DNA of 64,000 bases from positions 62,001 to 126,000 of the forward strand of contig JAIMBJ010000006.1 of assembly GCA_023511455.1 (NCBI GenBank). Direction: 5' to 3'. The notes under the pieces are model-generated. The model was not told the DNA's origin and made no database searches. It saw only the letters and a program-made list of their open reading frames with translations. How positions within the stretch are numbered: position 1 is the first letter of the stretch; each line of letters opens with the position of its first letter. Below are positions 1-64,000 of the stretch, in pieces. The position numbers and the translations under genes were made by a program. The stretch is from Bacillota bacterium (lineage in GTDB: Bacteria; Armatimonadota; HRBIN16).

Positions 1-572
1 ATCGTGGATTTCTGGACGGCTTGCTCGCGGTGTGCTAGCAGGGTGTCTACCATCACGTTACCCACAAAGAATATCCTTTCAGCGGGAATACCTTCCCTCA
101 GCAGGTTCGCATCGGCATCCCGGCTCGAGGTGAAGAGGTAATCTGATATTGCATCGGTGGCAATTCGGTTAATCTCTTCGGGCATACTGCGGTCCTCGCT
201 GCGCAATCCAGCTTCCACATGCGCTACCCGTATGCCCAGCTTCACGGCTACCAGAGCGCAAGCCAGCGTGGAATTGACGTCACCTACGACCACCACCACG
301 TCCGGTTGATGCTTGAGCAACACGGGCTCAAAAGCGATCATGACCTTCGCCGTCTGCTCGGCGTGGGTACCCGAACCTACTCCCAGAAACTCGTCGGGTT
401 GTGGAAGACCCAGCTCGGCAAAAAAGACATCGGACATGTTTGGGTCGTAGTGCTGTCCTGTGTGTACCAGAACAACGTCGAGGTCGTCTCGGTGCTGGGC
501 GGCATGCCAGATAGGTGCCACTTTCATAAAGTTAGGGCGTGCACCTGCTACCAGCATCAATCGCAAACTCAT
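1..572 (-). CDS. wecB: UDP-N-acetylglucosamine 2-epimerase, non-hydrolysing (partial, N-terminal part)
   Basis: Translating the minus strand from the ATG at 572 gives an open frame of 190 codons that runs off the left edge. It carries the family blocks in order: GARPNFMKVAPI near the N-terminus, HTGQHYD, GDVNSTLACALVA, HVEAGLRS and MPEEINRIATDAISDYLF. These line the nucleotide-sugar site of WecB/MnaA enzymes, which interconvert UDP-GlcNAc and UDP-ManNAc in the cytoplasm. The start overlaps the stop of the upstream glycosyltransferase by 4 bp (ATGA), so it is the fourth gene of the operon reading left from about 5700. The product could supply ManNAc-type sugars for the polysaccharide. About half the protein lies outside the window. 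The family is clear; the exact use of the product is inferred. Confidence 0.93.
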   Translation of the reverse strand, partial: MSLRLMLVAGARPNFMKVAPIWHAAQHRDDLDVVLVHTGQHYDPNMSDVFFAELGLPQPDEFLGVGSGTHAEQTAKVMIAFEPVLLKHQPDVVVVVGDVNSTLACALVAVKLGIRVAHVEAGLRSEDRSMPEEINRIATDAISDYLFTSSRDADANLLREGIPAERIFFVGNVMVDTLLAHREQAVQKST

Positions 573-1915
573 GGTGATGTCTCCTGAAAACGGTCAACAG
601 CCTCTTTGATCCATCCAGCGAGCTGTTCCGTCAACGATGAGTATCTAAAAGGCGTCAAGTAATCGGAACGGTCGCAGAATAACTCACCCCTGCTATATTC
701 GTGCCATAACTGCTCCATCGTTTGATGTACTTGCTCCGCATTTTGCGCGATATAGCACTGCGGCATGTTTTGCAGTAGCCTGCCCGTGGCGCTGTTGCTC
801 TCCGTCATGGTAATAATCGGCTTACCGGTTGCCAGATACTCATATACCTTGCCGGGCACCTGCATCGGTTGCTGTTGGGCAAGCAGCAATAAAGCCTCGC
901 ATCGCTCCATGATTGCCGGCACTTCTGTTCTCGACACAGGAGGATGAACCTGTACGATCTCACTGATGCCAAACTGGCTGGCGATGCCCCCGACGTCTTC
1001 CACGCTTTCGCCATAGAACAGCAGCTCCAGACGCTTCTTGTTCTGCGGATTCGCCTGCAACCACAAGCTTACTCCTTTCAAAAAGTCATACGTGGTGCGA
1101 CAGCCGTAAATAGTGCCAAAGTGACCAATGACCAGCTTGTCTGAGCGGACATATTGGGTTTGTGCAGATTGTACGGTGTCTGTGATGCCGTTGGGCAGAA
1201 CGCGCACCTTTCCTGCCACCCAGGGGTACTCGTTTTCAAAGTGTTCTCGGAGAACAGGGGTGTTTGCAACGACGATGTTTGCCCTTTGCAGGCACTGGTC
1301 GAGAGCCTTTTGATGCCAGCGGCGGACTACAGGACATTTGATGGTGGTGCGCCAGCCCTCCACAAGGGTTATCCACGGGTCGCGCATGTCCATAATCCAC
1401 GGTAAGCGGTATCTTTCGGCAACGGCGCGGGCGATGAGACTGCAGGTACGCGGAGGGGAGGTGCTGTAAACAGCGCCGAACGATACCTGCTGGACCAGCT
1501 CATGCACAGCTCGCATTGCCGGATCATACCAGCCGGCATACCGGTCGGGGTACTCCAGCATCTCCAGAAGGCAGCTGAGCAGTAGGGGCTTTCGTCGTAA
1601 CCCTGTCCCGGACCGAGCAGTGTTGCCGTCTCCCGCTTTACGTGTTTGTTCTAGCCTTAAAAGAGCCTTCATTTTATCTACGAATAGCCGGATGTTATCA
1701 TATCGGGCTGGATGTACTGCAGTGCGAACGATTCGTTCGTCCGGAATATCCGCTGGCTGAAAGTCCGGATTCAGCTGGCGTGCGTGCTCCGGTCTAACGG
1801 TCAACACCCAGGTTTGTATCCCGAACTGCGGAAGTAACCGTGCGAACTCATAGGGACGCACTGCCCCTATCGCTCCGTCCGGCGGAAAGTGGTATGCGAT
1901 GACAAGCAGATTCAC
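569..1915 (-). CDS. Glycosyltransferase, GT4-like
   Basis: A 448-residue cytoplasmic GT-B-fold glycosyltransferase. The N-terminus MNLLVIAYHFPPDGAIGAVR is typical of GT4 enzymes that bind the acceptor with the first Rossmann domain. The C-terminal domain has KVRVLPNGI, LVIGHFGTIYG and the donor-binding segment VPGKVYEYLATGKPIITM, which contains the conserved E-Y-x-A-x-G-K-P pattern. No signal peptide or membrane segment is seen. It overlaps the heparinase-like gene upstream and the WecB gene downstream by 4 bp each, so translation is coupled. Donor and acceptor cannot be read from sequence. It probably adds one sugar of the repeat unit exported by the flippase at the head of this operon. Confidence 0.9.
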   Translation of the reverse strand: MNLLVIAYHFPPDGAIGAVRPYEFARLLPQFGIQTWVLTVRPEHARQLNPDFQPADIPDERIVRTAVHPARYDNIRLFVDKMKALLRLEQTRKAGDGNTARSGTGLRRKPLLLSCLLEMLEYPDRYAGWYDPAMRAVHELVQQVSFGAVYSTSPPRTCSLIARAVAERYRLPWIMDMRDPWITLVEGWRTTIKCPVVRRWHQKALDQCLQRANIVVANTPVLREHFENEYPWVAGKVRVLPNGITDTVQSAQTQYVRSDKLVIGHFGTIYGCRTTYDFLKGVSLWLQANPQNKKRLELLFYGESVEDVGGIASQFGISEIVQVHPPVSRTEVPAIMERCEALLLLAQQQPMQVPGKVYEYLATGKPIITMTESNSATGRLLQNMPQCYIAQNAEQVHQTMEQLWHEYSRGELFCDRSDYLTPFRYSSLTEQLAGWIKEAVDRFQETSP

Positions 1916-4122
1916 AGTAACGCCTCCTCTAAAACGGCTGGCTCATCCAGCACCACACCGTAGCCCGGCGAAAAGTTTAGTCGGTTCCGGGCGTACGTGA
2001 AGTCAAACCCGCTTTTCCCCGAAACATCTTCCGCGAGATCGATACAAATGACCTCCTCATCACCTATCGTAATCATGCGATGTATCGGAAACCCGAAGCC
2101 TGTATGCCTGACAAGAATGCCTTCCTCCCCGAAGTACAGGCACTCGGCGTGAAACGAATCCACGTGTTCGAAGACTCGTTTCGAAAGACGACCCGGCTCC
2201 TTACCCTGCCATGCGGGGGTGAAGTGAGCATGTATGGAACGGTAGCGGTTCCTCATCTCCGGTAGCGCTCCATACAGGTACGTGCCGGGGTCCCGAATGA
2301 TGTCTCGCCCATCCATCCACAACTCGATGTGCATCTGGTCGTTGTGCGCGTGTCCCCACCGCTGACCGGACTTTTGCCTGCCGCAGCGGACGAGAAGATA
2401 CAATCCCGATGACCGGAAGAGATATACCCCAAAATCCGCAAACATGCAAAGGCGCAACCCGCTGCGCAAGCCGCCTCCCGTGGTTTTGAAGCGGTGCTCC
2501 TTTCTCTGGGGCGTCTGTTCCGCTTTTTTCCGAAAGGCTTCCCAGACCTCTAGTTTGCCGGCACGGGCTTTCTCTTCCTCCCGCCCTACCGGCACCGGTA
2601 GCCGGTAAAGTGACAAAACCGTAGAGACAGCCCACTCTAAGGGACACCGCTTTGCATACGGTTCGAAGGCTTCATCGCCAAACAGACCACAGGCAAAACC
2701 CAGCAGGTGGGAGTGGTCTAGCGTGTCCTCGTAAATATGTGGGGCACTGTCGGGGAGTTCTTCAAAATCGCGCAAGGTGAGAGTATGCTCCTTGGCCTCC
2801 TTCACAGTCATGACCCGCCACGCCGCTTGCAACTTGATGAACCTGCCGCTATCGTTATCTCCTATCTGCGCCACCTGACCATTCGGCTTGGTGATGCGCC
2901 ACGTAAAGCGTGCCATCCGATGCACGCGGTCTGCATACCACTCCGGGAATGGGTGAGTATGCTCTCCATCGCCTGCTGGGTAGAGCGGCATCGGTGCTGG
3001 CTTCAGTCGCCGAACAAGCCGATGGTCGTATCTGCTGAGCGCTTCACGCTTCTCTGCAGGTAGACCAAGCACCAGAGCAGTACACCACATCACTATCTCC
3101 GCGCTTAGCCGATGGTAGCAGGTGGATGCCTCGAAATTGCTCCCGTCCGCGTGAAACTGGTAATCGACCTCGGTGATTAATTCCTGCACTGCAAACGCCA
3201 GGACAGCGTCGGTAAGCGGTGTGCTCGGCAGATACGCTGCACAAAACAACAACCCTGCGATGTTCGCCAGATAGTGGTTGTTGCGGTAACGGGGTGACCA
3301 TTCTAAGTGGTGCAAAATGTGCCAGAAGTGCTCATGAACGCCACGAGACAGAAGAAGCTTAAACTCATCATCAAACACGGTTCCGCAAGCGGAAAACAGG
3401 TCATATGCGACCAACCAATTAACGACCCGGATCGCCACGTCCATGGAGCAGTACCAGTTCACACCGTATCGCGGAGGGTTGGTCGCCATGAAGTCCAGCA
3501 CCTGATTGCGGAACTCGCGGGCATAAACTTCGGCTGGTTCAAAACCTGCCTCGCCCCTGCGGGCGAGCGCGCAGGCAATAGCGAGGTGTGGGAGATGCTG
3601 CATCCGCGATAGTTCCCAGGGAACCTTGATGTCTGCTCCCTTGGCAGGTGAGACGGGAACCAGTTTGAACCACGTGTTTTCGTCCCAACGGTAGCCGGAC
3701 TTGACATCCAGTTGCCAGTCAATGGGTGTGTAATCTCCCTGAATGAGCTGCCATATTTGACGAGACTGATGAAGGTTGCCCGGCGAGACCCTGCCTTTGA
3801 GCCACTCCGCTCCTGCATCTGCGCGGACGTGACTGCCCTTGTCGTATCGGTATCCCTCCACACCCCGGCAGTGCATCCCGTGTTTCACCTGCACCCATCC
3901 CGAACCGAGCACGTCGAAACGGTGCTGCAGGTAGTAGCTGGAGAGAAGAGCGTATACCCTGGCATCCTCTGCAGGCAGATGGAAATCTGACATTCCGGAT
4001 AGAAAGCGGTTCAACGTGTCTCCAGAATAGCCGATGGCATAAGTGCACTTGCCGTATTCCCAAGCAGATTGCAGCGAGTATACGGCTTTTTTCAATGTCT
4101 TTTTGATGCCAAGACCTGTCAT
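1912..4122 (-). CDS. Heparinase II/III-like polysaccharide lyase family protein
   Basis: A 736-residue protein. The middle part has the alpha/alpha-toroid style of heparinase II/III and alginate lyases: YRNNHYLANIAGLLFCAAYL, the stretch HADGSNFEASTCYHRLSAEI, and MARFTWRITKPNGQVAQIGD. The C-terminal beta-rich domain has HAHNDQMHIELWMDGRDIIR followed by DPGTYLYG, the typical H-x-D signature. No clear N-terminal signal peptide is seen, unlike most secreted lyases. Genes of this family are common inside capsule and exopolysaccharide operons, where they are thought to trim or release polymer. It lies between the flippase and a GT4 gene with 4-bp overlaps on both sides. Substrate is unknown. Confidence 0.88.
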   Translation of the reverse strand: MTGLGIKKTLKKAVYSLQSAWEYGKCTYAIGYSGDTLNRFLSGMSDFHLPAEDARVYALLSSYYLQHRFDVLGSGWVQVKHGMHCRGVEGYRYDKGSHVRADAGAEWLKGRVSPGNLHQSRQIWQLIQGDYTPIDWQLDVKSGYRWDENTWFKLVPVSPAKGADIKVPWELSRMQHLPHLAIACALARRGEAGFEPAEVYAREFRNQVLDFMATNPPRYGVNWYCSMDVAIRVVNWLVAYDLFSACGTVFDDEFKLLLSRGVHEHFWHILHHLEWSPRYRNNHYLANIAGLLFCAAYLPSTPLTDAVLAFAVQELITEVDYQFHADGSNFEASTCYHRLSAEIVMWCTALVLGLPAEKREALSRYDHRLVRRLKPAPMPLYPAGDGEHTHPFPEWYADRVHRMARFTWRITKPNGQVAQIGDNDSGRFIKLQAAWRVMTVKEAKEHTLTLRDFEELPDSAPHIYEDTLDHSHLLGFACGLFGDEAFEPYAKRCPLEWAVSTVLSLYRLPVPVGREEEKARAGKLEVWEAFRKKAEQTPQRKEHRFKTTGGGLRSGLRLCMFADFGVYLFRSSGLYLLVRCGRQKSGQRWGHAHNDQMHIELWMDGRDIIRDPGTYLYGALPEMRNRYRSIHAHFTPAWQGKEPGRLSKRVFEHVDSFHAECLYFGEEGILVRHTGFGFPIHRMITIGDEEVICIDLAEDVSGKSGFDFTYARNRLNFSPGYGVVLDEPAVLEEALL

Positions 4123-5606
4123 TTCTTAGTGCTCCCGTTGTTCATGCGGGATTGCAGGTTAGAGCGAAGCCGATGCCAGAGGCGCACGCACATTCTCTCG
4201 AAGATTCGCTCACTCAGCCGGTCATTGATATAGGCGACAGTTGCCAAAAAGATTGCTGCAGTCGCCACGAGCCGAATACCTGTGCTGGGGTCGCCTTGCA
4301 TACGCAGTAAGGCATCCCCACAGGCGGAAGCAATCAGGAGTAGAATAGCGAAGGATATTGCGTGTATGTCCTGCCGCACAGGCATGGTCTTCTCTGACCA
4401 AACGAGACATGTCAGGGAGAGACAGACGAAGGAAAGGAGGGTCATGATGGCGGCTCCCCATGCCCCGTAGCGGGGGATGAACCATGCGTAGCCCAGCAAG
4501 CTTGCCCCTGCAGTGAGAAGATGTGCCTTTGCTACCACTTCAGTCCGGTTGGCTAGACGCGCGCCGACGCTCCAGGGGATGTGGGCGGCAAAGAACCAGC
4601 ATCCGGCAGCGATGAGCGAAACATACTGACTTGCTTGCCAGAAGCGGGGAGCGGACATCAGCCTCAGCACGATTTCCGTGCAGAGGATAAGGGTTCCGGC
4701 AATCATCGCGAGCACCACAAGCACCATCGCCCCGGCGCGTCGGATGGATGACGTGTCCTGACTGCCCGTTGCTGTGGAAAACACCCAGGGATACCACGCT
4801 GTTACTACTACGCGCATGGAGATACTGACCAGCATGCCGAAACGGTATGCCAGAGAGTACAACCCCAGTTCGCTTTCAGTCGCATAGCGGGCGAGAAAGA
4901 AGCGATCGCTGTAGTGCAGAATGAATTGAGAGAGTGTAGCCGGGACCAGCGGCAGACCGTACCTCAATACCGAACGCAACCATGAGGTGTCCAGCAGGAT
5001 TCCGTATTTTCTGCGCACGGCGATGCCTAGCAAGGTAGACCAGGCTGCCGCATTGATGAAGTTGCTCATCGCCACGCCCCACACGCCCCAGCGGAGCACC
5101 ACCACGAGGATAATGTTTGCGGTCACCTGAGTCAGGAGTCTGCACAGGGAGATGCCTGTAAAACGCCATGGCTTACCTTCGGCACGCCACAGTGTCAGAG
5201 GCAGCTCCGCCAGGTTATGCAACAACGATGCGAGCAGCCAGACCGCCACGTAGGCAGAGTACCGCTCGTGTCCAAAGGCGAGGCGTGCGAGCTGGGGAGC
5301 CAGGGGCAAGCTCAGCGTGCAGCCGACCACAATAACCAGCAGGTTGAACGAAAAGGTGGTGGCAATCAAACGGCGGCGTTCTTCCTCGGTTTGAGCAAGG
5401 TAGTAATGACGCAGTAATGCTTCTGCCAACCCCATTGCCAGAAGAAGGTTGATGACGTCCGTAAGACGGGTAATTGTTTCGATGACACCGTAGTCCGCAG
5501 GCGATAATACCCGCGTGTATATCGGTATCATAATGAAGCCTACCAGCTGGGTGGCAATTACTCCAACCGCGTAGACGGCGGAGTCTTTAACCAGGGACCT
5601 TAGCAT
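4119..5606 (-). CDS. Wzx-type lipid-linked oligosaccharide flippase
   Basis: A 495-residue polytopic membrane protein of the MOP/MATE-like polysaccharide transporter family. It starts MLRSLVKDSAVYAVGVIATQ and continues with the usual first-helix pattern GFIMIPIYTRVLSPADYG, followed by about twelve to fourteen hydrophobic segments. Conserved features include LAEALLRHYYLA, WRAEGKPWRF, LVPATLSQFILHYSDRFFLA and SELGLYSLAYRFG. Such proteins move undecaprenyl-diphosphate-linked repeat units to the outer face. It is the first gene of the left operon, behind the sigma-70 promoter at 5701-5729. It is a close paralogue of the flippase at 13495-14946, most strongly in the first 70 residues. Confidence 0.92.
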   Translation of the reverse strand: MLRSLVKDSAVYAVGVIATQLVGFIMIPIYTRVLSPADYGVIETITRLTDVINLLLAMGLAEALLRHYYLAQTEEERRRLIATTFSFNLLVIVVGCTLSLPLAPQLARLAFGHERYSAYVAVWLLASLLHNLAELPLTLWRAEGKPWRFTGISLCRLLTQVTANIILVVVLRWGVWGVAMSNFINAAAWSTLLGIAVRRKYGILLDTSWLRSVLRYGLPLVPATLSQFILHYSDRFFLARYATESELGLYSLAYRFGMLVSISMRVVVTAWYPWVFSTATGSQDTSSIRRAGAMVLVVLAMIAGTLILCTEIVLRLMSAPRFWQASQYVSLIAAGCWFFAAHIPWSVGARLANRTEVVAKAHLLTAGASLLGYAWFIPRYGAWGAAIMTLLSFVCLSLTCLVWSEKTMPVRQDIHAISFAILLLIASACGDALLRMQGDPSTGIRLVATAAIFLATVAYINDRLSERIFERMCVRLWHRLRSNLQSRMNNGSTKK

Positions 5607-5700
5607 GTTGCTAACGCGTTCTCACCTTTCGCCCATCGGGGTGTCGGTCTTGATCCTCAGCAGAAAGGTTCCGGTTGACCGCAGTGCTTTCTGCCCGTCC

Positions 5701-5729
5701 ATCATACCGTAGCGTGCAATGGTTGTCAA
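5701..5729 (-). promoter_or_regulatory. Sigma-70 promoter of the left polysaccharide operon
   Basis: On the minus strand there is TTGACA (5729-5724), a 17-bp spacer and TATGAT (5706-5701). The -35 is perfect and the -10 matches five of six bases. Transcription would start about 90 bp upstream of the flippase start at 5606. It faces away from the sigma-54 site at 5846. Confidence 0.75.
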
Positions 5730-5733
5730 GGCA

Positions 5734-5771
5734 GCTTGTATTGTGGAATACTTCACAAAAACAGTACAAGC
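5734..5771 (+). promoter_or_regulatory. Nested inverted repeat, candidate activator-binding site
   Basis: GCTTGTA (5734-5740) pairs with TACAAGC (5765-5771), and inside them TTGTG (5741-5745) pairs with CACAA (5754-5758). The centre lies about 95 bp upstream of the sigma-54 -24 element, a usual distance for a bacterial enhancer-binding protein. It also lies just behind the divergent -35 box, so it could act on both operons. Role is inferred from position and symmetry only. Confidence 0.4.
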
Positions 5772-5845
5772 CGCTCGTAATTTTGCTGGTTTTATCTGAA
5801 AAAGTTTGAAAATTTCCCGTTCAAGAGGGCATGTATCTTCAGGAA

Positions 5846-5861
5846 TGGTACGAATCTTGCA
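5846..5861 (+). promoter_or_regulatory. Sigma-54 (-24/-12) promoter of the exosortase operon
   Basis: TGGTACG, four bases, then TTGCA. The consensus is TGGCACG-N4-TTGCW, so only one base of the core differs and the GG-to-GC spacing is exact. It is correctly oriented about 110 bp upstream of the exosortase start. Sigma-54 control by the PrsK/PrsR-type pair is known for several PEP-CTERM/exosortase loci. No activator gene is present in the window. Confidence 0.72.
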
Positions 5862-5882
5862 TTATGTATAAGTGGGGAATAA

Positions 5883-5901
5883 ACGGGGCGGTAGACCCCG
5901 T
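5883..5901 (+). promoter_or_regulatory. Hairpin in the 5' leader of the exosortase mRNA
   Basis: ACGGGG (5883-5888), loop CGGTAGA, CCCCGT (5896-5901): a perfect six-pair stem about ten bases after the expected sigma-54 start site. It is followed by GGCGATCAAACGGGTAG and an unpaired purine-rich stretch up to the ribosome site. No T-run follows, so it is not a terminator. It does not match a riboswitch class I can recognise. It could set mRNA stability or bind a regulator. Confidence 0.4.
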
Positions 5902-5969
5902 GGCGATCAAACGGGTAGTATTGTGAATGTGGTTCGCGCGACCTTGATGCGAATGAAGGAGTGAGGTGT

Positions 5970-6830
5970 ATGGAAGTAGAAGCGGTACAAAGGCAAGAGG
6001 TGCCGGCATATACCCATCGCTTGCAACTGGCTCTATTCATCGTTACATTACTGCTTTTCATCGGTTTCTTCTGGCCGAGTATTGTCTTTCTCATCGACCG
6101 ATGGTCACAGAGCGATGAGTTTTCGCATGGCTTTCTGGTACCGCTGGTCAGCCTGTTCATTCTGTGGCGCAAGAGGGAGGTGATTCGTGAGACACCGTTG
6201 CAGGCATGTGTGTGGGGGCTGCCAGTGCTGGGGCTTGCCCTGCTGATGCAAATCGCCAGTGAATGGGCATCGGTAGCGTTTTTGAAAGCTCTTGCGCTGC
6301 CGATGGCGATAGGTGGGCTGGCGTGGTATCTCGCAGGCACGCGCATGATGCGAGTGGCTTTGTTCCCTTATCTCTTTCTTTACTTCGCGGTGCCCTGGCC
6401 TGACTTCGCCATCGAGTTGCTGAGCGTTCCCTTGCAGCACTTCAGCGCTGCGGCATCCACCATGTTGTTGGGCGTACTCGGAGTGCCCATCGAGCGCGAC
6501 GGAGTGCATATGTGGACGCCGCGCTTTAATGTGGAGGTGGCGGTTCCCTGCAGTGGTATTCGGTCGATGGTAGCCATTCTCGGTATTGCGGCACTGGTGG
6601 GGTATTTGACACAGGGCAGGTTGTGGGCGAAGGGTGCAGTGTTTCTGGCAGGTATCCCCATCACGATGCTGGCGAATGTGCTGCGTATCGCAGCCATTGT
6701 CGTGATGGGACATTACATCAATGAGAAGTTCGCCATGACCTTTTTCCATGACTATTCGTCGCCGTTTCTGTTTTTTATCTCGGCGTTAAGCCTGCTGGGT
6801 GTCAAAAAACTGATGGAGAAGGTACAATGA
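5970..6830 (+). CDS. Exosortase (PEP-CTERM sorting transpeptidase family)
   Basis: A 286-residue integral membrane protein with about eight hydrophobic helices. The catalytic residues of the exosortase/archaeosortase family are all visible: Cys194 in VPCSGIRSM, Arg239 in ANVLRIAAIV and His260 in FFHDYSSPFLFF. The N-terminal motif DEFSHGFLVPLVS is also typical. The enzyme is thought to cleave PEP-CTERM proteins at the membrane and pass them to an unknown acceptor. I use the ATG at 5970 because AAGGAG lies 8 bp upstream; a GTG at 5961 would overlap that site. It is followed by EpsI with a 4-bp overlap. Its sequence does not let me name the exosortase subtype. A PEP-CTERM protein is encoded at 58042-58767. 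Confidence 0.93.
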   Translation: MEVEAVQRQEVPAYTHRLQLALFIVTLLLFIGFFWPSIVFLIDRWSQSDEFSHGFLVPLVSLFILWRKREVIRETPLQACVWGLPVLGLALLMQIASEWASVAFLKALALPMAIGGLAWYLAGTRMMRVALFPYLFLYFAVPWPDFAIELLSVPLQHFSAAASTMLLGVLGVPIERDGVHMWTPRFNVEVAVPCSGIRSMVAILGIAALVGYLTQGRLWAKGAVFLAGIPITMLANVLRIAAIVVMGHYINEKFAMTFFHDYSSPFLFFISALSLLGVKKLMEKVQ

Positions 6831-7510
6831 AAGAGTATCGTCCCAATCTATGGATAGTCATCGTGATGATGCTGGTGGCGTGGGGCATGGTGGGGTATGC
6901 CCGCCAGGCAGAGAACCGTGTCATCACATTCCCCATCGATGTGAATCAGGTACCTGAGACCATCGCGGGCTTCCGCATGGTGGAACAGCAGGAGCTGGAT
7001 GACCTGTCGAAACAGATGTTGACGCCGGATGCCTATATTGTGCGCAACTACGCCAACGCGGCAGGCTATCCGGTGAACGTGCTGGTCATCTACGGGCACC
7101 AGAAGAACACCTTCCATTCGCCTGGCTACTGCCTGCCGGGCGGTGGATGGGCGATACAGAAGAAGGATGTGGAACGATTATCGATGGTTGCTCCCGACGG
7201 ACGGTCGTTCCAGGCGGAGATGAATCGTTTCTTGTTACAGAAGGGTGTGCAGAAACAGGTAGTGCTGTACTGTTTCGTGGAAGGTGGGCGTGTCACGCCC
7301 AGTATCTTCCGTCACAACTGGTATCTTTTGCAGGACAGGTTGTTGCATCGCCCGGCGATGGGGGCGTTGCTGCGAATCATCGTGCCCGTTGCCGATAATG
7401 AGGAACAGGCAGCGGAGATCGCGCGGGCTTTCGCCCGCGAGCTGGTACCCATCGTACAACATCAGCTGGTCGGGAAGCAAGTGGAAACAAGCGCGCGAAG
7501 GAGTGAGTGA
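6827..7510 (+). CDS. EpsI family exosortase-associated protein (DUF3485)
   Basis: A 227-residue protein with one N-terminal membrane anchor (LWIVIVMMLVAWGMVGYA) and a large outer domain. The domain shows the EpsI features: a block around VNVLVIYGHQKNTFHSPGYC, then LPGGGWAI, and a conserved tail with FCFVEGGR-like and HNWYLL segments. In many species EpsI is fused to the exosortase C-terminus; here it is a separate gene joined by an ATGA overlap. Its biochemical role is unknown, but it always accompanies exosortases of exopolysaccharide loci. The next gene overlaps or abuts its stop, depending on the start chosen. Confidence 0.9.
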   Translation: MKEYRPNLWIVIVMMLVAWGMVGYARQAENRVITFPIDVNQVPETIAGFRMVEQQELDDLSKQMLTPDAYIVRNYANAAGYPVNVLVIYGHQKNTFHSPGYCLPGGGWAIQKKDVERLSMVAPDGRSFQAEMNRFLLQKGVQKQVVLYCFVEGGRVTPSIFRHNWYLLQDRLLHRPAMGALLRIIVPVADNEEQAAEIARAFARELVPIVQHQLVGKQVETSARRSE

Positions 7511-9918
7511 AAGCGATGAATTCGGTCATCATGAGCGAAGCGAGCACCAATCAGTGGGACTTCTGGCGGATATACCGCATTTTGCGCAAGCGTATCTGGT
7601 TGATACTGGCTGCGGTCATTATCACCGTCGGCACGGCGGTGGTGGGCTTACAGTTCTTCGGCAGGCAGTATATCGCCTATCGCTACGTGCAGCCTTCGGA
7701 GAGTATTCTGCGCCCGCCAGGGGATCGAGCCAGCAGTGAGGAGCGCGGGGCGCGTGACCGCAAGTTAGCGACGTTGCTGCAGCTGGCGAACTCGCCGGGA
7801 GTGGCGGAAATGGCTATGACCATGACGTACGCGGATATCTCCGCCGCAGGAGAAGAGGTAGCCCCTGGGCGTGCCAGTGTTGCGGTGCTCAGTGACGTCG
7901 GACTGACGCGCGAAGAAATCGTGGAGATGCGTCAGAAAAACAGGATTCAGGCGCAGGTGAACACAGCGTCTGGCGAATCGGGGCGAGTGAATACAGACCT
8001 CATTGTGTTTGTCGCGAGGGCTCCAAACCCACAACAGGCGAAGGCTATCGTGGACACCTTCACCGTTGCCTTCAAGCGGTTCTACGAAGAATACAGCCGC
8101 CAAAGCTTGCGAGCCAACGTCAACTTCCTCAAGCGGGAAGTGGAAAGCGCTCGGGCGAAGCTGGACGCAAAGGAGAAGGAACTCAAGGAGCTGCGCCAGC
8201 AGAAGGGTATCGTCGACCTGCAGTCGGCAGTGCAGGGTGACTATTCGATTCTCACACCGTTGCGCCAGAAAGCCGAGGAGTTACAAACTCAACTTGCTTC
8301 CACTCGCACGTTGCTAGCCGAGAAGCGCCGGCAGTTTGCGCAAACACCAGAAACCCTACCCGACCCCGCGGGCAAAACGGTGGCTGCTCAGGAGCTGGAA
8401 AAGGAGCTGGCGACGCTCACCACCCAGTACACCAGCATGAGAGGCACCTACACGGAAGAGAACCCCATTATGCAGCAGCTGCAGCGACGTATCCGAGAGG
8501 TGCAGCAAAAGCTGCAAGAGGAGGAACGGAATCGTCCCCGCGTAACAAACGCTGCTTATCTGAGCCTGCGGGAAGAGATACGCACGCTGGAGGCAAAAGA
8601 GCGTGCCCTCGCCACCGAGCTGGCGCAAACACTAGCGCAGGTCTCGAAATACGAGCAGCGTTTGGCGGGTTACCGAGGGCTGGATGTGGACATTCAGGCT
8701 GCGACCGCGGACTATCAGATGCTGCTGGACAGCTACAACAGATTATTCAATCAGTATCAGGCGGCGCTACTTAACCTGAACGCCAACACGGAGAGCTTCA
8801 TCACCCTGATGGGACAGACCTCGGTGGAAGGTCCGGTACGCGCCGGACCCAACCCGATGCAGGTGATTATCGCGGCGATTTTGCTGAGCCTGTTCCTGGG
8901 CATCGGGATTGCGGTGGGGCTAGAGGTAGTGGATAACACGGTGAAGACCACCGCCGATGCGCAGCAGCTAATCGGATTGCCGGTGACAGGGGTCATCCCG
9001 CGGTTGGAGAGCGGAGACAGCTACGTGCTGCCCAAGATTACGCACGTGCTGCCGGCGTCGCCGCACGCGGAGTCCTACCGCTTCGTGGGTGAGGACATCC
9101 TGTTGACACTGGAAGAGCATCCCAATATCCGTTCCATCATGGTGGCGACGGTGCGCCCCGGTCAGGGAGGAACCTCCACTATTGCCAACCTGGCTATCAC
9201 ACTGGCGCAGGGTGGCAAGCGGGTGATTCTGGTGGACGGCGATATGCGCAGACCGTCGCTGCACAAAGTGTTCAACGTCAGCAACGATGTGGGATTGAGT
9301 TCCGTGCTGTCGAACGGACTGCAAATCGCGGAGGTGCTCCGCCCCACGGAGGTGGACAACCTCGTGCTGGTACCCGCCGGCCCGATACCCAAGAACCCGT
9401 GGCAGCTGCTGCGTTCGCAGAAGATGCAGGAGGTGGTGGACGCGCTGGAACAGAGCTGCGACATCGTGCTGTTTGACACACCCAGCGCGGCAGTGTTCGC
9501 CGATGCCTCCGTGATGGCATCGCTGGTGGATGGCGTCGTGGTGGTTGTCCGCGCCAACCATATCCCGCGCGGCAGCGAGCTGCAGGTGCGCCACCTGCTG
9601 AACAAGGCAAAGGTGCGGTTGTTGGGCGTGGTGCTGAATGACGCCGCGCCGGAGATGGTGGACAGCTACTATTACCACAGCCACTATTATCACACGAACG
9701 GCAAAGGCGAATTGCCTCCGCCGAGCAGTGGGAAACCGTCTTCGGGGGCGAAGCCGGTAACGGTTCGGCAGGCGAAGAGCCGGCGGGTCAGCGCCCCGAA
9801 GGCCGAGAAACCGGCAGAAACGGAGAAAACACATATTGTGCCGGTAGACCCCAACGCACGGGTAGAGGTGCGCAGGGAAGACGTGTTGGGCAAAGAGGAG
9901 AGCGGAGGGCGTGTATGA
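7507..9918 (+). CDS. Polysaccharide co-polymerase with tyrosine-autokinase-like domain (Wzz/BY-kinase fusion)
   Basis: A protein of about 800 residues. An N-terminal Wzz domain has a first helix (IWLILAAVIITVGTAVVGL), a long coiled coil (about residues 200-400) and a second helix (MQVIIAAILLSLFLGIGIAV). The cytoplasmic domain resembles BY-kinases: Walker A' VILVDGDMRRP (Asp577, Asp579), Walker B CDIVLFDTP (Asp657) and a tyrosine cluster (721-723, 727-728). The Walker A loop reads RPGQGGTST, so the invariant lysine is Gly555; kinase activity is therefore doubtful. Such proteins control chain length. Numbering uses the GTG at 7507. An ATG at 7516 is equally possible, since AAGGAG at 7498-7503 is 3 bp from one and 12 bp from the other. 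Confidence 0.88.
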   Translation: MKAMNSVIMSEASTNQWDFWRIYRILRKRIWLILAAVIITVGTAVVGLQFFGRQYIAYRYVQPSESILRPPGDRASSEERGARDRKLATLLQLANSPGVAEMAMTMTYADISAAGEEVAPGRASVAVLSDVGLTREEIVEMRQKNRIQAQVNTASGESGRVNTDLIVFVARAPNPQQAKAIVDTFTVAFKRFYEEYSRQSLRANVNFLKREVESARAKLDAKEKELKELRQQKGIVDLQSAVQGDYSILTPLRQKAEELQTQLASTRTLLAEKRRQFAQTPETLPDPAGKTVAAQELEKELATLTTQYTSMRGTYTEENPIMQQLQRRIREVQQKLQEEERNRPRVTNAAYLSLREEIRTLEAKERALATELAQTLAQVSKYEQRLAGYRGLDVDIQAATADYQMLLDSYNRLFNQYQAALLNLNANTESFITLMGQTSVEGPVRAGPNPMQVIIAAILLSLFLGIGIAVGLEVVDNTVKTTADAQQLIGLPVTGVIPRLESGDSYVLPKITHVLPASPHAESYRFVGEDILLTLEEHPNIRSIMVATVRPGQGGTSTIANLAITLAQGGKRVILVDGDMRRPSLHKVFNVSNDVGLSSVLSNGLQIAEVLRPTEVDNLVLVPAGPIPKNPWQLLRSQKMQEVVDALEQSCDIVLFDTPSAAVFADASVMASLVDGVVVVVRANHIPRGSELQVRHLLNKAKVRLLGVVLNDAAPEMVDSYYYHSHYYHTNGKGELPPPSSGKPSSGAKPVTVRQAKSRRVSAPKAEKPAETEKTHIVPVDPNARVEVRREDVLGKEESGGRV

Positions 9919-10964
9919 GAGAATCCCGTGCAGAAGCCGCTGTTTGGAAGCAGCAGCCCGCGAAGGAGGCAGATCAGTCGCTTCTGGCTTTGTCACAGGA
10001 GAGTGAAATGGCAGGCAAGCGAAGAGTGCTCATTGTAGGGGCGGGCGAAGTGGGGCATCAGCTGGCTCGCACTCTACAGGATGCGGGATATGACGTTGTC
10101 GGCTTTGTGGATGACGAGGTAGAGAGCGTCCTGGGAGGGTTGCGGGTGCTCGGGTGCCGCACGGATATCGAACGCCTCGTGAAGGAGCACGATATCGACG
10201 AAGTGTTGATTGCCTATGCTCCTACGTGGCAACAGCGGCTGGCAGAGATGTTAGTAAGCAACGGGCACCGTCGCGTTCAGATAAAGGTGGTACCGAATAT
10301 CGTGGACATCGTGTTGAGTGGGCCGGTAGCCGACAGGGTGGGCGATATACCTGTAGTGGACATCACGCCGCGCCTGCCGTCAAAGCGGCTTCTGCTTGCG
10401 AAACGGGTGTTTGACGTGCTGTTCGCCTCGGTTGGGCTGCTCGTTAGCTTCCCGTTCTTGCTGCTGGCCGCCATCGCAATCAAGACGACTTCTCCAGGAC
10501 CAATCATCTACAAACAGGAGCGCGTCGGAAAGGACGGCAAGATTTTCTACATCTTTAAGTTGCGGACCATGGTTGCAGATGCGGAGAAGGTTTCTGGTCC
10601 CGTGCTGGCAAGTAAAGGAGACCCTCGTATCACTACGGTGGGACGTATCTTGCGGGCGACGAAGTTGGACGAAGTGCCGCAGTTCGTTAATGTGTTGCTG
10701 GGTAACATGAGCATCGTCGGCCCTCGCCCTGAGCGCCCCAAGTTCGTGGAGGAGTATCGGGAGCGCATCCCGCACTACGATGAACGTCACCGTATCAAAC
10801 CCGGCATCACCGGCTGGGCGCAGGTGATGGGCGGGTATCATACGACGGTCTATGACAAACTGCGCTACGATTTAATGTACCTGTACCACATGTCTCTGTG
10901 GCTTGATTTGAAGATTCTTCTCCTGACCGTCTGGACGATATTGAAGCGTCGGGAGGGATGCTGA
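9915..10964 (+). CDS. Polyprenyl-phosphate sugar phosphotransferase (initiating enzyme, WbaP/PglC-like)
   Basis: A 349-residue enzyme. Residues 35-150 form a Rossmann-like domain starting RRVLIVGAGEVGHQLA. The C-terminal half is the bacterial sugar transferase domain: a membrane-inserted helix (KRVFDVLFASVGLLVSFPFL), then SPGPIIYKQERVG, FKLRTM, LDEVPQFVNVLLGNMSIVGP and RIKPGITGWAQV. This domain moves a sugar-1-phosphate onto undecaprenyl phosphate, the first step of repeat-unit assembly. The four N-terminal membrane helices of full-length WbaP/WcaJ are absent. It overlaps the co-polymerase gene by 4 bp. An internal ATG near 10008, with AGGAG in front, would remove a low-complexity start, so the N-terminus is uncertain. 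Confidence 0.92.
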   Translation: MRESRAEAAVWKQQPAKEADQSLLALSQESEMAGKRRVLIVGAGEVGHQLARTLQDAGYDVVGFVDDEVESVLGGLRVLGCRTDIERLVKEHDIDEVLIAYAPTWQQRLAEMLVSNGHRRVQIKVVPNIVDIVLSGPVADRVGDIPVVDITPRLPSKRLLLAKRVFDVLFASVGLLVSFPFLLLAAIAIKTTSPGPIIYKQERVGKDGKIFYIFKLRTMVADAEKVSGPVLASKGDPRITTVGRILRATKLDEVPQFVNVLLGNMSIVGPRPERPKFVEEYRERIPHYDERHRIKPGITGWAQVMGGYHTTVYDKLRYDLMYLYHMSLWLDLKILLLTVWTILKRREGC

Positions 10965-12310
10965 TGAGCACGCAGGTTGGCGTGCCATCTGCTCAGCGTG
11001 TACCCATTGCCTGGGCGGTTACAGTCGCAGTGGCGTTCGCTGCAGGGGTTGCGCTCCTGCTGGTACCAGTGGAATTCGTCTTTGGCGTGGTGCTTGCACT
11101 TATCGCTGCTTGTGTGTTTCTGTTCAGTCCGTATGCAGGAGCAGTCACGTTCATAGCTTTCTACTACCTGAGACCGGTAGACCTTGTTCCCCAGCTGGGC
11201 ATGCTGCGGCTGCCTCTGTTCATCGCCAGTGTGACCTCCACCGGCTTGTTCGTGCGGCTGTTGCTCAATCGTCAGAAACTCATCGAGGGCTGGTATGTGA
11301 AATGGTTTCTCGCCCTGTGGGGAGTCATGCTGATGTCAGTGCCTCTGTCTCTGTACCGCTCGCAGTCGCTATCCGGGGCGCAGGACTTTCTGAAGAGTGT
11401 GGCAATGGTCTGGATGATTTACATGGCAGTGCGCAGTGAGAAGCAGCTGACGTTTGTGGTGCGAATGTTGGGCTGGATGGCGTTATGGTTGGCAGGGTCT
11501 ACCATATACAACTACAGAACTGGTCAGGTAGAGACGAGTGGTGATCTCACACGCGCTGGCGCCGAGTCCAGTATGCTAGGCGACCCCAACGACCTGGCTG
11601 CCTATATCCTGATGCTGTTTCCGCTGTGTTACTATCTGTTCTTCAATGACCCGAAGCGGTGGCTGAAAGTGGTTTACGGACTCGCTATGGTCGCCATTCT
11701 GGTCGCAGTGGTGTATACCGGATCGCGCGGTGGCTTTTTGGGGCTGATTGTCCTGCTGTTTCTGTTATGGTTACACTCGAAACGCAAAGTCGTGGGTTTA
11801 TTCATCGGTTTGGCGGTGTTTAGTGCGGTGTGGTTCGCAGCGCCATCAGAGTACCGTGAGCGGATGCGGTCGATCACCAATTATCAAGAGGACGAATCCG
11901 CTATGAACCGCGTGGAGTATCGCAAAGCTGCGGTGCGGATGTTTAAGCATAACCCATTTACTGGTATCGGCTACAAGAACTTCCCCGATTTTGCGCGCCA
12001 GTTTGGGGCACCAGGTTCGCAAACAACGCATAACATGTATTTTTTGGTATTGGGCGAGCTGGGTGGACTTGGCTTGCTGGTGTTCCTGACCATCTGGATA
12101 CGCAGTTTGCTGGCTGCACGGCAGCTGGCGAAGGCGCAGCACTGGTTACTCCACGCCCTTGGAATGGGCGCCCTCATCGGCTTAATGGACCTGATGGTGA
12201 CGGGATACTTCTTATCCATCTCTTATTATCCCTACCACTTCATCCTGATGGCACTGGTAGCCGCGGCGCAGGCGCATCTGTTGCCGCGCGTGCGGGAAGG
12301 GACAGCGTAA
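10964..12310 (+). CDS. O-antigen ligase/polymerase family membrane protein
   Basis: A 448-residue protein with about twelve membrane helices and the large periplasmic loop of the Wzy/WaaL (Wzy_C) family. Family features include SMLGDPNDLAAYILMLFPL, YTGSRGGFLGLIVLL, the loop segment HNPFTGIGYKNFPD and TTHNMYFLVLGELGGLGLL. In this setting it is more likely the repeat-unit polymerase than a lipid A-core ligase. I use the ATG at 10964, which overlaps the preceding stop by one base and has GGGAGG 7 bp upstream; the ATG at 10958 sits directly on that ribosome site. It is followed by the GT2 gene with a 1-base overlap. Confidence 0.88.
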   Translation: MSTQVGVPSAQRVPIAWAVTVAVAFAAGVALLLVPVEFVFGVVLALIAACVFLFSPYAGAVTFIAFYYLRPVDLVPQLGMLRLPLFIASVTSTGLFVRLLLNRQKLIEGWYVKWFLALWGVMLMSVPLSLYRSQSLSGAQDFLKSVAMVWMIYMAVRSEKQLTFVVRMLGWMALWLAGSTIYNYRTGQVETSGDLTRAGAESSMLGDPNDLAAYILMLFPLCYYLFFNDPKRWLKVVYGLAMVAILVAVVYTGSRGGFLGLIVLLFLLWLHSKRKVVGLFIGLAVFSAVWFAAPSEYRERMRSITNYQEDESAMNRVEYRKAAVRMFKHNPFTGIGYKNFPDFARQFGAPGSQTTHNMYFLVLGELGGLGLLVFLTIWIRSLLAARQLAKAQHWLLHALGMGALIGLMDLMVTGYFLSISYYPYHFILMALVAAAQAHLLPRVREGTA

Positions 12311-13491
12311 TGTGGTGGGTTATTGGCATCTGTTTTGCTTTCGTAGTTTATACTTACGCAGCCTATCCATTGTTGCTTTGGCTTCTGGGCAAAATTCGAC
12401 AGCGAGAGCATGAGACCTTCGGCTCTGACGCGGATTTGCCCACTGTAACGGTGGTCATTGCCGCTCATAACGAAGAGAGCAACATCGCGGGACGGCTTGA
12501 GAACGTTTTAGGTTCGGACTATCCGCCAGACAAACTGAACGTCGTGGTTGCCTGTGATGGTTGTACCGACAACACGGCGGCAGTGGCGTCGAAGTACGAG
12601 CGAGTGCAGGTGCTGGAGATTTCTCCGCACCGTGGCAAGGCGGTTGCCCTGAACGAAGCGGTGCGACGCGCCACGGGCGAGGTGATTGTCTTCGCGGATG
12701 CCCGCCAGCGGTTCGCTCGCGATACGATACGTCAACTGGTTACATCTCTGCGCCACAACGGCGTGGGGGCAGCCGGGGGGGACCTGATTCTGATAGACTT
12801 CGCTGGCGCACCGCAGGCGATGGGCGCGTACTGGCGCTATGAGAAGTTGGTTCGGGGACTAGAGGCGCGCGTGGATTCGCCGATACAATGTAGCGGGGCT
12901 ATCTACGCCATCTACCGACGGCTTTTCGTGCCGATGCCGGAAGGACTGGTGCTGGACGACATGTGGGTGCCGCTGCATATTCGTCTCCAGGGGTTCCGCA
13001 TTGCCCTTGCTTCGGAGGCAAAGGCTTATGATGCGGTCACCCCCTCCTACGAACGCGAATTCAAACGCAAGGTGCGTACGCTGGCGGGCAACTATCAGCT
13101 GATCTGGGCAGCGCCATGGCTGCTGCTGCCCTTTGTGAACCCGCTGTGGTGGCAGTTCATCTCGCACAAGGTGTGCCGCCTGCTGGTGCCGTATGCGCTG
13201 ATAGCCATGTATGGCGCGTCGTGGGCGTCGCTGGGCAAACCATACGGGGCCGCACTGGTGTTGGCGCAGACCGCATACTACCTGCTGGGTGCGGCGGCGT
13301 GGCTGTTCCCCGCGCTGGCGCGACGGTTCCGGCTGGCGGGGCTGGCGGGCTCGTTCCTGAGCCTCAACGCGGCGGCGGCGGTGGCGCCGTTCGCCTTTAT
13401 GCTGGGCAAGGGGCGGGTGCGCTGGGAACGCTCGCCCATGATCTCACCACAAACCACCACCGACGAAGGGCAAAAGGTGAGGACGTATTAG
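12310..13491 (+). CDS. Membrane-bound family 2 glycosyltransferase
   Basis: A 393-residue enzyme with an N-terminal helix, a GT-A catalytic domain and three or four C-terminal helices. The catalytic domain shows TVVIAAHNEESNIAGRLENV, ACDGCTDNTAAVA (the nucleotide-binding aspartate), VFADARQRF in place of the usual DxD, and a LVLDDMWVPLHIRLQGFR block with the catalytic-base-like ED/DD pair. The layout resembles processive hyaluronan/cellulose synthase relatives, but the QxxRW motif is not obvious. The KVRTLAGNYQL segment stands at the equivalent place. It probably extends the lipid-linked glycan. It shares one base with the polymerase gene and lies 3 bp before the second flippase. Confidence 0.86.
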   Translation: MWWVIGICFAFVVYTYAAYPLLLWLLGKIRQREHETFGSDADLPTVTVVIAAHNEESNIAGRLENVLGSDYPPDKLNVVVACDGCTDNTAAVASKYERVQVLEISPHRGKAVALNEAVRRATGEVIVFADARQRFARDTIRQLVTSLRHNGVGAAGGDLILIDFAGAPQAMGAYWRYEKLVRGLEARVDSPIQCSGAIYAIYRRLFVPMPEGLVLDDMWVPLHIRLQGFRIALASEAKAYDAVTPSYEREFKRKVRTLAGNYQLIWAAPWLLLPFVNPLWWQFISHKVCRLLVPYALIAMYGASWASLGKPYGAALVLAQTAYYLLGAAAWLFPALARRFRLAGLAGSFLSLNAAAAVAPFAFMLGKGRVRWERSPMISPQTTTDEGQKVRTY

Positions 13492-13494
13492 CGG

Positions 13495-14946
13495 ATGTTA
13501 AGGACGCTGGTCAAAGATTCCGCCGTTTACGCGGTTGGCACTATCGCCAGCCGACTGGTCGGGTTCATTATGATACCCGTTTATACGCGCGTGCTGACGC
13601 CCGCGGATTACGGTATTATCGAGACCATCATTCGATTGGTGGATGTTATCGGCATGTTTCTGTCTTTAGGTTTGGCAGAGGCGCTGTTGCGGCACTATTA
13701 CCTCGCGAAGACGGATGACGAGCGCAACCGACTTATCGGTACGGTCTTTAATCTGAACCTGCTCGTGGTAGCTGCAGGCGTTCTGGTATTTTGGCCTCTT
13801 TCGCCGTGGTTGACTCGCCTTGCGTTCGGGCATGATCGGTATACGCTCTATGTTGCCGTGTCACTCATTGGGATGATGATAGGCAGCCTGATAGAGTTGC
13901 CGCTGACCCTGTGGCGGGCGGAAGGCAAGCCGTGGAGGTTCACCACAATTTCTCTAGTGAAGCTCTTTACGCAGCTGAGTGCGAACATCATTCTGGTGGT
14001 GTGGTTACGCTGGGGCGTGTGGGGAGTGGTCATGAGCGGACTTCTCAACGCCGTGCTATGGTCGGTGGTACTAGGTGTGCTGGTTCGTCTGAGGTATGGT
14101 AGCTGCTTTGACAAGCATTGGCTGGCACAGGTGCTGCGTTACGGGTTGCCACTTGTGCCTGCAAGCATGTCACAGTTCGTATTGCACTACAGCGACCGCT
14201 TTTTCCTCACTCGCTATGCGTCCGAGAGCGAGCTGGGCTTGTACTCGTTAGCGTATCGGTTTGGGATGTTGGTGAGTGTGTTCTTTGGGATATTGAGCAG
14301 GGCATGGTGGCCTTGGGTTTTCCGTGTGGCAGAAGAGGAAGAGGGCGGCAAACAGTTGTGTCGTGGAGGGGCATTTATTTTGTTATCCGGCGCTGCTTTT
14401 TGCACCGCCGTCATACTAATGTCATCACCCGTGATTCGAATGGTTGCAGCCCCAAGCTTCTGGGATGCAAGTCGTTTCGTTGCCCCGATTGCGGTTGCCT
14501 ACTGGTTTTTTATCTCTAGTTCCTCGTTGCGAGTTGGCGCCTTAATGGCTAATCAAACACCTAAGTTTGCAATAGCCAACATTGCCTCAGCGGTGGTATG
14601 TCTCCTTTTAAACGCTGTGCTGATTCCTAGGTACTCAGCTTGGGGAGCAGCCTTCGCTACAGTCTTCTCCTTTGCGGTTTTTGCTTTCTTTGTCTGGGCT
14701 GTTGCACAGCGGGTGAACCCGTTGCCACATGATTATGGAGCTATTGTCCTGTCTCTTGTAGCGATGTTAGCGGCGTGTTGGGTAGATAAGCACCTGCGTT
14801 TCGCTCTATGGATGGATTTGTTGGCTCGCGTGGGGATATGGGTGGGAATAAGCAGTGCGCTTGCGCTACTCTTCGTCCGGAATCATAAAGTACGACTTCT
14901 CGTGGTACCCCACTGGGAGAAGAAAGTATGGACACAGAGAACGTGA
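13495..14946 (+). CDS. Second Wzx-type flippase
   Basis: A 483-residue polytopic protein of the polysaccharide transporter family with the same marker segments as the flippase at 4119-5606: KDSAVYAVG, GFIMIPVYTRVLTPADYG, LAEALLRHYYLA, WRAEGKPWRF and FVLHYSDRFFLTRYASESEL. Similarity is strongest in the N-terminal half and fades in the C-terminal third, where this copy looks less GC-rich. The start has GGTGAGG about 11 bp upstream. Two flippases in one locus suggest either two different repeat units or a recent duplication that is diverging. Confidence 0.92.
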   Translation: MLRTLVKDSAVYAVGTIASRLVGFIMIPVYTRVLTPADYGIIETIIRLVDVIGMFLSLGLAEALLRHYYLAKTDDERNRLIGTVFNLNLLVVAAGVLVFWPLSPWLTRLAFGHDRYTLYVAVSLIGMMIGSLIELPLTLWRAEGKPWRFTTISLVKLFTQLSANIILVVWLRWGVWGVVMSGLLNAVLWSVVLGVLVRLRYGSCFDKHWLAQVLRYGLPLVPASMSQFVLHYSDRFFLTRYASESELGLYSLAYRFGMLVSVFFGILSRAWWPWVFRVAEEEEGGKQLCRGGAFILLSGAAFCTAVILMSSPVIRMVAAPSFWDASRFVAPIAVAYWFFISSSSLRVGALMANQTPKFAIANIASAVVCLLLNAVLIPRYSAWGAAFATVFSFAVFAFFVWAVAQRVNPLPHDYGAIVLSLVAMLAACWVDKHLRFALWMDLLARVGIWVGISSALALLFVRNHKVRLLVVPHWEKKVWTQRT

Positions 14947-16697
14947 AGCGTACCACCGCGCTGCTTTTCAGCGCCGTAGCTGCAGGGTATGTGCTGGTAG
15001 CAACATATCCATATGGTGCAGGCATGACGTCCGATTCCATTCACTATCTTACCGCAGCACGTCACCTTATGCAGAGAGGTACACTGACCACCTACACAGG
15101 CGAACCCCTTGTTTCGTACGCGCCGCTGCTATCCGCAGTGTATGCGTTGCTGGGATTGACCGGTATCGACCTGCAACTAGCCGCACGGCTGGTTAGTGCG
15201 TTCTCGTTCGCAGCGGTAGTGTGGATAACATGGCACTGGTTACATGAGTTTCAGATAGGCATCAAAGCAGTTTGGATAGGGGCAACGTTGGTTTTGCTTG
15301 CGCGTCCATTACTGTGGTATGCACCGTATGCGCTGAGCGAGTTACCGTTCATTGCTCTGACGATGGGCGCCCTGTGGCAATCGTGGCGTTATGCAATTGG
15401 AGGGCGGTGGACGAATCTTATTGCCTCTAGCATTTGCGCTGGTTTGTCCGTCCTGATGCGCTGGATTGGGGTCACAACAATAGGTACGATTAGTATTTTC
15501 ATATTGCTAGCTGGTTCCTTTCCATGGAAAAAGAGGTTAGCTGCGACGGCAGGGCATCTATTGGTGACGCTTATACCGTCTGTGTTGTGGATATCGCGCA
15601 ATCATCTCCTAACGGGCACCCTGTTTGGCACACGTGAGCCTGCAGACTATCCACTGCGTGAAATGGTGTTCGATACTCTCTGGAGCCTGCATAGATGGGT
15701 GGTCCCATTCACTTTTGAGAACAGCGTCCCTATGTTCGCTGTATTTGTAGCCTTAGGTATATCTCTTGTGGGCGCAGCGATTCGCCTGCAATGGAAGGGA
15801 TATGATGCAGTTTTGCGCAAAGGGCTGTTCTTGCTGTTGCTCAGCACTGGGTTGTACGCTATTGCGTTGATGAACATGGCTCGTGAGGCGAAGTTCGAGG
15901 CATTATCGGAGCGGTTATGGAGCCCTATAGCGGTGCCCTTGCCGTTGTGCCTTGTTCTACTATGGACCTTATTGCAGCCATCTGGTTCCTTGGCACGATT
16001 AGCGCGTGGCGCTCTGATGGCTGCCTTTGTTGGGTGGTATGTTTCGGGCTTCGTGTTCGGGATGGAAATGCTGAGCAAGTGCTTTCAGGACGGGCCTGGT
16101 GTTTTTAATACTTCCACTTGGCGAGGCTCAGAAACGATCCGTTGGTTACGGGGGCATCCGCTGCAAGGGAAAGTATACTCCAATTTCCCGGAACCCTTAT
16201 ACTATTTCAGCGGTATCGTCAGCGAGCACACGCCGCACCAAGGACCAATGCGTGTCGCATCCGAAACGCATCCACGGAACCTGCAACAGTTTCTGCAGAA
16301 GTTGCGGAATGATTGGAAGGAGGGGCGCAGAGTGTATCTCATCTGGTTCAACAATACGAGCAGAAGCCACTATCTTTGCCCGCTATCGGAGCTGGAACAG
16401 CTTCTGGAACTTCGCACGGTGAGAAGGTTTCCGGACGGCAAGATACTGCAGTTTCGGCAGATGCGTGTTACACAACAGGGGTTTGTTTGCATAATGAGCA
16501 GGTCGCTTGAAGCAAGATGGGCGGCGTCGATCGCAAAAAGCCTCTCGCTTTTGAACAATAACTGCATCCGCAGCGAGCAAGTGAGATCCCTGATCCGCGA
16601 CCCCCGCTATCATGGGATCCTCTACCATACATGTGTACCAATGAAGAAGTTGGGGTTGTGGTTGCGGAGGTGGAGCGCAACGGAATACCTCTGGTAA
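14928..16697 (+). CDS. GT39-like integral membrane glycosyltransferase
   Basis: A 589-residue protein with about ten to twelve membrane helices in its first 420 residues and a soluble C-terminal tail. The first outer loop has TSDSIHYLTAARHLMQRG, matching the position of the catalytic Asp-containing motif of dolichyl-phosphate-mannose transferase relatives (GT39/GT83). Other typical parts are YAPLLSAVYALLGLTG and the segment YALSELPFIALTMG. Such enzymes use a polyprenyl-phosphate sugar on the outer side of the membrane. A donor could be made by the GT2 enzyme at 35170. It overlaps the flippase gene by 19 bp. The last 60 residues match nothing I recognise. Confidence 0.72.
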   Translation: MDTENVKRTTALLFSAVAAGYVLVATYPYGAGMTSDSIHYLTAARHLMQRGTLTTYTGEPLVSYAPLLSAVYALLGLTGIDLQLAARLVSAFSFAAVVWITWHWLHEFQIGIKAVWIGATLVLLARPLLWYAPYALSELPFIALTMGALWQSWRYAIGGRWTNLIASSICAGLSVLMRWIGVTTIGTISIFILLAGSFPWKKRLAATAGHLLVTLIPSVLWISRNHLLTGTLFGTREPADYPLREMVFDTLWSLHRWVVPFTFENSVPMFAVFVALGISLVGAAIRLQWKGYDAVLRKGLFLLLLSTGLYAIALMNMAREAKFEALSERLWSPIAVPLPLCLVLLWTLLQPSGSLARLARGALMAAFVGWYVSGFVFGMEMLSKCFQDGPGVFNTSTWRGSETIRWLRGHPLQGKVYSNFPEPLYYFSGIVSEHTPHQGPMRVASETHPRNLQQFLQKLRNDWKEGRRVYLIWFNNTSRSHYLCPLSELEQLLELRTVRRFPDGKILQFRQMRVTQQGFVCIMSRSLEARWAASIAKSLSLLNNNCIRSEQVRSLIRDPRYHGILYHTCVPMKKLGLWLRRWSATEYLW

Positions 16698-16783
16698 CCC
16701 GCCTTTGCTTACGATGCCTTCGGCAGGGCGTTTGGCGGTAGGCTATATACGGTGTATCGCAAACTAAAGCGAGGTTACAAAGG

Positions 16784-17971
16784 TTGAGAGCAAGTGCGTC
16801 CACAACTACTGCGATTATTCCAGCACGTGGAGGTTCTAAAGGCATCACGCGTAAGAACCTCCAGCCGGTGGGAGGAGTGCCACTCATTGGGCGGGCGGTA
16901 CTGGCGGCGCGGGGGAGTCGGCACGTGCAAGGAGTTTTTGTCTCTACAGACGATGCGGAGATCGCAGAGGTGGCGAAGCAATACGGTGCGGAGGTCATCC
17001 GACGACCTGCCGAACTGGCTACCGATACCGCCAGCTCGGAATCTGCACTGCTTCATGCACTCCAATATTTGCGCGAAGAGCGTGCGCTACAGATAGACTT
17101 GCTGGTATTCATCCAGTGCACCTCTCCCTTCATCGAGTCAAAGGATGTCGATGCGATGATAGAGAAGTTGGAAAGGGAGGGAGGCGATTGTATCTTCACG
17201 GTCACGCGTTTCTACGGCTTCGTATGGAAAGCGGATAGCCAGCTAGGAGCGGTCGGTGTGAATCACGATCGTCGTGTACGCCTGCGTCGACAAGAGAGGG
17301 AGCCAGAATTCCTGGAAACAGGCGCGGTGTACATTGTGCGAGCGGATGGCTTTCTCCAGTATCGACATCGTTTCTTCGGCAAAGTGTTGATGTATGAGGT
17401 TCCCACGGAGCGCAGTCTGGAAATCGACGAACCGGCGGATCTACTTCTCGCGAATATGCTTTGGCACAGGATGCGGTGGGAAGAACAGCTGCGCTTGCTT
17501 CCTGAGAAGGTCGAAGCGATTGTGATGGATTTCGACGGCGTGTTCACGGACAACAGGGTACTGGTGCTGCAAGATGGAAGTGAGGGTGTGCTTTGCAGTC
17601 GCAGTGATGGCTGGGGTATCGCGCGTTTGAAGGAGCGAGGTATCCCCATGGTGGTGATTTCCACTGAAATCAACCCGGTGGTGGAGGCGCGGTGTCGAAA
17701 GCTGGGCATCGAATGTCTCACAGGTGTTGCCGACAAGCTATCGGTGATGCGAGAGTGGCTTCAGAGGCAGGGGGTTTCTTCCGAAAATAGTGTTGTCTAC
17801 ATCGGTAATGACGTGAACGACCTGGCATGTATGCAGGCAGTAGGGTGTGCAGTGGCTCCTTCCGATGCGCATCCACAGGTGCTGGAGGTAGCAGATGTGG
17901 TGTTGCGGGCGCAAGGAGGACAGGGAGCGCTGCGAGAACTAGCGGAGATGATTTTACAACAGGGGGGTTAG
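16784..17971 (+). CDS. CMP-nonulosonate synthetase fused to a HAD phosphatase (NeuA-KdsC-like)
   Basis: A 395-residue two-domain enzyme. Residues 8-230 are an acylneuraminate cytidylyltransferase: ARGGSKGITRKNLQPVGG (CTP binding), LLVFIQCTSPF, and the dimer segment ERSLEIDEPADLLLA. Residues 244-395 are a HAD phosphatase of the KdsC type: motif I DFDGVFTD (Asp249, Asp251), motif II Ser in VVISTE, motif III Lys in ADKLSVM and motif IV GNDVNDL, so it should be active. The order matches animal CMP-sialate synthetase, which also has a C-terminal HAD domain. The fusion suggests a route through a nonulosonate 9-phosphate. The start is TTG at 16784 with GAGG 9 bp upstream. NeuB follows after 33 bp. 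Confidence 0.9.
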   Translation: MRASASTTTAIIPARGGSKGITRKNLQPVGGVPLIGRAVLAARGSRHVQGVFVSTDDAEIAEVAKQYGAEVIRRPAELATDTASSESALLHALQYLREERALQIDLLVFIQCTSPFIESKDVDAMIEKLEREGGDCIFTVTRFYGFVWKADSQLGAVGVNHDRRVRLRRQEREPEFLETGAVYIVRADGFLQYRHRFFGKVLMYEVPTERSLEIDEPADLLLANMLWHRMRWEEQLRLLPEKVEAIVMDFDGVFTDNRVLVLQDGSEGVLCSRSDGWGIARLKERGIPMVVISTEINPVVEARCRKLGIECLTGVADKLSVMREWLQRQGVSSENSVVYIGNDVNDLACMQAVGCAVAPSDAHPQVLEVADVVLRAQGGQGALRELAEMILQQGG

Positions 17972-18004
17972 GTCACTCACAGCACTATTTAGGAGGTGAA
18001 GCAG

Positions 18005-18886
18005 ATGGCGCAAACAGTGCGTATTGGAGACAGACTGGTAGGCGAAGGACAGCCGGTATATATCGTGGCGGAGATAGGTATCAACCACAACGGCGATGTG
18101 GATATCGCGAAGCGGCTGATTGACGCCGCGAAGCTGGCGGGATGCGATGCGGTGAAGTTTCAGAAGCGTACGCCGGAACTGTGCGTACCTCCCGAGCAGC
18201 GTAATATTTCCCGTGAGACCCCATGGGGGCTGATTACCTACATGGAGTACCGCTATAAGGTGGAGTTTGGCTACGAGCAGTATGCCGAAATAGATCGATA
18301 CTGCAAGCAGCAAGGTATCACGTGGTTTGCATCGTGCTGGGATATTCCCTCTGTGGATTTCATAGAGCGGTTCGACCCGCCCTGCTACAAGGTGGCTTCC
18401 GCATCGTTAACAGATGATGAACTGTTATTGCGATTGAACGCTACTGGCAAGCCCATTCTGCTTTCTACGGGCATGTCTACAATGGACGAAATCCGCCATG
18501 CGGTGTCGCTTTTAGACCACGATTGCCTGATTATCATGCACAGCACCAGCACCTATCCCTGTCCACCCAGCGAGCTGAACCTGCGCATGATTCAGACGTT
18601 GAAACAAGAGTTTGGTCTGCCCGTGGGTTACTCTGGACACGAAGTTGGTTTGCAGACTACCTATGCGGCGGTGGTGTTGGGGGCATGTGTGGTGGAGCGT
18701 CATATCACTCTCGACCGCGCCATGTGGGGTAGCGACCAGGCAGCTTCAGTAGAGCCGGGCGGTCTCATGCGTCTGGTGCGCGACATCCGCGTGATTGAGC
18801 AAGCGCTGGGGGACGGCATCAAGCGAGTGTACGAGAGTGAACTGGCGGCACGTGCCAAATTGCGGCGTGTGCCTTCGGCGGAGTAG
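18005..18886 (+). CDS. N-acetylneuraminate/nonulosonate synthase family protein without SAF domain (NeuB-like)
   Basis: A 293-residue TIM-barrel enzyme that would condense phosphoenolpyruvate with a C6 sugar or sugar phosphate to give a C9 acid. The NeuB blocks are present: VYIVAEIGINHNGD, AGCDAVKFQKR, TWFASCWDIPSVDF, YKVASASLTDDELL, LLSTGMSTMDEI, VGYSGHEVG and the metal site VERHITLD. The family usually has about 345 residues with a C-terminal antifreeze-like SAF domain; this protein stops after the barrel. I start at the ATG at 18005, 7 bp after AGGAGGT; a GTG at 17996 lies inside that site. Sialic, legionaminic, pseudaminic or KDN-type products cannot be told apart by eye. Confidence 0.9.
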   Translation: MAQTVRIGDRLVGEGQPVYIVAEIGINHNGDVDIAKRLIDAAKLAGCDAVKFQKRTPELCVPPEQRNISRETPWGLITYMEYRYKVEFGYEQYAEIDRYCKQQGITWFASCWDIPSVDFIERFDPPCYKVASASLTDDELLLRLNATGKPILLSTGMSTMDEIRHAVSLLDHDCLIIMHSTSTYPCPPSELNLRMIQTLKQEFGLPVGYSGHEVGLQTTYAAVVLGACVVERHITLDRAMWGSDQAASVEPGGLMRLVRDIRVIEQALGDGIKRVYESELAARAKLRRVPSAE

Positions 18887-18895
18887 GTGAGGACA

Positions 18896-20356
18896 ATGGT
18901 TGAGGCGGTGAAGCGAAAGAACCTGCCGGAGACTATCGTTTATGGAGAGGGTGCGACGGCTCGCAAAACAGAGCAGGCGCGCGTCAAGATATGGTCATCG
19001 CCACGGCGTTACGACTGGGTGCAGTATTTAGACGCCGTGCGTGTTTGTTATCAGGCAGGGGGCAGCTGGGCGCAGACACCTTATCGCTACTATCTGCACA
19101 GCATTTCGCCTCTTGTACATCGGTGGCTAAAGAGTCATGCACCGGATGTGCCGAAGCAACGGTTTGACTGGTTGGTTTACGGAGAGGCGGAGCGCGCGAC
19201 AGAGATTGCGATGATGAAAAGGCTGGTAACTGCCCTGCTCAAACGGGGAGAGCGGGTCGGTTATCTGGTCGCATTCGGCAGCCGAGAACATCAAGAAATC
19301 GTGCCACTCGCTGAAGGTTCCGAAGGACGTCTGACGCTGATCGACCTTTACGAAGGGCTTCATGGTAAACGCCGCTATCTGTCTGCCAGTGCGGCACCGC
19401 AGGCGTGGCGAGACTTTTGCGACATCAACGACCTGCTTGGCGCAGAGCTGGCGATACCGGGGCGCACGTTTTCCCTGTTTCTGGGGGGCATGGCAAAGCG
19501 GCTGCTGTGGGAGCGTTTGCGCCCGTTGGTGGATTACGACCGTCTCATCGTTCGCAATCATTTCGGGTCGCTGGACTCGGTGATTGCGCTAGATGGCTTG
19601 TTACAGGGGAAACCAGTGGTTACTCTGCAGCACGGGGTGATTTCTTCCTCAGGTTTCTTCCCCGTGCTGGCGGATACCGTCATTACCTTTGGGGAAGCCT
19701 CCGCCGATTTCATGAAGCAGGCGGATACCCAGTTTGGCAAGGTGACAGGTACTCTTCCCTTCGCACGCCGTTACGTCCCTGCCGGGTCACTGTTTGATGA
19801 GATTGCGGATGTGGGAGACACTTTCGCCTATCGCACGTTGCTGGTGATAGATCAGGACAACATGGCAGCCCGCCGCTTCTACGGATTGTACGAGGCGATA
19901 GAGGCATTGCATCAGGTGATAAGGGATTGTGCGACCCAGCTGGAAGCTGTCAGGGTCATATATCGCCTTCACCCTTCTGCTCGAAAACCGGCGGAGTGGG
20001 TACAGTCTATCCGGAGGGAAGGCGGAAATGTAGAAGTTTCGCAAGGCGTTTCCTTGCTGAGAGATATCGCACGCTCTACCATTGCCATCGGTTTGTTTAG
20101 CGGAGCATTGACCGTCGGTGCTGCCTGTGGAGTGCCCACTATATTTCTCTGGAAAAAAGGCTGGTTTTACACGCCCGATTTGGCTTGCTTTGGGGAGTGC
20201 TTTGTTTCTCCAAAAGAGGCTTTGCAACGGGTGCGGGAGGTGGTGACTAGTTCCACAGTCTACGCACAGTGGCAGAGGTGTGCGATCGCCGGTGCCGAGC
20301 AGTATTATTCTAGAAGGCAGCAAGCAGACCTGGATAGTCTGTTGGACAGTCTGTAA
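18896..20356 (+). CDS. Probable surface-carbohydrate glycosyltransferase, unclassified
   Basis: A soluble protein of about 486 residues with no family I can name. It has GT-B character: a central block with KPVVTLQHGVISSSGFFPVL followed by ADTVITFGEAS, then a second domain with VIYRLHPSARKP, and IAIGLFSGALTVGAACGVPT near the end. This H-G-V, R-x-H-P and S-x-x-x-x-x-A pattern resembles polysialyltransferase-like and CDP/CMP-sugar transferases. Its place directly after NeuA-HAD and NeuB fits a transferase that uses the CMP-nonulosonate. The start is uncertain: GTG at 18887 abuts the NeuB stop, and ATG at 18896 has GGTGAGG 3 bp before it. Confidence 0.6.
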   Translation: MVEAVKRKNLPETIVYGEGATARKTEQARVKIWSSPRRYDWVQYLDAVRVCYQAGGSWAQTPYRYYLHSISPLVHRWLKSHAPDVPKQRFDWLVYGEAERATEIAMMKRLVTALLKRGERVGYLVAFGSREHQEIVPLAEGSEGRLTLIDLYEGLHGKRRYLSASAAPQAWRDFCDINDLLGAELAIPGRTFSLFLGGMAKRLLWERLRPLVDYDRLIVRNHFGSLDSVIALDGLLQGKPVVTLQHGVISSSGFFPVLADTVITFGEASADFMKQADTQFGKVTGTLPFARRYVPAGSLFDEIADVGDTFAYRTLLVIDQDNMAARRFYGLYEAIEALHQVIRDCATQLEAVRVIYRLHPSARKPAEWVQSIRREGGNVEVSQGVSLLRDIARSTIAIGLFSGALTVGAACGVPTIFLWKKGWFYTPDLACFGECFVSPKEALQRVREVVTSSTVYAQWQRCAIAGAEQYYSRRQQADLDSLLDSL

Positions 20357-20436
20357 GGCCTGCATCTGTGCGAGGTGGATAACGGCTTATGATGAGGAAC
20401 AGTCCCCTCGGTGCTAAGAGAGCGAGGTGAGGCACG

Positions 20437-21639
20437 ATGAAGACTCCTCGGAACGTGATGCTTGCGCTGTACTTGTGGGGTGCCGTTATGCCTTTCGCGC
20501 TCGCTCAATCGCTCGATCCTGTAGTGATTTGGGCGAACCCGACGAGTGCACGCATCAAGTGCCTTAGCACGGTGCCGGGCAGGATGACGGTGGAGTATGG
20601 CACGACTCCATCGCTCGGTCAGGTATCGCCCCCAGAGTGGCGTGACCTGCCCAATACCGACGTCACCCGCCATTACGTGAATCTCATCGGCTTGCAACCC
20701 AGTACTACCTACTACTACCGGGTTCGTATCACTCCACAAGGGGGTGGTGCTGAACTCACCAGTGACGTGAGAAGTTTCAGAACGTTTCGCCGATTCTCCA
20801 AGGTACTTCCCACGGTTCGATACTGGTCATATATTATTGGGGGCGACTGGTCTGCCAACGATACCAATAAACCGTACCACGACTGGAACGCCGTCCACTT
20901 CGACGGACATACCGGTTACAACTGGGATGGTTTTTCCGCCCTTCGGCAAATGAACCCGGACACGATTTTTATTACCTACGATAACATCACGAACAACTAC
21001 GCTGGGACATGGCGTTACAACAACATGCATTGGCAGACGTGGGCGGAGGAACGCGGCATCAGTTACGAACACATTGCCCTGCATTACGCCGTGGATACGG
21101 AGGTTTCTCTACCGAAGCCTGTGGGAGATAAGCAATTCGACCACAAAGCATTTGTCTATATCGTGTCCGGTAGTTACAGGGCAACACCTCTGGACACCAG
21201 CGATTCCTACATGAGTCAGGTCCCCAATAAGGTTGGGGAGTTCATTGCTATTTCTCATTCGCTGCGGTTTGATGCGGTGTATTTCGTGGTGAAGACGCCG
21301 GCCGCCGACGGCTGGGACGGAGTGTGGGAATATTGCAACGCTGTGGATGCCAACGGCAAGCCGACCAGTTGGGCACCGCTGACCATTGTAGAAGACACCA
21401 CTGTCGTCAACGGGCAAAAGCTGGCACAGAGTGGCTACGTACGTTTCATTCCACCGAAGGAGCGTAGCGAGTGGAAACGGAGCCGTATATATAGTGCTGC
21501 TAGTGATAGAGACGAAATCTATAGCCCGCTGTTTTGGCGGCGCAATGGCGGCGCAACGAGCCGGCTTGCCGGTAGTGGCGCACGCCCGTGGGTTCGGATC
21601 CTCGCGTCGTCTGGCGAAGAGGGTCGTCCGGTATTTTGA
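20437..21639 (+). pseudogene. Secreted protein with FN3-like domain, 3' end lost
   Basis: The start has GAGGTGAGGC upstream. A signal peptide (about residues 1-22, ending ALAQ) is followed by a fibronectin type III-like domain like that of purple acid phosphatases (residues 25-115: TPSLGQVSP, LQPSTTYYYRVRI, VRSFRTF). The next part, up to GYVRFIPPKERSEWKRS, resembles residues 90-270 of the secreted protein at 23496. From about 21490 the frame runs through sequence that in another frame encodes a glycosyltransferase, so the last 50 residues are not natural and the rest of the protein is missing. The best reading is a 5' gene fragment made by a deletion. The ORF is intact, so a short secreted product is still possible. 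Confidence 0.7.
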
Positions 21640-22330
21640 CTATCACATCGCCATATCGCATGCGGTGGCGGAAAACTTGCTGAGTCACGGCATCCTGCCC
21701 GAACGGTGTGAGGTTATTTATAATCCGATTGTACCACCTTGCGCGGTTGCATCCAAATGTGTCTGTCAGAGTTTGCCCCATGTGGGAATGATAGGAATGT
21801 TACAGGAGTGGAAAGGGCAGCATGTGTTCGTGGAAGCGCTGAACCTGCTGAAACGGCGGGGGATGGTCTTTCACGCATCGATCGCGGGTACCGAGCCTTT
21901 CGGGGCGCGGGGTTACGAGCAACGTTTGCGCCAAATGGTGAAAGACTTTGGTCTGGAGGAGATGGTGTCATTTATGGGATTTGTGAGCAAGCCTTATGAT
22001 TATTTAGCGCAGCTGGACGTGGCGGTGCACGCGTCGATTAAACCGGAACCGCTGGGGCGGGTCGTGGTGGAGGCGATGCTGGTGGGTACAGCAGTAGTTG
22101 CGACCGACGGCGGCGGCATCCCGGAGTTTGTGGAGCACGAACAGACAGGACTTCTGGTGCCGATGGGCGATGCGGAGTTGATGGCGCAGGCGATCGAACG
22201 GCTGATTCGGGATCTCGAATTACGCCAGCGGCTATCCGCCGCAGCGCAACGGCGCGCCCGCGAGATGTTCGACCCCGCCAGGCACGCGTTTGAGGTGAGG
22301 AGGGTGTATCAGAGCCTCATCCGTCGGTAA
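21431..22330 (+). pseudogene. GT4 glycosyltransferase lacking its N-terminal part
   Basis: From about 21500 this frame reads as a clear GT4 enzyme: MAAQRAGLPVVAHARGF, YFDYHIAISHAVAENL, VGMIGMLQEWKGQHVFVEAL, and the C-terminal donor site KPEPLGRVVVEAMLVGTAVV followed by ATDGGGIPEFVE. It lacks the usual first 80-90 residues, including the N-terminal GG/acceptor region. The formal ATG at 21431 has no ribosome site and lies inside the preceding secreted-protein gene in another frame. I therefore call it a 3' remnant joined to that gene by a deletion. The C-terminal half is undamaged, which suggests that the event is recent. Confidence 0.72.
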
Positions 22331-22369
22331 AATATGGAACAAACAGATGGATGAAAGTGGGAGATGGGG

Positions 22370-23482
22370 ATGGCTACGCAACCCAAATACAGAGTGGAAC
22401 TCTTTTGGGACCTGGATATGGATGTGCATCGCACCTCCAAAATAGTGACTGGCCTGGTGGAACTGGCGAGGCAGCAGAAGATACTACTTGAACCGCGTGT
22501 TGGGATGACGTGCAAGGAAACGGGTCGTCCGCAGGGACACATTTTCGCCTGGATGGTGGCGGAGAGGCTAAGTGACCATCAACGGTTGAACATTGCTATA
22601 GACCTGCACGACCTGAGCACGCTTTTTTATGAAGAGGCACTCCGGGAGTGCGATGTGTATTTGAAGAAGAGCTTCTATCCTCCAGATGTAGAGAAATGCG
22701 CCGGGGATATGGGTCGCAAAGTCATTCCTTTTGGTTTTAATATGCCATGCAGTAGCACAAGCAGTAAGCTTCTGGTGCAGCACTGGTTGCTTCGATTGTA
22801 CTCGCGAATGTTCTTGCGCTCGCCGCAGGAGGCGCTAACACACTGGCGCCGTAAGTGGGGTTTGTATCGCACTTTTCTGGACGGTCCTACCCTGAAGGAT
22901 TTTGAGCAAACACCGGACGTCCCAGTCGAACCAAAGGTCGTTTTTCAAACAAGGGTCTGGTCCGAGAAGGAGGTGGGTCCCGATAACCACCTCGCTGTGA
23001 ACTCGCTACGAGTGGAGGTCATGCGTCGGCTACGGGCAGAGCTGGGCGACCAGTTTGTTGGTGGATTGGTGCCGACAGCGTATGCTCGGGAGCATTATCC
23101 TGATGTTCTATCATCGGCTCCTGCTCGTCGGCAAAAGTTTATCCGATGGAGTAAGCGATATCTCGTTGGAGTTTACGTGCGGGGACTGAACTACTCCTAT
23201 GGGTTTCGCTTTGCGGAGCATCTGGCGGCTTCACAATGCGTTGTGGCACATCCGGAGGGCTTCAGGAACCCGGCGCCAGTGCAACCGCAGGAAGGTGTGC
23301 ACTATCTGCCGTTCGCCACACCAGAGGAGTGTGTGAAGCAATGCAAGAGAGTTCTTGATGATACAGAGCTGGCGCAGGCGATGCGGAACGCAAACTACCA
23401 GTATTATCAACAGCAGGTCGCTCCGGCAGCCCATCTGTGGAACTGCCTGGAGCGGGGACGTGAGTATTACGCATCATTGTAA
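22370..23482 (+). CDS. Putative GT-B-like glycosyltransferase
   Basis: A 370-residue soluble protein that I cannot place in a named family. The C-terminal third looks like a glycosyltransferase donor domain: YLVGVYVRGLNYSYGFRFAE, then HLAASQCVVAHPEGF, and a terminal segment of the type LPFATPEECVKQCKRVLDD that resembles the end of GT4/GT1-like capsule enzymes. The N-terminal part has YRVELFWDLDMDVH. I use the ATG at 22370 because GGGAG lies 6 bp upstream; an ATG at 22364 is too close to it. It sits between the truncated GT4 gene and the large secreted protein in the same direction. Confidence 0.5.
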   Translation: MATQPKYRVELFWDLDMDVHRTSKIVTGLVELARQQKILLEPRVGMTCKETGRPQGHIFAWMVAERLSDHQRLNIAIDLHDLSTLFYEEALRECDVYLKKSFYPPDVEKCAGDMGRKVIPFGFNMPCSSTSSKLLVQHWLLRLYSRMFLRSPQEALTHWRRKWGLYRTFLDGPTLKDFEQTPDVPVEPKVVFQTRVWSEKEVGPDNHLAVNSLRVEVMRRLRAELGDQFVGGLVPTAYAREHYPDVLSSAPARRQKFIRWSKRYLVGVYVRGLNYSYGFRFAEHLAASQCVVAHPEGFRNPAPVQPQEGVHYLPFATPEECVKQCKRVLDDTELAQAMRNANYQYYQQQVAPAAHLWNCLERGREYYASL

Positions 23483-23495
23483 GGAGGTACCGTAC

Positions 23496-26276
23496 ATGGG
23501 AACAATCGCGTTTTTAATCACTCTGATTCTGCTGTTTGCGCTGCAGTTTCAGACTGCCAGCCAAACGTTGAAGCCGAGGAAGTACCCGTCTGCCAGAGCG
23601 GCTGCTGTACTTGTCAGCCCGGAGGCGTCTGCACCAACTGACCCGGACACGATAGCAGAGTTTATCGCGATGTATGGGGAGGCAACGGCGGCACGGGTCA
23701 CCGAGTGGGAGAGTACCCACTTCGATTATGGTGCCGGTGGGCATTGGGGTCCTACCTACAACGTGAACTCTATTGGCACGGTTTATATCTATGTGCAGAG
23801 CACGTATAATAACTTGGACTATCGGATGACGGCAACACGGCGCATGGCAATCCAGAGGAACATGGATTTCGAATCCTTCACCCTTCACTTCAAAGAGGAT
23901 ACCTACATCGATAGCAATAGAGTCGGGTTTGTTGAGACGATACTGTATGGATATATACCAGCTATTGGTTACGCAGACAATTCAGGGGTTGCCAAGGAGT
24001 CGTTCAGAGCGACTGCAGATATCTTCAGTTACAGTAACGCGGGTGGTGGGCTTTGGCTGGCTATCCCAGAGAAGATAGACACCCTGTACTTCAAATTGAG
24101 TGTTGCTGGAGACCCCGGGACGGCTGGGGAATTGATGATCGAGTACCCCAACCAGGTCGATTCCAACTTCAATATTGTAGGTTGGGGACGTATTACTCCA
24201 ATTGAGGACACCACGAATGGGTTACGTAACGATGGATACATCCGATGGATACCCCCGACGGACTGGAAATGGTGTATTCCGTATCCACCTCATTATCTTG
24301 GCGCAATCCGCCTCAGAGGAGGAGCCGGTTGTTTCATTCTCCGTATCCGGACAGTTAACTATGCTGTGTACCCCAGATTGGGGTCCCGTTCGGACGTGTC
24401 GTCGCGCAAGGTTTTGCGTGAAGTCGTCGCGTCGCACAGAACGGGTATGGTCTTGTCAGCAACCAGCAATACAGTTAGGATTTCACCAACCAATCCGATA
24501 AACTACTCTACCGATTTCTATAGAGGGATGACGATTGAGATTGTTTCGGGCGCAGGTGCTGGACAGGTTCGTAATATCACCGCATCCACCAGCAGTTCTA
24601 CTCCGACGCTAACGGTGGACCCCGCCTGGGATGTGGTTCCTAACAGTACCAGCACGTACCGGATTACGGGCAATGAAGTGTTCGTTCCGGGGTGGGACCC
24701 TGCCAACGACCGCAATGGGGATGGATATGTAGATGATACCGAATACGCCAATCGCGTCAATCCAAACGCATCCGCCCGAATGGCCTGGGAAGCCAGAGCG
24801 ACTGAAGGTTCTGGATGGGCAGACTCGAGGGCGACCTGCCGAGCTAACTTGTGGAATCCTGACTATCAGCAGATAACCTTTGAATATTACCTGAATATGT
24901 TTCAGCAGGAAGGAGTTTTGGGTTATGACAACGACGATGCTCAAGTACTTCTGAACTATAACGCCTTCTCGGTGCTGGCAGGAGGTACTCTCCTGGAGTA
25001 CAATGGGCGTGCCGGTCATGACATGGCAATGAACGAATCTTATCGGGATGCATTCCTCCAATTCCATCGGAGGATGCGCACGGAGGGAGGGGTTCAGTTC
25101 ATTAGCACGAATGTGTCCGGCCGTAACTTCTTCTTAAGTACCTTCACCTTGCCATACCTGCAGGTCTTCAATTCGTTCCGATGCGAGGCGTTAATCTGGG
25201 ATAATACTTCTCAGGGGAATCTATTAAGAACCTGGCATATTCCGGCATACGCGAGGGCGGGTATTCGTTCCACCGTCCAATGTCATCCAAACTATGGGTC
25301 GTTTCTGTCGAACTTAGGAAACACGGAAACCACGTGGAACCTCATCAAGGAGAGCCTGCTAGCCCGTTTCTATTTGCTGAATATTCCCGATATGACGTTC
25401 TTCAACCATTCGTGGCGTACCTTCGTTTATGGTAGCGGGCTGACAAGTTCAACGAGCACCTCTGAAGCGTACTACTGGAAAAGTGGTGTTCCCAAGAACT
25501 ACGCCTACCTGCCGTTCAGGATGTTATCGGTAGACATCGGTGAGCCGGCAAATATTATCCCGGAAGGATTCGTGGCAGCGAAATACTACCAGGCTGTTGC
25601 TGGACTTGGAGATTACGTGATTGTCGGAGACACCACGGGCTCCGTAATCACACTGCCTGAACAAATTGGACTACCGGCGGAGAACAGGGTGATACCGATT
25701 TACCCGACGTACATATTTTATTTGTGGCGCAGTTCAACGTCAGGCCCTGGTGGTATGCCGGTTGACGGGGTGCTGGCACGGATGTATACAAAGGGTCTGG
25801 TGGTGATTCGCTTACCAGGTATATCTCCTCCTGGTGGGTGGCTTGCCTACCATCAAAGCACGGTTCGAGTTCCTCTGCCGGGCACGTATCGTCGCGTCAA
25901 TTATGATGGCACTCTTGGCCCCCCTATCACGGAGATTACGCTGCGCGGATATGAAGGAGCTATTCTTCAGTCAACCGAAGAGCTGCCGCTTCAAACGCCG
26001 GACATACGTATTAGCATCTCGGCAGACAAGACGAACCCGAAACCGCTGGATGTGGTGACGGTGACGATTACGGCAACCAACACCGGCAACGCGGAGGCGC
26101 GGAATGTGCGGATTACGCATGACATCCCGCAGGGGGCGACGTTTGTGCGAGGGAGCCTGAAGTTGAATGGCGACACACTCCCAGATCCGACGGATACCAC
26201 GAAGATCGATGTGACGGTGACGAGTATTCCGGCGGGAGGACAGGCGGTGGTGGTGTTTCAGATGGTGATTCGGTAG
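23496..26276 (+). CDS. Large secreted multidomain protein with C-terminal DUF11 domain
   Basis: A 926-residue exported protein; AAGGAGG lies 8 bp before the ATG. A signal segment (IAFLITLILLFALQFQTA) is followed by a beta-rich module (about 90-270) related to the damaged protein at 20437. Next is a short GAGQVRNIT domain, then a Ca-binding-type loop DRNGDGYVDDTEY. Residues 430-800 look like an alpha/beta barrel of glycosidase style (EYYLNMFQQEGVLGYDND, GTLLEYNGRAGHD), but I cannot name catalytic residues. The end is a DUF11 repeat (about 835-926: KPLDVVTVTITATNTGNAEA). No PEP-CTERM, LPXTG or S-layer signal is seen. It may act on or bind the polysaccharide. Confidence 0.7.
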   Translation: MGTIAFLITLILLFALQFQTASQTLKPRKYPSARAAAVLVSPEASAPTDPDTIAEFIAMYGEATAARVTEWESTHFDYGAGGHWGPTYNVNSIGTVYIYVQSTYNNLDYRMTATRRMAIQRNMDFESFTLHFKEDTYIDSNRVGFVETILYGYIPAIGYADNSGVAKESFRATADIFSYSNAGGGLWLAIPEKIDTLYFKLSVAGDPGTAGELMIEYPNQVDSNFNIVGWGRITPIEDTTNGLRNDGYIRWIPPTDWKWCIPYPPHYLGAIRLRGGAGCFILRIRTVNYAVYPRLGSRSDVSSRKVLREVVASHRTGMVLSATSNTVRISPTNPINYSTDFYRGMTIEIVSGAGAGQVRNITASTSSSTPTLTVDPAWDVVPNSTSTYRITGNEVFVPGWDPANDRNGDGYVDDTEYANRVNPNASARMAWEARATEGSGWADSRATCRANLWNPDYQQITFEYYLNMFQQEGVLGYDNDDAQVLLNYNAFSVLAGGTLLEYNGRAGHDMAMNESYRDAFLQFHRRMRTEGGVQFISTNVSGRNFFLSTFTLPYLQVFNSFRCEALIWDNTSQGNLLRTWHIPAYARAGIRSTVQCHPNYGSFLSNLGNTETTWNLIKESLLARFYLLNIPDMTFFNHSWRTFVYGSGLTSSTSTSEAYYWKSGVPKNYAYLPFRMLSVDIGEPANIIPEGFVAAKYYQAVAGLGDYVIVGDTTGSVITLPEQIGLPAENRVIPIYPTYIFYLWRSSTSGPGGMPVDGVLARMYTKGLVVIRLPGISPPGGWLAYHQSTVRVPLPGTYRRVNYDGTLGPPITEITLRGYEGAILQSTEELPLQTPDIRISISADKTNPKPLDVVTVTITATNTGNAEARNVRITHDIPQGATFVRGSLKLNGDTLPDPTDTTKIDVTVTSIPAGGQAVVVFQMVIR

Positions 26277-26285
26277 GAGGCGAGA

Positions 26286-27380
26286 ATGCGCGTCCTGCAA
26301 GTGCTGGCGGGGTTGCATCTCGGTGGCGCAGAACAGCTGGTTGCGGACCTCAGCGCATGGCTGCAGGCACGTGGGCATGAGGTGCTGGTAGCAAATCTAA
26401 CTGCAGAGAGGGCGATGCTACCCGCCTTCGAGAGCCGGAAGATATGCGTGCAGCAGGTCAGCGTTGCGGGCATCTGGGCGCGTCTCTATCCGCGTGAACT
26501 TATTGCGCTTATCCACCGCGTTCGCCCCGATGTGGTGCATTGTCACAATACCGCGTGGCTGAAAACATCTGCTGCGTGCCGATGGACTCATACTCCCCTC
26601 GTCTTCACTTTGCATAACTACCACCGCGACTGGCTGTCGAATCACCGCACGCGTCTGCAGCGGGCAGCAAAGCATACTGACTATTGCGTGGGAGTGGCAC
26701 CCGGAATTGAGAAGTTATTCGTGGAGATTCTCGGTGTGCCCGAAGAGGGGACAGTGTACGTCCGCAACGGCGTTCCAGACATCTACTCGGCACAGCCTGC
26801 TCCCGCCGATTGGAAAGTGCCCGATGGCAGGGTTGTGGGTATGGTTGGGCGCTTCGACCAACACCAGAAAGACCAGGACACGCTTGTGCGGGCAATCGCA
26901 CTTATTTGCCAGCAGATGCCCGATGTTCATCTGGTCTTTATCGGCGAGGGTCCAAGACTTAGCGAGGTAGAGCAACTGGCATCCCAACTGGGCATGGAAA
27001 ATCACGTCCACTTCCTCGGCCTCCGCCGCGACGTGCCGGTGCTGTTGCGTCATCTGGATGTTTTCGTACTGAGTTCGCGCATCGAGGGCGAGTCGCTGGC
27101 GATACTGGAGGCGATGTCCGCACAGCGTCCCATTGTGGCAACGGCGGTGGGGGGTACGCCTGGACTGCTGGCGAACGGCGAGTGCGGCTTGCTAGTGCCC
27201 CCTGGCGATGTTCAGGCAATGGCGCAGGCGATTCTGGAATTGTTGAAGAATCAAACAAAGGCACAAGAACTTGCCCGTCGCGCACGAGAGCGGTTTTTGC
27301 AGGAGTATACCATCGACCGCATGGGGGAGCGGTATCTGGAGCTGTACGGGAAGGCGATCGCGCAACGAAAAAAGACCTAA
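26286..27380 (+). CDS. GT4 glycosyltransferase
   Basis: A 364-residue GT-B enzyme with the classic N-terminal signature MRVLQVLAGLHLGGAEQLVA and RPDVVHCHNTAWLK. The C-terminal domain has VVGMVGRFDQHQKDQDTLVR, SSRIEGESLAILEAMSAQRP (the E-x7-E donor-binding motif) and VATAVGGTPGLL. GGAGG precedes the ATG. The stop codon TAA lies inside the first base pairs of a palindromic repeat cluster (ACCTAACCCCC), so the natural C-terminus may have been altered by repeat insertion; the protein ends in KKT, as does the GT4 at 28710 (RKT). Confidence 0.9.
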   Translation: MRVLQVLAGLHLGGAEQLVADLSAWLQARGHEVLVANLTAERAMLPAFESRKICVQQVSVAGIWARLYPRELIALIHRVRPDVVHCHNTAWLKTSAACRWTHTPLVFTLHNYHRDWLSNHRTRLQRAAKHTDYCVGVAPGIEKLFVEILGVPEEGTVYVRNGVPDIYSAQPAPADWKVPDGRVVGMVGRFDQHQKDQDTLVRAIALICQQMPDVHLVFIGEGPRLSEVEQLASQLGMENHVHFLGLRRDVPVLLRHLDVFVLSSRIEGESLAILEAMSAQRPIVATAVGGTPGLLANGECGLLVPPGDVQAMAQAILELLKNQTKAQELARRARERFLQEYTIDRMGERYLELYGKAIAQRKKT

Positions 27381-27500
27381 CCCCCATCCCCCCTTCCCTG
27401 CGAGGGAAGGGGGTGACTCCCCTCTCCTCGTAGGAGAGGGGCACGGGGTGAGGTCTCCAAACTCCCCTCTCCTTGTGGCAGAGGGGCTGGGGGTGAGGTT
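27378..27500. repeat. Palindromic intergenic repeat cluster, copy A
   Basis: It starts TAACCCCC and contains a perfect 11-bp hairpin (27389-27399 with 27403-27413, loop GCG), a perfect 10-bp hairpin (27419-27428 with 27432-27441, loop CGT) and a degenerate CCCCTCT / AGAGGGG hairpin (27464-27486). Each segment ends with GGGGTGAGG. It supplies the stop codon of the preceding gene and the only GAGG upstream of the next start. Confidence 0.85.
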
Positions 27501-27510
27501 CCCACCAAAC

Positions 27511-28719
27511 ATGAAACGCTTGGGCATCTATTATGCAACAGCCTGCTATAGAGACACGCAGGGCAGATACTACACCAGCAACGGATTGGGACGGTATCTG
27601 CAGGAGATGAACCGCCTGTTCCCGTTTGAGGTGGCGCTTGCTGCGCCGGTGACCGAACAGCCGTTGCCTCATCTGGGTTACCCACTACCGACGGAGCGCG
27701 TGAGGGTATATGAACTGCCCTATTTCGAGACGTTCGCGGGGGCGGTGAAGGTGCGTGGGCAGCTTATCCGCCGTCTGCGCGCGTTTCTGGAGACGCATCC
27801 TGTGGATGTGGTGTGGCTGCGCTATCCGGGTGCGTATGCTCCCGTGTTGTGGCGCGAGTGCCGGCGTCGCGCGACGCCTTGCTTCTTTCAGCTGGTGGGA
27901 GACCCCGTGACGCTATTGAAAAACTCCCCCGCGCGTTCCCCTTTGCTGCGCGGGCTACAGGTTGCGGTGGCAGCGTGGCATGAGAGCGAGATGAAGCGCA
28001 TCGCCCGTCGCACGCCATGTATCGCCATCTCCTGCTCGCTGGCGGAAAAGTTCGGGGACGGACGTGTCCATCGAATCGCGGTCAGCACGCTGACGCGAGA
28101 GGATTTCTTTTTACGCCATGACACGTGTCAGTCGAACCACATACGGGTTTTGTTTGTTGGCGCGCTTCGGCACGAGAAGTCAGTGGATACCCTGATTGAG
28201 GCTGTCGGTATGCTGCAAAAAGCGGGGAAGACGATACATCTGGATATCGTTGGCGACGGTGACCAGCGGGGGCCTCTGGAGCAGTTCGCGTCTCAATCGT
28301 TGCAGGCGGGCAGCTACTGTTTCCATGGAGTTCAGACCGGGCCTGCGATGTTGCATCGCTTCTATACGCAGGCAGATATCTTTGTCCTGTGCTCGGTGTC
28401 TGAGGGACTGGGGCGGGTGGTGCTGGAGGCGATGGCGCGGGGCGTGCCTGTGGTAGCGACGGCGGTTGGAGGCCTTCCCGATTTGGTGCGACACGAAGAG
28501 ACGGGCTTGCTGGTGCCGCCGCGCAGTCCAGAGGCCCTGGCTGGCGCGATACAACGTATCCTGCGGGACGGAGTATTGCGTCGGAAACTGATAGCAGGGG
28601 GGTATGCCCTTGCGCAGAAACACACCGCGGAGCATTTCCTGCAGCAGGTCGTCGCCTTCATTCGCGACCGAGTGGGAGTGGACCTGCTGAGCTGTGGGGA
28701 GACCGCACCATGCGCGTGA
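27511..28719 (+). CDS. GT4 glycosyltransferase
   Basis: A 402-residue enzyme starting MKRLGIYYATACYRDTQGRY, with DVVWLRYPGAYAPVLW in the N-terminal domain. The C-terminal part has RVLFVGALRHEKSVDTLIEA, SVSEGLGRVVLEAMARGVPV and VATAVGGLPDLVRHEETG. A longer open frame to 27271 only translates the palindromic repeats and the end of the previous gene, so I start at the ATG at 27511. The only ribosome-site-like bases, GAGG at 27495-27498, belong to the repeat and lie 12 bp away, so expression may be weaker than before the repeat arrived. It overlaps the next GT4 gene by 10 bp. Confidence 0.9.
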   Translation: MKRLGIYYATACYRDTQGRYYTSNGLGRYLQEMNRLFPFEVALAAPVTEQPLPHLGYPLPTERVRVYELPYFETFAGAVKVRGQLIRRLRAFLETHPVDVVWLRYPGAYAPVLWRECRRRATPCFFQLVGDPVTLLKNSPARSPLLRGLQVAVAAWHESEMKRIARRTPCIAISCSLAEKFGDGRVHRIAVSTLTREDFFLRHDTCQSNHIRVLFVGALRHEKSVDTLIEAVGMLQKAGKTIHLDIVGDGDQRGPLEQFASQSLQAGSYCFHGVQTGPAMLHRFYTQADIFVLCSVSEGLGRVVLEAMARGVPVVATAVGGLPDLVRHEETGLLVPPRSPEALAGAIQRILRDGVLRRKLIAGGYALAQKHTAEHFLQQVVAFIRDRVGVDLLSCGETAPCA

Positions 28720-29855
28720 TGTTCTGCCAGCCCAGCTCCGCCAAGTCAGCGATTAGCGGTCCGGAGCGTCAGACGGTGCAGGTCGCGCGGGCATTACAGC
28801 AACGCGGGCATGAGGTGCTCATCGCGGTGATTCTGGTGAATGAGGCGGAAGAGGTGTCCGAAACCACATTAGCCGTACACGCCCGCGAGCATCAGGTTCG
28901 TGTTGTTCCACTTTATCTGCCTGAGAGGTACTACCTGCCGAAAATGGTGCGAAGGTTCGCAGAGGTGGTGCAAGAGTATTCGCCAGATGTTGTCTGCACG
29001 CAAGGGTATAAGGCAGGTGTCGTCGCTGCTGTCTATGGCAAGGTACCTACAATTGCACTGTTACCTGGCTGGACTGCGAGGGATTGGAAGGTTAGGTTTT
29101 ACGAGTGGTTGGATAAGCAAACGTTACGAAAGCATTCGGTAGTTGCGATAGTGTCCCCCGCACAGAAAGCGGAAGTGCTGCGATACGGGGTGCGACCTGA
29201 CCGGATTTTCTACCTGCCGACCTGTATGGACATTGAAGCCTTGCAGCCTGCCTATTCCCGCGAACAAATACCAAGTATCATCAGCCAGTCATTGCGGAAG
29301 CAGGTACTTGGCTACGTGGGCAGGTTGAGCGTGGAGAAGGGAGTGAGTTACCTGATCGACGCGATGGCGGAGTTGAGGGCAAAGCAGGCAGACGTGCACC
29401 TGCTGGTCGTTGGGGAGGGCGATCAACGGGCGCATCTGCAAGAACGGGTGGATTCGCTCGGTTTGCCGCAGGCGGTCACATTTCTCGGCGAGCGGGCGGA
29501 CGCACGGCAAATTATCGGCGCGCTGGATGTGCTGGTCCTGCCGTCGTTGACGGAGGGGCTGCCCAACGTCGTGCTGGAAGCCTTTGCATACAAAACTCCG
29601 GTAGTGGCGACGGCGGTAGGGGGCGTGCCCGAGCTGGTCATCGATGGTGAGACGGGATGGCTGGTGCCGCTGCGTAACCCTCATGCGCTGGCGCAGGCGA
29701 TTCTGGATGCGCTGTCGAACCCTGAAGAAGCGCGCCGCCGCGCCGAAAATGCATATAGGCACCTGCTGGAACACTTCACGGTGGAGAAGCAGGTGGACAA
29801 GTGGGAGCAGGCGTTGCAGGCGGCAGTGGAGAATTGGAGGGGTAGGAAGACCTAA
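28710..29855 (+). CDS. GT4 glycosyltransferase
   Basis: A 381-residue enzyme. N-terminal features are MRVMFCQPSSAKSAISGPER and SPDVVCTQGYKAGVVAAVYG. C-terminal features are VLGYVGRLSVEKGVSYLIDA, the E-x7-E motif in SLTEGLPNVVLEAFAYKTPV, and VATAVGGVPELVIDGETGW. The stop codon TAA (29853-29855) is part of the second palindromic repeat cluster, exactly as in the GT4 gene at 26286. It is the last of three GT4 genes in a row that are separated or closed by repeats. Confidence 0.92.
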   Translation: MRVMFCQPSSAKSAISGPERQTVQVARALQQRGHEVLIAVILVNEAEEVSETTLAVHAREHQVRVVPLYLPERYYLPKMVRRFAEVVQEYSPDVVCTQGYKAGVVAAVYGKVPTIALLPGWTARDWKVRFYEWLDKQTLRKHSVVAIVSPAQKAEVLRYGVRPDRIFYLPTCMDIEALQPAYSREQIPSIISQSLRKQVLGYVGRLSVEKGVSYLIDAMAELRAKQADVHLLVVGEGDQRAHLQERVDSLGLPQAVTFLGERADARQIIGALDVLVLPSLTEGLPNVVLEAFAYKTPVVATAVGGVPELVIDGETGWLVPLRNPHALAQAILDALSNPEEARRRAENAYRHLLEHFTVEKQVDKWEQALQAAVENWRGRKT

Positions 29856-30077
29856 CCCCCCGTCCCCCTTCCCTGCGAGGGAAGGGGGCGAGACTCCCCT
29901 CTCCCTGTGGGAGAGGGGTCGGGAGAGAGGTTGTCGTTGGAGTGTTGAAAACCTAACCCCCCGTCCGCCTTCCCTGCGAGGGAAGGGGGTGTTGCTCCCC
30001 TCTCCCTGTGGGAGAGGGGCAGGGGGTGAGGTGGTGGAACTCCCCTCTCCCTGCGGGAGAGGGGTTGGGGGTGAGGT
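29850..30077. repeat. Palindromic intergenic repeat cluster, copy B (three segments)
   Basis: Two units start ACCTAACCCCCCGTCC at 29850 and 29951. The first holds an 11-bp perfect hairpin (29864-29874 with 29878-29888) and a 10-bp hairpin (29896-29905 with 29909-29918). The second repeats both, with one base change, and a third CCCCTCTCC / GGAGAGGGG hairpin follows near 30042-30064. Segments end in GGGGTGAGG as in copy A. No open frame of its own is convincing. Confidence 0.85.
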
Positions 30078-30082
30078 CAGAA

Positions 30083-30232
30083 ATGCCAGCACATGAACGC
30101 CCAAGCCGGATAGTTAGAGGTCAGCGGATGCAGCCGGAGAAGCAGGCAATCGCACGAAGGATGCGGCGCAACATGACGCCCGCGGAACGGGCACTATATG
30201 GCATCAATTGGGAAACAACAAGGAGGTTGTGA
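30083..30232 (+). pseudogene. Fragment of a DUF559 (endonuclease-like) gene
   Basis: Directly after repeat copy B, 50 codons read MPAHERPSRIVRG, then KQAIARRMRRNMTPAERALY, then unrelated residues to a stop. The block R-x-x-M-R-R-N-M-T-P-A-E-R-A-L is the N-terminal signature of DUF559 proteins, which carry a very-short-patch-repair-like nuclease fold. The catalytic part is missing. DUF559 genes are often small, mobile and found among repeats of this look in other bacteria. Here it seems to be the remains of such an insertion. Confidence 0.65.
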
Positions 30233-30242
30233 GGAGTCACCC

Positions 30243-31187
30243 ATGCGGATTCTGGTCACTGGCGGTGCGGGCTTTATCGGCTCGCACCTGACGGAACGGT
30301 TGATAGAACTGGGTCATGAGGTCACTGTGCTCGATGACCTGTCTACGGGGCGCGAAGAGAATCTGGCGCACCTGCAGGGGCGGTTTCGCTTTGTTAAAGG
30401 CTCCATCACCGACCTGCAGTTACTGCGTGAACTGATGCCCGGGATAGAGGTCCTCTTTCATCAAGCCGCGTTAGGGTCGGTGCCGCGCTCTGTGGAAGAC
30501 CCAATGACTACGCATGAGGTGAATATCACGGGCACCTTCCATGTGCTGCTGGCGGCGAAGGAAGCGGGCGTCAAGAGGGTCGTGTATGCCGCCTCTTCAT
30601 CCGCCTACGGCGATACCCCAACTTTGCCGAAGGTAGAGACCATGTTGCCTCAGCCTTTGTCGCCTTACGCAGTCAGCAAATTGGTCGGAGAATACTACTG
30701 CCAGGTGTTCACGCGGGTGTATGGGTTGCCCACCGTCAGCCTGCGCTACTTCAACGTCTTCGGTCCGCGCCAGAACCCGCACTCGCAGTATGCGGCGGTT
30801 ATCCCAAAGTTCGTCACCGCTGCGCTAAAGGGAGAACCGCTCACCGTGTACGGCGACGGTGAACAATCGCGCGATTTCACTTACATCGAGAACGTGGTGC
30901 AGGCGAACCTGCTGGCGATGCAGTCGGAGCGGGCAGTAGGGAAGGTGTACAACGTGGCGTGTGGCGGGCGATATACGCTGAACGAGTTAATCCGTTACTT
31001 GCAGGAGATACTGGGCAAGGAGTTGGAAGTGGAGTACCTGCCGCCGCGTGCGGGGGATGTGAAGCACTCGATGGCATCCATAGAGGCGGCGGAGTGTGAT
31101 TTGGGCTACACCGTGGCGGTAGACTTCGAGGTTGGGTTGCGACGTACTGTGGAGTGGTATCGTGTCGGTATCGGTGCAAGCATATAA
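30243..31187 (+). CDS. NAD-dependent nucleotide-sugar epimerase (extended SDR)
   Basis: A 314-residue extended short-chain dehydrogenase/reductase. The NAD site GGAGFIGSHLTERL is at the N-terminus, followed by LDDLSTGREENL. The catalytic parts are a Ser-rich block (AASSSAYGD) and YAVSKLVGEYY, which contains the Y-x-x-x-K pair. RYFNVFGPRQNP and DGEQSRDFTYIENVVQAN are typical of UDP-GlcNAc/GalNAc C4-epimerases of the WbpP/GalE group. It would provide a nucleotide sugar for the transferases. I start at the ATG at 30243 with GGAGTC close by; the longer frame from 30198 reads through the DUF559 remnant. Confidence 0.93.
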   Translation: MRILVTGGAGFIGSHLTERLIELGHEVTVLDDLSTGREENLAHLQGRFRFVKGSITDLQLLRELMPGIEVLFHQAALGSVPRSVEDPMTTHEVNITGTFHVLLAAKEAGVKRVVYAASSSAYGDTPTLPKVETMLPQPLSPYAVSKLVGEYYCQVFTRVYGLPTVSLRYFNVFGPRQNPHSQYAAVIPKFVTAALKGEPLTVYGDGEQSRDFTYIENVVQANLLAMQSERAVGKVYNVACGGRYTLNELIRYLQEILGKELEVEYLPPRAGDVKHSMASIEAAECDLGYTVAVDFEVGLRRTVEWYRVGIGASI

Positions 31188-32466
31188 GGCAGTTGTCAAG
31201 CGCCAGCTATTTGACTGGTCGTTTTGGCCGCCGCTCCGTGCTATCGCGTCCGCTGGCTTATACGGGAGGTACTGGCTAAAGGGTGGCGGAGGCCGGGAAG
31301 CCAGTTTTCCTCTCTTGCTTCAGGCGCACCGCTACGCGGCAGGCAGGTGGGGTACATCGCACTATTGCAAACTCATCAAGAGGTATCTACACTCATGGCT
31401 GGCAGTATCTGCTCCGATGTTACGCGGCGCGCTATCGCAGGGAAAGATGCGTTCCTTTCGCTCGCGCACGCTGGTATTGAAGCCACCGCGCTTCGAGGGA
31501 GATTCGGTGGCGGAGCCTGGAGTACTCTTCACAAAGACCTTTGGCGAACTGGCAATGCTGGTAGACCTGCCGAGGCTGCTCGCGCATTACCGCCTGGTTA
31601 TCGAGCCCGGCTGGTCAGGTTACGCCGACCCGGTGTTGTTGTACTACTGCCGCTTTGAGACGCATCCTATTATTGTCTGCGCCCCGGAGAGGACCGATTA
31701 CGAGTTCCTGCAGCAGCTGGGCTCCAACCTGATACCGGTGCTATTTGGGGCGAGCGACTGGGTGAACCCAGAAGTGTTCTATCCTATCGGCGGGATGGAG
31801 AAGCGCTATGACGCAGTAATGGTTGCGGGTTGGGCGGTATACAAGCGGCATCATGCCCTGTTTCGCGCTTTGCAGCGATTGCGCCACACCGACATCAGGG
31901 TGGCATTGCTCGGATTTGAATGGGAGGGCAGCCGCAGTGAGATAGAGTTGCTGATAGATTATTACGGTACACGGAATCACCTGGACATTTACCAGAGTTT
32001 GCCTCCGCCAGAGGTAAACCGGATACTGAATCAGAGCAAGGTCAACCTTATCCTCACTTTGCGTGAAGGTGCAAATAAGAGTATCTTTGAAGGGTTTTTC
32101 GCGGATGTACCGGGCATCGTACTCAGGAACAACATCGGCATCAATAAAGATTACATCAACGAGTCTACTGGCAGGTTAATTGAGGAGAGGGAACTCCCAG
32201 AGGTTCTTTTATGGTTTCGCGAACACTACCGCGACTTTCACCCGCGTGAGTGGGCGATCCGTCATATCTCGCCGCAGGCGACGACCGCCAAGTTGAACGC
32301 TGTGTTGCGGGATATTGCCCAACAGCGCGGCGAGCCGTGGACACGAGATATCGTGGCGAAGACCAACTGTCCTCATCCGATGTACTATCCTGATGGGTCC
32401 GTTGCAGAGGGTTTCCCAACGATAGACGACATTTTGCGACAATATGGGCGTTGTAAAGACGATTAA
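31162..32466 (+). CDS. Putative glycosyltransferase, GT-B-like
   Basis: A 434-residue soluble protein. The C-terminal half resembles GT4 donor domains: KRYDAVMVAGWAVYKRHHAL, IRVALLGFEWEGSR, and SKVNLILTLREGANKSIFEG in the place of the E-x7-E region, followed by PGIVLRNNIGINKDYIN. The N-terminal half has no familiar motif. The start chosen is the GTG at 31162 with GGAG 7 bp upstream, inside the end of the epimerase gene (26-bp overlap). Its end overlaps the deacetylase gene by 23 bp. Function as a transferase is likely from context and fold; sugar unknown. Confidence 0.6.
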   Translation: MSVSVQAYKAVVKRQLFDWSFWPPLRAIASAGLYGRYWLKGGGGREASFPLLLQAHRYAAGRWGTSHYCKLIKRYLHSWLAVSAPMLRGALSQGKMRSFRSRTLVLKPPRFEGDSVAEPGVLFTKTFGELAMLVDLPRLLAHYRLVIEPGWSGYADPVLLYYCRFETHPIIVCAPERTDYEFLQQLGSNLIPVLFGASDWVNPEVFYPIGGMEKRYDAVMVAGWAVYKRHHALFRALQRLRHTDIRVALLGFEWEGSRSEIELLIDYYGTRNHLDIYQSLPPPEVNRILNQSKVNLILTLREGANKSIFEGFFADVPGIVLRNNIGINKDYINESTGRLIEERELPEVLLWFREHYRDFHPREWAIRHISPQATTAKLNAVLRDIAQQRGEPWTRDIVAKTNCPHPMYYPDGSVAEGFPTIDDILRQYGRCKDD

Positions 32467-33505
32467 GGCGTTTGTCAAGCACCTGATAGCGGCCCGAATT
32501 TACCGCATTCGGGGAGAGCAGCTCATCTCCCAACGGCGGGGTATCGCTATTCTGATGTATCACGAAATCGCTCCGCGCCACACACAGGTCTTTCGGCAGT
32601 TTCCGGTGCTGTGCACGGCGCCAGATACCTTCGAGGCGCAGGTGACATGGCTATCACAGCACTTTGAGATTATCAGTATGGATGAGGCGCTGCGGCGGCT
32701 GCACGCAGGTATCGCCGATGACAGCCGGGCGGTGGTCATCACCAGCGACGATGGCTGGCGCGGTTTTTATCAACAGGCAATGTCTACCCTTCAGGGACAT
32801 GGTGCTACTATCTATGTGACAACTGGGGTGCTGCAGGGCGAGGTGCCCTGGTATGTGCGCTGGCGGCTGTTGCTGGAGCATTATCCGCACCTGTTGCGCG
32901 TGCTGGCGCATGACCTCGGACGGTTGGAGGCGTTTCGGGATGCAGACAGTGCCATCGCCGCGCTGAAGCAGTTAGATTATGCCCGTATCCGTTCACTCTG
33001 GCATCAGGCGATTAATGACGTGCCTTTCGATGAAGCCAGTCTCCCGAAGGACTGGTTTATGCGGCAAGAGGAGTTGCCAACAGCCGTGCAGACCGGTTTT
33101 ACCATCGGTGCACACACGGTGAATCACCCGATACTGACTCATGAGTTCGATGAGGTTGTCCGACGCGAGATCAGCGAAAGCAAGCAGGTTCTGGAGACCT
33201 TGACGGGAATGCCTGTGCGCCATTTTGCTTACCCGAACGGCGACCACAATGAACAGGTGGTGCGCTGGGTGGCAGAGGCGGGCTACGCAACGGCGGTGAC
33301 GACACAGGCTGGTTGGAACAGGTCAGGTAGTGATGTCTATCGCCTGCGCCGCTTCGACGTGCATGAGACCATGTGTACTGACCATTGGGGGCGTTTTAGC
33401 GAGGCCATATTTGCGCTGTATCTCGCTGGGGCTTTTGGTAACTTGGCTCCAACAAACCGAATTTGTGCAAAGATTGCTGGAGGTGGGATGCAATGCGATC
33501 GGTGA
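32444..33505 (+). CDS. Polysaccharide deacetylase family protein (NodB domain)
   Basis: A 353-residue protein with carbohydrate esterase family 4 features: AILMYHEIAPR at the start of the domain, metal and catalytic aspartates in VVITSDDGWRGFY (usual form TFDDG), the two metal-binding histidines in GAHTVNHPIL, and FAYPNGDHNEQVVRWVAEAG near the end. Such enzymes remove N- or O-acetyl groups from sugars. An insertion of about 90 residues between the first and second motif (about 130-215) is long for the family. No signal peptide is obvious, so the substrate may be a cytoplasmic lipid-linked intermediate. It overlaps the previous gene by 23 bp. Confidence 0.87.
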   Translation: MGVVKTIKAFVKHLIAARIYRIRGEQLISQRRGIAILMYHEIAPRHTQVFRQFPVLCTAPDTFEAQVTWLSQHFEIISMDEALRRLHAGIADDSRAVVITSDDGWRGFYQQAMSTLQGHGATIYVTTGVLQGEVPWYVRWRLLLEHYPHLLRVLAHDLGRLEAFRDADSAIAALKQLDYARIRSLWHQAINDVPFDEASLPKDWFMRQEELPTAVQTGFTIGAHTVNHPILTHEFDEVVRREISESKQVLETLTGMPVRHFAYPNGDHNEQVVRWVAEAGYATAVTTQAGWNRSGSDVYRLRRFDVHETMCTDHWGRFSEAIFALYLAGAFGNLAPTNRICAKIAGGGMQCDR

Positions 33506-33522
33506 GGGTATAATTAGGACTT

Positions 33523-35142
33523 TTGGTTTCCTCAGCAATATACTTCTTTTTGCTTGTCACATTGCCCATTCAGCACTTTGGCGACACTTCTTACTATGTT
33601 TCTGACATCAAGAAATACGCTGAGACTGGTGACCCAGCGTTGCTATGGGAAGCGGGGCACCTGCTGTGGCGTCCGATGGGTTACGCCGCGGCTTTCGCAA
33701 GTGGTTATATCACCCAACGTCCCTTCGAAGATTCCCACATTGTATCGGTGCTAACCGCGCTCAACGGCGTTCTGGGGTGGCTGTTTGTCACGTGCACCTA
33801 CCTGATTGCAAGGCAGTTTACTTCTCAACTCCTATCTTCCTCTGTGGCAATTGGCATGGTAATCACTAATGCGTTTCTGAATTATGCTCAATCGGGATGT
33901 TCCTACATACCGGGCTTAGCGTTTCTTGCAATGGCAGCTTATACCGCGATTAAGGACCCAGAGAAATCCTCGCTCTTGGACACCCTTGCATTCGCGTTTT
34001 TTCTGGCGTTATCTGTCGTCTTCTGGCTGCCCTATGTCCTTGTATTGCCGTCCTTAGCTATACTGTTTGGTCTGCGACGTCATAAGCCTGGCGCATACGT
34101 ATGTGGAATATTACAAACCTTGGCTGCCAGCGTGGTATTGATTTCGTGTGCTTATCTGGTCGCGTTGTGGTCTGCAGATATCTCCAGTCTGAGCCAAGCA
34201 ACTGAATGGTTACGAGCATCTTCGCACGGTATCACGCACGAACGTGGAGTACAGCGGGCGGTGTTTGGGTTAGCGAGGTCGTTCGTCTATCTGGGTGATG
34301 ATGGCAATTTGTTTAAAAGGTTCTTACTGAGAGACCCTTTCAACCCTGTTTCTTTCTTAGAATTAGCCCGAACATCGTTGATAAGGTTCGTAATTTTCTA
34401 TATGTGGCTTGCTGTATTACTGTATGCTATCTGGCGGTGTACCACGAATGATATGAGAATCAGCGCGTTGTTTGCCATAGGTTGTGTGCTCGGATTTGCG
34501 ATTTACTGGCAGGGAGGAGATTTAGAGCGTTATTTTCCCGTTTTTCCACTACTGGCTGCTGCAACAGCTGCCACTCTCAGACACGATGGAAAATCAAAAC
34601 GGTTGCTAATTACAGTACATATAGCTTTTGTCATGATGTTGACCGTCTCAAACATCATTCTTAGGACCATCGAACTAAATGATTTACAGGAAAAGTTGCA
34701 GAATAGAGTGCGAACTGTATCTCACCTGCTTGTGTCTGGACAAATTCAACCGGGCGATTTGATGATCCTCGCTACACCGCATGACGAGTTGTTCCACGTG
34801 CGCTCCAACTTCCGGGATACTCAGCTCTCGGTTCTAAAGTTGACGCACCCAGTATGGGTCGGTCATAGAGATGCTCCGAAGTGGAGGTCTCAATTATCTA
34901 GACAAATATTTGGCATATGGCAACAAGAAAGTCAAGTATGGGTGTCAAAGCGGTTGCTATTGGAAAAGCCGAAAGCATCCTGGAAGTGGGTCGAGGGAGA
35001 TGACCCCAGGGTTTCTTGGAAAGATATTCACTCTTTCTTTGCGTCGCTACAGTATGGCAAGGTAATAGGGGACGAGGACGGATTTTGCCTTCTCTCGCGA
35101 ACGCCTACGAATGAACACCTATTGAAGCGCTGGGAGAAGTGA
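33523..35142 (+). CDS. GT39-like polytopic membrane protein
   Basis: A 539-residue protein with about ten to twelve membrane helices and a soluble tail of about 150 residues. The first outer loop has FGDTSYYVSDIKKYAETGDP, with an aspartate where GT39/GT83 and related enzymes have their catalytic residue. A later region has IYWQGGDLERYFPVFPLLAA. It starts with TTG at 33523, with AGGA 5 bp upstream, 17 bp after the deacetylase stop. Base use looks more AT-rich than in the GT4 genes around it. It may be a sugar transferase using polyprenyl-phosphate donors, but the assignment rests on topology and one motif. Confidence 0.6.
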   Translation: MVSSAIYFFLLVTLPIQHFGDTSYYVSDIKKYAETGDPALLWEAGHLLWRPMGYAAAFASGYITQRPFEDSHIVSVLTALNGVLGWLFVTCTYLIARQFTSQLLSSSVAIGMVITNAFLNYAQSGCSYIPGLAFLAMAAYTAIKDPEKSSLLDTLAFAFFLALSVVFWLPYVLVLPSLAILFGLRRHKPGAYVCGILQTLAASVVLISCAYLVALWSADISSLSQATEWLRASSHGITHERGVQRAVFGLARSFVYLGDDGNLFKRFLLRDPFNPVSFLELARTSLIRFVIFYMWLAVLLYAIWRCTTNDMRISALFAIGCVLGFAIYWQGGDLERYFPVFPLLAAATAATLRHDGKSKRLLITVHIAFVMMLTVSNIILRTIELNDLQEKLQNRVRTVSHLLVSGQIQPGDLMILATPHDELFHVRSNFRDTQLSVLKLTHPVWVGHRDAPKWRSQLSRQIFGIWQQESQVWVSKRLLLEKPKASWKWVEGDDPRVSWKDIHSFFASLQYGKVIGDEDGFCLLSRTPTNEHLLKRWEK

Positions 35143-35169
35143 AATTTAGAGCACCGTTGGGAGGACATC

Positions 35170-35868
35170 ATGGAACAGACACCTGAGGTGTCCGTTATAA
35201 TACCTGTTTTTAACGAAGACGATACCATTGAGCACGTTGTTCGGAGGGTGGCAAGCATCCCCTTGTCCGTCGAAATTATAGTTGTGAACGACGGGTCGCG
35301 CGATAGAACTGGAGAGATTCTGGAGCAGCTATCTGCAGCCTACCAGAACTTGGTGGTTGTTTCCCACCCCCGAAATAGAGGTAAGGGTGCAGCCATTCGA
35401 ACAGGCATAAAGTTTGCGGTTGGCAAGGTGATAATTATACAGGACGCGGACCTTGAGTATGCGCCTGAGGAAATACCTAAAGTAGTGAAACCTATTCTTG
35501 AGGGAAAAGTTAAGGTCGTATATGGGACGCGCTTCCATGCCGGACGTCCACCCGGCATGCGTTTTGCGAACTGGGTAATCAATCGTATTTTAGCCTGGAT
35601 GGCTAACGTGCTATTCGGGGCGCGGATTACAGATGAGGCGACCTGCTATAAAGCTTTTGACGCCAGTTTGCTCAAGTCTATTCCGTTAAGATGTGAAAGG
35701 TTTGAGTTCTGTCCTGAAGTAACAGCCAAAGTCCGTAAAGCAGGAGAACAGATACATGAGATTCCAATCTCCTATAGAGCCAGAAGCATAGCGGAGGGCA
35801 AGAAGATCCGATGGACTGACGGGGTCGAGGCAATTTGGACGCTGATTAAATACCGTTTCAAAGACTGA
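35170..35868 (+). CDS. Polyprenyl-phosphate sugar synthase, family 2 glycosyltransferase (DPM1-like)
   Basis: A 232-residue GT-A enzyme without membrane helices. Motifs: VSVIIPVFNEDDTIEHVVRR, IIVVNDGSRDRT, HPRNRGKGAAIRTGIKFA, IIQDADLEYAPEEIP (with the DxD metal site) and GARITDEATCYKAFD, then ERFEFCPEVTAKVRKAGEQI. This is the pattern of dolichyl/undecaprenyl-phosphate mannose or glucose synthases. Its product would be the lipid donor for the GT39-like membrane enzymes at 14928, 33523 and 37119. GGGAGG lies upstream of the ATG. Confidence 0.92.
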   Translation: MEQTPEVSVIIPVFNEDDTIEHVVRRVASIPLSVEIIVVNDGSRDRTGEILEQLSAAYQNLVVVSHPRNRGKGAAIRTGIKFAVGKVIIIQDADLEYAPEEIPKVVKPILEGKVKVVYGTRFHAGRPPGMRFANWVINRILAWMANVLFGARITDEATCYKAFDASLLKSIPLRCERFEFCPEVTAKVRKAGEQIHEIPISYRARSIAEGKKIRWTDGVEAIWTLIKYRFKD

Positions 35869-35878
35869 GAGAGCAACT

Positions 35879-37126
35879 GTGCGAATTGGCTTCATCTATT
35901 TTGGCACATATCCGGACATCCGCGTGGTGAAGACGACCGATACCCTTGCGAAGGCGGGGTTCGAAGTCATCGTGCTGGCGCGAAACATCAAGGGGGTAAC
36001 GGAACCCGGCACCTCGCATCCCTACGCTGCCTCACGAAATGTGGAACAGGCGGAATGGCGCGGGCGACTGCATCTGCGCCGTGTGCTGGACAACACAGCT
36101 GAAAAATGGCGTGCCCCGCTGACCCTTCCTTACCACATCAACCCTATCTGGAAACGGGCGATACGGGATTTGGTGGTGAAAGACGGCTGCGGGTTGCTCA
36201 TCGTGCGCGATATGCCGCTGATGCTGGCAGCGACGGCGGTGGGAAAACGCTACGGCGTGCCGGTCATTTTCGACATGGCGGAGAACTACCCCGCGGTGAT
36301 GGCGGAGTGGCGCAAGTGGGAGGGGCGAGGACGGGCTTTCGTCAATTTTTTCGTCCGAAATATCGCGATAGCAAAAATGGTGGAGCGCGCCGCTATCCGC
36401 GCGGCGGACAGGATACTGGTGGTGGTGCCGGAGCATATCGAGCGGGTGGCGCGTCTGCGGGGGACAACAGCGGGAATCGAAGTGATAGAAAACACGCCTG
36501 TGCTGGAGGAGCTGGACGCCCTGTATGCCCGTTACCAAAGCCTGCCCGAGTGGCAACCCTGTGAGCAACCGCTGGAGGTGGTTTACGGGGGCAATGTGCA
36601 TTTCTATCGGGGGATGGACACGCTGTTGCAGGCGGCGGCGATACTGAAAGCGCGCGGGGAAGATGGCATTCGCTGGACGGTGGTCGGCACGGGTAAAGTG
36701 GCAGCGCAACTGCAGGCGATGGCAGAGGAACTGGGAGTGACCGACACCGTGCGCTTCATGGGCTGGCAGCCGGATTTAATGGCGTTCGTGTACCGTGCAC
36801 ATCTGGGCTACGACGGGTCGCACGCCTCCGAACACACGCATGTTACCATGCCGAACAAGGTGTATGATTACATGGCGTTTCGCAAGCCGGTGCTGGTATC
36901 GGACTGCCGCCCAATGAAGCGGCTGGTGGAGATTCACCGATGTGGACTCGTGTTCCGTTCGCAGGATGCCGAAGATTTGGTGGAGAAGGTGTTACAGCTA
37001 CGCGACCCCACCCTGCGCGCCCAGCTGGGCGCAAACGGGCGCAAGGCGGTGGAGGAGAGGTATCATTGGGGAGTGGATGGTCGTGAATTAGTAAGAGCTG
37101 TGCAGGCGGAGTTGGAGCATGAGTAA
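35879..37126 (+). CDS. GT4 glycosyltransferase
   Basis: A 415-residue enzyme starting with GTG (GAGAG upstream). N-terminal region: MRIGFIYFGTYPDIRVVKTT and VPVIFDMAENYPAVMAEW. C-terminal region: PLEVVYGGNVHFYRGMDTLL, DTVRFMGWQPDLMAFVYRAH, and MPNKVYDYMAFRKPVLVSDC, which holds the donor-binding block. It is related to FnlB/WbnH-like capsule transferases of the YD-repeat type. It overlaps the next gene by 8 bp. Sugar specificity is unknown. Confidence 0.9.
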   Translation: MRIGFIYFGTYPDIRVVKTTDTLAKAGFEVIVLARNIKGVTEPGTSHPYAASRNVEQAEWRGRLHLRRVLDNTAEKWRAPLTLPYHINPIWKRAIRDLVVKDGCGLLIVRDMPLMLAATAVGKRYGVPVIFDMAENYPAVMAEWRKWEGRGRAFVNFFVRNIAIAKMVERAAIRAADRILVVVPEHIERVARLRGTTAGIEVIENTPVLEELDALYARYQSLPEWQPCEQPLEVVYGGNVHFYRGMDTLLQAAAILKARGEDGIRWTVVGTGKVAAQLQAMAEELGVTDTVRFMGWQPDLMAFVYRAHLGYDGSHASEHTHVTMPNKVYDYMAFRKPVLVSDCRPMKRLVEIHRCGLVFRSQDAEDLVEKVLQLRDPTLRAQLGANGRKAVEERYHWGVDGRELVRAVQAELEHE

Positions 37127-38717
37127 AACGAACACTCAGCAAGTGCAGAACCGCCCCGTCTGGGAGTGGGGAGACGGGAGTGCACTTTTTCTTGCGTACG
37201 TTGTCGTCTTAGTTGTGCTCTTGGCGGTCAAGGCGAAGACGTCGCTACGGTTGGACGAAGCATACAGTGTCCTTATAGCTAGGCGGTCACTTGCGGAACT
37301 AATCATATCTCTCGAGGCCGACACTTGGCCGCCTCTTTATTTCGTTGCCTTGTCATTCTGGATTAGGCTTTTCGGGGACAGTGAGCTGGGCGCACGTTCC
37401 TTGTCACTGGTAGTGTTCGTGTTGTGCCTTGGTGCAACATACAAGCTTGCATTCGATATTTTTGGGAATTCCCGGATTGCATTATTCTCCGCTTGGTTGC
37501 TGTCGGTCATGTCACTTGCTGTTAACCATGCAACAAACGCGCGCGGGTATATGATGCTATGCCTCGCTTCTGCCATCTCGACTAGGTTTGCTTTAGCCGC
37601 GATGTATAGAAAAGGCCGGGAACTGCCCTTCGCAGTAGGTTACATAGCAGCTAGTTTTGCGGGATTGATGACACACTATTCCTTTGGCTATGTGATGTTA
37701 GCACATCTAGTTCTTTGCTTTTCCCATTTCCGCGATCGTTTAGCCCTTCTCGTCGTCACACAAGGCATAGCCTCAGGTGTATTCGTGGTAAGTTGGGGCA
37801 CGATTTTCTGGCATCAGCTTACGGAGATTGCACCTCTTGGTTTGGTGTGGATTAAGCCGACATCGTTGCTGACCCTGATGGATGCGTTAGCGGCACCTTT
37901 CGGTTCTGTGACAGGTAGCTCCCGCTATGCTGTCTTCACCGGACTATGTTGGGCAATATTACTAGCGCCGCTGATTGCTACCATACGACCCATGGCTCGC
38001 AGGATTGATGATAGTGCAGTGCATCTGATACTGTTGGTATTCGCGGAGCTTGTTGCACTCCTCGTTGTATCAAGATTTAAGCCAAGCTACGTTCCGGGGC
38101 GACAGGATGTGATAATTGTGCCGCTGATAGCGATACTGTTTGCACGATGGCTATGTGCGACTATTTCATCACGAACCATCATGTTAGTTCTGGTATCTCT
38201 GTCCCTACTCCGGATTGGCGCTACTTCTTATCAAGCATTCAAAGGCGACACAGGCACCGACCGCTGGGTTGCCCGCCAAATCTGCGCAGTGGCTAGCTCA
38301 GGCGATGTTGTTATTTTGACCGACCTTTCGTGGTGTGGGATAACTTACTATTTAGGTCGCATTTGTCCCCAAAAGACTGTTGAGCTTGTCGCGTTTCCAT
38401 CTGATATACCGAGTCATCCTGGATGGAGAAATCTGAACCATATTGCCCAACAAATCGCGGCTGGTTCAGATCTTGAGGCTTTAATCCAGCGCCTAAACAC
38501 AGCAGGGTCAAAGGGGGCCAGAGCGTTGATAGTGGCTATGTCCCCTTTTCCGGTTTATCAGGAGGTCAGGCAACGACTAAACGCCCATTTCACTCTCCTC
38601 AATCGCTGGGCAGTTCCAAATCACGCAAAGACAGGAACATATGTCTCTGAGTTACTATACTACAGTTTTACCCCCACCACCCCTACGTCCCAGCCGAGGC
38701 GGGAAAGCCACAGGTGA
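37119..38717 (+). CDS. GT39/GT83-like membrane glycosyltransferase
   Basis: A 532-residue protein with about eleven membrane helices in its first 400 residues. It carries the best GT39-type signature of the three such genes: SLRLDEAYSVLIAR (the D-E pair of the first outer loop) and the DTWPPLYFVALSFWIRLFGD block, followed by LGARSLSLVVFVL. A YVPGRQDVIIVPL segment precedes the last helices. The last gene of the long plus-strand run, its 3' end overlaps the convergent gene at 38660 by 58 bp. As with the gene at 33523, base use looks more AT-rich than in its neighbours. Confidence 0.8.
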   Translation: MSKTNTQQVQNRPVWEWGDGSALFLAYVVVLVVLLAVKAKTSLRLDEAYSVLIARRSLAELIISLEADTWPPLYFVALSFWIRLFGDSELGARSLSLVVFVLCLGATYKLAFDIFGNSRIALFSAWLLSVMSLAVNHATNARGYMMLCLASAISTRFALAAMYRKGRELPFAVGYIAASFAGLMTHYSFGYVMLAHLVLCFSHFRDRLALLVVTQGIASGVFVVSWGTIFWHQLTEIAPLGLVWIKPTSLLTLMDALAAPFGSVTGSSRYAVFTGLCWAILLAPLIATIRPMARRIDDSAVHLILLVFAELVALLVVSRFKPSYVPGRQDVIIVPLIAILFARWLCATISSRTIMLVLVSLSLLRIGATSYQAFKGDTGTDRWVARQICAVASSGDVVILTDLSWCGITYYLGRICPQKTVELVAFPSDIPSHPGWRNLNHIAQQIAAGSDLEALIQRLNTAGSKGARALIVAMSPFPVYQEVRQRLNAHFTLLNRWAVPNHAKTGTYVSELLYYSFTPTTPTSQPRRESHR

Positions 38718-39559
38718 TAGTCCGACTCATGCAGCTCCGCCGAGCCGCTGAGAGCAACGATGAGGGCTTCCAGCACGTTGGTGGCGAAGGTTTCACCGTG
38801 GAAGACGGGAGTGGTGGTTAACAGCAGGTCTGCGCCGCGCTCGCGCAGGAACTGCACATCCGCCTGACGCACGGTGTTGGTCAGCATGACTTTCCCCGAA
38901 AGGTCGTGGGGGGCGTAGCGGTGGATATAGTGCCAGTCGCCCGCGATGACGTCTGCCCAGCGGAAGTATCGCTCCCAGCGGGGGGTGTTTTGCTCCTGCT
39001 TCTCGCCGACCGGGTAGAGCCATTCAAAGGGCAATCGCACCACCACAGGCAGCACCACTCGCGCCAGACGAGCCAGTGTGCGGATATCGCGGATAGGCAG
39101 CGGTAATCCAAGCGCGAACAGCGCATCGCCAAAGACGACGCTTCCGGCTTTCTCCGCCAGCGCCTCCGCCATGCCGAAGCGGTCCAGTGCGCTCACCAGC
39201 AGCACGTTCTGACTGCTCCAGTCCAGCAGCCCCTTCTGCTCGATGCGCTCCACCGCCCACCGCTCCAGCGTGTTCTTCAAGCCGCTGCCGTCCACCACTG
39301 GCGTATGCTGCACAACCGATACCAGCTTCTGCACGTCGCGGAAGGTGTAACGCCGCCCCTGCGCCCACAGGTGCAGGTCACATCCGCCCAGACCGATGGC
39401 GTCTACCTTGCCGTCCAGCTCTTGTAGCAGTTGCTGGAACCTTCGCTTGTCGCCGTCGGTGCCGCGCCGCTCGATGCGCACGGGTGTGCCCAAGATTTCG
39501 GTTTCCAGCACTTTATCGCGCTTGCTGGAACCGAGGCTGACCGAAACGATGTGTCTCAT
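38660..39559 (-). CDS. Quinate 5-dehydrogenase-like protein
   Basis: A 299-residue soluble protein starting MRHIVSVSLGSSKRDKVLET, with the segment GTDGDKRRFQQLLQELDGKV and the block DAIGLGGCDLHLWAQGRRYT. I recall this pattern from Thermus/Deinococcus proteins labelled quinate 5-dehydrogenase; the enzymatic role has not, to my knowledge, been shown for this group. A later part, FGDALFALGLPLPIRDIRTL, resembles a second conserved block. The start codon overlaps the stop of the toxin-like gene by 4 bp (ATGA), so it is the third gene of a small minus-strand operon. Its 3' end is antisense to the end of the gene at 37119. Confidence 0.6.
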   Translation of the reverse strand: MRHIVSVSLGSSKRDKVLETEILGTPVRIERRGTDGDKRRFQQLLQELDGKVDAIGLGGCDLHLWAQGRRYTFRDVQKLVSVVQHTPVVDGSGLKNTLERWAVERIEQKGLLDWSSQNVLLVSALDRFGMAEALAEKAGSVVFGDALFALGLPLPIRDIRTLARLARVVLPVVVRLPFEWLYPVGEKQEQNTPRWERYFRWADVIAGDWHYIHRYAPHDLSGKVMLTNTVRQADVQFLRERGADLLLTTTPVFHGETFATNVLEALIVALSGSAELHESDYHLWLSRLGWDVGVVGVKL

Positions 39560-39963
39560 GGGGATTGCTCCATGAGCTGATGGGGTTCGAGGCGAGTGAG
39601 GTCAGTACGGTCGAAATCACGGTCGAAGCTGACAAGATGGGCTGAGTATTGTCTCGCTGCCACATATTGATATGCGTCATCGAAGTCTAAGCGATATTTC
39701 TGCATGGTGTCAACGATTTTTGGAAAAGCCTCAGGAGGCAGATTAATCAGCCTGACAGCTGAAGAGCTGAACAGGTCACGCACAAATCGCTCAAGTAGTT
39801 CGAACTCCTGGAGCCTAGCCAAGACAACTGCGATAGAATGTAGAGTAAAGTCTGTGACGAGCAGCTGATCAGGGGGGACGCGCTCCAAGAATCTTTGCAC
39901 TTCCTTGTCGCGCTGCTGCCCTAGCAAGCGTTCTAACCACACGTTCGTATCGACAAGGTACAC
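39556..39963 (-). CDS. PIN-domain ribonuclease toxin (VapC-like)
   Basis: A 135-residue protein with the PIN pattern: MYLVDTNVWLERLL (first acidic residues), a conserved TDFTLHSIA block, and a C-terminal cluster LDFDDAYQYVAARQ followed by HLVSFDRDFDRTDL, which gives the remaining aspartates. VapC toxins cut RNA and are blocked by the partner. I choose the GTG at 39963, with GAGGGG 7 bp upstream, over a GTG at 39981 inside the antitoxin gene. It begins 2 bp after the antitoxin stop. Confidence 0.82.
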   Translation of the reverse strand: MYLVDTNVWLERLLGQQRDKEVQRFLERVPPDQLLVTDFTLHSIAVVLARLQEFELLERFVRDLFSSSAVRLINLPPEAFPKIVDTMQKYRLDFDDAYQYVAARQYSAHLVSFDRDFDRTDLTRLEPHQLMEQSP

Positions 39964-39965
39964 AA

Positions 39966-40172
39966 TCAGTCCCCTCGCCACTCCAGAGCCTTCTTCTGGA
40001 GATCAAGAGCAGTATACTGGTCTGCGTAACGCGCCAGCCCATGCGCCCAGTCCTGACTGAGCTTGCGCGCGGCGTGAGGCGCATGTCGCGACAACAGTAA
40101 GTCTACATACTCCTCGACCTGTCGCTGAACGTCCGGCGGCAGACTCTGGATTTTCTCGATTAGCGTTTGCAT
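39966..40172 (-). CDS. Antitoxin of the PIN-domain pair (DUF2281/VapB-like)
   Basis: A 68-residue protein: MQTLIEKIQSLPPDVQRQVE, EYVDLLLSRH and a polar tail ending ALEWRGD. The start of the type IEKIQSLP...Q.V..YVD.L is common to DUF2281 proteins, which often precede PIN toxins. The tail would wrap the toxin. The ATG at 40172 has GGAGG 9 bp upstream; the ATG at 40181 touches the ribosome site. It is first in the operon with the toxin and the quinate-dehydrogenase-like gene. Confidence 0.75.
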   Translation of the reverse strand: MQTLIEKIQSLPPDVQRQVEEYVDLLLSRHAPHAARKLSQDWAHGLARYADQYTALDLQKKALEWRGD

Positions 40173-40224
40173 AAGAATCATCCTCCATTTTGAATATACA
40201 CCAACCGACAGGGAGATGTAAAGG

Positions 40225-41628
40225 CTACGGCTCCGGTTGGGTCTCCTGAGCAGGTGCGGTTTCCTGTGCAGATGGTCTGCTGGGCATTGCCTGTCCTACC
40301 AGCACAATGCGTGGTTGCGGGCGGTAGTAGTCGGTGGTAACCTTCTCGCGTATGGGAGGCTTGCCAGGCTCCTCGATGATGCGGTAGACGCTCACGCGCC
40401 AGCCGCGGTGCCCCTTGTCCCTAACTTTTCGAACGCCAGCGGGAAGGCATGTGGTGGGAAAGGTCTTTGCGGGCGCGGGGATGATGGCATGGACTATCCG
40501 CTGCAGTTTCACCGTTCGTCTGTAACGCTCCGCACCCAGCACCCGAACGACCATCCTGCCGTTCTTTGCCTCGGCAACCAGAACGATGGGGCAGGGGGTG
40601 TCGTTGCGAAAACGCAGGTCAATCGCGCCGTAAACGACCGTGGCGTCCAGCCCCGCGGGCGCGTATTCGATAGGAAACGCATGGCGGCTACGCTGAACAA
40701 TCTGCAGACCCGCTTGCAACGCCGCCATGTATACTGTGGTAGAGACCTGACACACCCCACCGCCATCGCCAGGCACCAGCTCGCCTTTCACGATGACCGG
40801 CGCCCTGCGAAAACCCTCTTTGAATGTGCGGGGACCGACCACCTCATTGTACGAGAAGGTATCGCCGGGCAGCAGCACGATGCCGTTGATGCTGGCGGCG
40901 GCTTTGCGAATGTTGTGGGCGCGGTTGCGCTCGCGCTCCGAGTACCGAGTGGTCGCGACCGTCCATTCAGCATCGATTTCGCGCAGGTGTTCGCTCGTGA
41001 TGCGCGGTGGCACCGTCTCCATCCTTACCGCGCATACGCCATGTCCGCTGCGCACCGCCTCCTGAATCAGCGCGCCGGTGTTTGCGGGCAGGCGGTAACC
41101 TGCCTTTTCTGGGATAACCTCCCACTGTCGCGCTGCCAGGTAGCGCAGGCGCGCGTCCTGCGGTGCCGACTCTACCTGGCAACGCCACCGCTTCAGCCAC
41201 CCCTGAAGGCGGTGGTCATCGAAGTGAAAAACCGGAGAGACGTTTGGCGATACCTGCTGTCCGGTAGCGGCAAGAACCGTGCGCCACCACACGGGATAGC
41301 GACGCGCCATCGTCTGCACGCGTTGCAGCGTCTTCTCTAAGTCCCAAGATGCCCCAAGTTCTCCATAGCGGACGCGGGCTTGCAGAACACCACCGTCGGG
41401 ACGGAACGCCTGCACCAGCAGCACGTTCTGCTGCCAGTGGCGAGCGGCGGCTTCCAGCTTCTGGCGGCTATCCGGCGACATCGGGTCAATATCCATCCCC
41501 GCAACCGTCCAGATACCGGTTGGGTGAATGTGCGCCTGGCGCGCGAAAAACGAAATCACCCCCGCACCCGCCGCCAGTACCATGAGCCCAAACCAAATCA
41601 TCAGGTGTGAGCGGCGGACAAGGGGCAT
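40225..41628 (-). CDS. VanW family protein with peptidoglycan-binding-like domain
   Basis: A 467-residue membrane-anchored protein. One N-terminal helix (LMIWFGLMVLAAGAGVISFF) is followed by an outer domain of the PG_binding_4 type (about 60-240). The VanW core is unmistakable: GIVLLPGDTFSYNEVVGPRT, GELVPGDGGGVCQVSTTVYM, AALQAGLQIVQRSRHAFPIE and YAPAGLDATVVYGAIDLRFR. The function of VanW proteins is not settled; they occur at the envelope of many bacteria. The ATG at 41628 is chosen; a GTG at 41664 would overlap CysS by 19 bp and has no ribosome site. The C-terminus is rich in Pro, Gln and Glu. Confidence 0.9.
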   Translation of the reverse strand: MPLVRRSHLMIWFGLMVLAAGAGVISFFARQAHIHPTGIWTVAGMDIDPMSPDSRQKLEAAARHWQQNVLLVQAFRPDGGVLQARVRYGELGASWDLEKTLQRVQTMARRYPVWWRTVLAATGQQVSPNVSPVFHFDDHRLQGWLKRWRCQVESAPQDARLRYLAARQWEVIPEKAGYRLPANTGALIQEAVRSGHGVCAVRMETVPPRITSEHLREIDAEWTVATTRYSERERNRAHNIRKAAASINGIVLLPGDTFSYNEVVGPRTFKEGFRRAPVIVKGELVPGDGGGVCQVSTTVYMAALQAGLQIVQRSRHAFPIEYAPAGLDATVVYGAIDLRFRNDTPCPIVLVAEAKNGRMVVRVLGAERYRRTVKLQRIVHAIIPAPAKTFPTTCLPAGVRKVRDKGHRGWRVSVYRIIEEPGKPPIREKVTTDYYRPQPRIVLVGQAMPSRPSAQETAPAQETQPEP

Positions 41629-41645
41629 TCGCGCTGCCTGTTTGC

Positions 41646-43061
41646 TCAGGAGCTTCGTCTCCACGTGGTGCCCGTCACGCTATCTTCCAGGATAATGCCC
41701 AGCTCGCGCAGGTCGTCGCGGATGCGGTCAGCAAGCGTCCACTCACGTTTCTCTCGCGCCATCTGCCTCCACGCAATCGCTTTTTCAATCAACCGGAGGG
41801 CGAAGGAGTCATCCAGACCACCTTCCTCTTCTTCCAGCCGATGGATGCCGAGCAGATTGCCGAAGAGCCTCACCGTGGCGACCAGTGACGTTAGGTCGTT
41901 GCGGGCTTGCTCGTCGCTCTGCACCTGGATGGCGGTGGTCAGGCGGTTGATTTCGCTGATGGCATCGAAGAGCACGGAGATGGCCGCCGCCGTATTGAAG
42001 TCGCTGTTCATGGCATCGGCGAAGCGGTGATAGTAATGCTCGGCGATGGGAGCATCTTCTGGGGCGGCAGGCAGGACGCGCCTCGCGTTACGCAAGGCAG
42101 TTCGGATGCGCCGCAGGGCGGATTGTGCTTCCTGCATTCGTTCCCGGCTGAACTCAATGGGGCTGCGGTAGGCGGTGGAAAGCAGGAACAGGCGCAACAC
42201 GTCCGGCTCGAACTCTGCCAGTATCTCCTCGGCGGTGAAGAAGTTACCCACCGACTTGCTCATCTTCTCCTGACGCAGGTTCACCGAACCCCAGTGCATC
42301 CAGTATCGGGCGAACACACCGTCCAGATACGCCTCGCTTTGGGCGATTTCGTTTTCGTGGTGAGGGAACACCAGGTCGTTACCGCCGGCGTGGATATCGA
42401 AGCCTGGTCCCAAGTATTTCAGGCTCATCGCAGAGCACTCGATGTGCCAGCCAGGACGTCCCTTGCCCCATGGGCTTTCCCAGTACGGCTCGCCGGGTTT
42501 GGCGGCTTTCCACAGGGCGAAGTCGGCAGGGTCGTCCTTGCGCTCGTCTACTTCGATACGATAGCCCGCGCGTACCTCGTCCAGATTGCGCCCTGAAAGC
42601 TTGCCGTATTCGGGGAAGCTGGACACATCGTAATAGACATCGCCATCCACCACGTAGGCGTGTCCCTTTTCGATGAGCCGTTCGATCATACGGATGATTT
42701 CGTCCATGTTCTCGGTGACGTGGCAGTAATGCACGGGCAGTATGCCCAATCGCTCCATCACTTCGATATACTTTTTAGCGTATTTATCGGCGACCTCAGC
42801 GGGGGTAATCCCCTCCTTCGCCGCGGCGGCGATAATCTTGTCATCGATGTCGGTGAAGTTCTGCACCATGTGTACTTCATAGCCGAGATGCATGAACCAT
42901 CGGCGGACGGCATCGAACACGATAGCCCCCCGCACATGCCCGACATGGGGCGGTCCCTGTACGGTTAAGCCGCAGGCGTAGATAGAGACCTTGCCGGGCT
43001 CTCGCGGAACGAACTCTTCCTCGCGTCGGGTCAGGCTGTTGTAGATTCTCAGCGGCAGCAT
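41646..43061 (-). CDS. cysS: Cysteinyl-tRNA synthetase
   Basis: A 471-residue class I aminoacyl-tRNA synthetase of normal length. The HIGH motif appears as [10 protein letters not shown] after YACGLTVQG, where the first cysteine binds zinc. WHIECSAMS gives the next zinc ligand and [16 protein letters not shown] the following ones. The KMSKS loop is [11 protein letters not shown]. The C-terminal helical domain and [10 protein letters not shown]-type end ([15 protein letters not shown]) are also normal. It charges tRNA-Cys. It overlaps CysE upstream by 13 bp, the well-known cysE-cysS pairing. Confidence 0.98.
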
Positions 43062-43813
43062 GTGTCCCCCTCGTCGTGATGTGCATGTGTCAAGGTATGA
43101 TACCGAATGGCGTCCAGTTCCCCGCCGTAGCGTTGAATCACTTCGTTCTGCTGGTCAATCTGCTTCTGCAAAATCTCTACCTGCTGTTGCAGTAATTCAA
43201 TCTGCTGTCGCAGGTTCTGGATAATCTCATCTTCCGGGTCGATTTTGTTGATCACGTTATCCATGACGGGCGGCGGCTCTTCCACGCGCTTGCCGTCGCG
43301 GATGACGATGCGCCCCGGCACGCCTACTACCGTACAGTTCGGTGGAATGTCTTTGTTCACGACCGCGTTCGCGCCGATGCGGCAATTATCTCCGATGGTG
43401 ATGGGACCGATGATTTTGGCGCCCATGCCAATCAGCACGTTGTTGCCGATGGTGGGGTGGCGTTTGACCCGCTCCAGCGTGGTTCCGCCCAACGTCACCT
43501 GATGGTACATCAGCACATCGTCGCCAATCTCAGCGGTTTCGCCAATCACCACCCCCATGCCGTGGTCGATAAAGAAGCGTCGTCCGATCTTTGCGCCCGG
43601 GTGGATTTCGATACCGGTCAGGAAGCGATTGACTTGCGATAGCAAGCGGGCAAGAAAAAGAAGACGATGGTTCCACAGCCAGTGGGCGACACGGTGCATC
43701 CATACGGCGTGCAGACCGGGGTAGGTCAGAACCTCCCAGACGCTACGCGCCGCGGGGTCTTTGCGGAAGACGGTTTGGATGTCTTCCCGAATACGCTGCC
43801 AAATACGCCACAT
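43049..43813 (-). CDS. cysE: Serine O-acetyltransferase
   Basis: A 254-residue left-handed beta-helix acetyltransferase, first enzyme of cysteine synthesis. It has [50 protein letters not shown], then [20 protein letters not shown] and GAGAKI-like [20 protein letters not shown]. The active-site histidines are in the FIDHG and VKRHP blocks. After the usual C-terminus ([12 protein letters not shown]) it carries an extra tail of about 70 residues with a coiled coil ([20 protein letters not shown]). The tail could support hexamer assembly or partner binding. It is first in the operon behind the promoter at 43852-43881. Confidence 0.96.
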
Positions 43814-43851
43814 AAAGGACGCCTTTCGATTCTGTCATGCTGGTATAAAGA

Positions 43852-43881
43852 AGTATAGCATACCAGAAGGTAAGGTTTCAA
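43852..43881 (-). promoter_or_regulatory. Sigma-70 promoter of cysE-cysS
   Basis: On the minus strand: TTGAAA (43881-43876), 18-bp spacer, TATACT (43857-43852). Five of six bases match at each box. It lies 39 bp upstream of the cysE start. Confidence 0.7.
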
Positions 43882-44002
43882 CGGGGACGAGGAATATCAA
43901 GCTGGCTCAAAGGTGTGCCTGTGCGCCGTGTCGATGACGTCGCGAAACAGGTTTTATCGCCAAGCTGTCGAAATGAGTAACAGTATTCGCAAGGGGTGCT
44001 TT

Positions 44003-45862
44003 ATGCAAAGACCATCATGGGTTGGCGTATGCCTGTTGTTACTGACGCTTGCGACGGCGTCTGCGAAAGAGTATGACCACCCCCTCATTGCGCAAGTTTA
44101 CCGCCTGCAGGCAAACGGCGATGCCGAGGTGGAAGAAGTGCGCGTCTTCCGCTTTTCCGGTTCCTTCAGCTGGGCGAACCTGAAGCGTAGCACCCGAGGA
44201 CAGTACGGCAGCTACGGGATTGAGTACCTCGGCGTGTGGGATGCCGACACGAATCAGCCATTGCCTTATTCCCAGACATCGGAAGGCGAGTATGCGGTAC
44301 TGCGCTGGGAATATCAGGCAAGGGACACCACCAAGCGGTTCCTGCTGCGCTACCGCATTCGCGGCGCGGTGCAGAGGTATTCGGATGTGGCTCAGTTCTA
44401 CTGGAAGGCGATAGAGGACGAACATGCTCCGCTGGATGAAGTGCAAATTACAATCGTGCCTCCGGCTGCCAGCCTGAAGCTTTTCAAGGTGTTTGTGCAC
44501 AGGCGCGCCGCGCCCGGAAAACTGCATATCCACCCGGATTTCACCCGCGCCGAGATACGGCAGACAAACATACCCACCGATAGCTTTGTGGAAGTGCGGG
44601 TGATGCTTGACCCCGCTATTTTCGCCAGCGCACCCCTGCAGGCAGGCAATCGCTATGAGGGTTTTCTGGAAGAGGAACGCCGTTTCGCTGAAAGGGAACT
44701 GCGCGAAGCCAGACGGCGGGCGCAAATCACCAAAATTGTCGACGCACTGGTTGCCGTGGAGATACCTGTCGTCGTTGTGCTCGGCTTCGGATTCCTTGGC
44801 TACCTGCTGGTCACTTACAACCGCTATGGGCGCGAGCCCGAGCTGCCAGAGATAGAGTACGTGCGCGAGCCACCGCGTGACCTGCCTCCCGCCGTGGTGC
44901 CAGCTATTCTCACGCAGGGCAAGACGGTGCCGCTGGAAGTGGTCAAGGGTTTCTCTGCCACCGTGCTGGAGGCAGCGAGGCTGGGGTATCTGCGCATCGA
45001 GGAGTTCGAAAATAGGAAGTTGTTGGGACTGGTGCGTAGCATCGAGCGGCGTTACGTGCTTACTCCTGAGGGCAGCGCCTTGCTCAGGGATGGCAAAGTA
45101 GAACCACAAGGGCGGAAGGGGCGCGTGCTGGAGCCTCTGGAGCAAGAGGCACTGCGTGTACTGTTTTTACGGGCTGGTGATGGCGAGTCGGTGACAGAGA
45201 GTGAGCTGCGTCGGTGGGCGGAGAAGACCTCCGGTAGCAAAACGCAGGTGTATCGATTTGTAGAGAGGTGGGGTAAAGCGCTGCGACGATGGTTTGAGAA
45301 ACAGTATTTCAGGCTTGATGACCCGGCAAGTGAGAAAGCGAAGAAGCGCTTCTGGAAGAACCTTCTGATTATTGGAGGTATCGGCACGCTGGTAACGCTG
45401 CCGGTGAGCCTGTTCACCCTGCTGCCACTTGGAGTGGTGCTGTCTGTGATTGCGGGTGTATCCCTCTCGCGGCGAAGCCCTGAAGCCGCACAAGAGTACC
45501 AGCGCTGGGATGCCTTCAGGCGGTTCATGACCGACTTCTCCGCCATGCGCGAGGCAGGTGCAGACCTGTTGCCCTTGTGGGAGCAGTATCTTGTTTACGC
45601 GGTGTCACTGGGGGTAGCGGACAAACTCATTCACCATCTCGCGCTGGTTGCGCAGGAACATGGCTACACCCTGACCAGCCCCTCTTGGTACCAGAGCGCG
45701 TCGGCGGACAGGTTTTCTGCGGACTCGGTGGCAGGTATGACGAACTTTGTGCAAAACCTTCAGAGCCTGACCAGTGCGCTTTCTTCCAGCACCAGCAGTG
45801 GTGGCGGCTTCAGTGGCGGCGGGGGTGGCGGTGGCGGTGGAGGGAGTAGCAGTGCAGGATAA
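44003..45862 (+). CDS. DUF2207 membrane protein
   Basis: A 619-residue protein with a signal peptide (WVGVCLLLLTLATASA) and an outer beta-rich DUF2207 domain (about 20-210: VEEVRVFRFSGSFSWANLKR, YGIEYLGVWDADT). A helix follows (VEIPVVVVLGFGFLGYLLVT). The cytoplasmic domain has LPPAVVPAILTQGKTVPLEV and LEAARLGYLRIEEFE, and two more helices. The C-terminus is a Ser-rich segment with ten glycines in a row, which is usual for this family. Function is unknown. AAGGGG lies 6 bp before the ATG; the open frame to 43913 has no such site. It pairs with LemA, a common arrangement. Confidence 0.88.
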   Translation: MQRPSWVGVCLLLLTLATASAKEYDHPLIAQVYRLQANGDAEVEEVRVFRFSGSFSWANLKRSTRGQYGSYGIEYLGVWDADTNQPLPYSQTSEGEYAVLRWEYQARDTTKRFLLRYRIRGAVQRYSDVAQFYWKAIEDEHAPLDEVQITIVPPAASLKLFKVFVHRRAAPGKLHIHPDFTRAEIRQTNIPTDSFVEVRVMLDPAIFASAPLQAGNRYEGFLEEERRFAERELREARRRAQITKIVDALVAVEIPVVVVLGFGFLGYLLVTYNRYGREPELPEIEYVREPPRDLPPAVVPAILTQGKTVPLEVVKGFSATVLEAARLGYLRIEEFENRKLLGLVRSIERRYVLTPEGSALLRDGKVEPQGRKGRVLEPLEQEALRVLFLRAGDGESVTESELRRWAEKTSGSKTQVYRFVERWGKALRRWFEKQYFRLDDPASEKAKKRFWKNLLIIGGIGTLVTLPVSLFTLLPLGVVLSVIAGVSLSRRSPEAAQEYQRWDAFRRFMTDFSAMREAGADLLPLWEQYLVYAVSLGVADKLIHHLALVAQEHGYTLTSPSWYQSASADRFSADSVAGMTNFVQNLQSLTSALSSSTSSGGGFSGGGGGGGGGGSSSAG

Positions 45863-45874
45863 GGAGAGAGAACA

Positions 45875-46411
45875 ATGTGGACGATTGTCATCGTGTTGAT
45901 AGTCGCCATCTGGGCAATAGCCACCTACAACCGTTTGCTGGTCTATCGCCATCGGGTAGAGAACGCGCGAGCGCAGGTGGATGTGCAGCTGAAGAGGCGG
46001 TATGACCTGATACCCCGACTTGTCGAGACGGTACGCGGTTACGCCCAGCACGAGGAGCGTATCTTCGAGCGCATCGCGGAGCTGCGGACGCAGGCGTTGC
46101 AGTCGCTGACGCCCCAGCAACAGGAAGCTCTGGAGGAGGAGGTGCGTCACGGCATCAGCAATCTCATTGCTCTGGCTGAGTCCTATCCTGAGCTGAAGGC
46201 GAATCAGAACTTCCTGAGCCTTCAGGAGGATCTGAGCGACACTGAGGACAAAATCCGCTACGCCCGCCAGTTCTATAACGACACCGTCATGCGCTACAAC
46301 CTGTCCATCCAGCGCTTCCCGACCCTGCTCATTGCACCGCTGATGGGTTTCCGCGAGCAGCCGTTGTTCACGCTGGACCACGCGGTGCAGGAGAGGGAAG
46401 TGCCCGGATAG
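45875..46411 (+). CDS. LemA family protein
   Basis: A 178-residue protein with an N-terminal membrane helix (WTIVIVLIVAIWAIATY) and a long helical coil: NRLLVYRHRVENARAQVDVQ, LKRRYDLIPRLVETVRGYA, AESYPELKANQNFLSLQEDL, then DTEDKIRYARQFYNDTVMRYN. These are the hallmark blocks of LemA. The function of the family is not known. AAGGAGAG precedes the ATG, 12 bp after the DUF2207 gene, so the two are one operon. Confidence 0.96.
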   Translation: MWTIVIVLIVAIWAIATYNRLLVYRHRVENARAQVDVQLKRRYDLIPRLVETVRGYAQHEERIFERIAELRTQALQSLTPQQQEALEEEVRHGISNLIALAESYPELKANQNFLSLQEDLSDTEDKIRYARQFYNDTVMRYNLSIQRFPTLLIAPLMGFREQPLFTLDHAVQEREVPG

Positions 46412-46490
46412 CTGCTTTTTGATTGAGACCTAACCACGCAGACAGGCGGGAGTGTACATTTTATCTGGTGCCGCCTTTCCTCATCCTCTG

Positions 46491-46519
46491 TTGACATTAC
46501 TGGCAAAGAACACTATGAT
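46491..46519 (+). promoter_or_regulatory. Sigma-70 promoter of the beta-helix protein gene
   Basis: TTGACA (46491-46496), 17-bp spacer, TATGAT (46514-46519). The -35 is perfect and the spacing ideal, making it one of the two best sigma-70 promoters in the window. GAAAGGAGAGAGG follows shortly before the ATG at 46555. Confidence 0.8.
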
Positions 46520-46554
46520 AGTATCGCAAAACATCTGAGAAAGGAGAGAGGAAG

Positions 46555-49119
46555 ATGGCACGCTCGGTCAGCCTTTGGGGCGTCCTTTCCTGCGTACTCT
46601 TATTCCACGCGTCTGTGCTTGCCAGAACCCTGTACGTGACCACAGATGGCGATGACGCAAACAGCGGCGAGAGCTGGGCGCAGGCAAAGCGTACGGTCGG
46701 CGCGGCGGTCTCTGCGGCAGTTTCCGGCGATGAAATCTGGGTTGCCCGGGGCGTGTATCAGGAGAACCTCATCCTGGAGGGGGGCATTAAACTCCATGGT
46801 GGTTTTGTCGGCACAGAGACCACCCTGGACGAACGTCCGCCTTTCCCTCGCCCGGAGCCTGACCCCAACGAGACGGTGCTGGATGGCGGGCAGATAGACA
46901 GGGTAATCACCGTTTTGGATACCGAGACGGCGGCAGTGCTGATAGATGGTTTCACCATCCGTAACGGTTCGCAAGCGGACTATGGTGGAGGGGTGTACTG
47001 CGTATCGGCGCCGTTACATATACAAAACTGCACTGTTACCGGGTGTGTTGCCCTGATTAGAGGGGGAGGCATCTGTTTCGGAGCGGGATCGCACATCCGC
47101 AACTGCATCATCACGTATAACGAGGCGCTGGGAGGGGGTGGTCTGTGCGGTGGTGGCGAGCAAGAGATCACCCTGATTGAGGACTGTTTCATTGCCTACA
47201 ACAGGGCTGGCACCGGAGGCGGTTTTGATTTTCAGGGCGGGCGCACCGAGATGCGACGGTGCAGTTTTGAGGGCAATGTCGCCACCTATGAGGGTGGTGG
47301 AGGCATCGTGTCGATGACATGTGTGCTGCGTCTGCTAGAGTGCAGCTTCATCGAGAACGTCGCCGGCACTGACGGAGGTGCTTTAGAACACATCGGCGAG
47401 AACACCGAGATAATCAAATGTCAATTTGTCGGCAATCAGGCTGTCACCGGCGGAGCCATCATGTGTACGCGCTGGGGGCTGGCTGTCAGTGATAGCACCT
47501 TTTTGCGGAACAGTGCTTCCCGCTGGGGCGGTGCGGTACGACTGTTTTATACCGTCAGCAACCCGAGATTCCAGCGATGCGTGTTTATGTACAACACCGC
47601 TTCCTACGGTGGTGCAATCCTCGCGGACAACTACACGATGGGCTCTTTTGGAGACTGTATCATTGCCCGCAACACCGCGCGGGTAGACGGAGGAGGAGTG
47701 GCACTGTATTATCATTGCCTGACCACTTTCTTTGGCTGTACCATCGCCGATAACTATGCCTGGCGCGATGGCGGTGGGATGTTCTTGATGACGACCAGCT
47801 ACTATCAACAGGTGTCCAACTGCACGATTATCCGCAATCGGGCGTTGGGAAGCGGTGGAGGTATAGTCTTTACCGATTCTGCGTCGCCCGGCATTCAGCG
47901 CTGCGTCGTCATCAGTAATTCTGCGGTGCGCGACGGCGCAGGCATATTCTGTCGCACAGGTAGCTCTCCCAAACTGGAGGATTGCCTCATCCTCGACAAC
48001 GCGTCCGAGAACAACGGGGGAGGGGTCTACCTCATAGATGGCTCCAATGCGGTTCTTGACGGGTGTGCCGTCGCCTACAACAGCACCAAGAACTCCGGCG
48101 GCGGTATCTACGCCTACAATGCCTCGCCGGTAGTGACCAGCAGTTTAGTCTCTGGCAACACTGCCAGCTACTACGGAGGCGGACTGTACTGCGAATGGCG
48201 TGCATCTCCACAGGTGTTGAACAGCCTGATACTGGATAACACCGCGCAGCGGTACGGGGGCGGCATGTACATCTACCGCGAGTGCGTTCCTGTTGTGACG
48301 AACTGTACATTTGCATTCAACACCGCACCCAATCAGGGAGGCGGCGTCTACACGTACGGCTCGTCGCCCTCTATCGTCAACACGGTTGTGGCGTTCAATA
48401 CCTCCGGTATCTTCCGGTCGGGAGGTAGCCCAGTTCTGCGCTATAACTGCGTCTACGGCAACACCGCCTACAATTACAAGGGCATCACCGACCCTACGGG
48501 CACCAACGGCAATATCTCGGTAGACCCGCTGCTGACCGGACGTAACGGGCACCTGTTGCCCGGCTCGCCGTGCGTCGATGCGGGTGATAACGGATCTGCC
48601 AGTGGCGACTGGAAGGATGTGGACGGCGAGGCACGTATTGCGGGAGCGTCGGTAGACATAGGCGCGGATGAGTTCTTACCGCCAACGGTCAGCGGCACAC
48701 TTACGTTTGGCGATTACAGCGCACCGGTTCCGCCTGTGGTGGATATGGAAGTGCGCATGGGTGCCGCTTCTGTGATACGCGCGGTCTGGCTCGGAGCCGA
48801 TGGTTCATTCACACTGCCATCCGCGCCCACTGGCACGTTTGACCTGTCCCTCAAGCCTTCGCACTGGTTGAGACGAACGGTGGGGGTGGATACCTCGTTT
48901 GGCAGCGTGCAGGGAGTGGACATCCAGCTGGTCAACGGCGATATCGATGGGGACAATGAGGTAACCCTGCTGGACTTCGGACAGATGGTTGCCGCGTTCG
49001 GAGCCGTGCCCGGCGACGAGAACTGGAACACGAACGCCGATTTAGACGGTGATGGAGAGGTGACGCTCTTCGATCTCGGCGTGCTGGTGCGCAATTTCGG
49101 CGAGATAGGGGACGAGTAG
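46555..49119 (+). CDS. Secreted right-handed beta-helix protein with C-terminal dockerin-like repeats
   Basis: An 854-residue exported protein. The signal peptide (LWGVLSCVLLFHASVLA) is followed by RTLYVTTDGDDANSGESWAQ, the usual start of this group. Residues 90-690 consist of many beta-helix rungs with the recurring pattern N-x-A-x-x-x-G-G-G-(I/V/M), for example ENNGGGVYL and NTASYYGGGLYCE. The end of the helix has SVDPLLTGRNGHLLPGSPCV followed by DAGDNGSASGDW (choice-of-anchor Q type). The last 60 residues hold two calcium-loop repeats, DIDGDNEVTLLDFGQMVAAF and DLDGDGEVTLFDLGVLVRNF, as in type I dockerins. It may bind or cleave polysaccharide. It is the only gene of its transcript. Confidence 0.9.
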   Translation: MARSVSLWGVLSCVLLFHASVLARTLYVTTDGDDANSGESWAQAKRTVGAAVSAAVSGDEIWVARGVYQENLILEGGIKLHGGFVGTETTLDERPPFPRPEPDPNETVLDGGQIDRVITVLDTETAAVLIDGFTIRNGSQADYGGGVYCVSAPLHIQNCTVTGCVALIRGGGICFGAGSHIRNCIITYNEALGGGGLCGGGEQEITLIEDCFIAYNRAGTGGGFDFQGGRTEMRRCSFEGNVATYEGGGGIVSMTCVLRLLECSFIENVAGTDGGALEHIGENTEIIKCQFVGNQAVTGGAIMCTRWGLAVSDSTFLRNSASRWGGAVRLFYTVSNPRFQRCVFMYNTASYGGAILADNYTMGSFGDCIIARNTARVDGGGVALYYHCLTTFFGCTIADNYAWRDGGGMFLMTTSYYQQVSNCTIIRNRALGSGGGIVFTDSASPGIQRCVVISNSAVRDGAGIFCRTGSSPKLEDCLILDNASENNGGGVYLIDGSNAVLDGCAVAYNSTKNSGGGIYAYNASPVVTSSLVSGNTASYYGGGLYCEWRASPQVLNSLILDNTAQRYGGGMYIYRECVPVVTNCTFAFNTAPNQGGGVYTYGSSPSIVNTVVAFNTSGIFRSGGSPVLRYNCVYGNTAYNYKGITDPTGTNGNISVDPLLTGRNGHLLPGSPCVDAGDNGSASGDWKDVDGEARIAGASVDIGADEFLPPTVSGTLTFGDYSAPVPPVVDMEVRMGAASVIRAVWLGADGSFTLPSAPTGTFDLSLKPSHWLRRTVGVDTSFGSVQGVDIQLVNGDIDGDNEVTLLDFGQMVAAFGAVPGDENWNTNADLDGDGEVTLFDLGVLVRNFGEIGDE

Positions 49120-49120
49120 T

Positions 49121-49942
49121 TTATGCAGTCCTGCCGAGAGCACGCAGCAGGTTTCTCAGGCTGACGGCGGCGATGGTTTCCGCACCGTCCGAATAATCGA
49201 ACACCTCCACCGACACGTAACCTTTGTAGCCGACCTCCTGCAGTGTTTGCAGGATAGGCGCGATGTCCACATCACCCATGCCGGGCCCTTTCAGATTGGG
49301 GTCGTTGGCATGGAAGTGCGCGAACCAGCCTGCGGAGTCACGGATAATCTGTGGGATGGGCGTGCCTTCGGAGCTCATCGCTTTGATGTCGAGAATGATG
49401 CGGGCGGCAGGGCTATCCAGCGACCGTGCGAATCGAACGGCGTCTTCCGCACGGTTGAGGAAGTTGGTCTCTGCGGGAGAAAGCGGTTCGATGCACCACG
49501 TGACACCGCGCTCCTCCGCCGCCTTCACCGCAGGGCGCAGGGTCTCCTGTGCCCAGTCCCACGCCTGTTCGTGCGAGACGCCCGGTAGCACACTGCGCTG
49601 TTTAGGCGAGCCTAGCACCAGCACCTTGCCGCCGATGTCGGCGCAGAAGTGTGCCAGCGCGACCAGGTATTGTGCAGTGCGGCGGCGAACTTCCGCATCA
49701 GGAGTGGTGAGATGCAGTCCCTCCGGCTTGACCAGCAGCCAGTGCAGTCCGGCAATCTCCACGCCTGCCTCGCGTGCCTGCTGGCGGATAGCGCGGCGCT
49801 CATCAGGAGTGATTTGCTCCACATTGTCCGCGAGCGTGAAGGGGGCGATTTCCACCGCGTGATAGCCCAGTCCCGCGCAGTAACGCATCACGCGCGGCAG
49901 ATCCCATCCCTGGAACAGCTCATTACAAATGGCAAAGCGCAT
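49121..49942 (-). CDS. Sugar phosphate isomerase/epimerase-like TIM-barrel protein
   Basis: A 273-residue protein of the AP endonuclease 2/xylose-isomerase-like superfamily. It starts MRFAICNELFQGWDLPRVMR and has LGYHAVEIAPF, VEIAGLHWLLVKP, GGKVLVLGSPKQR, WCIEPLSPAETNFLNRAED (metal-binding Glu), ARIILDIKAM, HFHANDPNLKGPGMGDVD and YVSVEVFDYSDG. The metal-binding Glu, Asp, His and Glu set is visible. Substrate is unknown. It is divergent from the GH116 gene, and its stop is 1 bp from that of the beta-helix gene. Confidence 0.9.
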   Translation of the reverse strand: MRFAICNELFQGWDLPRVMRYCAGLGYHAVEIAPFTLADNVEQITPDERRAIRQQAREAGVEIAGLHWLLVKPEGLHLTTPDAEVRRRTAQYLVALAHFCADIGGKVLVLGSPKQRSVLPGVSHEQAWDWAQETLRPAVKAAEERGVTWCIEPLSPAETNFLNRAEDAVRFARSLDSPAARIILDIKAMSSEGTPIPQIIRDSAGWFAHFHANDPNLKGPGMGDVDIAPILQTLQEVGYKGYVSVEVFDYSDGAETIAAVSLRNLLRALGRTA

Positions 49943-49986
49943 CCATGACCTCCCCGACGGATGTCGCGTCCATTGTACCGAAAACG

Positions 49987-50032
49987 CGATGGCTCGTCAA
50001 GCGAGAAGCAGGAAATCGTGAAGGAGCCATCG
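49987..50032. promoter_or_regulatory. Nine-base inverted repeat between divergent genes
   Basis: CGATGGCTC (49987-49995) and GAGCCATCG (50024-50032) are perfect inverted copies 28 bp apart, in the 152-bp gap between the isomerase-like gene and the GH116 gene. It could be an operator for a dimeric regulator or a long-range RNA stem upstream of the GH116 start. No clear promoter boxes were found in this gap. Confidence 0.4.
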
Positions 50033-50094
50033 TAGCACGTTTCATAAACAGGCTTGTGGAGCGTTGTCATCACTTCGTTGTGCAGGAGAGACGC

Positions 50095-52674
50095 ATGAAA
50101 GCCAAAAACCCGCAAATCCCGTACACGCTGGCTGAACTATTGGCGCAGGGTAAACCCCGTCTCTATCGGGGAAGGCAGCTGGACCAGATTGCCTTTCCAT
50201 TGGGTGGTATCGGCACCGGCACCATCTCGCTGGGCGGGTGGGGGCAGCTGCGCGACTTCGAAATCTTCAACCGCCCGCACAAAGGTTTGATGTTTGATTA
50301 TACCTTCTTTACCTTGCATGCAAGCACCGCCGACGGTTATTCGGTCACGCGCGTGGTGCAGGGTCCAGTCGGTGGAGACAACTTCGCCGGCGACGGCAGC
50401 GGTGGCTTGAATCGAACAAACGGCGGTGGTTTGCCACACTTTCGCACGGCGGTGTTCGAAGGGGCGTTCCCATTTGCACGGCTCCATCTGGAAGACCCCA
50501 AAGTGCCCCTGCGCGTGAAGCTGGAGGCATGGAACCCCTTTATCCCGCTGAACCCCGACGACTCCGGCTTGCCCATCGCCATTTTCGACTTTACGCTGTA
50601 CAACCCCACTGACGCAATGGTAGAGACGGTGCTGTACGCCAATCTGGAGAACAAGCTGGGTTATCCCGACACTGGTGGCGGGGTAATCGAACCGTATCAC
50701 AGCGACGGGCTGCGCGGCTTGAAGATGTCCACACGCAAACATCCCCCAGAATCGCCTCGCTACGGCACGCTGGCGCTGGTAACCCCATACGACCGGGTAA
50801 AAGTGCAGACCCACTGGCTGCGCGCGGGGTGGTTTGACACGCTGGACGACTTCTGGCGGCAGGCGAGCAGGGGAGACCTGCGTGAGAACACCGAACCTGC
50901 CAGCCGTGAGCAGGGAACGGACGTGGGCACAATCGCCCTGCAAGCGACGGTTCCGCCCTGCGGAGAGGTACGCTTATCCGTCTGGATTGTCTGGCACATG
51001 CCCAACTTCGAGATGTACTGGTCGCCCGCCGAGCCAAAGCCTATTTGGAAGAACTATTATGCCACCCTGTATCCCGATGCGATTGCCGTCGCGGAATATG
51101 TCGCCCAGAACATCACCCGACTGGAGAAGGATACCCGCGTCTTCACCGATGCACTCTGGTCGTCCACTCTGCCCGAGCCCGTGCTGGATGCAGTGAGCTC
51201 GCAAATCTCCATCCTGAAAACGACGACCTGCCTGCGCCTGCCTGACGGTACGTTCTATGGGTTTGAGGGATGCAATCCCCAGCATGGCTGCTGCGAGGGA
51301 ACCTGCACGCACGTATGGAACTACGCGCAGGCGCTGGCATATCTGTTCCCGTCGCTAGAGCGCAGTATCCGCGAAAAGGACTACGCGATTAACCTGCACG
51401 CGGACGGCCACATGACCTTCCGAATGCCCCTGCCGTTGGGCACTATCCCCGAACCCACGTTCCACGCCGCGGCGGATGGGCAAATGGGCGGCATCCTGAA
51501 GATGTACCGCGACTGGCAGGTCTGTGGTAATGACGAATGGCTGCGCGCCTTGTGGCCCAGTGTCAAACGCGCGCTAGAGTACGCGTGGGTCCAGTGGGAC
51601 AGGGACAAGGACGGCGTCATGGAGGGAGTTCAGCACAACACCTACGATATCGAGTTTCACGGTCCCAACACCATGATGGGCAGTTTTTATCTGGGCGCGC
51701 TGCGGGCGGCTGAAGAGATGGCGCGCTATCTGGGAGAACAAGACAAAGCGGAAGAGTACCGCAGGGTCTACGAGAGCGGTCGGGCGTGGATGGATGAGCA
51801 TCTGTTCAACGGCGAGTTCTACATCCACGAGGTGCGCCCCGCCTCGCCCGAGATGTCCACTGACCTACAAGACCCCAACGCCCCTCGATACCAGCTGGGC
51901 AAAGGATGTCTCTCAGACCAGCTCATCGGGCAGTGGTATGCGCGCATGTTGAGGCTGGGCGACCTGTTTGCATCCGAGCATGTGCGCAGGGCGTTGCAGT
52001 CGGTCTTCCGCTATAACTGGAAAAGCGACCTCTCGGAGCACGCCAACCCGCAGCGTATCTACGCTCTGAACGACGAAGCGGGATTGCTGCTCGCAACGTG
52101 GCCGCATGGTGGCAGACCGTTGTTCCCGTTCCCGTACTCGGATGAGGTATGGACGGGCATCGAGTATCAGGTCGCCAGCCATCTTATCTACGAAGGCTTC
52201 GTCGAGGAAGGGCTGGCTATCGTGAAGGGGGTGCGCGACCGCTACAACGGCGAACGGCGCAACCCGTGGAACGAGTTCGAATGCGGCAACCACTATGCCC
52301 GCGCCATGGCGTCGTACGCGCTGTTGCTGGCTCTATCCGACTTCTTCTACTCCGCGCCGAGAGGATTACTGCGTTTTGCGCCGCGCATATACCCGGAAGA
52401 TTTCGCCTGCTTCTTCTCGGTCGATTCGGGGTGGGGTGTAGTGAGACAAACCTTCGGTGCAGGCTATAAGCGGGCAGAGGTGCAGGTTCACAGGGGCAGC
52501 GTGACGCTGCGCGAGGTGCAGCTCGGCTTCGCGGTGCAACAGCCGCACGTGCATGTGGTGGGTAAAGCCGTACAGGCGACCACCACCCCGCTTGCGGAAG
52601 GAGGTACACGGGTCACCTTTGCAGAGCTGGTGACAGTGCGGCAGGGCGAGACGTTGGTGATCGAAGGGGCGTAG
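50095..52674 (+). CDS. GH116 family beta-glycosidase (GBA2-like)
   Basis: An 859-residue protein. The N-terminal beta domain starts with IAFPLGGIGTGTISLGGWGQ followed by LRDFEIFNRP, the hallmark of GH116 (bile-acid glucosidase/GBA2 relatives). The alpha/alpha barrel has WNYAQALAYLFPSLE, the block around MEGVQHNTYDIEFHGPN with the probable nucleophile Glu, LNDEAGLLLATWPHGGRP, and WTGIEYQVASHLI. Known members split beta-glucosides or beta-xylosides. No signal peptide is seen, so it acts in the cytoplasm or leaks out. The ATG at 50095 has AGGAG 7 bp upstream; the open frame to 49945 has none. Confidence 0.93.
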   Translation: MKAKNPQIPYTLAELLAQGKPRLYRGRQLDQIAFPLGGIGTGTISLGGWGQLRDFEIFNRPHKGLMFDYTFFTLHASTADGYSVTRVVQGPVGGDNFAGDGSGGLNRTNGGGLPHFRTAVFEGAFPFARLHLEDPKVPLRVKLEAWNPFIPLNPDDSGLPIAIFDFTLYNPTDAMVETVLYANLENKLGYPDTGGGVIEPYHSDGLRGLKMSTRKHPPESPRYGTLALVTPYDRVKVQTHWLRAGWFDTLDDFWRQASRGDLRENTEPASREQGTDVGTIALQATVPPCGEVRLSVWIVWHMPNFEMYWSPAEPKPIWKNYYATLYPDAIAVAEYVAQNITRLEKDTRVFTDALWSSTLPEPVLDAVSSQISILKTTTCLRLPDGTFYGFEGCNPQHGCCEGTCTHVWNYAQALAYLFPSLERSIREKDYAINLHADGHMTFRMPLPLGTIPEPTFHAAADGQMGGILKMYRDWQVCGNDEWLRALWPSVKRALEYAWVQWDRDKDGVMEGVQHNTYDIEFHGPNTMMGSFYLGALRAAEEMARYLGEQDKAEEYRRVYESGRAWMDEHLFNGEFYIHEVRPASPEMSTDLQDPNAPRYQLGKGCLSDQLIGQWYARMLRLGDLFASEHVRRALQSVFRYNWKSDLSEHANPQRIYALNDEAGLLLATWPHGGRPLFPFPYSDEVWTGIEYQVASHLIYEGFVEEGLAIVKGVRDRYNGERRNPWNEFECGNHYARAMASYALLLALSDFFYSAPRGLLRFAPRIYPEDFACFFSVDSGWGVVRQTFGAGYKRAEVQVHRGSVTLREVQLGFAVQQPHVHVVGKAVQATTTPLAEGGTRVTFAELVTVRQGETLVIEGA

Positions 52675-52677
52675 AAT

Positions 52678-53034
52678 CTACTCCTCCACCGGTGAGAAGT
52701 AGATAACGGTGACAATCTCCTCCATCGCGAGGGGGCGATCGTAGATGCGCTCCAGCAAGTCGCGCACGTCCTCGGCGGTGCGAAACTCGGGGTTCTCACG
52801 GCTGATGTCGCGTGGGGTGAGCTCCGCCAGCGGTTTGACCTCCACGCGGTCGATGATGGCGGTGAACAGCTTGTGCCTGCGGGCGAAGCGGTTGCCGACG
52901 GTAACCCATACCAGCTGCCCCGCGCGATACTTGTCGGTTTTGTCGCCCAGACGAATGGTGACCGTCTTGCGATGGCTGCGCAACAGGTTCTCGTAAATAT
53001 CGGGATAAAAGTTCAGTGCAAACATTGCGCTCAC
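52678..53034 (-). CDS. ASCH/PUA-like domain protein
   Basis: A 118-residue soluble protein. The pattern LNFYPDIYENLLRSHRKTVT, then IRLGDKTDKYRAGQLVWVTV and FTAIIDRVEVKPLAELT, is that of ASCH-type domains, which share a fold with RNA-binding PUA domains. The role in bacteria is mostly unknown. The GTG at 53034 has AGAGGG 5 bp upstream. It follows the small gene at 53044 by 9 bp and converges with the GH116 gene 3 bp away. Confidence 0.7.
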   Translation of the reverse strand: MSAMFALNFYPDIYENLLRSHRKTVTIRLGDKTDKYRAGQLVWVTVGNRFARRHKLFTAIIDRVEVKPLAELTPRDISRENPEFRTAEDVRDLLERIYDRPLAMEEIVTVIYFSPVEE

Positions 53035-53043
53035 AGTTTCCCT

Positions 53044-53304
53044 CTAATCCTCACCGATTTGTTGTTGCAAGGCGTCGGCAGACAGTGTAAAGCGGATAGA
53101 ATCTTCGACGAATTGTGTAATCAGTTCCTCTTCGTACAGCACGCGCACCTGCTCGCGCGTCTGTTCAATCTGCTCGGGCGGCGTGGAGGGGTCTTCCTCC
53201 ATCCGGCGCAGCTTTGCCTCCAGTGCGTGTCGCAGCTCGCGCAGTGTGGAGGCTCGGGGCTTACCGTCCAGAAACTCTTCGATGACCCGCTCCACGTCGT
53301 CCAT
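53044..53304 (-). CDS. Small hypothetical protein, helical
   Basis: An 86-residue acidic protein with no recognised family. It is predicted to be helical, with charged heptads in LRELRHALEAKLRRMEEDPS and PEQIEQTREQVRVLYEEELI. No signal peptide or membrane segment. It lies 6 bp after metK and 9 bp before the ASCH gene on the same strand, so it is probably co-transcribed with both. I cannot suggest a function. Confidence 0.65.
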   Translation of the reverse strand: MDDVERVIEEFLDGKPRASTLRELRHALEAKLRRMEEDPSTPPEQIEQTREQVRVLYEEELITQFVEDSIRFTLSADALQQQIGED

Positions 53305-53310
53305 ATCTCG

Positions 53311-54471
53311 CTATTTCAGTAAGTGTGCCTTATCGGTCTTCTCCCAGGGGAACTCCGGATTGCCGAAGTGCCCGTTCTTCGCGGTGCGCAGATAGCATAC
53401 GTTTTCCGTCAGCAGACCGAGGTCGCGGATAATGGAACGCGGGCGGAAATCGAAGATGTCCATCACCCGCTTCAGAATCTGCTCTTCTGGGATGGTGTTC
53501 GTACCGAAGCAGTCGATCGTCAAAGACACCGGTTCGGCTCGTCCGATAGCGTAGGCGATTTGCAATTCGCACCGTTCCGCCAGTCCTGCTGCCACGACAT
53601 TCTTCGCCACGTAGCGCATCATATAGGTCGCCGAGCGGTCGACTTTGGTGGGGTCTTTGCCTGAGAACGCGCCGCCGCCGTGTCGAGCCATGCCACCGTA
53701 GGTGTCCACCATGATTTTGCGACCGGTAACGCCCGTGTCCGCCTGTGGTCCTCCGATTTCGAAACGCCCCGTCGGGTTGCACAGGAAACGGAAGTCTCCT
53801 TTGTTGAAGGGCTGATAATGCTTCAGTACCGGCTCCAAAACGTGCTCTTTGACGATTTCCATCACATCCTGCTGTGACAGATGGGGTTCGTGTTGCGCGG
53901 AAACGAGTACCGTGTCGATACGATAGGGCTTGCCATCCACGTATTCGATGGTCACCTGCGACTTGCCGTCGGGACGTAAGCCGAGTTCGGGATTCTGCTT
54001 GCGTACCTGCGCCAGCTGGCGGGTGAGGTGGTGCGCAATGGTGATGGGCAGGGGCATCAGCTGTTCGGTTTCGGTGCAGGCATAACCGAACATCATACCC
54101 TGGTCTCCCGCGCCGCCCGTGTTGACGCCCTGCGCGATGTCCGGCGATTGCTTCTGGATGGCAACCATGACGCCCGTTGTATCGCCATCGAAGCCGTAGT
54201 CGGTGTGCGTGTAGCCGACATCGTTAATGGTCTTTCGCACCACATCGGGGATTTCCACGTAGCCGTGCGTGGTGAGCTCACCAGCAACGACCGCCAGCCC
54301 GCGTGTGAGCAGTGTTTCGATGGCAACCCGCGAGTACTCTTCGATGGGCAGGTTTGCCTCGCGGTCCTGTTTCAAACATTCGTCCAGAATGGCATCGCTA
54401 ATCTGGTCCGCCAGTTTATCGGGGTGTGCCTCGGTCACGCTCTCCGAGGTAAAAAGCATCCGTCTTGCCAT
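53311..54471 (-). CDS. metK: S-adenosylmethionine synthetase
   Basis: A 386-residue enzyme that makes SAM from methionine and ATP. All family blocks are present: [20 protein letters not shown] at the N-terminus, [40 protein letters not shown] (the glycine-rich loop) and [14 protein letters not shown]. The start used is the ATG at 54471, matching the usual MARRxLFTSESV beginning. An ATG at 54483 is possible; AAGG lies 12 bp before the first and touches the second. It follows a promoter (54552-54581) and a leader hairpin (54525-54544), and heads an operon with two small genes. Confidence 0.98.
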
Positions 54472-54524
54472 CTTGCTGTCCATCCTTTTCTGCCCCATCA
54501 GGCATGGGAATGTGTTCATCAAAA

Positions 54525-54544
54525 GCCGCCGAGATACCGGCGGC
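54525..54544 (-). terminator. GC-rich hairpin with T-run, terminator or metK attenuator
   Basis: On the minus strand GCCGCCG, loop GTATCT, CGGCGGC, directly followed by TTTT. The seven-pair perfect stem and T-run look like an intrinsic terminator. It lies after the small membrane protein gene (end 54626) but downstream of the metK promoter, so metK transcripts would have to pass it. Confidence 0.6.
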
Positions 54545-54551
54545 TGCCTAA

Positions 54552-54581
54552 TATATAGCACAACCGCGCCCCGGAAGTCAA
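54552..54581 (-). promoter_or_regulatory. Sigma-70 promoter of metK
   Basis: On the minus strand: TTGACT (54581-54576), 18-bp spacer, TATATA (54557-54552). The expected start site lies only a few bases before the GC hairpin at 54525-54544. Confidence 0.6.
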
Positions 54582-54625
54582 CGCTCAGAGGCGGTTGGCT
54601 TGATCGCTCTGCAAGTGATGCGTTC

Positions 54626-54829
54626 CTACGGCCAGTAGTGGTCGTAGAAGAGGGTATCGTACAGCAACTTGCCGAGCGCGACGATGACCCCAAATATCAC
54701 CAGCGCCTGTCGATAGGTCAATACGCTGGCGGGTAGCAGAGGTAGAGGGATACATAATAACAACCCACCCACCGCGAGCACCAGCAGGCTTGCTCGCAGC
54801 AGCCTTCGCCAGCGTGTGGGTGTACTCAT
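54626..54829 (-). CDS. Small two-helix membrane protein
   Basis: A 67-residue protein with two hydrophobic helices, [20 protein letters not shown] and [20 protein letters not shown]. No family is recognised. GGTGGAG lies before the ATG. It starts 9 bp after the NYN-domain gene and is probably co-transcribed with it. A GC hairpin with T-run follows 80 bp after its stop. Confidence 0.65.
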
Positions 54830-54838
54830 GACTCCACC

Positions 54839-55357
54839 TCAGGCGCGGATGATCTCGCGCTTGACTTCCTCATCCGCGAGGTCTATGAATTCATCAGCCT
54901 GTCGTCGCAGTTCGTCGGCGATCATGGGGGAGAGCGTGCGGATGGTGCTGACCACTGCCACACGCACACCCTTCATCTGCACCGCTTCCACCAGCCGCCG
55001 GAAGTCGCCGTCCCCGCTAAACAGCACCGCACGGTCGATGTGGTCTGCCAGCAACAGCATATCGATGGCAAGCTCGATGTCCATGTTGCCCTTGATTTCA
55101 TACTGTCCTGTGGCAGGGTTGTAGTAGCGCTTCTGCGGCTTGGTGACCACCGTGTAGCCGTTGTAGTCCAGGTAGTCCAGGAAGCTGAGCATCGGGTCGA
55201 ACTCGCCTTCCCGACGCGACGCATAGTAAAAAGCGCGAAGCAACCTGCCTCCTCGCGAGAAGTAACGCAACAGTTTCCCGAAATCGATGTCCCAGCCCAG
55301 CTGCTGCATGGTGTAGGTCAGGTTGGGACCGTCAATAAATATAGCAATTCTCTCCAC
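54839..55357 (-). CDS. NYN domain (PIN-like nuclease, LabA/DUF88) protein
   Basis: A 172-residue soluble protein. RIAIFIDGPNLTYTM holds the first catalytic aspartate and the Asn of the NYN fold. YNGYTVVTKPQKRYY, GNMDIELAIDMLLLA (second Asp pair) and RAVLFSGDGDFRRLVEAVQM (third) complete the acidic set, and GVRVAVVST is the usual last strand. Members are thought to cut RNA. The GTG at 55357 has GAGGAGG 8 bp upstream and gives the normal N-terminus; a longer frame to 55414 has none. Confidence 0.9.
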   Translation of the reverse strand: MERIAIFIDGPNLTYTMQQLGWDIDFGKLLRYFSRGGRLLRAFYYASRREGEFDPMLSFLDYLDYNGYTVVTKPQKRYYNPATGQYEIKGNMDIELAIDMLLLADHIDRAVLFSGDGDFRRLVEAVQMKGVRVAVVSTIRTLSPMIADELRRQADEFIDLADEEVKREIIRA

Positions 55358-55496
55358 AGGGCGCACCTCCTCTCGCCCGCTGAAACCTTTCTCAACGCGC
55401 CTCCAGGCGCGCACTTGCTCGACCAGATTCGCCTCGGTGGAATGAACGGGTTTTCTTTCACAGGGGAAGCCTTGCCCGTTCAGGGTGTATGCCCCA

Positions 55497-56258
55497 TCAT
55501 CTGGTCACCGCCTCCTCCTCTTCCTCTTCATCGACAGCCGGAAGCGTTTTCAGTACTTCTTCCGCGATAATGCGTTCGGTAACAGGTTCATCGCCCACGA
55601 TTTTGCCGTCCCGAAACCGCACGATGCGTCGGGCGTGGCGGGCAATGTCCCACTCATGGGTGACCAGCACAATCACCTTGCCTTCGTCGTTCAGCTTCTG
55701 GAATATGGCCATAATCTCTTCGCCGCGTCGGCTGTCCAGATTTCCCGTCGGCTCGTCTGCCAGAATCACCGCCGGCTCGTTCACCAGTGCCCGAGCAATG
55801 GCGACGCGCTGTTGCTCGCCGCCCGACAGCTCATTAGGGCGCGAGTGGATACGGTGCGCCAGCCCCACTGCCTCCAAGGCTCGCTTCGCTCGCTCGTGGC
55901 GGTCGCGGAACCGACCGTTATACAGCAGGGGCAGTTCCACGTTGCGCAGGGCAGTGGCACGCGGCAGCAGGTTGAACTGCTGGAACACGAAGCCAATCTT
56001 GCGGTTGCGGATTTCCGCCAGCTGGTTGTCGGTGAGTTTAGCGACCTCTACCCCGTCCAGTTTGTAGGAGCCGCTGGTTGGGCGGTCCAGGCAACCGATG
56101 ATGTTCATGAAGGTGGACTTACCCGACCCGGATGGACCCATTATCGCCACGAATTCGCCCGGATAAACCTTCAGCGAAACTCCGCGCAGGGCGTGTACAT
56201 GCGTCTTGCCCAGAATATAGGTTTTGTGTACGTCTTGCACGTCGATGACCGGTGTCAT
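55497..56258 (-). CDS. ABC transporter ATP-binding protein, MacB/LolD type
   Basis: A 253-residue ATPase. Walker [11 protein letters not shown]-loop [20 protein letters not shown], signature [16 protein letters not shown], Walker [14 protein letters not shown] and the switch histidine in [10 protein letters not shown] are all intact. The [13 protein letters not shown] segment and [10 protein letters not shown] are typical of the MacB/LolD/FtsE-like group, whose partners are permeases with large outer domains. No permease gene lies next to it; the next 139 bp are non-coding. The C-terminus is acidic ([11 protein letters not shown]). The ATG overlaps the metX stop by 4 bp. Confidence 0.93.
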
Positions 56259-57451
56259 TCGCACTCTTCCTCCAGTTGTTGCATCAGTTTTCGGAGCGGC
56301 GGTATCATCTTGCGATACTCCACGAGGAAAGCATCATGCCCGTAGGCGGAATCCATCTCGAAATACTCCGAACGCTTGCCCAAACGTTTCAGCATCTCGT
56401 GGATTTCGCGCATCACGTAGGGCGGGAACAGGATATCGGAGCGTATGGAGATAAGCAGCACACGCGCCTGAATGCGGCTGAGCGCTTCTTCCAGACTGGC
56501 GTAGCCGCGGCTGATGTCATGCAAATCCATCGCCTTGCTCAGGTAGAGGTAGCTGTTGGCGTCGAAGTCGCGCTTGAGCAACTTCTCGCCCTCCTCATGA
56601 AGGTATCGCTCCACGTCAAAGCGGGCATGCAGGTCATGCTCGAGTGCGCTCTCCTGGCTGGCGGGTTTGCGTCCGAACACCTGTTGCATAATCTCATCGG
56701 AGAGGTAGGTGATGGTGCCTATCATGCGGGCAAGCGCGAGCCCCTGACGCGGTTTTTCACCGTCCTCGTAGTACTCGCCCTTGCGCCAGTTGGGGTCAAG
56801 CATGATGGCACGCCTGCCCACCTCGTTGAAAGCGATGGCTTGCGCCGACAACCGCGCACTGCAGGCGATTGGAGCCACCGCGTCCATAAAGTCAGGATAC
56901 ATCACTGCCCATTCCAGCGCCTGCATACCGCCCATCGAGCCGCCGGTGACCAGCTTGAGCTTTCGCACGCCCAGATGGTCCAACAGCACCCGCTGCACAC
57001 GCACCATGTCGCGGATGGTGACGATGGGGAAGCGCAGTCCGTACGGCTTGCCGGTGCGCGGATCGATGGAAGCGGGTCCGGTGCTACCACGACAGCTACC
57101 CAGCACGTTGGGAGCGATGACGCAGTATTTCTCGGTGTCGAACACCTTGCCGGGACCGATGAGACCATCCCAGTAGCCTACCGTGCGGTTGTACGGTGCA
57201 TACTTGCCCGCAGCGTGCGAGCTGCCTGTTAGCCCATGCAGCACCAGGATGGCGTTGTCGCGTGTGGCGTTCAGTTCGCCGTACACCTCATAAGCCACAT
57301 CCACGCGCGGTAACGTTTGTCGGTTCTCCAGCACAAAGGGCTCTTCGGGCGAGGCGAAGGTGAAGATGTGCTTCACGATGTTTTCGCCCACCGAAGCGAC
57401 CGCTTCGTCTTCCTCCACCGGCAACAGGTACGCGGCAGACTCCGTGCTCAT
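56255..57451 (-). CDS. metX: Homoserine O-acetyltransferase
   Basis: A 398-residue alpha/beta hydrolase-fold enzyme of methionine synthesis that acylates homoserine. Key parts: [39 protein letters not shown], the nucleophile elbow [12 protein letters not shown] (Ser), the catalytic Asp in [11 protein letters not shown], and His in [13 protein letters not shown]. Acetyl rather than succinyl use is assumed from the family name, since motifs do not always settle it. The ATG at 57451 overlaps the NIL-domain gene by 4 bp. Confidence 0.96.
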
Positions 57452-57729
57452 CCCACCACCCACTCCTCGGCGCCGTTGACGCCGATGGTGCTGACGGTGA
57501 TGCCCTGTTCCTTCAGAAACTCGATGGCGCGGTGCAGCTGCGCCGACGAGCCAGTGAGCTCCAGAAACACAAATCCCCCGATGTGCGGGTCGATGTTCGC
57601 CCGGCGGATGTTGGGTATCAGGTCAAAGTCCTTCACCAGCCGGTAGACGATAGGCTCCTTTACCCGCTCCAGCGGGAAGTTCAGCTGCACGCGGATGGTT
57701 TCCACCGCGTCTTTTTGCTCTACAGGCAT
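57448..57729 (-). CDS. Stand-alone NIL domain protein
   Basis: A 93-residue protein consisting of one NIL domain: VETIRVQLNFPLERVKEPIV, FDLIPNIRRANIDPHIGGFV and a C-terminal block GITVSTIGVNGA. NIL domains usually sit at the C-terminus of MetN, where they bind methionine and inhibit transport, or are fused to ferredoxin domains in homocysteine synthesis. Here it is free and heads an operon with metX and an ABC ATPase, so a sensor or partner role in methionine supply is reasonable. GGAGGGCGG lies upstream of the ATG. Confidence 0.85.
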   Translation of the reverse strand: MPVEQKDAVETIRVQLNFPLERVKEPIVYRLVKDFDLIPNIRRANIDPHIGGFVFLELTGSSAQLHRAIEFLKEQGITVSTIGVNGAEEWVVG

Positions 57730-57770
57730 GGATGTACCGCCCTCCTTCAGAAATTAAGACGCAACACCTG

Positions 57771-57798
57771 CCCCTGCCGTTGCCACTGAGGGCAGAGG
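57771..57798 (-). promoter_or_regulatory. Hairpin in the leader of the NIL-metX operon
   Basis: On the minus strand CCTCTGCC (57798-57791) pairs with GGCAGGGG (57778-57771) around a 12-base loop, with one G-T pair. It lies about 40 bp before the NIL gene start. It does not match SAM riboswitch classes I know. The rest of 57730-57960 shows no gene; a TACACT box at 57817-57812 has no good -35. Confidence 0.3.
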
Positions 57799-57966
57799 GT
57801 TTCTGGATTTAAGTGTACCCCAATTCGCGGCGACCGACGAAACCGTATCGCGAATGCGCGAGAAGATTCGAAGTCGCCTTGCCTCGCCTGTACGACAGGC
57901 ATCCCGAGTTAAAGTGGAGATAACAAAAGTTCACGGAGAATCCTTGCAGCCGGCAATAAAACCTGC

Positions 57967-57995
57967 TTTACTGGGAGCAAACAACATGCTATAAT
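57967..57995 (+). promoter_or_regulatory. Sigma-70 promoter of the PEP-CTERM gene
   Basis: TTTACT (57967-57972), 17-bp spacer, TATAAT (57990-57995). The -10 is perfect. It precedes the PEP-CTERM gene by about 45 bp. No sigma-54 site like that of the exosortase operon was found here. Confidence 0.7.
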
Positions 57996-58041
57996 AGAGG
58001 CGACTATACTCTCTGACGTGAAAGGAGGCATGAGTTATCCA

Positions 58042-58767
58042 ATGCGAATCTCTAAATTGCTCGTAGCTGTGGCGTTGGGCGTGCTGGCTCTGACAGCGGA
58101 GGCGCAGCTCAGCGTCGGTATCAACGCCGTTAACAACGCCACCATACAGCCTGCAGGCCCTCGGACGGGTGTTAACGGCAAACGATTTTTCAACATCGAG
58201 GGGAACAATTTTGGCAGCTTCGCCAGTTTTGGCGTGGTGGACTTTTCTGCCGCCGACCTGAACCTGACCCTGCCTGTGGTCGACATCCAGTTCATCACCC
58301 TCAAGCTGTATGATGCACCCGCCAGCTTCAGTGCAAACGGCACCGTGCGCTTCTGGCTGAGTGAAGACACCGCCACCGATATTGAGCCCGGAACCTCACC
58401 TTTGCGCTGGGACGCAACTGCATTGCCAGATGGGGTTGGTACGCAGCTGAGCCCGGTGCATCTTCTGGGCACAGGTGCGTACGTCAAAACCGCCAACGAC
58501 ACCGAATTTGTGTATGCGCTGTCACTTCCAGCCGCAGCGAAGCCCTACCTGTTGGGCCAGATTAATAGTGCGGGAAAGATACGCCTCGTCGTGACTCCAG
58601 CCGAAGATACAGTTGCAGCCACCTACGCCGGCTACAACAATGCGAACATCCGCGCACCGCGTTTGGAAATGGAACTGGTGCCCGTGCCGGAACCTGCCTC
58701 GGTAGCGGTATTGCTGCTGGGAGTAGGAGGGTTGGCAGGAGCGTCATTGCGGAGGCGTGGGCGCTAA
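58042..58767 (+). CDS. PEP-CTERM sorting domain protein
   Basis: A 241-residue exported protein. The signal peptide is RISKLLVAVALGVLALTAEA. The body (about 22-210) is beta-rich and Ala/Thr/Asn-rich, with no known domain. The C-terminus is a textbook PEP-CTERM tripartite signal: VPEPASVA, a helix (VLLLGVGGLAGASL) and RRRGR. It is therefore a likely substrate of the exosortase at 5970, 52 kb away. The start is uncertain: GGAGG at 58024-58028 is 13 bp before the ATG at 58042 and only 1 bp before the ATG at 58030. Confidence 0.9.
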   Translation: MRISKLLVAVALGVLALTAEAQLSVGINAVNNATIQPAGPRTGVNGKRFFNIEGNNFGSFASFGVVDFSAADLNLTLPVVDIQFITLKLYDAPASFSANGTVRFWLSEDTATDIEPGTSPLRWDATALPDGVGTQLSPVHLLGTGAYVKTANDTEFVYALSLPAAAKPYLLGQINSAGKIRLVVTPAEDTVAATYAGYNNANIRAPRLEMELVPVPEPASVAVLLLGVGGLAGASLRRRGR

Positions 58768-58781
58768 TCCGCCTCGTGTGT

Positions 58782-58807
58782 TAGCCCGGGAGTACACTCC
58801 CGGGCTA
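58782..58807. terminator. Perfect palindrome between convergent genes, bidirectional terminator-like
   Basis: TAGCCCGGGAGT (58782-58793) and ACTCCCGGGCTA (58796-58807) are perfect 12-bp arms separated by AC. It fills the 40-bp gap between the PEP-CTERM gene and the convergent small membrane protein gene. No T-run follows on either strand, so termination would not be of the strict intrinsic type. Confidence 0.55.
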
Positions 58808-59125
58808 CTACTTGGTAACGGGCTCTGATGGCGGCTTCTCCAACCCTTTGCTGGGCGCAACCCCCAGAGCGGCAAAATACATCTGCACTCCTTTGTTAGC
58901 AATGAGAGAGCCTGCCAGCGTCATCACAATCAGCAATCCCAGTTTTTTCAATACCTCTATCCCGATGTGCCCCAGCCTTGGCAGAGATTTGTCGGCGGAG
59001 GGAAGGGGGGCGGTGAACATCTGATGCGCCTCTCGGAACACAATCCATAGCACACCGACGCCCAGCACAAAAACGGCGATACCCAACAACCGACCGATCC
59101 AGTCTCCTCGTATCTTCAATGCCAC
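58808..59125 (-). CDS. Small hypothetical membrane protein
   Basis: A protein of about 105 residues with two hydrophobic helices, [20 protein letters not shown] and [20 protein letters not shown], and a polar end ([12 protein letters not shown]). No family is recognised. The GTG at 59125 has GGGGG 3 bp upstream; a TTG at 59119 has better spacing, so the first residues are uncertain. It is transcribed alone, towards the PEP-CTERM gene. Confidence 0.55.
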
Positions 59126-59190
59126 ATGCCCCCATTTGGAGTCCCAGTATATGTTATCGGAAAGAGCGCAAGATGGCAAGCTGTGTGCGC

Positions 59191-59220
59191 TTGCCCTGCA
59201 AGCTACTACTGTGCTATTAT
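59191..59220 (+). promoter_or_regulatory. Sigma-70 promoter of gcvPB
   Basis: TTGCCC (59191-59196), 18-bp spacer, TATTAT (59215-59220). It lies 36 bp before the gcvPB start, with AGGAG close to the ATG. Confidence 0.55.
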
Positions 59221-59256
59221 ACAGGTGGTGAAACCGTACGTACAGGAGCAACTGGC

Positions 59257-60708
59257 ATGGAACCCTTGATTTATGAGCTCTCCTCGCCGGGCAGATGCGG
59301 TGCGAACCTGCCGGAGTGCGATGTGCCGGAGCGACCGGTGGAGGACTTGCTTGGCGCGGAGAACCTGCGCGAAGACCTCCCTCTGCCTGAAGTCAGCGAA
59401 CTGGACGTCATGCGGCACTTTGTGCGCCTTTCGCAGCGCAACTACGGTATCGAGATTGGCTTTTACCCGCTTGGTTCCTGTACCATGAAGTATAACCCGC
59501 GTGTACACGAGAAGGTTGCCTCCCTGCCAAACTTCACCCAGCTGCATCCACTGCAGCCCGAGACGACCGTGCAGGGCGCGTTACAGCTGCTGTGGGAACT
59601 GCAGCAATATCTGGGTGAGATTGCGGGCATGGATGCGGTTACCCTGCAGCCTGCTGCGGGAGCGCATGGCGAAATCCTCAGCCTGATGGTCTTCAAAGCA
59701 TATCATGCCAGCCGTGGGGAGGCGGCACAACGTAAGGTGGTACTCGTACCCGACTCGGCGCACGGAACCAACCCGGCCTCGGCAGCATCCTGCGGCTTCA
59801 CCGTGCGCACCCTGCCCTCTGACGAGCGCGGTTGCATTGACCTGAAAGCCCTGCGCGAGGCAGTGGGACCGGATACTGTCGGGTTGATGCTGACCAATCC
59901 CAACACGCTGGGACTGTTTGAGACGCAGGTGCGCGAGGTGTGCGACGCGGTACATGAGGCAGGTGGGCTGGTCTACTGCGACGGCGCGAACATGAACGCC
60001 CTGCTGGGCATCGCGCGACCGGGCGACATGGGTTTCGACGCGGTGCACTTTAACCTGCACAAGACCTTCTCCACGCCGCACGGCGGAGGCGGCCCAGGCG
60101 CGGGAGCCATCGCGGTCAAAGCCTTTCTGGAGCCGTTTCTGCCTGTGCCGGTGGTAACGCGCCGCCCCGACGGCAGCTTCGCACTGGATTACGACCGCCC
60201 ACAGAGCATCGGACGTATCCACTCGTTCCTGGGCAATTTCCTGAACGCAGTACGGGCGTACGCCTATATCCGAACGCTGGGACCGGGCGGGCTGAAAGCG
60301 GTTGCTGAGCACGCCGTTCTGAACGCCAACTACCTGCGCGTCAAGCTGCAGGACATTTTGCCTGCTGCCTATGACCGCATGTGCATGCACGAATGCGTGC
60401 TGACCGCGCAACGCTACAAAACGGAGTACGGGGTGCGCGCGCTGGACATCGCAAAGCGGCTTATCGATTACGGGTTCCACCCCCCGACGATGTACTTCCC
60501 GCTGATTGTGCCAGAGGCGCTGATGATCGAGCCGACCGAGACGGAGAGCGTGGAGACGTTGGACGCCTTTGTAGACGCACTGCACCGCATTGTCGGGGAG
60601 GCGCGTGAGCATCCCGAGCTGCTTCATGAGGCGCCCCATCATACGCCTGTGCGCCGGCTGGACGAGGCGAAGGCGGCAAAGGAGCTGTGCGTCTGCTGGC
60701 AGCCGTGA
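59257..60708 (+). CDS. gcvPB: Glycine dehydrogenase (decarboxylating) subunit 2
   Basis: A 483-residue pyridoxal-phosphate enzyme, the catalytic half of the two-part P-protein of the glycine cleavage system. Features: [39 protein letters not shown], the cofactor lysine in [20 protein letters not shown], and [20 protein letters not shown]. The ATG at 59257 has GGAG 8 bp upstream; an open frame to 59119 is not the natural start. The partner gcvPA and genes gcvT and gcvH are not in the window. It overlaps the next gene by 22 bp. Confidence 0.97.
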
Positions 60709-61463
60709 GCGGTATCTGGAGGCTGATACACGACGGGGCGGGCGACGCCGCGCGGAACATGGCGGTGGATGAGGCGATTTTGGAGTCTGTCATTGCGGGC
60801 GCGCAGCCTCCGACGGTGCGCTTCTATCGCTGGGCAAAACCTTCCGTCTCCCTCGGACGCCTGCAACGCGCGGAAAAGGTGTTGAACATGTCCCTGTGCC
60901 GCGAGCGCGGTATCCCTGTGGTACAGCGGCTGACTGGGGGCAAAGCGGTGCTGCACGGGCATGACCTGACGCTGTGCGTGGTGGTTCCTTTGCGCTCCTT
61001 TGCGCCCGCACGTCGGGTGCTGGATGTGCACCTGCGACTGGTGTCTGCGCTGGCGAGGGGTTTCAGGATTCTGGGTGTCGACACCCGTCCCGTTGTGCAG
61101 GCGGAGCGGCGCCTCTTGAAGGGTTCTCACGCCAACTGCTTTGCTCACGCGCTGCCCGGCGACCTGACCACGGAAGACGGCGTGAAGCTGGTCGGTGGGG
61201 CACAGTACCGGCGGGCAGATGTGGTGATGGAGCAGATGAGCATTCCTGTTGGCGATTTACCAGCGAGCCTGCGAAACGTTCTGTATCCCTGGAATGAGCC
61301 TCCCGAAACGCCCCTGAAGGGCATTGCACTGGATGAACTGATACGGGCAATCCAGGAGGGCGTGGCATCGGAGTTGAGCATACAGTGGCAACCCGCCTCG
61401 CTCGACCCCGACGAAATCGCCCGTGCTGAGCGTCGGCGGGCAGAGTACGCTTTGCTGGAGTGA
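60687..61463 (+). CDS. Lipoyl/octanoyl transferase or lipoate-protein ligase (LipM/LplA family)
   Basis: A 258-residue protein of the biotin/lipoate ligase fold. Blocks: [40 protein letters not shown], an NCFAHA segment whose Cys matches the LipM active site, and [12 protein letters not shown] with the conserved Lys. LipM moves octanoyl groups from acyl carrier protein to GcvH, which fits the neighbouring gcvPB. Whether it is a transferase or an ATP-using ligase is not certain. The GTG at 60687 is used; a GTG at 60705 overlaps the gcvPB stop and has no ribosome site at normal distance. Confidence 0.87.
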
Positions 61464-61465
61464 AA

Positions 61466-61696
61466 CTACCGGTCCAGCTGGGGCGCGACAAATCCTTTGG
61501 GCGGCTGGTATTTGCCTTTGCCTGCCCCCTCGTATCGGGAGGAGGCTTCAGCGATACCTTGTAGTTGCTCACGGTGTATCTCGTATGCCTCCTGCGGGGT
61601 AATCGCAGGGCGGGTGGCGCGGTACGATAGCGCCGCTATCACCACAGCCAGCAATGTAACCGCTATCAAAACCAGGGCTAGGGCTTTTGACCGCAT
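61466..61696 (-). CDS. Small membrane-anchored hypothetical protein
   Basis: A 76-residue protein with one N-terminal helix (ALALVLIAVTLLAVVIAALS) and a short polar outer part with PQEAYEIHREQLQGIAEASS and a Gly/Lys/Pro-rich end (GAGKGKYQPPKGF). No family recognised. It converges with the lipoyl transferase gene, 2 bp apart. In the 143 bp before its start I see no clear promoter. Confidence 0.55.
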   Translation of the reverse strand: MRSKALALVLIAVTLLAVVIAALSYRATRPAITPQEAYEIHREQLQGIAEASSRYEGAGKGKYQPPKGFVAPQLDR

Positions 61697-61839
61697 GTTT
61701 CGGTGCCTCCTGTTGTGGTTCCGTACGTCCGTCCGGCAAGAGTATCTGGAGGTTTACCCCCTCCGCTGTGAACATACCCCCGCGCCATGCAGAAAAACGG
61801 ACAATCTGATCTCACCCCACGAAGGACTCTCGCGACCCA

Positions 61840-62559
61840 CTAGGGTGTCCGATGGTAGGGCGAGTAGTGCATGGTGCCGCCAGCCTCCACACTAATCAGC
61901 CCTTCGGGAGAGCGTACCCATTTGGCATGCCCGTCGATGAACGCGACGGTGACCCCACGCAGGTGCCTCTGGTAGATGCGCACTTCGTCGAGAGACACAA
62001 TTCCAGGCAAGCAATGACCCACAACCTCGCAGTCGAGATTGCGCCAGAGAGTGTACAGACGCCAGCCTCCGTCGTTGTCGGTCATGAGGAAGTTCTGTGC
62101 AGGTTGAGTCACCTCGCTGAGGGTACGGAAAAGGGTATCATCATAGAACCGAGTACGAAAACTTCGGTAAGACAGGCTGAAGTTCACGGAGTAATCCCAA
62201 GGCAGATACCGGGCGCAGGGGTCGGTGGCCGTGGGCCAGCAGTAGCCGTGCTGCAACGCGCTCGGGCACTGTCCGATGCCCCGGTTGCGCACGTAGGGCA
62301 TGAGCGTCTCGATGAAAGTGGTTTGGAACCCCTCGCCAACATCGTACCTCATCAGCGTACCGGGGAAACTCTCATCATAGTCCTGAGCGTACATCAGGGT
62401 GGCCTGAGATAACTGGCGCAGGTTGCTGACGCAGGAAGCCTGCCTGCCTTTCTCGCGTGCCTGCGCAAAAACCGGGAACAGGATGGCTGCGAGTATCGCA
62501 ATGATGGCAATCACAACGAGGAGCTCTATCAAGGTGAAGGCGGCCCGCTTTTTGTTCAT
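61840..62559 (-). CDS. Prepilin-type protein of the DUF1559-like group
   Basis: A 239-residue protein with a type IV prepilin-like signal: [20 protein letters not shown], then [20 protein letters not shown]. It would be cut before the Phe and N-methylated by a prepilin peptidase, and anchored by the following helix. The rest has [20 protein letters not shown] and the C-terminal block [16 protein letters not shown], common to DUF1559/H-X9-DG proteins. Such genes exist in many copies in Armatimonadota and Planctomycetes; function is unknown. GGGAGG lies before the ATG. Confidence 0.92.
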
Positions 62560-62598
62560 TGTTTGACCTCCCTTAGCCAAAGAACTTAGTGTGTCTTG

Positions 62599-62628
62599 AT
62601 TATACCGCGCATATCCGGTGATTTTCAA
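62599..62628 (-). promoter_or_regulatory. Sigma-70 promoter of the prepilin-like gene
   Basis: On the minus strand: TTGAAA (62628-62623), 18-bp spacer, TATAAT (62604-62599). The -10 is perfect. It lies 40 bp upstream of the ATG at 62559, just past the end of the D-aminoacylase gene. Confidence 0.72.
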
Positions 62629-62666
62629 CCAGTCGACATGGCAGGTGGATATAATGAAATAGAGTT

Positions 62667-64000
62667 CTAGCAATGTCTGTTTTTGTCCAAAACCGTGCCT
62701 GCCCTTACGCCGGTAGGCACGCCATGTTCCAGTGCCGTTTTGCCCGCGACGAACACATATTCGATGCCCGCGGGTATCTGATGCGGCTCATCAAAGGTAG
62801 CGCGGTCGGCGACGGTGAGGGGGTGGAACACGGTGATGTCCGCCACTGTGCCCTCGCGCAGCACGCCGCGATCTCGCAACCCCAGCCTCTGGGCGGGCAA
62901 GCCGGTCATCTTGTACACCGCCTCCTGTAGAGTGAGAAGGCGCAATTCGCGGGTATACCGCCCGAGCACGCGCGGGAAGGTTCCGTAATTGCGGGGATGC
63001 ACCCGGTCTACGGACATCTTACCGAGCGGTGCGGTGGCGATGGCGTCCGAACCAATCATGGTCAATGGATGGCGTAACACGGTCTGCACGTCCTGCTCGC
63101 TGAGGGTGAAGCGCGCTGCGCTGACGAAGGTATGTTCTTCAATCAGAATGTCGAGCACGCAGTCCAGCGGATGGCAACCACGCTCGCGGGCGATTTGGGC
63201 GATGCTGTGTCCCTGCAGGTCGCGATGATTCCTCGCAACGGCAATCACCACGCGGTGCCAGTGCGTCTCGTGTTCCCAGTCGGGGTGCAGGGTAAGGATT
63301 TCCGCCTTAATTTGCTCGCGGATGCCAGGGGACTGCAGGCGCGTCACGATGGCGTCAGGCCCGCCTTCGGTCGCCCAGTCGGGCAGGATGCCGGTAAGCA
63401 GGGAGGTGAGGTAGGCATCGTAGGGATACTCGTCGAGCATGACATCTAGCCCGCGGGCGCGCGCCTCTTCCACCATTTGCAGGGTGCGTTGTACCAGCCC
63501 CCAATTACGCTCGCCGTCGGCCTTATGGTGGGAGAGCTGCACGGGGATGCCCGCCTCCTCACCGATAAGCAATGCCTCCTGCACCGCCTCAAGCAGGTGG
63601 TCTGCCTCGTCGCGCAGGTGGGTGGAGTAGAAAAGCCCGAATCGCGCTGCCGTCTTTGCCAGCGCGATAATCTCCTCGGTTTGGGCATAGGAGCCCGGAG
63701 CGTACTCGAGCCCGGTGGAGAAGCCCCACACGCCGTCTTCCACAGCCTGTTCGATAAGTGCCTGCATACGGCGCAGCTCGTCGGAGGTGGGCGGTCGGCG
63801 CTCCATGCACATCACCCGCTTGCGCAAGGTGCCGTGAGCGACTTGGGGGATGATATTGGTGGCGGTTCCGGTTTCTAGAACGCGCTCATGGAAACGCGCC
63901 AGCCTGCCTTGCCAGGTCACGCGGATGCCGTAGGGTGCAAGCCAGCGTCGCTCATAGGCGAAAATAGGTTCGTCGGTGATGAGCCCCATCGCGATGCCGC
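62667..64000 (-). CDS. N-acyl-D-amino-acid deacylase (D-aminoacylase), partial
   Basis: The frame is open to the right edge, so the N-terminus is missing; 444 codons are seen. The amidohydrolase-type features are [40 protein letters not shown] (metal-binding His), [32 protein letters not shown], and [20 protein letters not shown] (catalytic Asp). The end has [20 protein letters not shown], the usual outer beta domain. The enzyme removes acyl groups from N-acyl-D-amino acids, for instance from cell-wall breakdown. The ATG at 63989 is internal to the family alignment, so the real start lies beyond the window. Confidence 0.92.

Follow-up and report, generated by a model that had tools for sequence, protein, structure and literature searches.

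Through pattern searches of a whole genome and comparison with its relatives, our analysis of a 64,000-nucleotide stretch of DNA from an uncultured Armatimonadota bacterium (the window) suggests how an exosortase operon, whose products would sort proteins to the polysaccharide coat, may be tied into a wider set of surface genes. We propose, with a probability of roughly 0.75, that the operon for an exosortase, an EpsI-type protein, a Wzc-like co-polymerase and an initiating sugar transferase is driven by a sigma-54 promoter (5846-5861) and belongs to a surface regulon of some 16 such promoters, which would be served by an activator without a helix-turn-helix (HTH) domain. The functions assigned here to promoter, activator and regulon are read from sequence. 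The window's genome (G000) is a 3.85 Mb draft of ~99% estimated completeness, in which the regulon was defined by pattern searches. Nine further genomes of the same genus, G003 and G005 among them, were searched, eight of which hold an orthologue of the exosortase at 80–82% identity; counts of nine out of nine for the exosortase promoter and its hairpin refer to G000 and these eight relatives. Genus members share orthologous promoters and so are not independent replicates. The labels G001 and G008 also denote genomes, and G042, G013, G051 and G029 are Armatimonadota genomes from families other than that of G000.

The gap at 5607-5969 carries all four elements that an earlier note on this DNA had placed there, a sigma-70 promoter facing left, a sigma-54 promoter facing right, a nested inverted repeat and a leader hairpin, each where it had been located, with a repeat slightly larger than described. 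The -24/-12 element TGGTACGAATCTTGCA (5846-5861, forward strand), with GG at 5847-5848 and GC at 5859-5860, fits the consensus TGGYACGN4TTGCW exactly, as had been claimed, and is the only zero-mismatch match in the 64 kb window, where by our own estimate from base composition ~0.03 would be expected by chance. It is kept in nine of nine genus genomes holding the exosortase, with variation confined to one spacer base (A or T), and sits in intergenic DNA that otherwise diverges across the genus. The stretch that runs from the box through the hairpin and the Shine-Dalgarno sequence to the ATG at 5970 is conserved in all nine genomes, spacing included. Judged from these comparisons, 5846-5861 is a real sigma-54 promoter, with a predicted transcript start at ~5871-5872, and the proposal that sigma-54 controls the exosortase operon gains from the conservation of this promoter, the presence of rpoN and the membership of the box in a genome-wide set.

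Within the predicted 5′ untranslated region of the operon, the leader hairpin ACGGGG-CGGTAGA-CCCCGT (5883-5901, forward strand) pairs in nine of nine species, with a nearly invariant loop and one pair that occurs as GC, GU or AU, so that the earlier call of this element stands and extends across the genus. Because only that pair varies, the covariation is suggestive rather than proof: it does not go beyond shuffles, 77 of 500 of which scored equally. An Rfam search of the exosortase leader gave no credible match. Since the Shine-Dalgarno sequence and the ATG are conserved, translation most likely begins at ATG 5970 rather than GTG 5961. The forward-strand operon opens with the exosortase (EpsH/Xrt family, 5970-6830; PF09721, E 4e-61), which passes the generic TIGR02602 cut-off and stays below that of XrtA (TIGR03109, 191.2 versus 208 bits). 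It continues with an EpsI-type exosortase-associated protein (6827-7510; DUF3485, E 9e-41; TIGR02914 above cut-off), a Wzc-like polysaccharide co-polymerase with tyrosine autokinase (7507-9918; TIGR01007 above cut-off), a polyprenyl glycosylphosphotransferase that would act as initiating sugar transferase (9915-10964; PF02397, E 4e-68; TIGR03025 above cut-off), an O-antigen ligase/polymerase-like protein (10958-12310; PF04932, E 2e-26), a GT2 glycosyltransferase (12310-13491; PF00535, E 1e-19) and a Wzx-like flippase (13495-14946; PF13440, E 4e-27). At the second exosortase locus of G000, no sigma-54 site was found within the 13 kb examined.

A genome-wide search with the exact pattern TGGNACGNWWYTTGC found 18 sites in G000 versus 1 for a reversed-pattern control, and 13–27 versus 0–4 in each of eight genus relatives. 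Two of the 18 are intragenic, one at window position 10639 and one in a dnaG-like gene, and the other 16 look like true promoters. Seven of these stand before genes whose secreted products have PEP, PDP or PDAST tails. The remaining nine targets are the exosortase operon, two dockerin-tailed secreted proteins, a pilin-like protein, the cold-shock protein CspA, a REC-PilZ gene and three sites with no evident gene. Even when only genes found by TIGR02595 are counted, PEP-CTERM genes follow 4 of the 16 promoters versus 25 in the genome (P ~3e-6, assuming ~3,500 genes). G005 and G001 each have an additional target gene that, by eye, resembles polysaccharide-export (Wza-like) proteins. In other families with HTH-less activators, PEP-CTERM genes, here called by regular expression, lie downstream of 6/12 sites (G042), 6/20 sites (G013) and 7/18 sites (G051), and the link between sigma-54 and PEP-CTERM proteins is therefore not confined to the genus.

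Seen from the side of the PEP-CTERM genes, a sigma-54 site precedes 5–6 of the 25 TIGR02595 genes of G000, 3 of 28 in G003 and 3 of 27 in G005, so that the regulon takes in a minority of the presumed substrates. A scan of upstream regions, as proposed in the earlier note, recovered the sigma-54 box at these 5–6 genes; the half-sites of the inverted repeat were not found at the other sigma-54 promoters examined. A distinct PEPG signal for sigma-54 targets is possible: it is significantly more frequent among those of G000 (4/6 versus 1/18, P 0.006), but not significantly so in G003 or G005 (P ~0.11 each), whose orthologues are not independent of those in G000. The PEP-CTERM gene inside the window (58018-58767) has no sigma-54 site upstream. 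A variant sorting signal, PDAST followed by a hydrophobic stretch and basic residues, occurs in secreted proteins with sigma-54 promoters (loci L011, L012 and L014, G000:C22; orthologues in G001, G003 and G005), and these proteins are not among the TIGR02595 search matches. Strong sigma-54 promoters without a clear downstream open reading frame are found at L009, L103 and L017 and, in relatives, at L183, L170 and L171; an Rfam search of the sigma-54 transcripts without an obvious reading frame found no family, and small RNAs or unrecognised short genes are possible products.

Of the two intragenic matches, the one at 10639, inside the sugar transferase gene, was discarded: it has no A/T tracts and its box is not kept in relatives. 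The other, TGGAACGATTCTTGC (L259:1795-1809; G000:C9:32294-32308), lies in the 3′ part of the dnaG-like gene, upstream of a sigma-70-family rpoD-like gene. Its sequence is unchanged in G001, G003, G005 and G008, which may reflect either an intragenic sigma-54 promoter serving rpoD or simply the conservation of a coding sequence.

The sigma-54 reading had been made to hinge on rpoN, of which G000 has one copy, with all three sigma-54 domains (AID, CBD and DBD). A PF00158 search returned one strong match (254 bits, E ~1e-75) and five weak ones, which Pfam assigns to a ComM-type Mg-chelatase, two Clp ATPases, a ClpX-like ATPase and a MoxR-like ATPase. The strongly matching REC-AAA+ protein is the only sigma-54 activator of G000, although a second could be missed in a draft genome. 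It has 406 residues and ends just past the AAA+ lid, within ~40 residues of NVREL, with no Fis HTH. Pfam HTH_8 is absent from the activators of G000, G003, G005, G013, G042 and G040, and was detected in five of five extended Armatimonadota homologues tested as positive controls. Short tails that end at about the same place occur throughout the nine genus members and also in several other Armatimonadota families; a long C-terminal extension is present in eight further homologues. From this distribution we take the absence of the HTH to be lineage-wide and not a local frameshift. In a tree of the activators the HTH-less proteins cluster more than chance, with up to three changes needed, and a single origin of the loss is not settled by it. 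In 58 of 61 Armatimonadota genomes, rpoN and an activator are either both present or both absent, and two genomes that lack both have zero sigma-54 sites.

Upstream of the activator gene lie genes for an 884-residue GAF-GAF-PAS histidine kinase and an ABC-type exporter pair, and downstream a REC-PilZ gene with its own sigma-54 promoter; the order activator, sigma-54 site, REC-PilZ recurs in two other families (G042, G029). Where a GAFTGA loop is usual, the majority of the genus's HTH-less activators, together with some of those from other families, carry NAFTGA, with SAFTGA and NAYTGA once each (L105-L113, L118, L119, L125, L127). In G051, a second activator (L319-L322, G051:C12) lies next to sigma-54 sites that follow a different dialect, with AATTGCT for TCTTGCA. 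One of these sites precedes a flgB-like gene, so that flagellar and PEP-CTERM genes may fall into separate sigma-54 sets in this genome.

An activator without a DNA-binding domain is not expected to have a specific enhancer. The earlier view that the exosortase operon needs an enhancer-binding activator accordingly holds up in part: sigma-54 control and a single activator are supported, but that protein lacks the HTH with which an enhancer would be bound. This bears directly on the idea of a classical divergent hub, in which the inverted repeat GCAGCTTGTATTGT / ACAGTACAAGCCGC (5731-5774; arms at 5731-5744 and 5761-5774, 86% complementary) would bind such an activator and thereby control either the exosortase operon alone or both operons. 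A real repeat is present ~75–115 bp upstream of the sigma-54 box, a usual distance for an enhancer; yet it is not conserved in G003, and a search of the 300 bp upstream of each of the other sigma-54 promoters examined found neither of its half-sites, and on both grounds we rejected it as an enhancer. The linkage of the two operons is equally restricted: the left operon faces the exosortase only in G000 and G003, and other examined genomes have a different left neighbour while retaining the sigma-54 promoter, which makes the divergent pairing a feature of these two genomes and not a conserved hub. Taken with the missing DNA-binding domain of the sole activator, these observations leave a single hub with the repeat at its centre very improbable, and we do not follow the earlier note on this point. 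It is also unlikely, if less extremely so, that a sigma-70 promoter drives most transcription of the exosortase operon, with the sigma-54 site accessory or idle. A weak rightward sigma-70-like match (9/12) does exist at 5723-5752, but it falls in an unconserved stretch, whereas it is the sigma-54 box and its spacing to hairpin and Shine-Dalgarno sequence that all nine genomes preserve.

The left operon itself, on the reverse strand, comprises a flippase as first gene (4119-5606; PF13440, E 8e-25), a heparinase II/III-like lyase (1912-4122; PF16889, E 2e-16) and a GT4 glycosyltransferase (569-1915; PF13692, E 4e-7). The sigma-70-type promoter that had been described for it, TTGACA-N17-TATGAT (5729-5701, reverse strand), is borne out as a plausible one: it matches at 11 of 12 positions, is the best of four promoter-like sites in the region (1.1 expected), and has both hexamers identical and the spacer diverged in G003, the only relative found with the same flippase on the left. 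A further inverted repeat, GCAGAAAG...CTTTCTGC (5660-5694, reverse strand), lies in the left-operon leader, has exact 8-nt arms, is kept in G003 and is a possible RNA hairpin.

What the sigma-54 promoters of the genus do share upstream is a set of phased A/T tracts. At the exosortase promoter, AATTTT, TTTT, AAAAA and AAAATTT follow one another at ~10-bp steps (5779-5815, forward strand), a block conserved across the genus. The 16 promoters of G000 have 19 T runs of at least four 15–75 bp upstream, versus 3.0 expected from base shuffling, at steps of ~11 bp; the Rayleigh statistic is 13.1, versus a maximum of 7.3 in 300 dinucleotide shuffles, and reaches 10.3–19.1 in three other species of the genus. 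When 71 genus sites are taken together, the A+T content has maxima at -43, -31, -22, -11 and -2 relative to the TGG. A/T tracts every ~10–11 bp are the pattern expected of intrinsically curved DNA, and the block is probably a curved-DNA element, as inferred from its sequence. We considered whether the tracts are instead the binding site of a separate protein, either IHF/HU-like or a DNA-binding partner that recruits the HTH-less activator. In its favour, the upstream element has a consensus, aaAAAaTTTt..aaATTTTtcc...aAAa.c..caaAAACCCCgttTg-TGG, its T tract begins ~21, 33, 43 or 56 bp upstream and hence on one helical face, and IHF at sigma-54 promoters is well known (PMC3897727, PMC7962754). 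Yet what the promoters have in common is the periodicity of the tracts and not one fixed word, the tract positions slip by whole turns, and no candidate protein was identified; we regard a dedicated protein as possible, though less likely than not. Phasing is not a phylum-wide rule: it is unconvincing in G013 and absent in the GC-rich G042, which also has an HTH-less activator, and the tracts are therefore not a general requirement for such activators.

These observations can be assembled into a mechanism in which promoter conservation, the shared promoter set, the single activator, the absence of its HTH and the phasing of the tracts are read from sequence, and to which phosphorylation, enhancer independence, DNA curvature with its role, and transcription itself are added by inference. 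The GAF-GAF-PAS histidine kinase would phosphorylate the sole REC-AAA+ activator, and the active, HTH-less ring would then remodel RNA polymerase–sigma-54 at all of the promoters from solution, with no specific enhancer. Promoter choice would rest on a strong -24/-12 box and, in this genus, on the upstream A/T tracts phased at ~10–11 bp, which probably curve the DNA around the polymerase or toward the ring. Such curvature may act by increasing the occupancy of the promoter by polymerase or by promoting contact with the ring. The left operon would be transcribed separately from its sigma-70 promoter.

Sigma-54 activation is enhancer-dependent in the textbook account, and, to our knowledge, sole activators that lack a DNA-binding domain have been documented in Helicobacter and Chlamydia. 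The FlgR protein of Helicobacter pylori has been described as an enhancer-independent activator (cited in PMC3162934), and chlamydial CtcC has a REC-AAA+ makeup with no HTH (PMC7482065). Like these, the activator of G000 is a REC-AAA+ protein of AtoC-like sequence that stops after the AAA+ lid and is the one activator for all sigma-54 promoters of its genome, and by this analogy enhancer-independent activation is most likely. Unlike theirs, its regulon consists of an exosortase operon, sorted surface proteins, a pilin-like protein and a PilZ protein, where theirs cover flagella or chlamydial late genes, in another phylum and with phased A/T tracts upstream of the promoters.

In Proteobacteria, PEP-CTERM genes are under sigma-54 with PrsK, PrsR and PrsT (PMC1569441), and in Aquincola a single gene, pepA, is RpoN-dependent (PMC9850573). 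G000 resembles the PrsK–PrsR–PrsT system in having a sigma-54 box before single PEP-CTERM genes, a two-component NtrC-type activator and a tie to exopolysaccharide genes. It nevertheless falls below all three curated cut-offs, and we rejected membership in that system: the activator (the earlier note had proposed a search for a PrsR-like one) lacks the Fis HTH and scores 424.4 versus 502.6 bits, the neighbouring kinase scores 99.1 versus 300 bits for PrsK, and no protein of G000 passes TIGR02917 for PrsT (best 206.5 versus 312.2 bits). Further differences are that G000 has no fixed upstream activator motif, that the box precedes a minority of its PEP-CTERM genes and not most, that the exosortase operon itself is a target, and that the phylum is Armatimonadota. 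Sigma-54 has been surveyed as a controller of the bacterial exterior (PMC3162934), and the targets in G000, mostly cell-surface functions, agree with that survey, whose main text makes no mention of exosortases or Armatimonadota. In the openly accessible literature covered, we found no earlier description of this combination, of the phylum, of the exosortase operon as a target or of the phased tracts.

Our findings would add another phylum, with several families, to those with HTH-less sole activators, together with a clear target set made up of the exosortase operon and exported surface proteins, and would give a first point of entry into the regulation of Armatimonadota exosortase systems. 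They also offer a testable idea of how a promoter works when its activator cannot bind DNA specifically. More speculatively, and as a generalization that we would sooner doubt than assert, loss of the activator's DNA-binding domain may have made sigma-54 a one-input global switch of the cell surface in Armatimonadota, with phased A/T tracts taking the place of enhancers in this genus, where they would recruit or position polymerase and activator through DNA architecture and not through a specific sequence.
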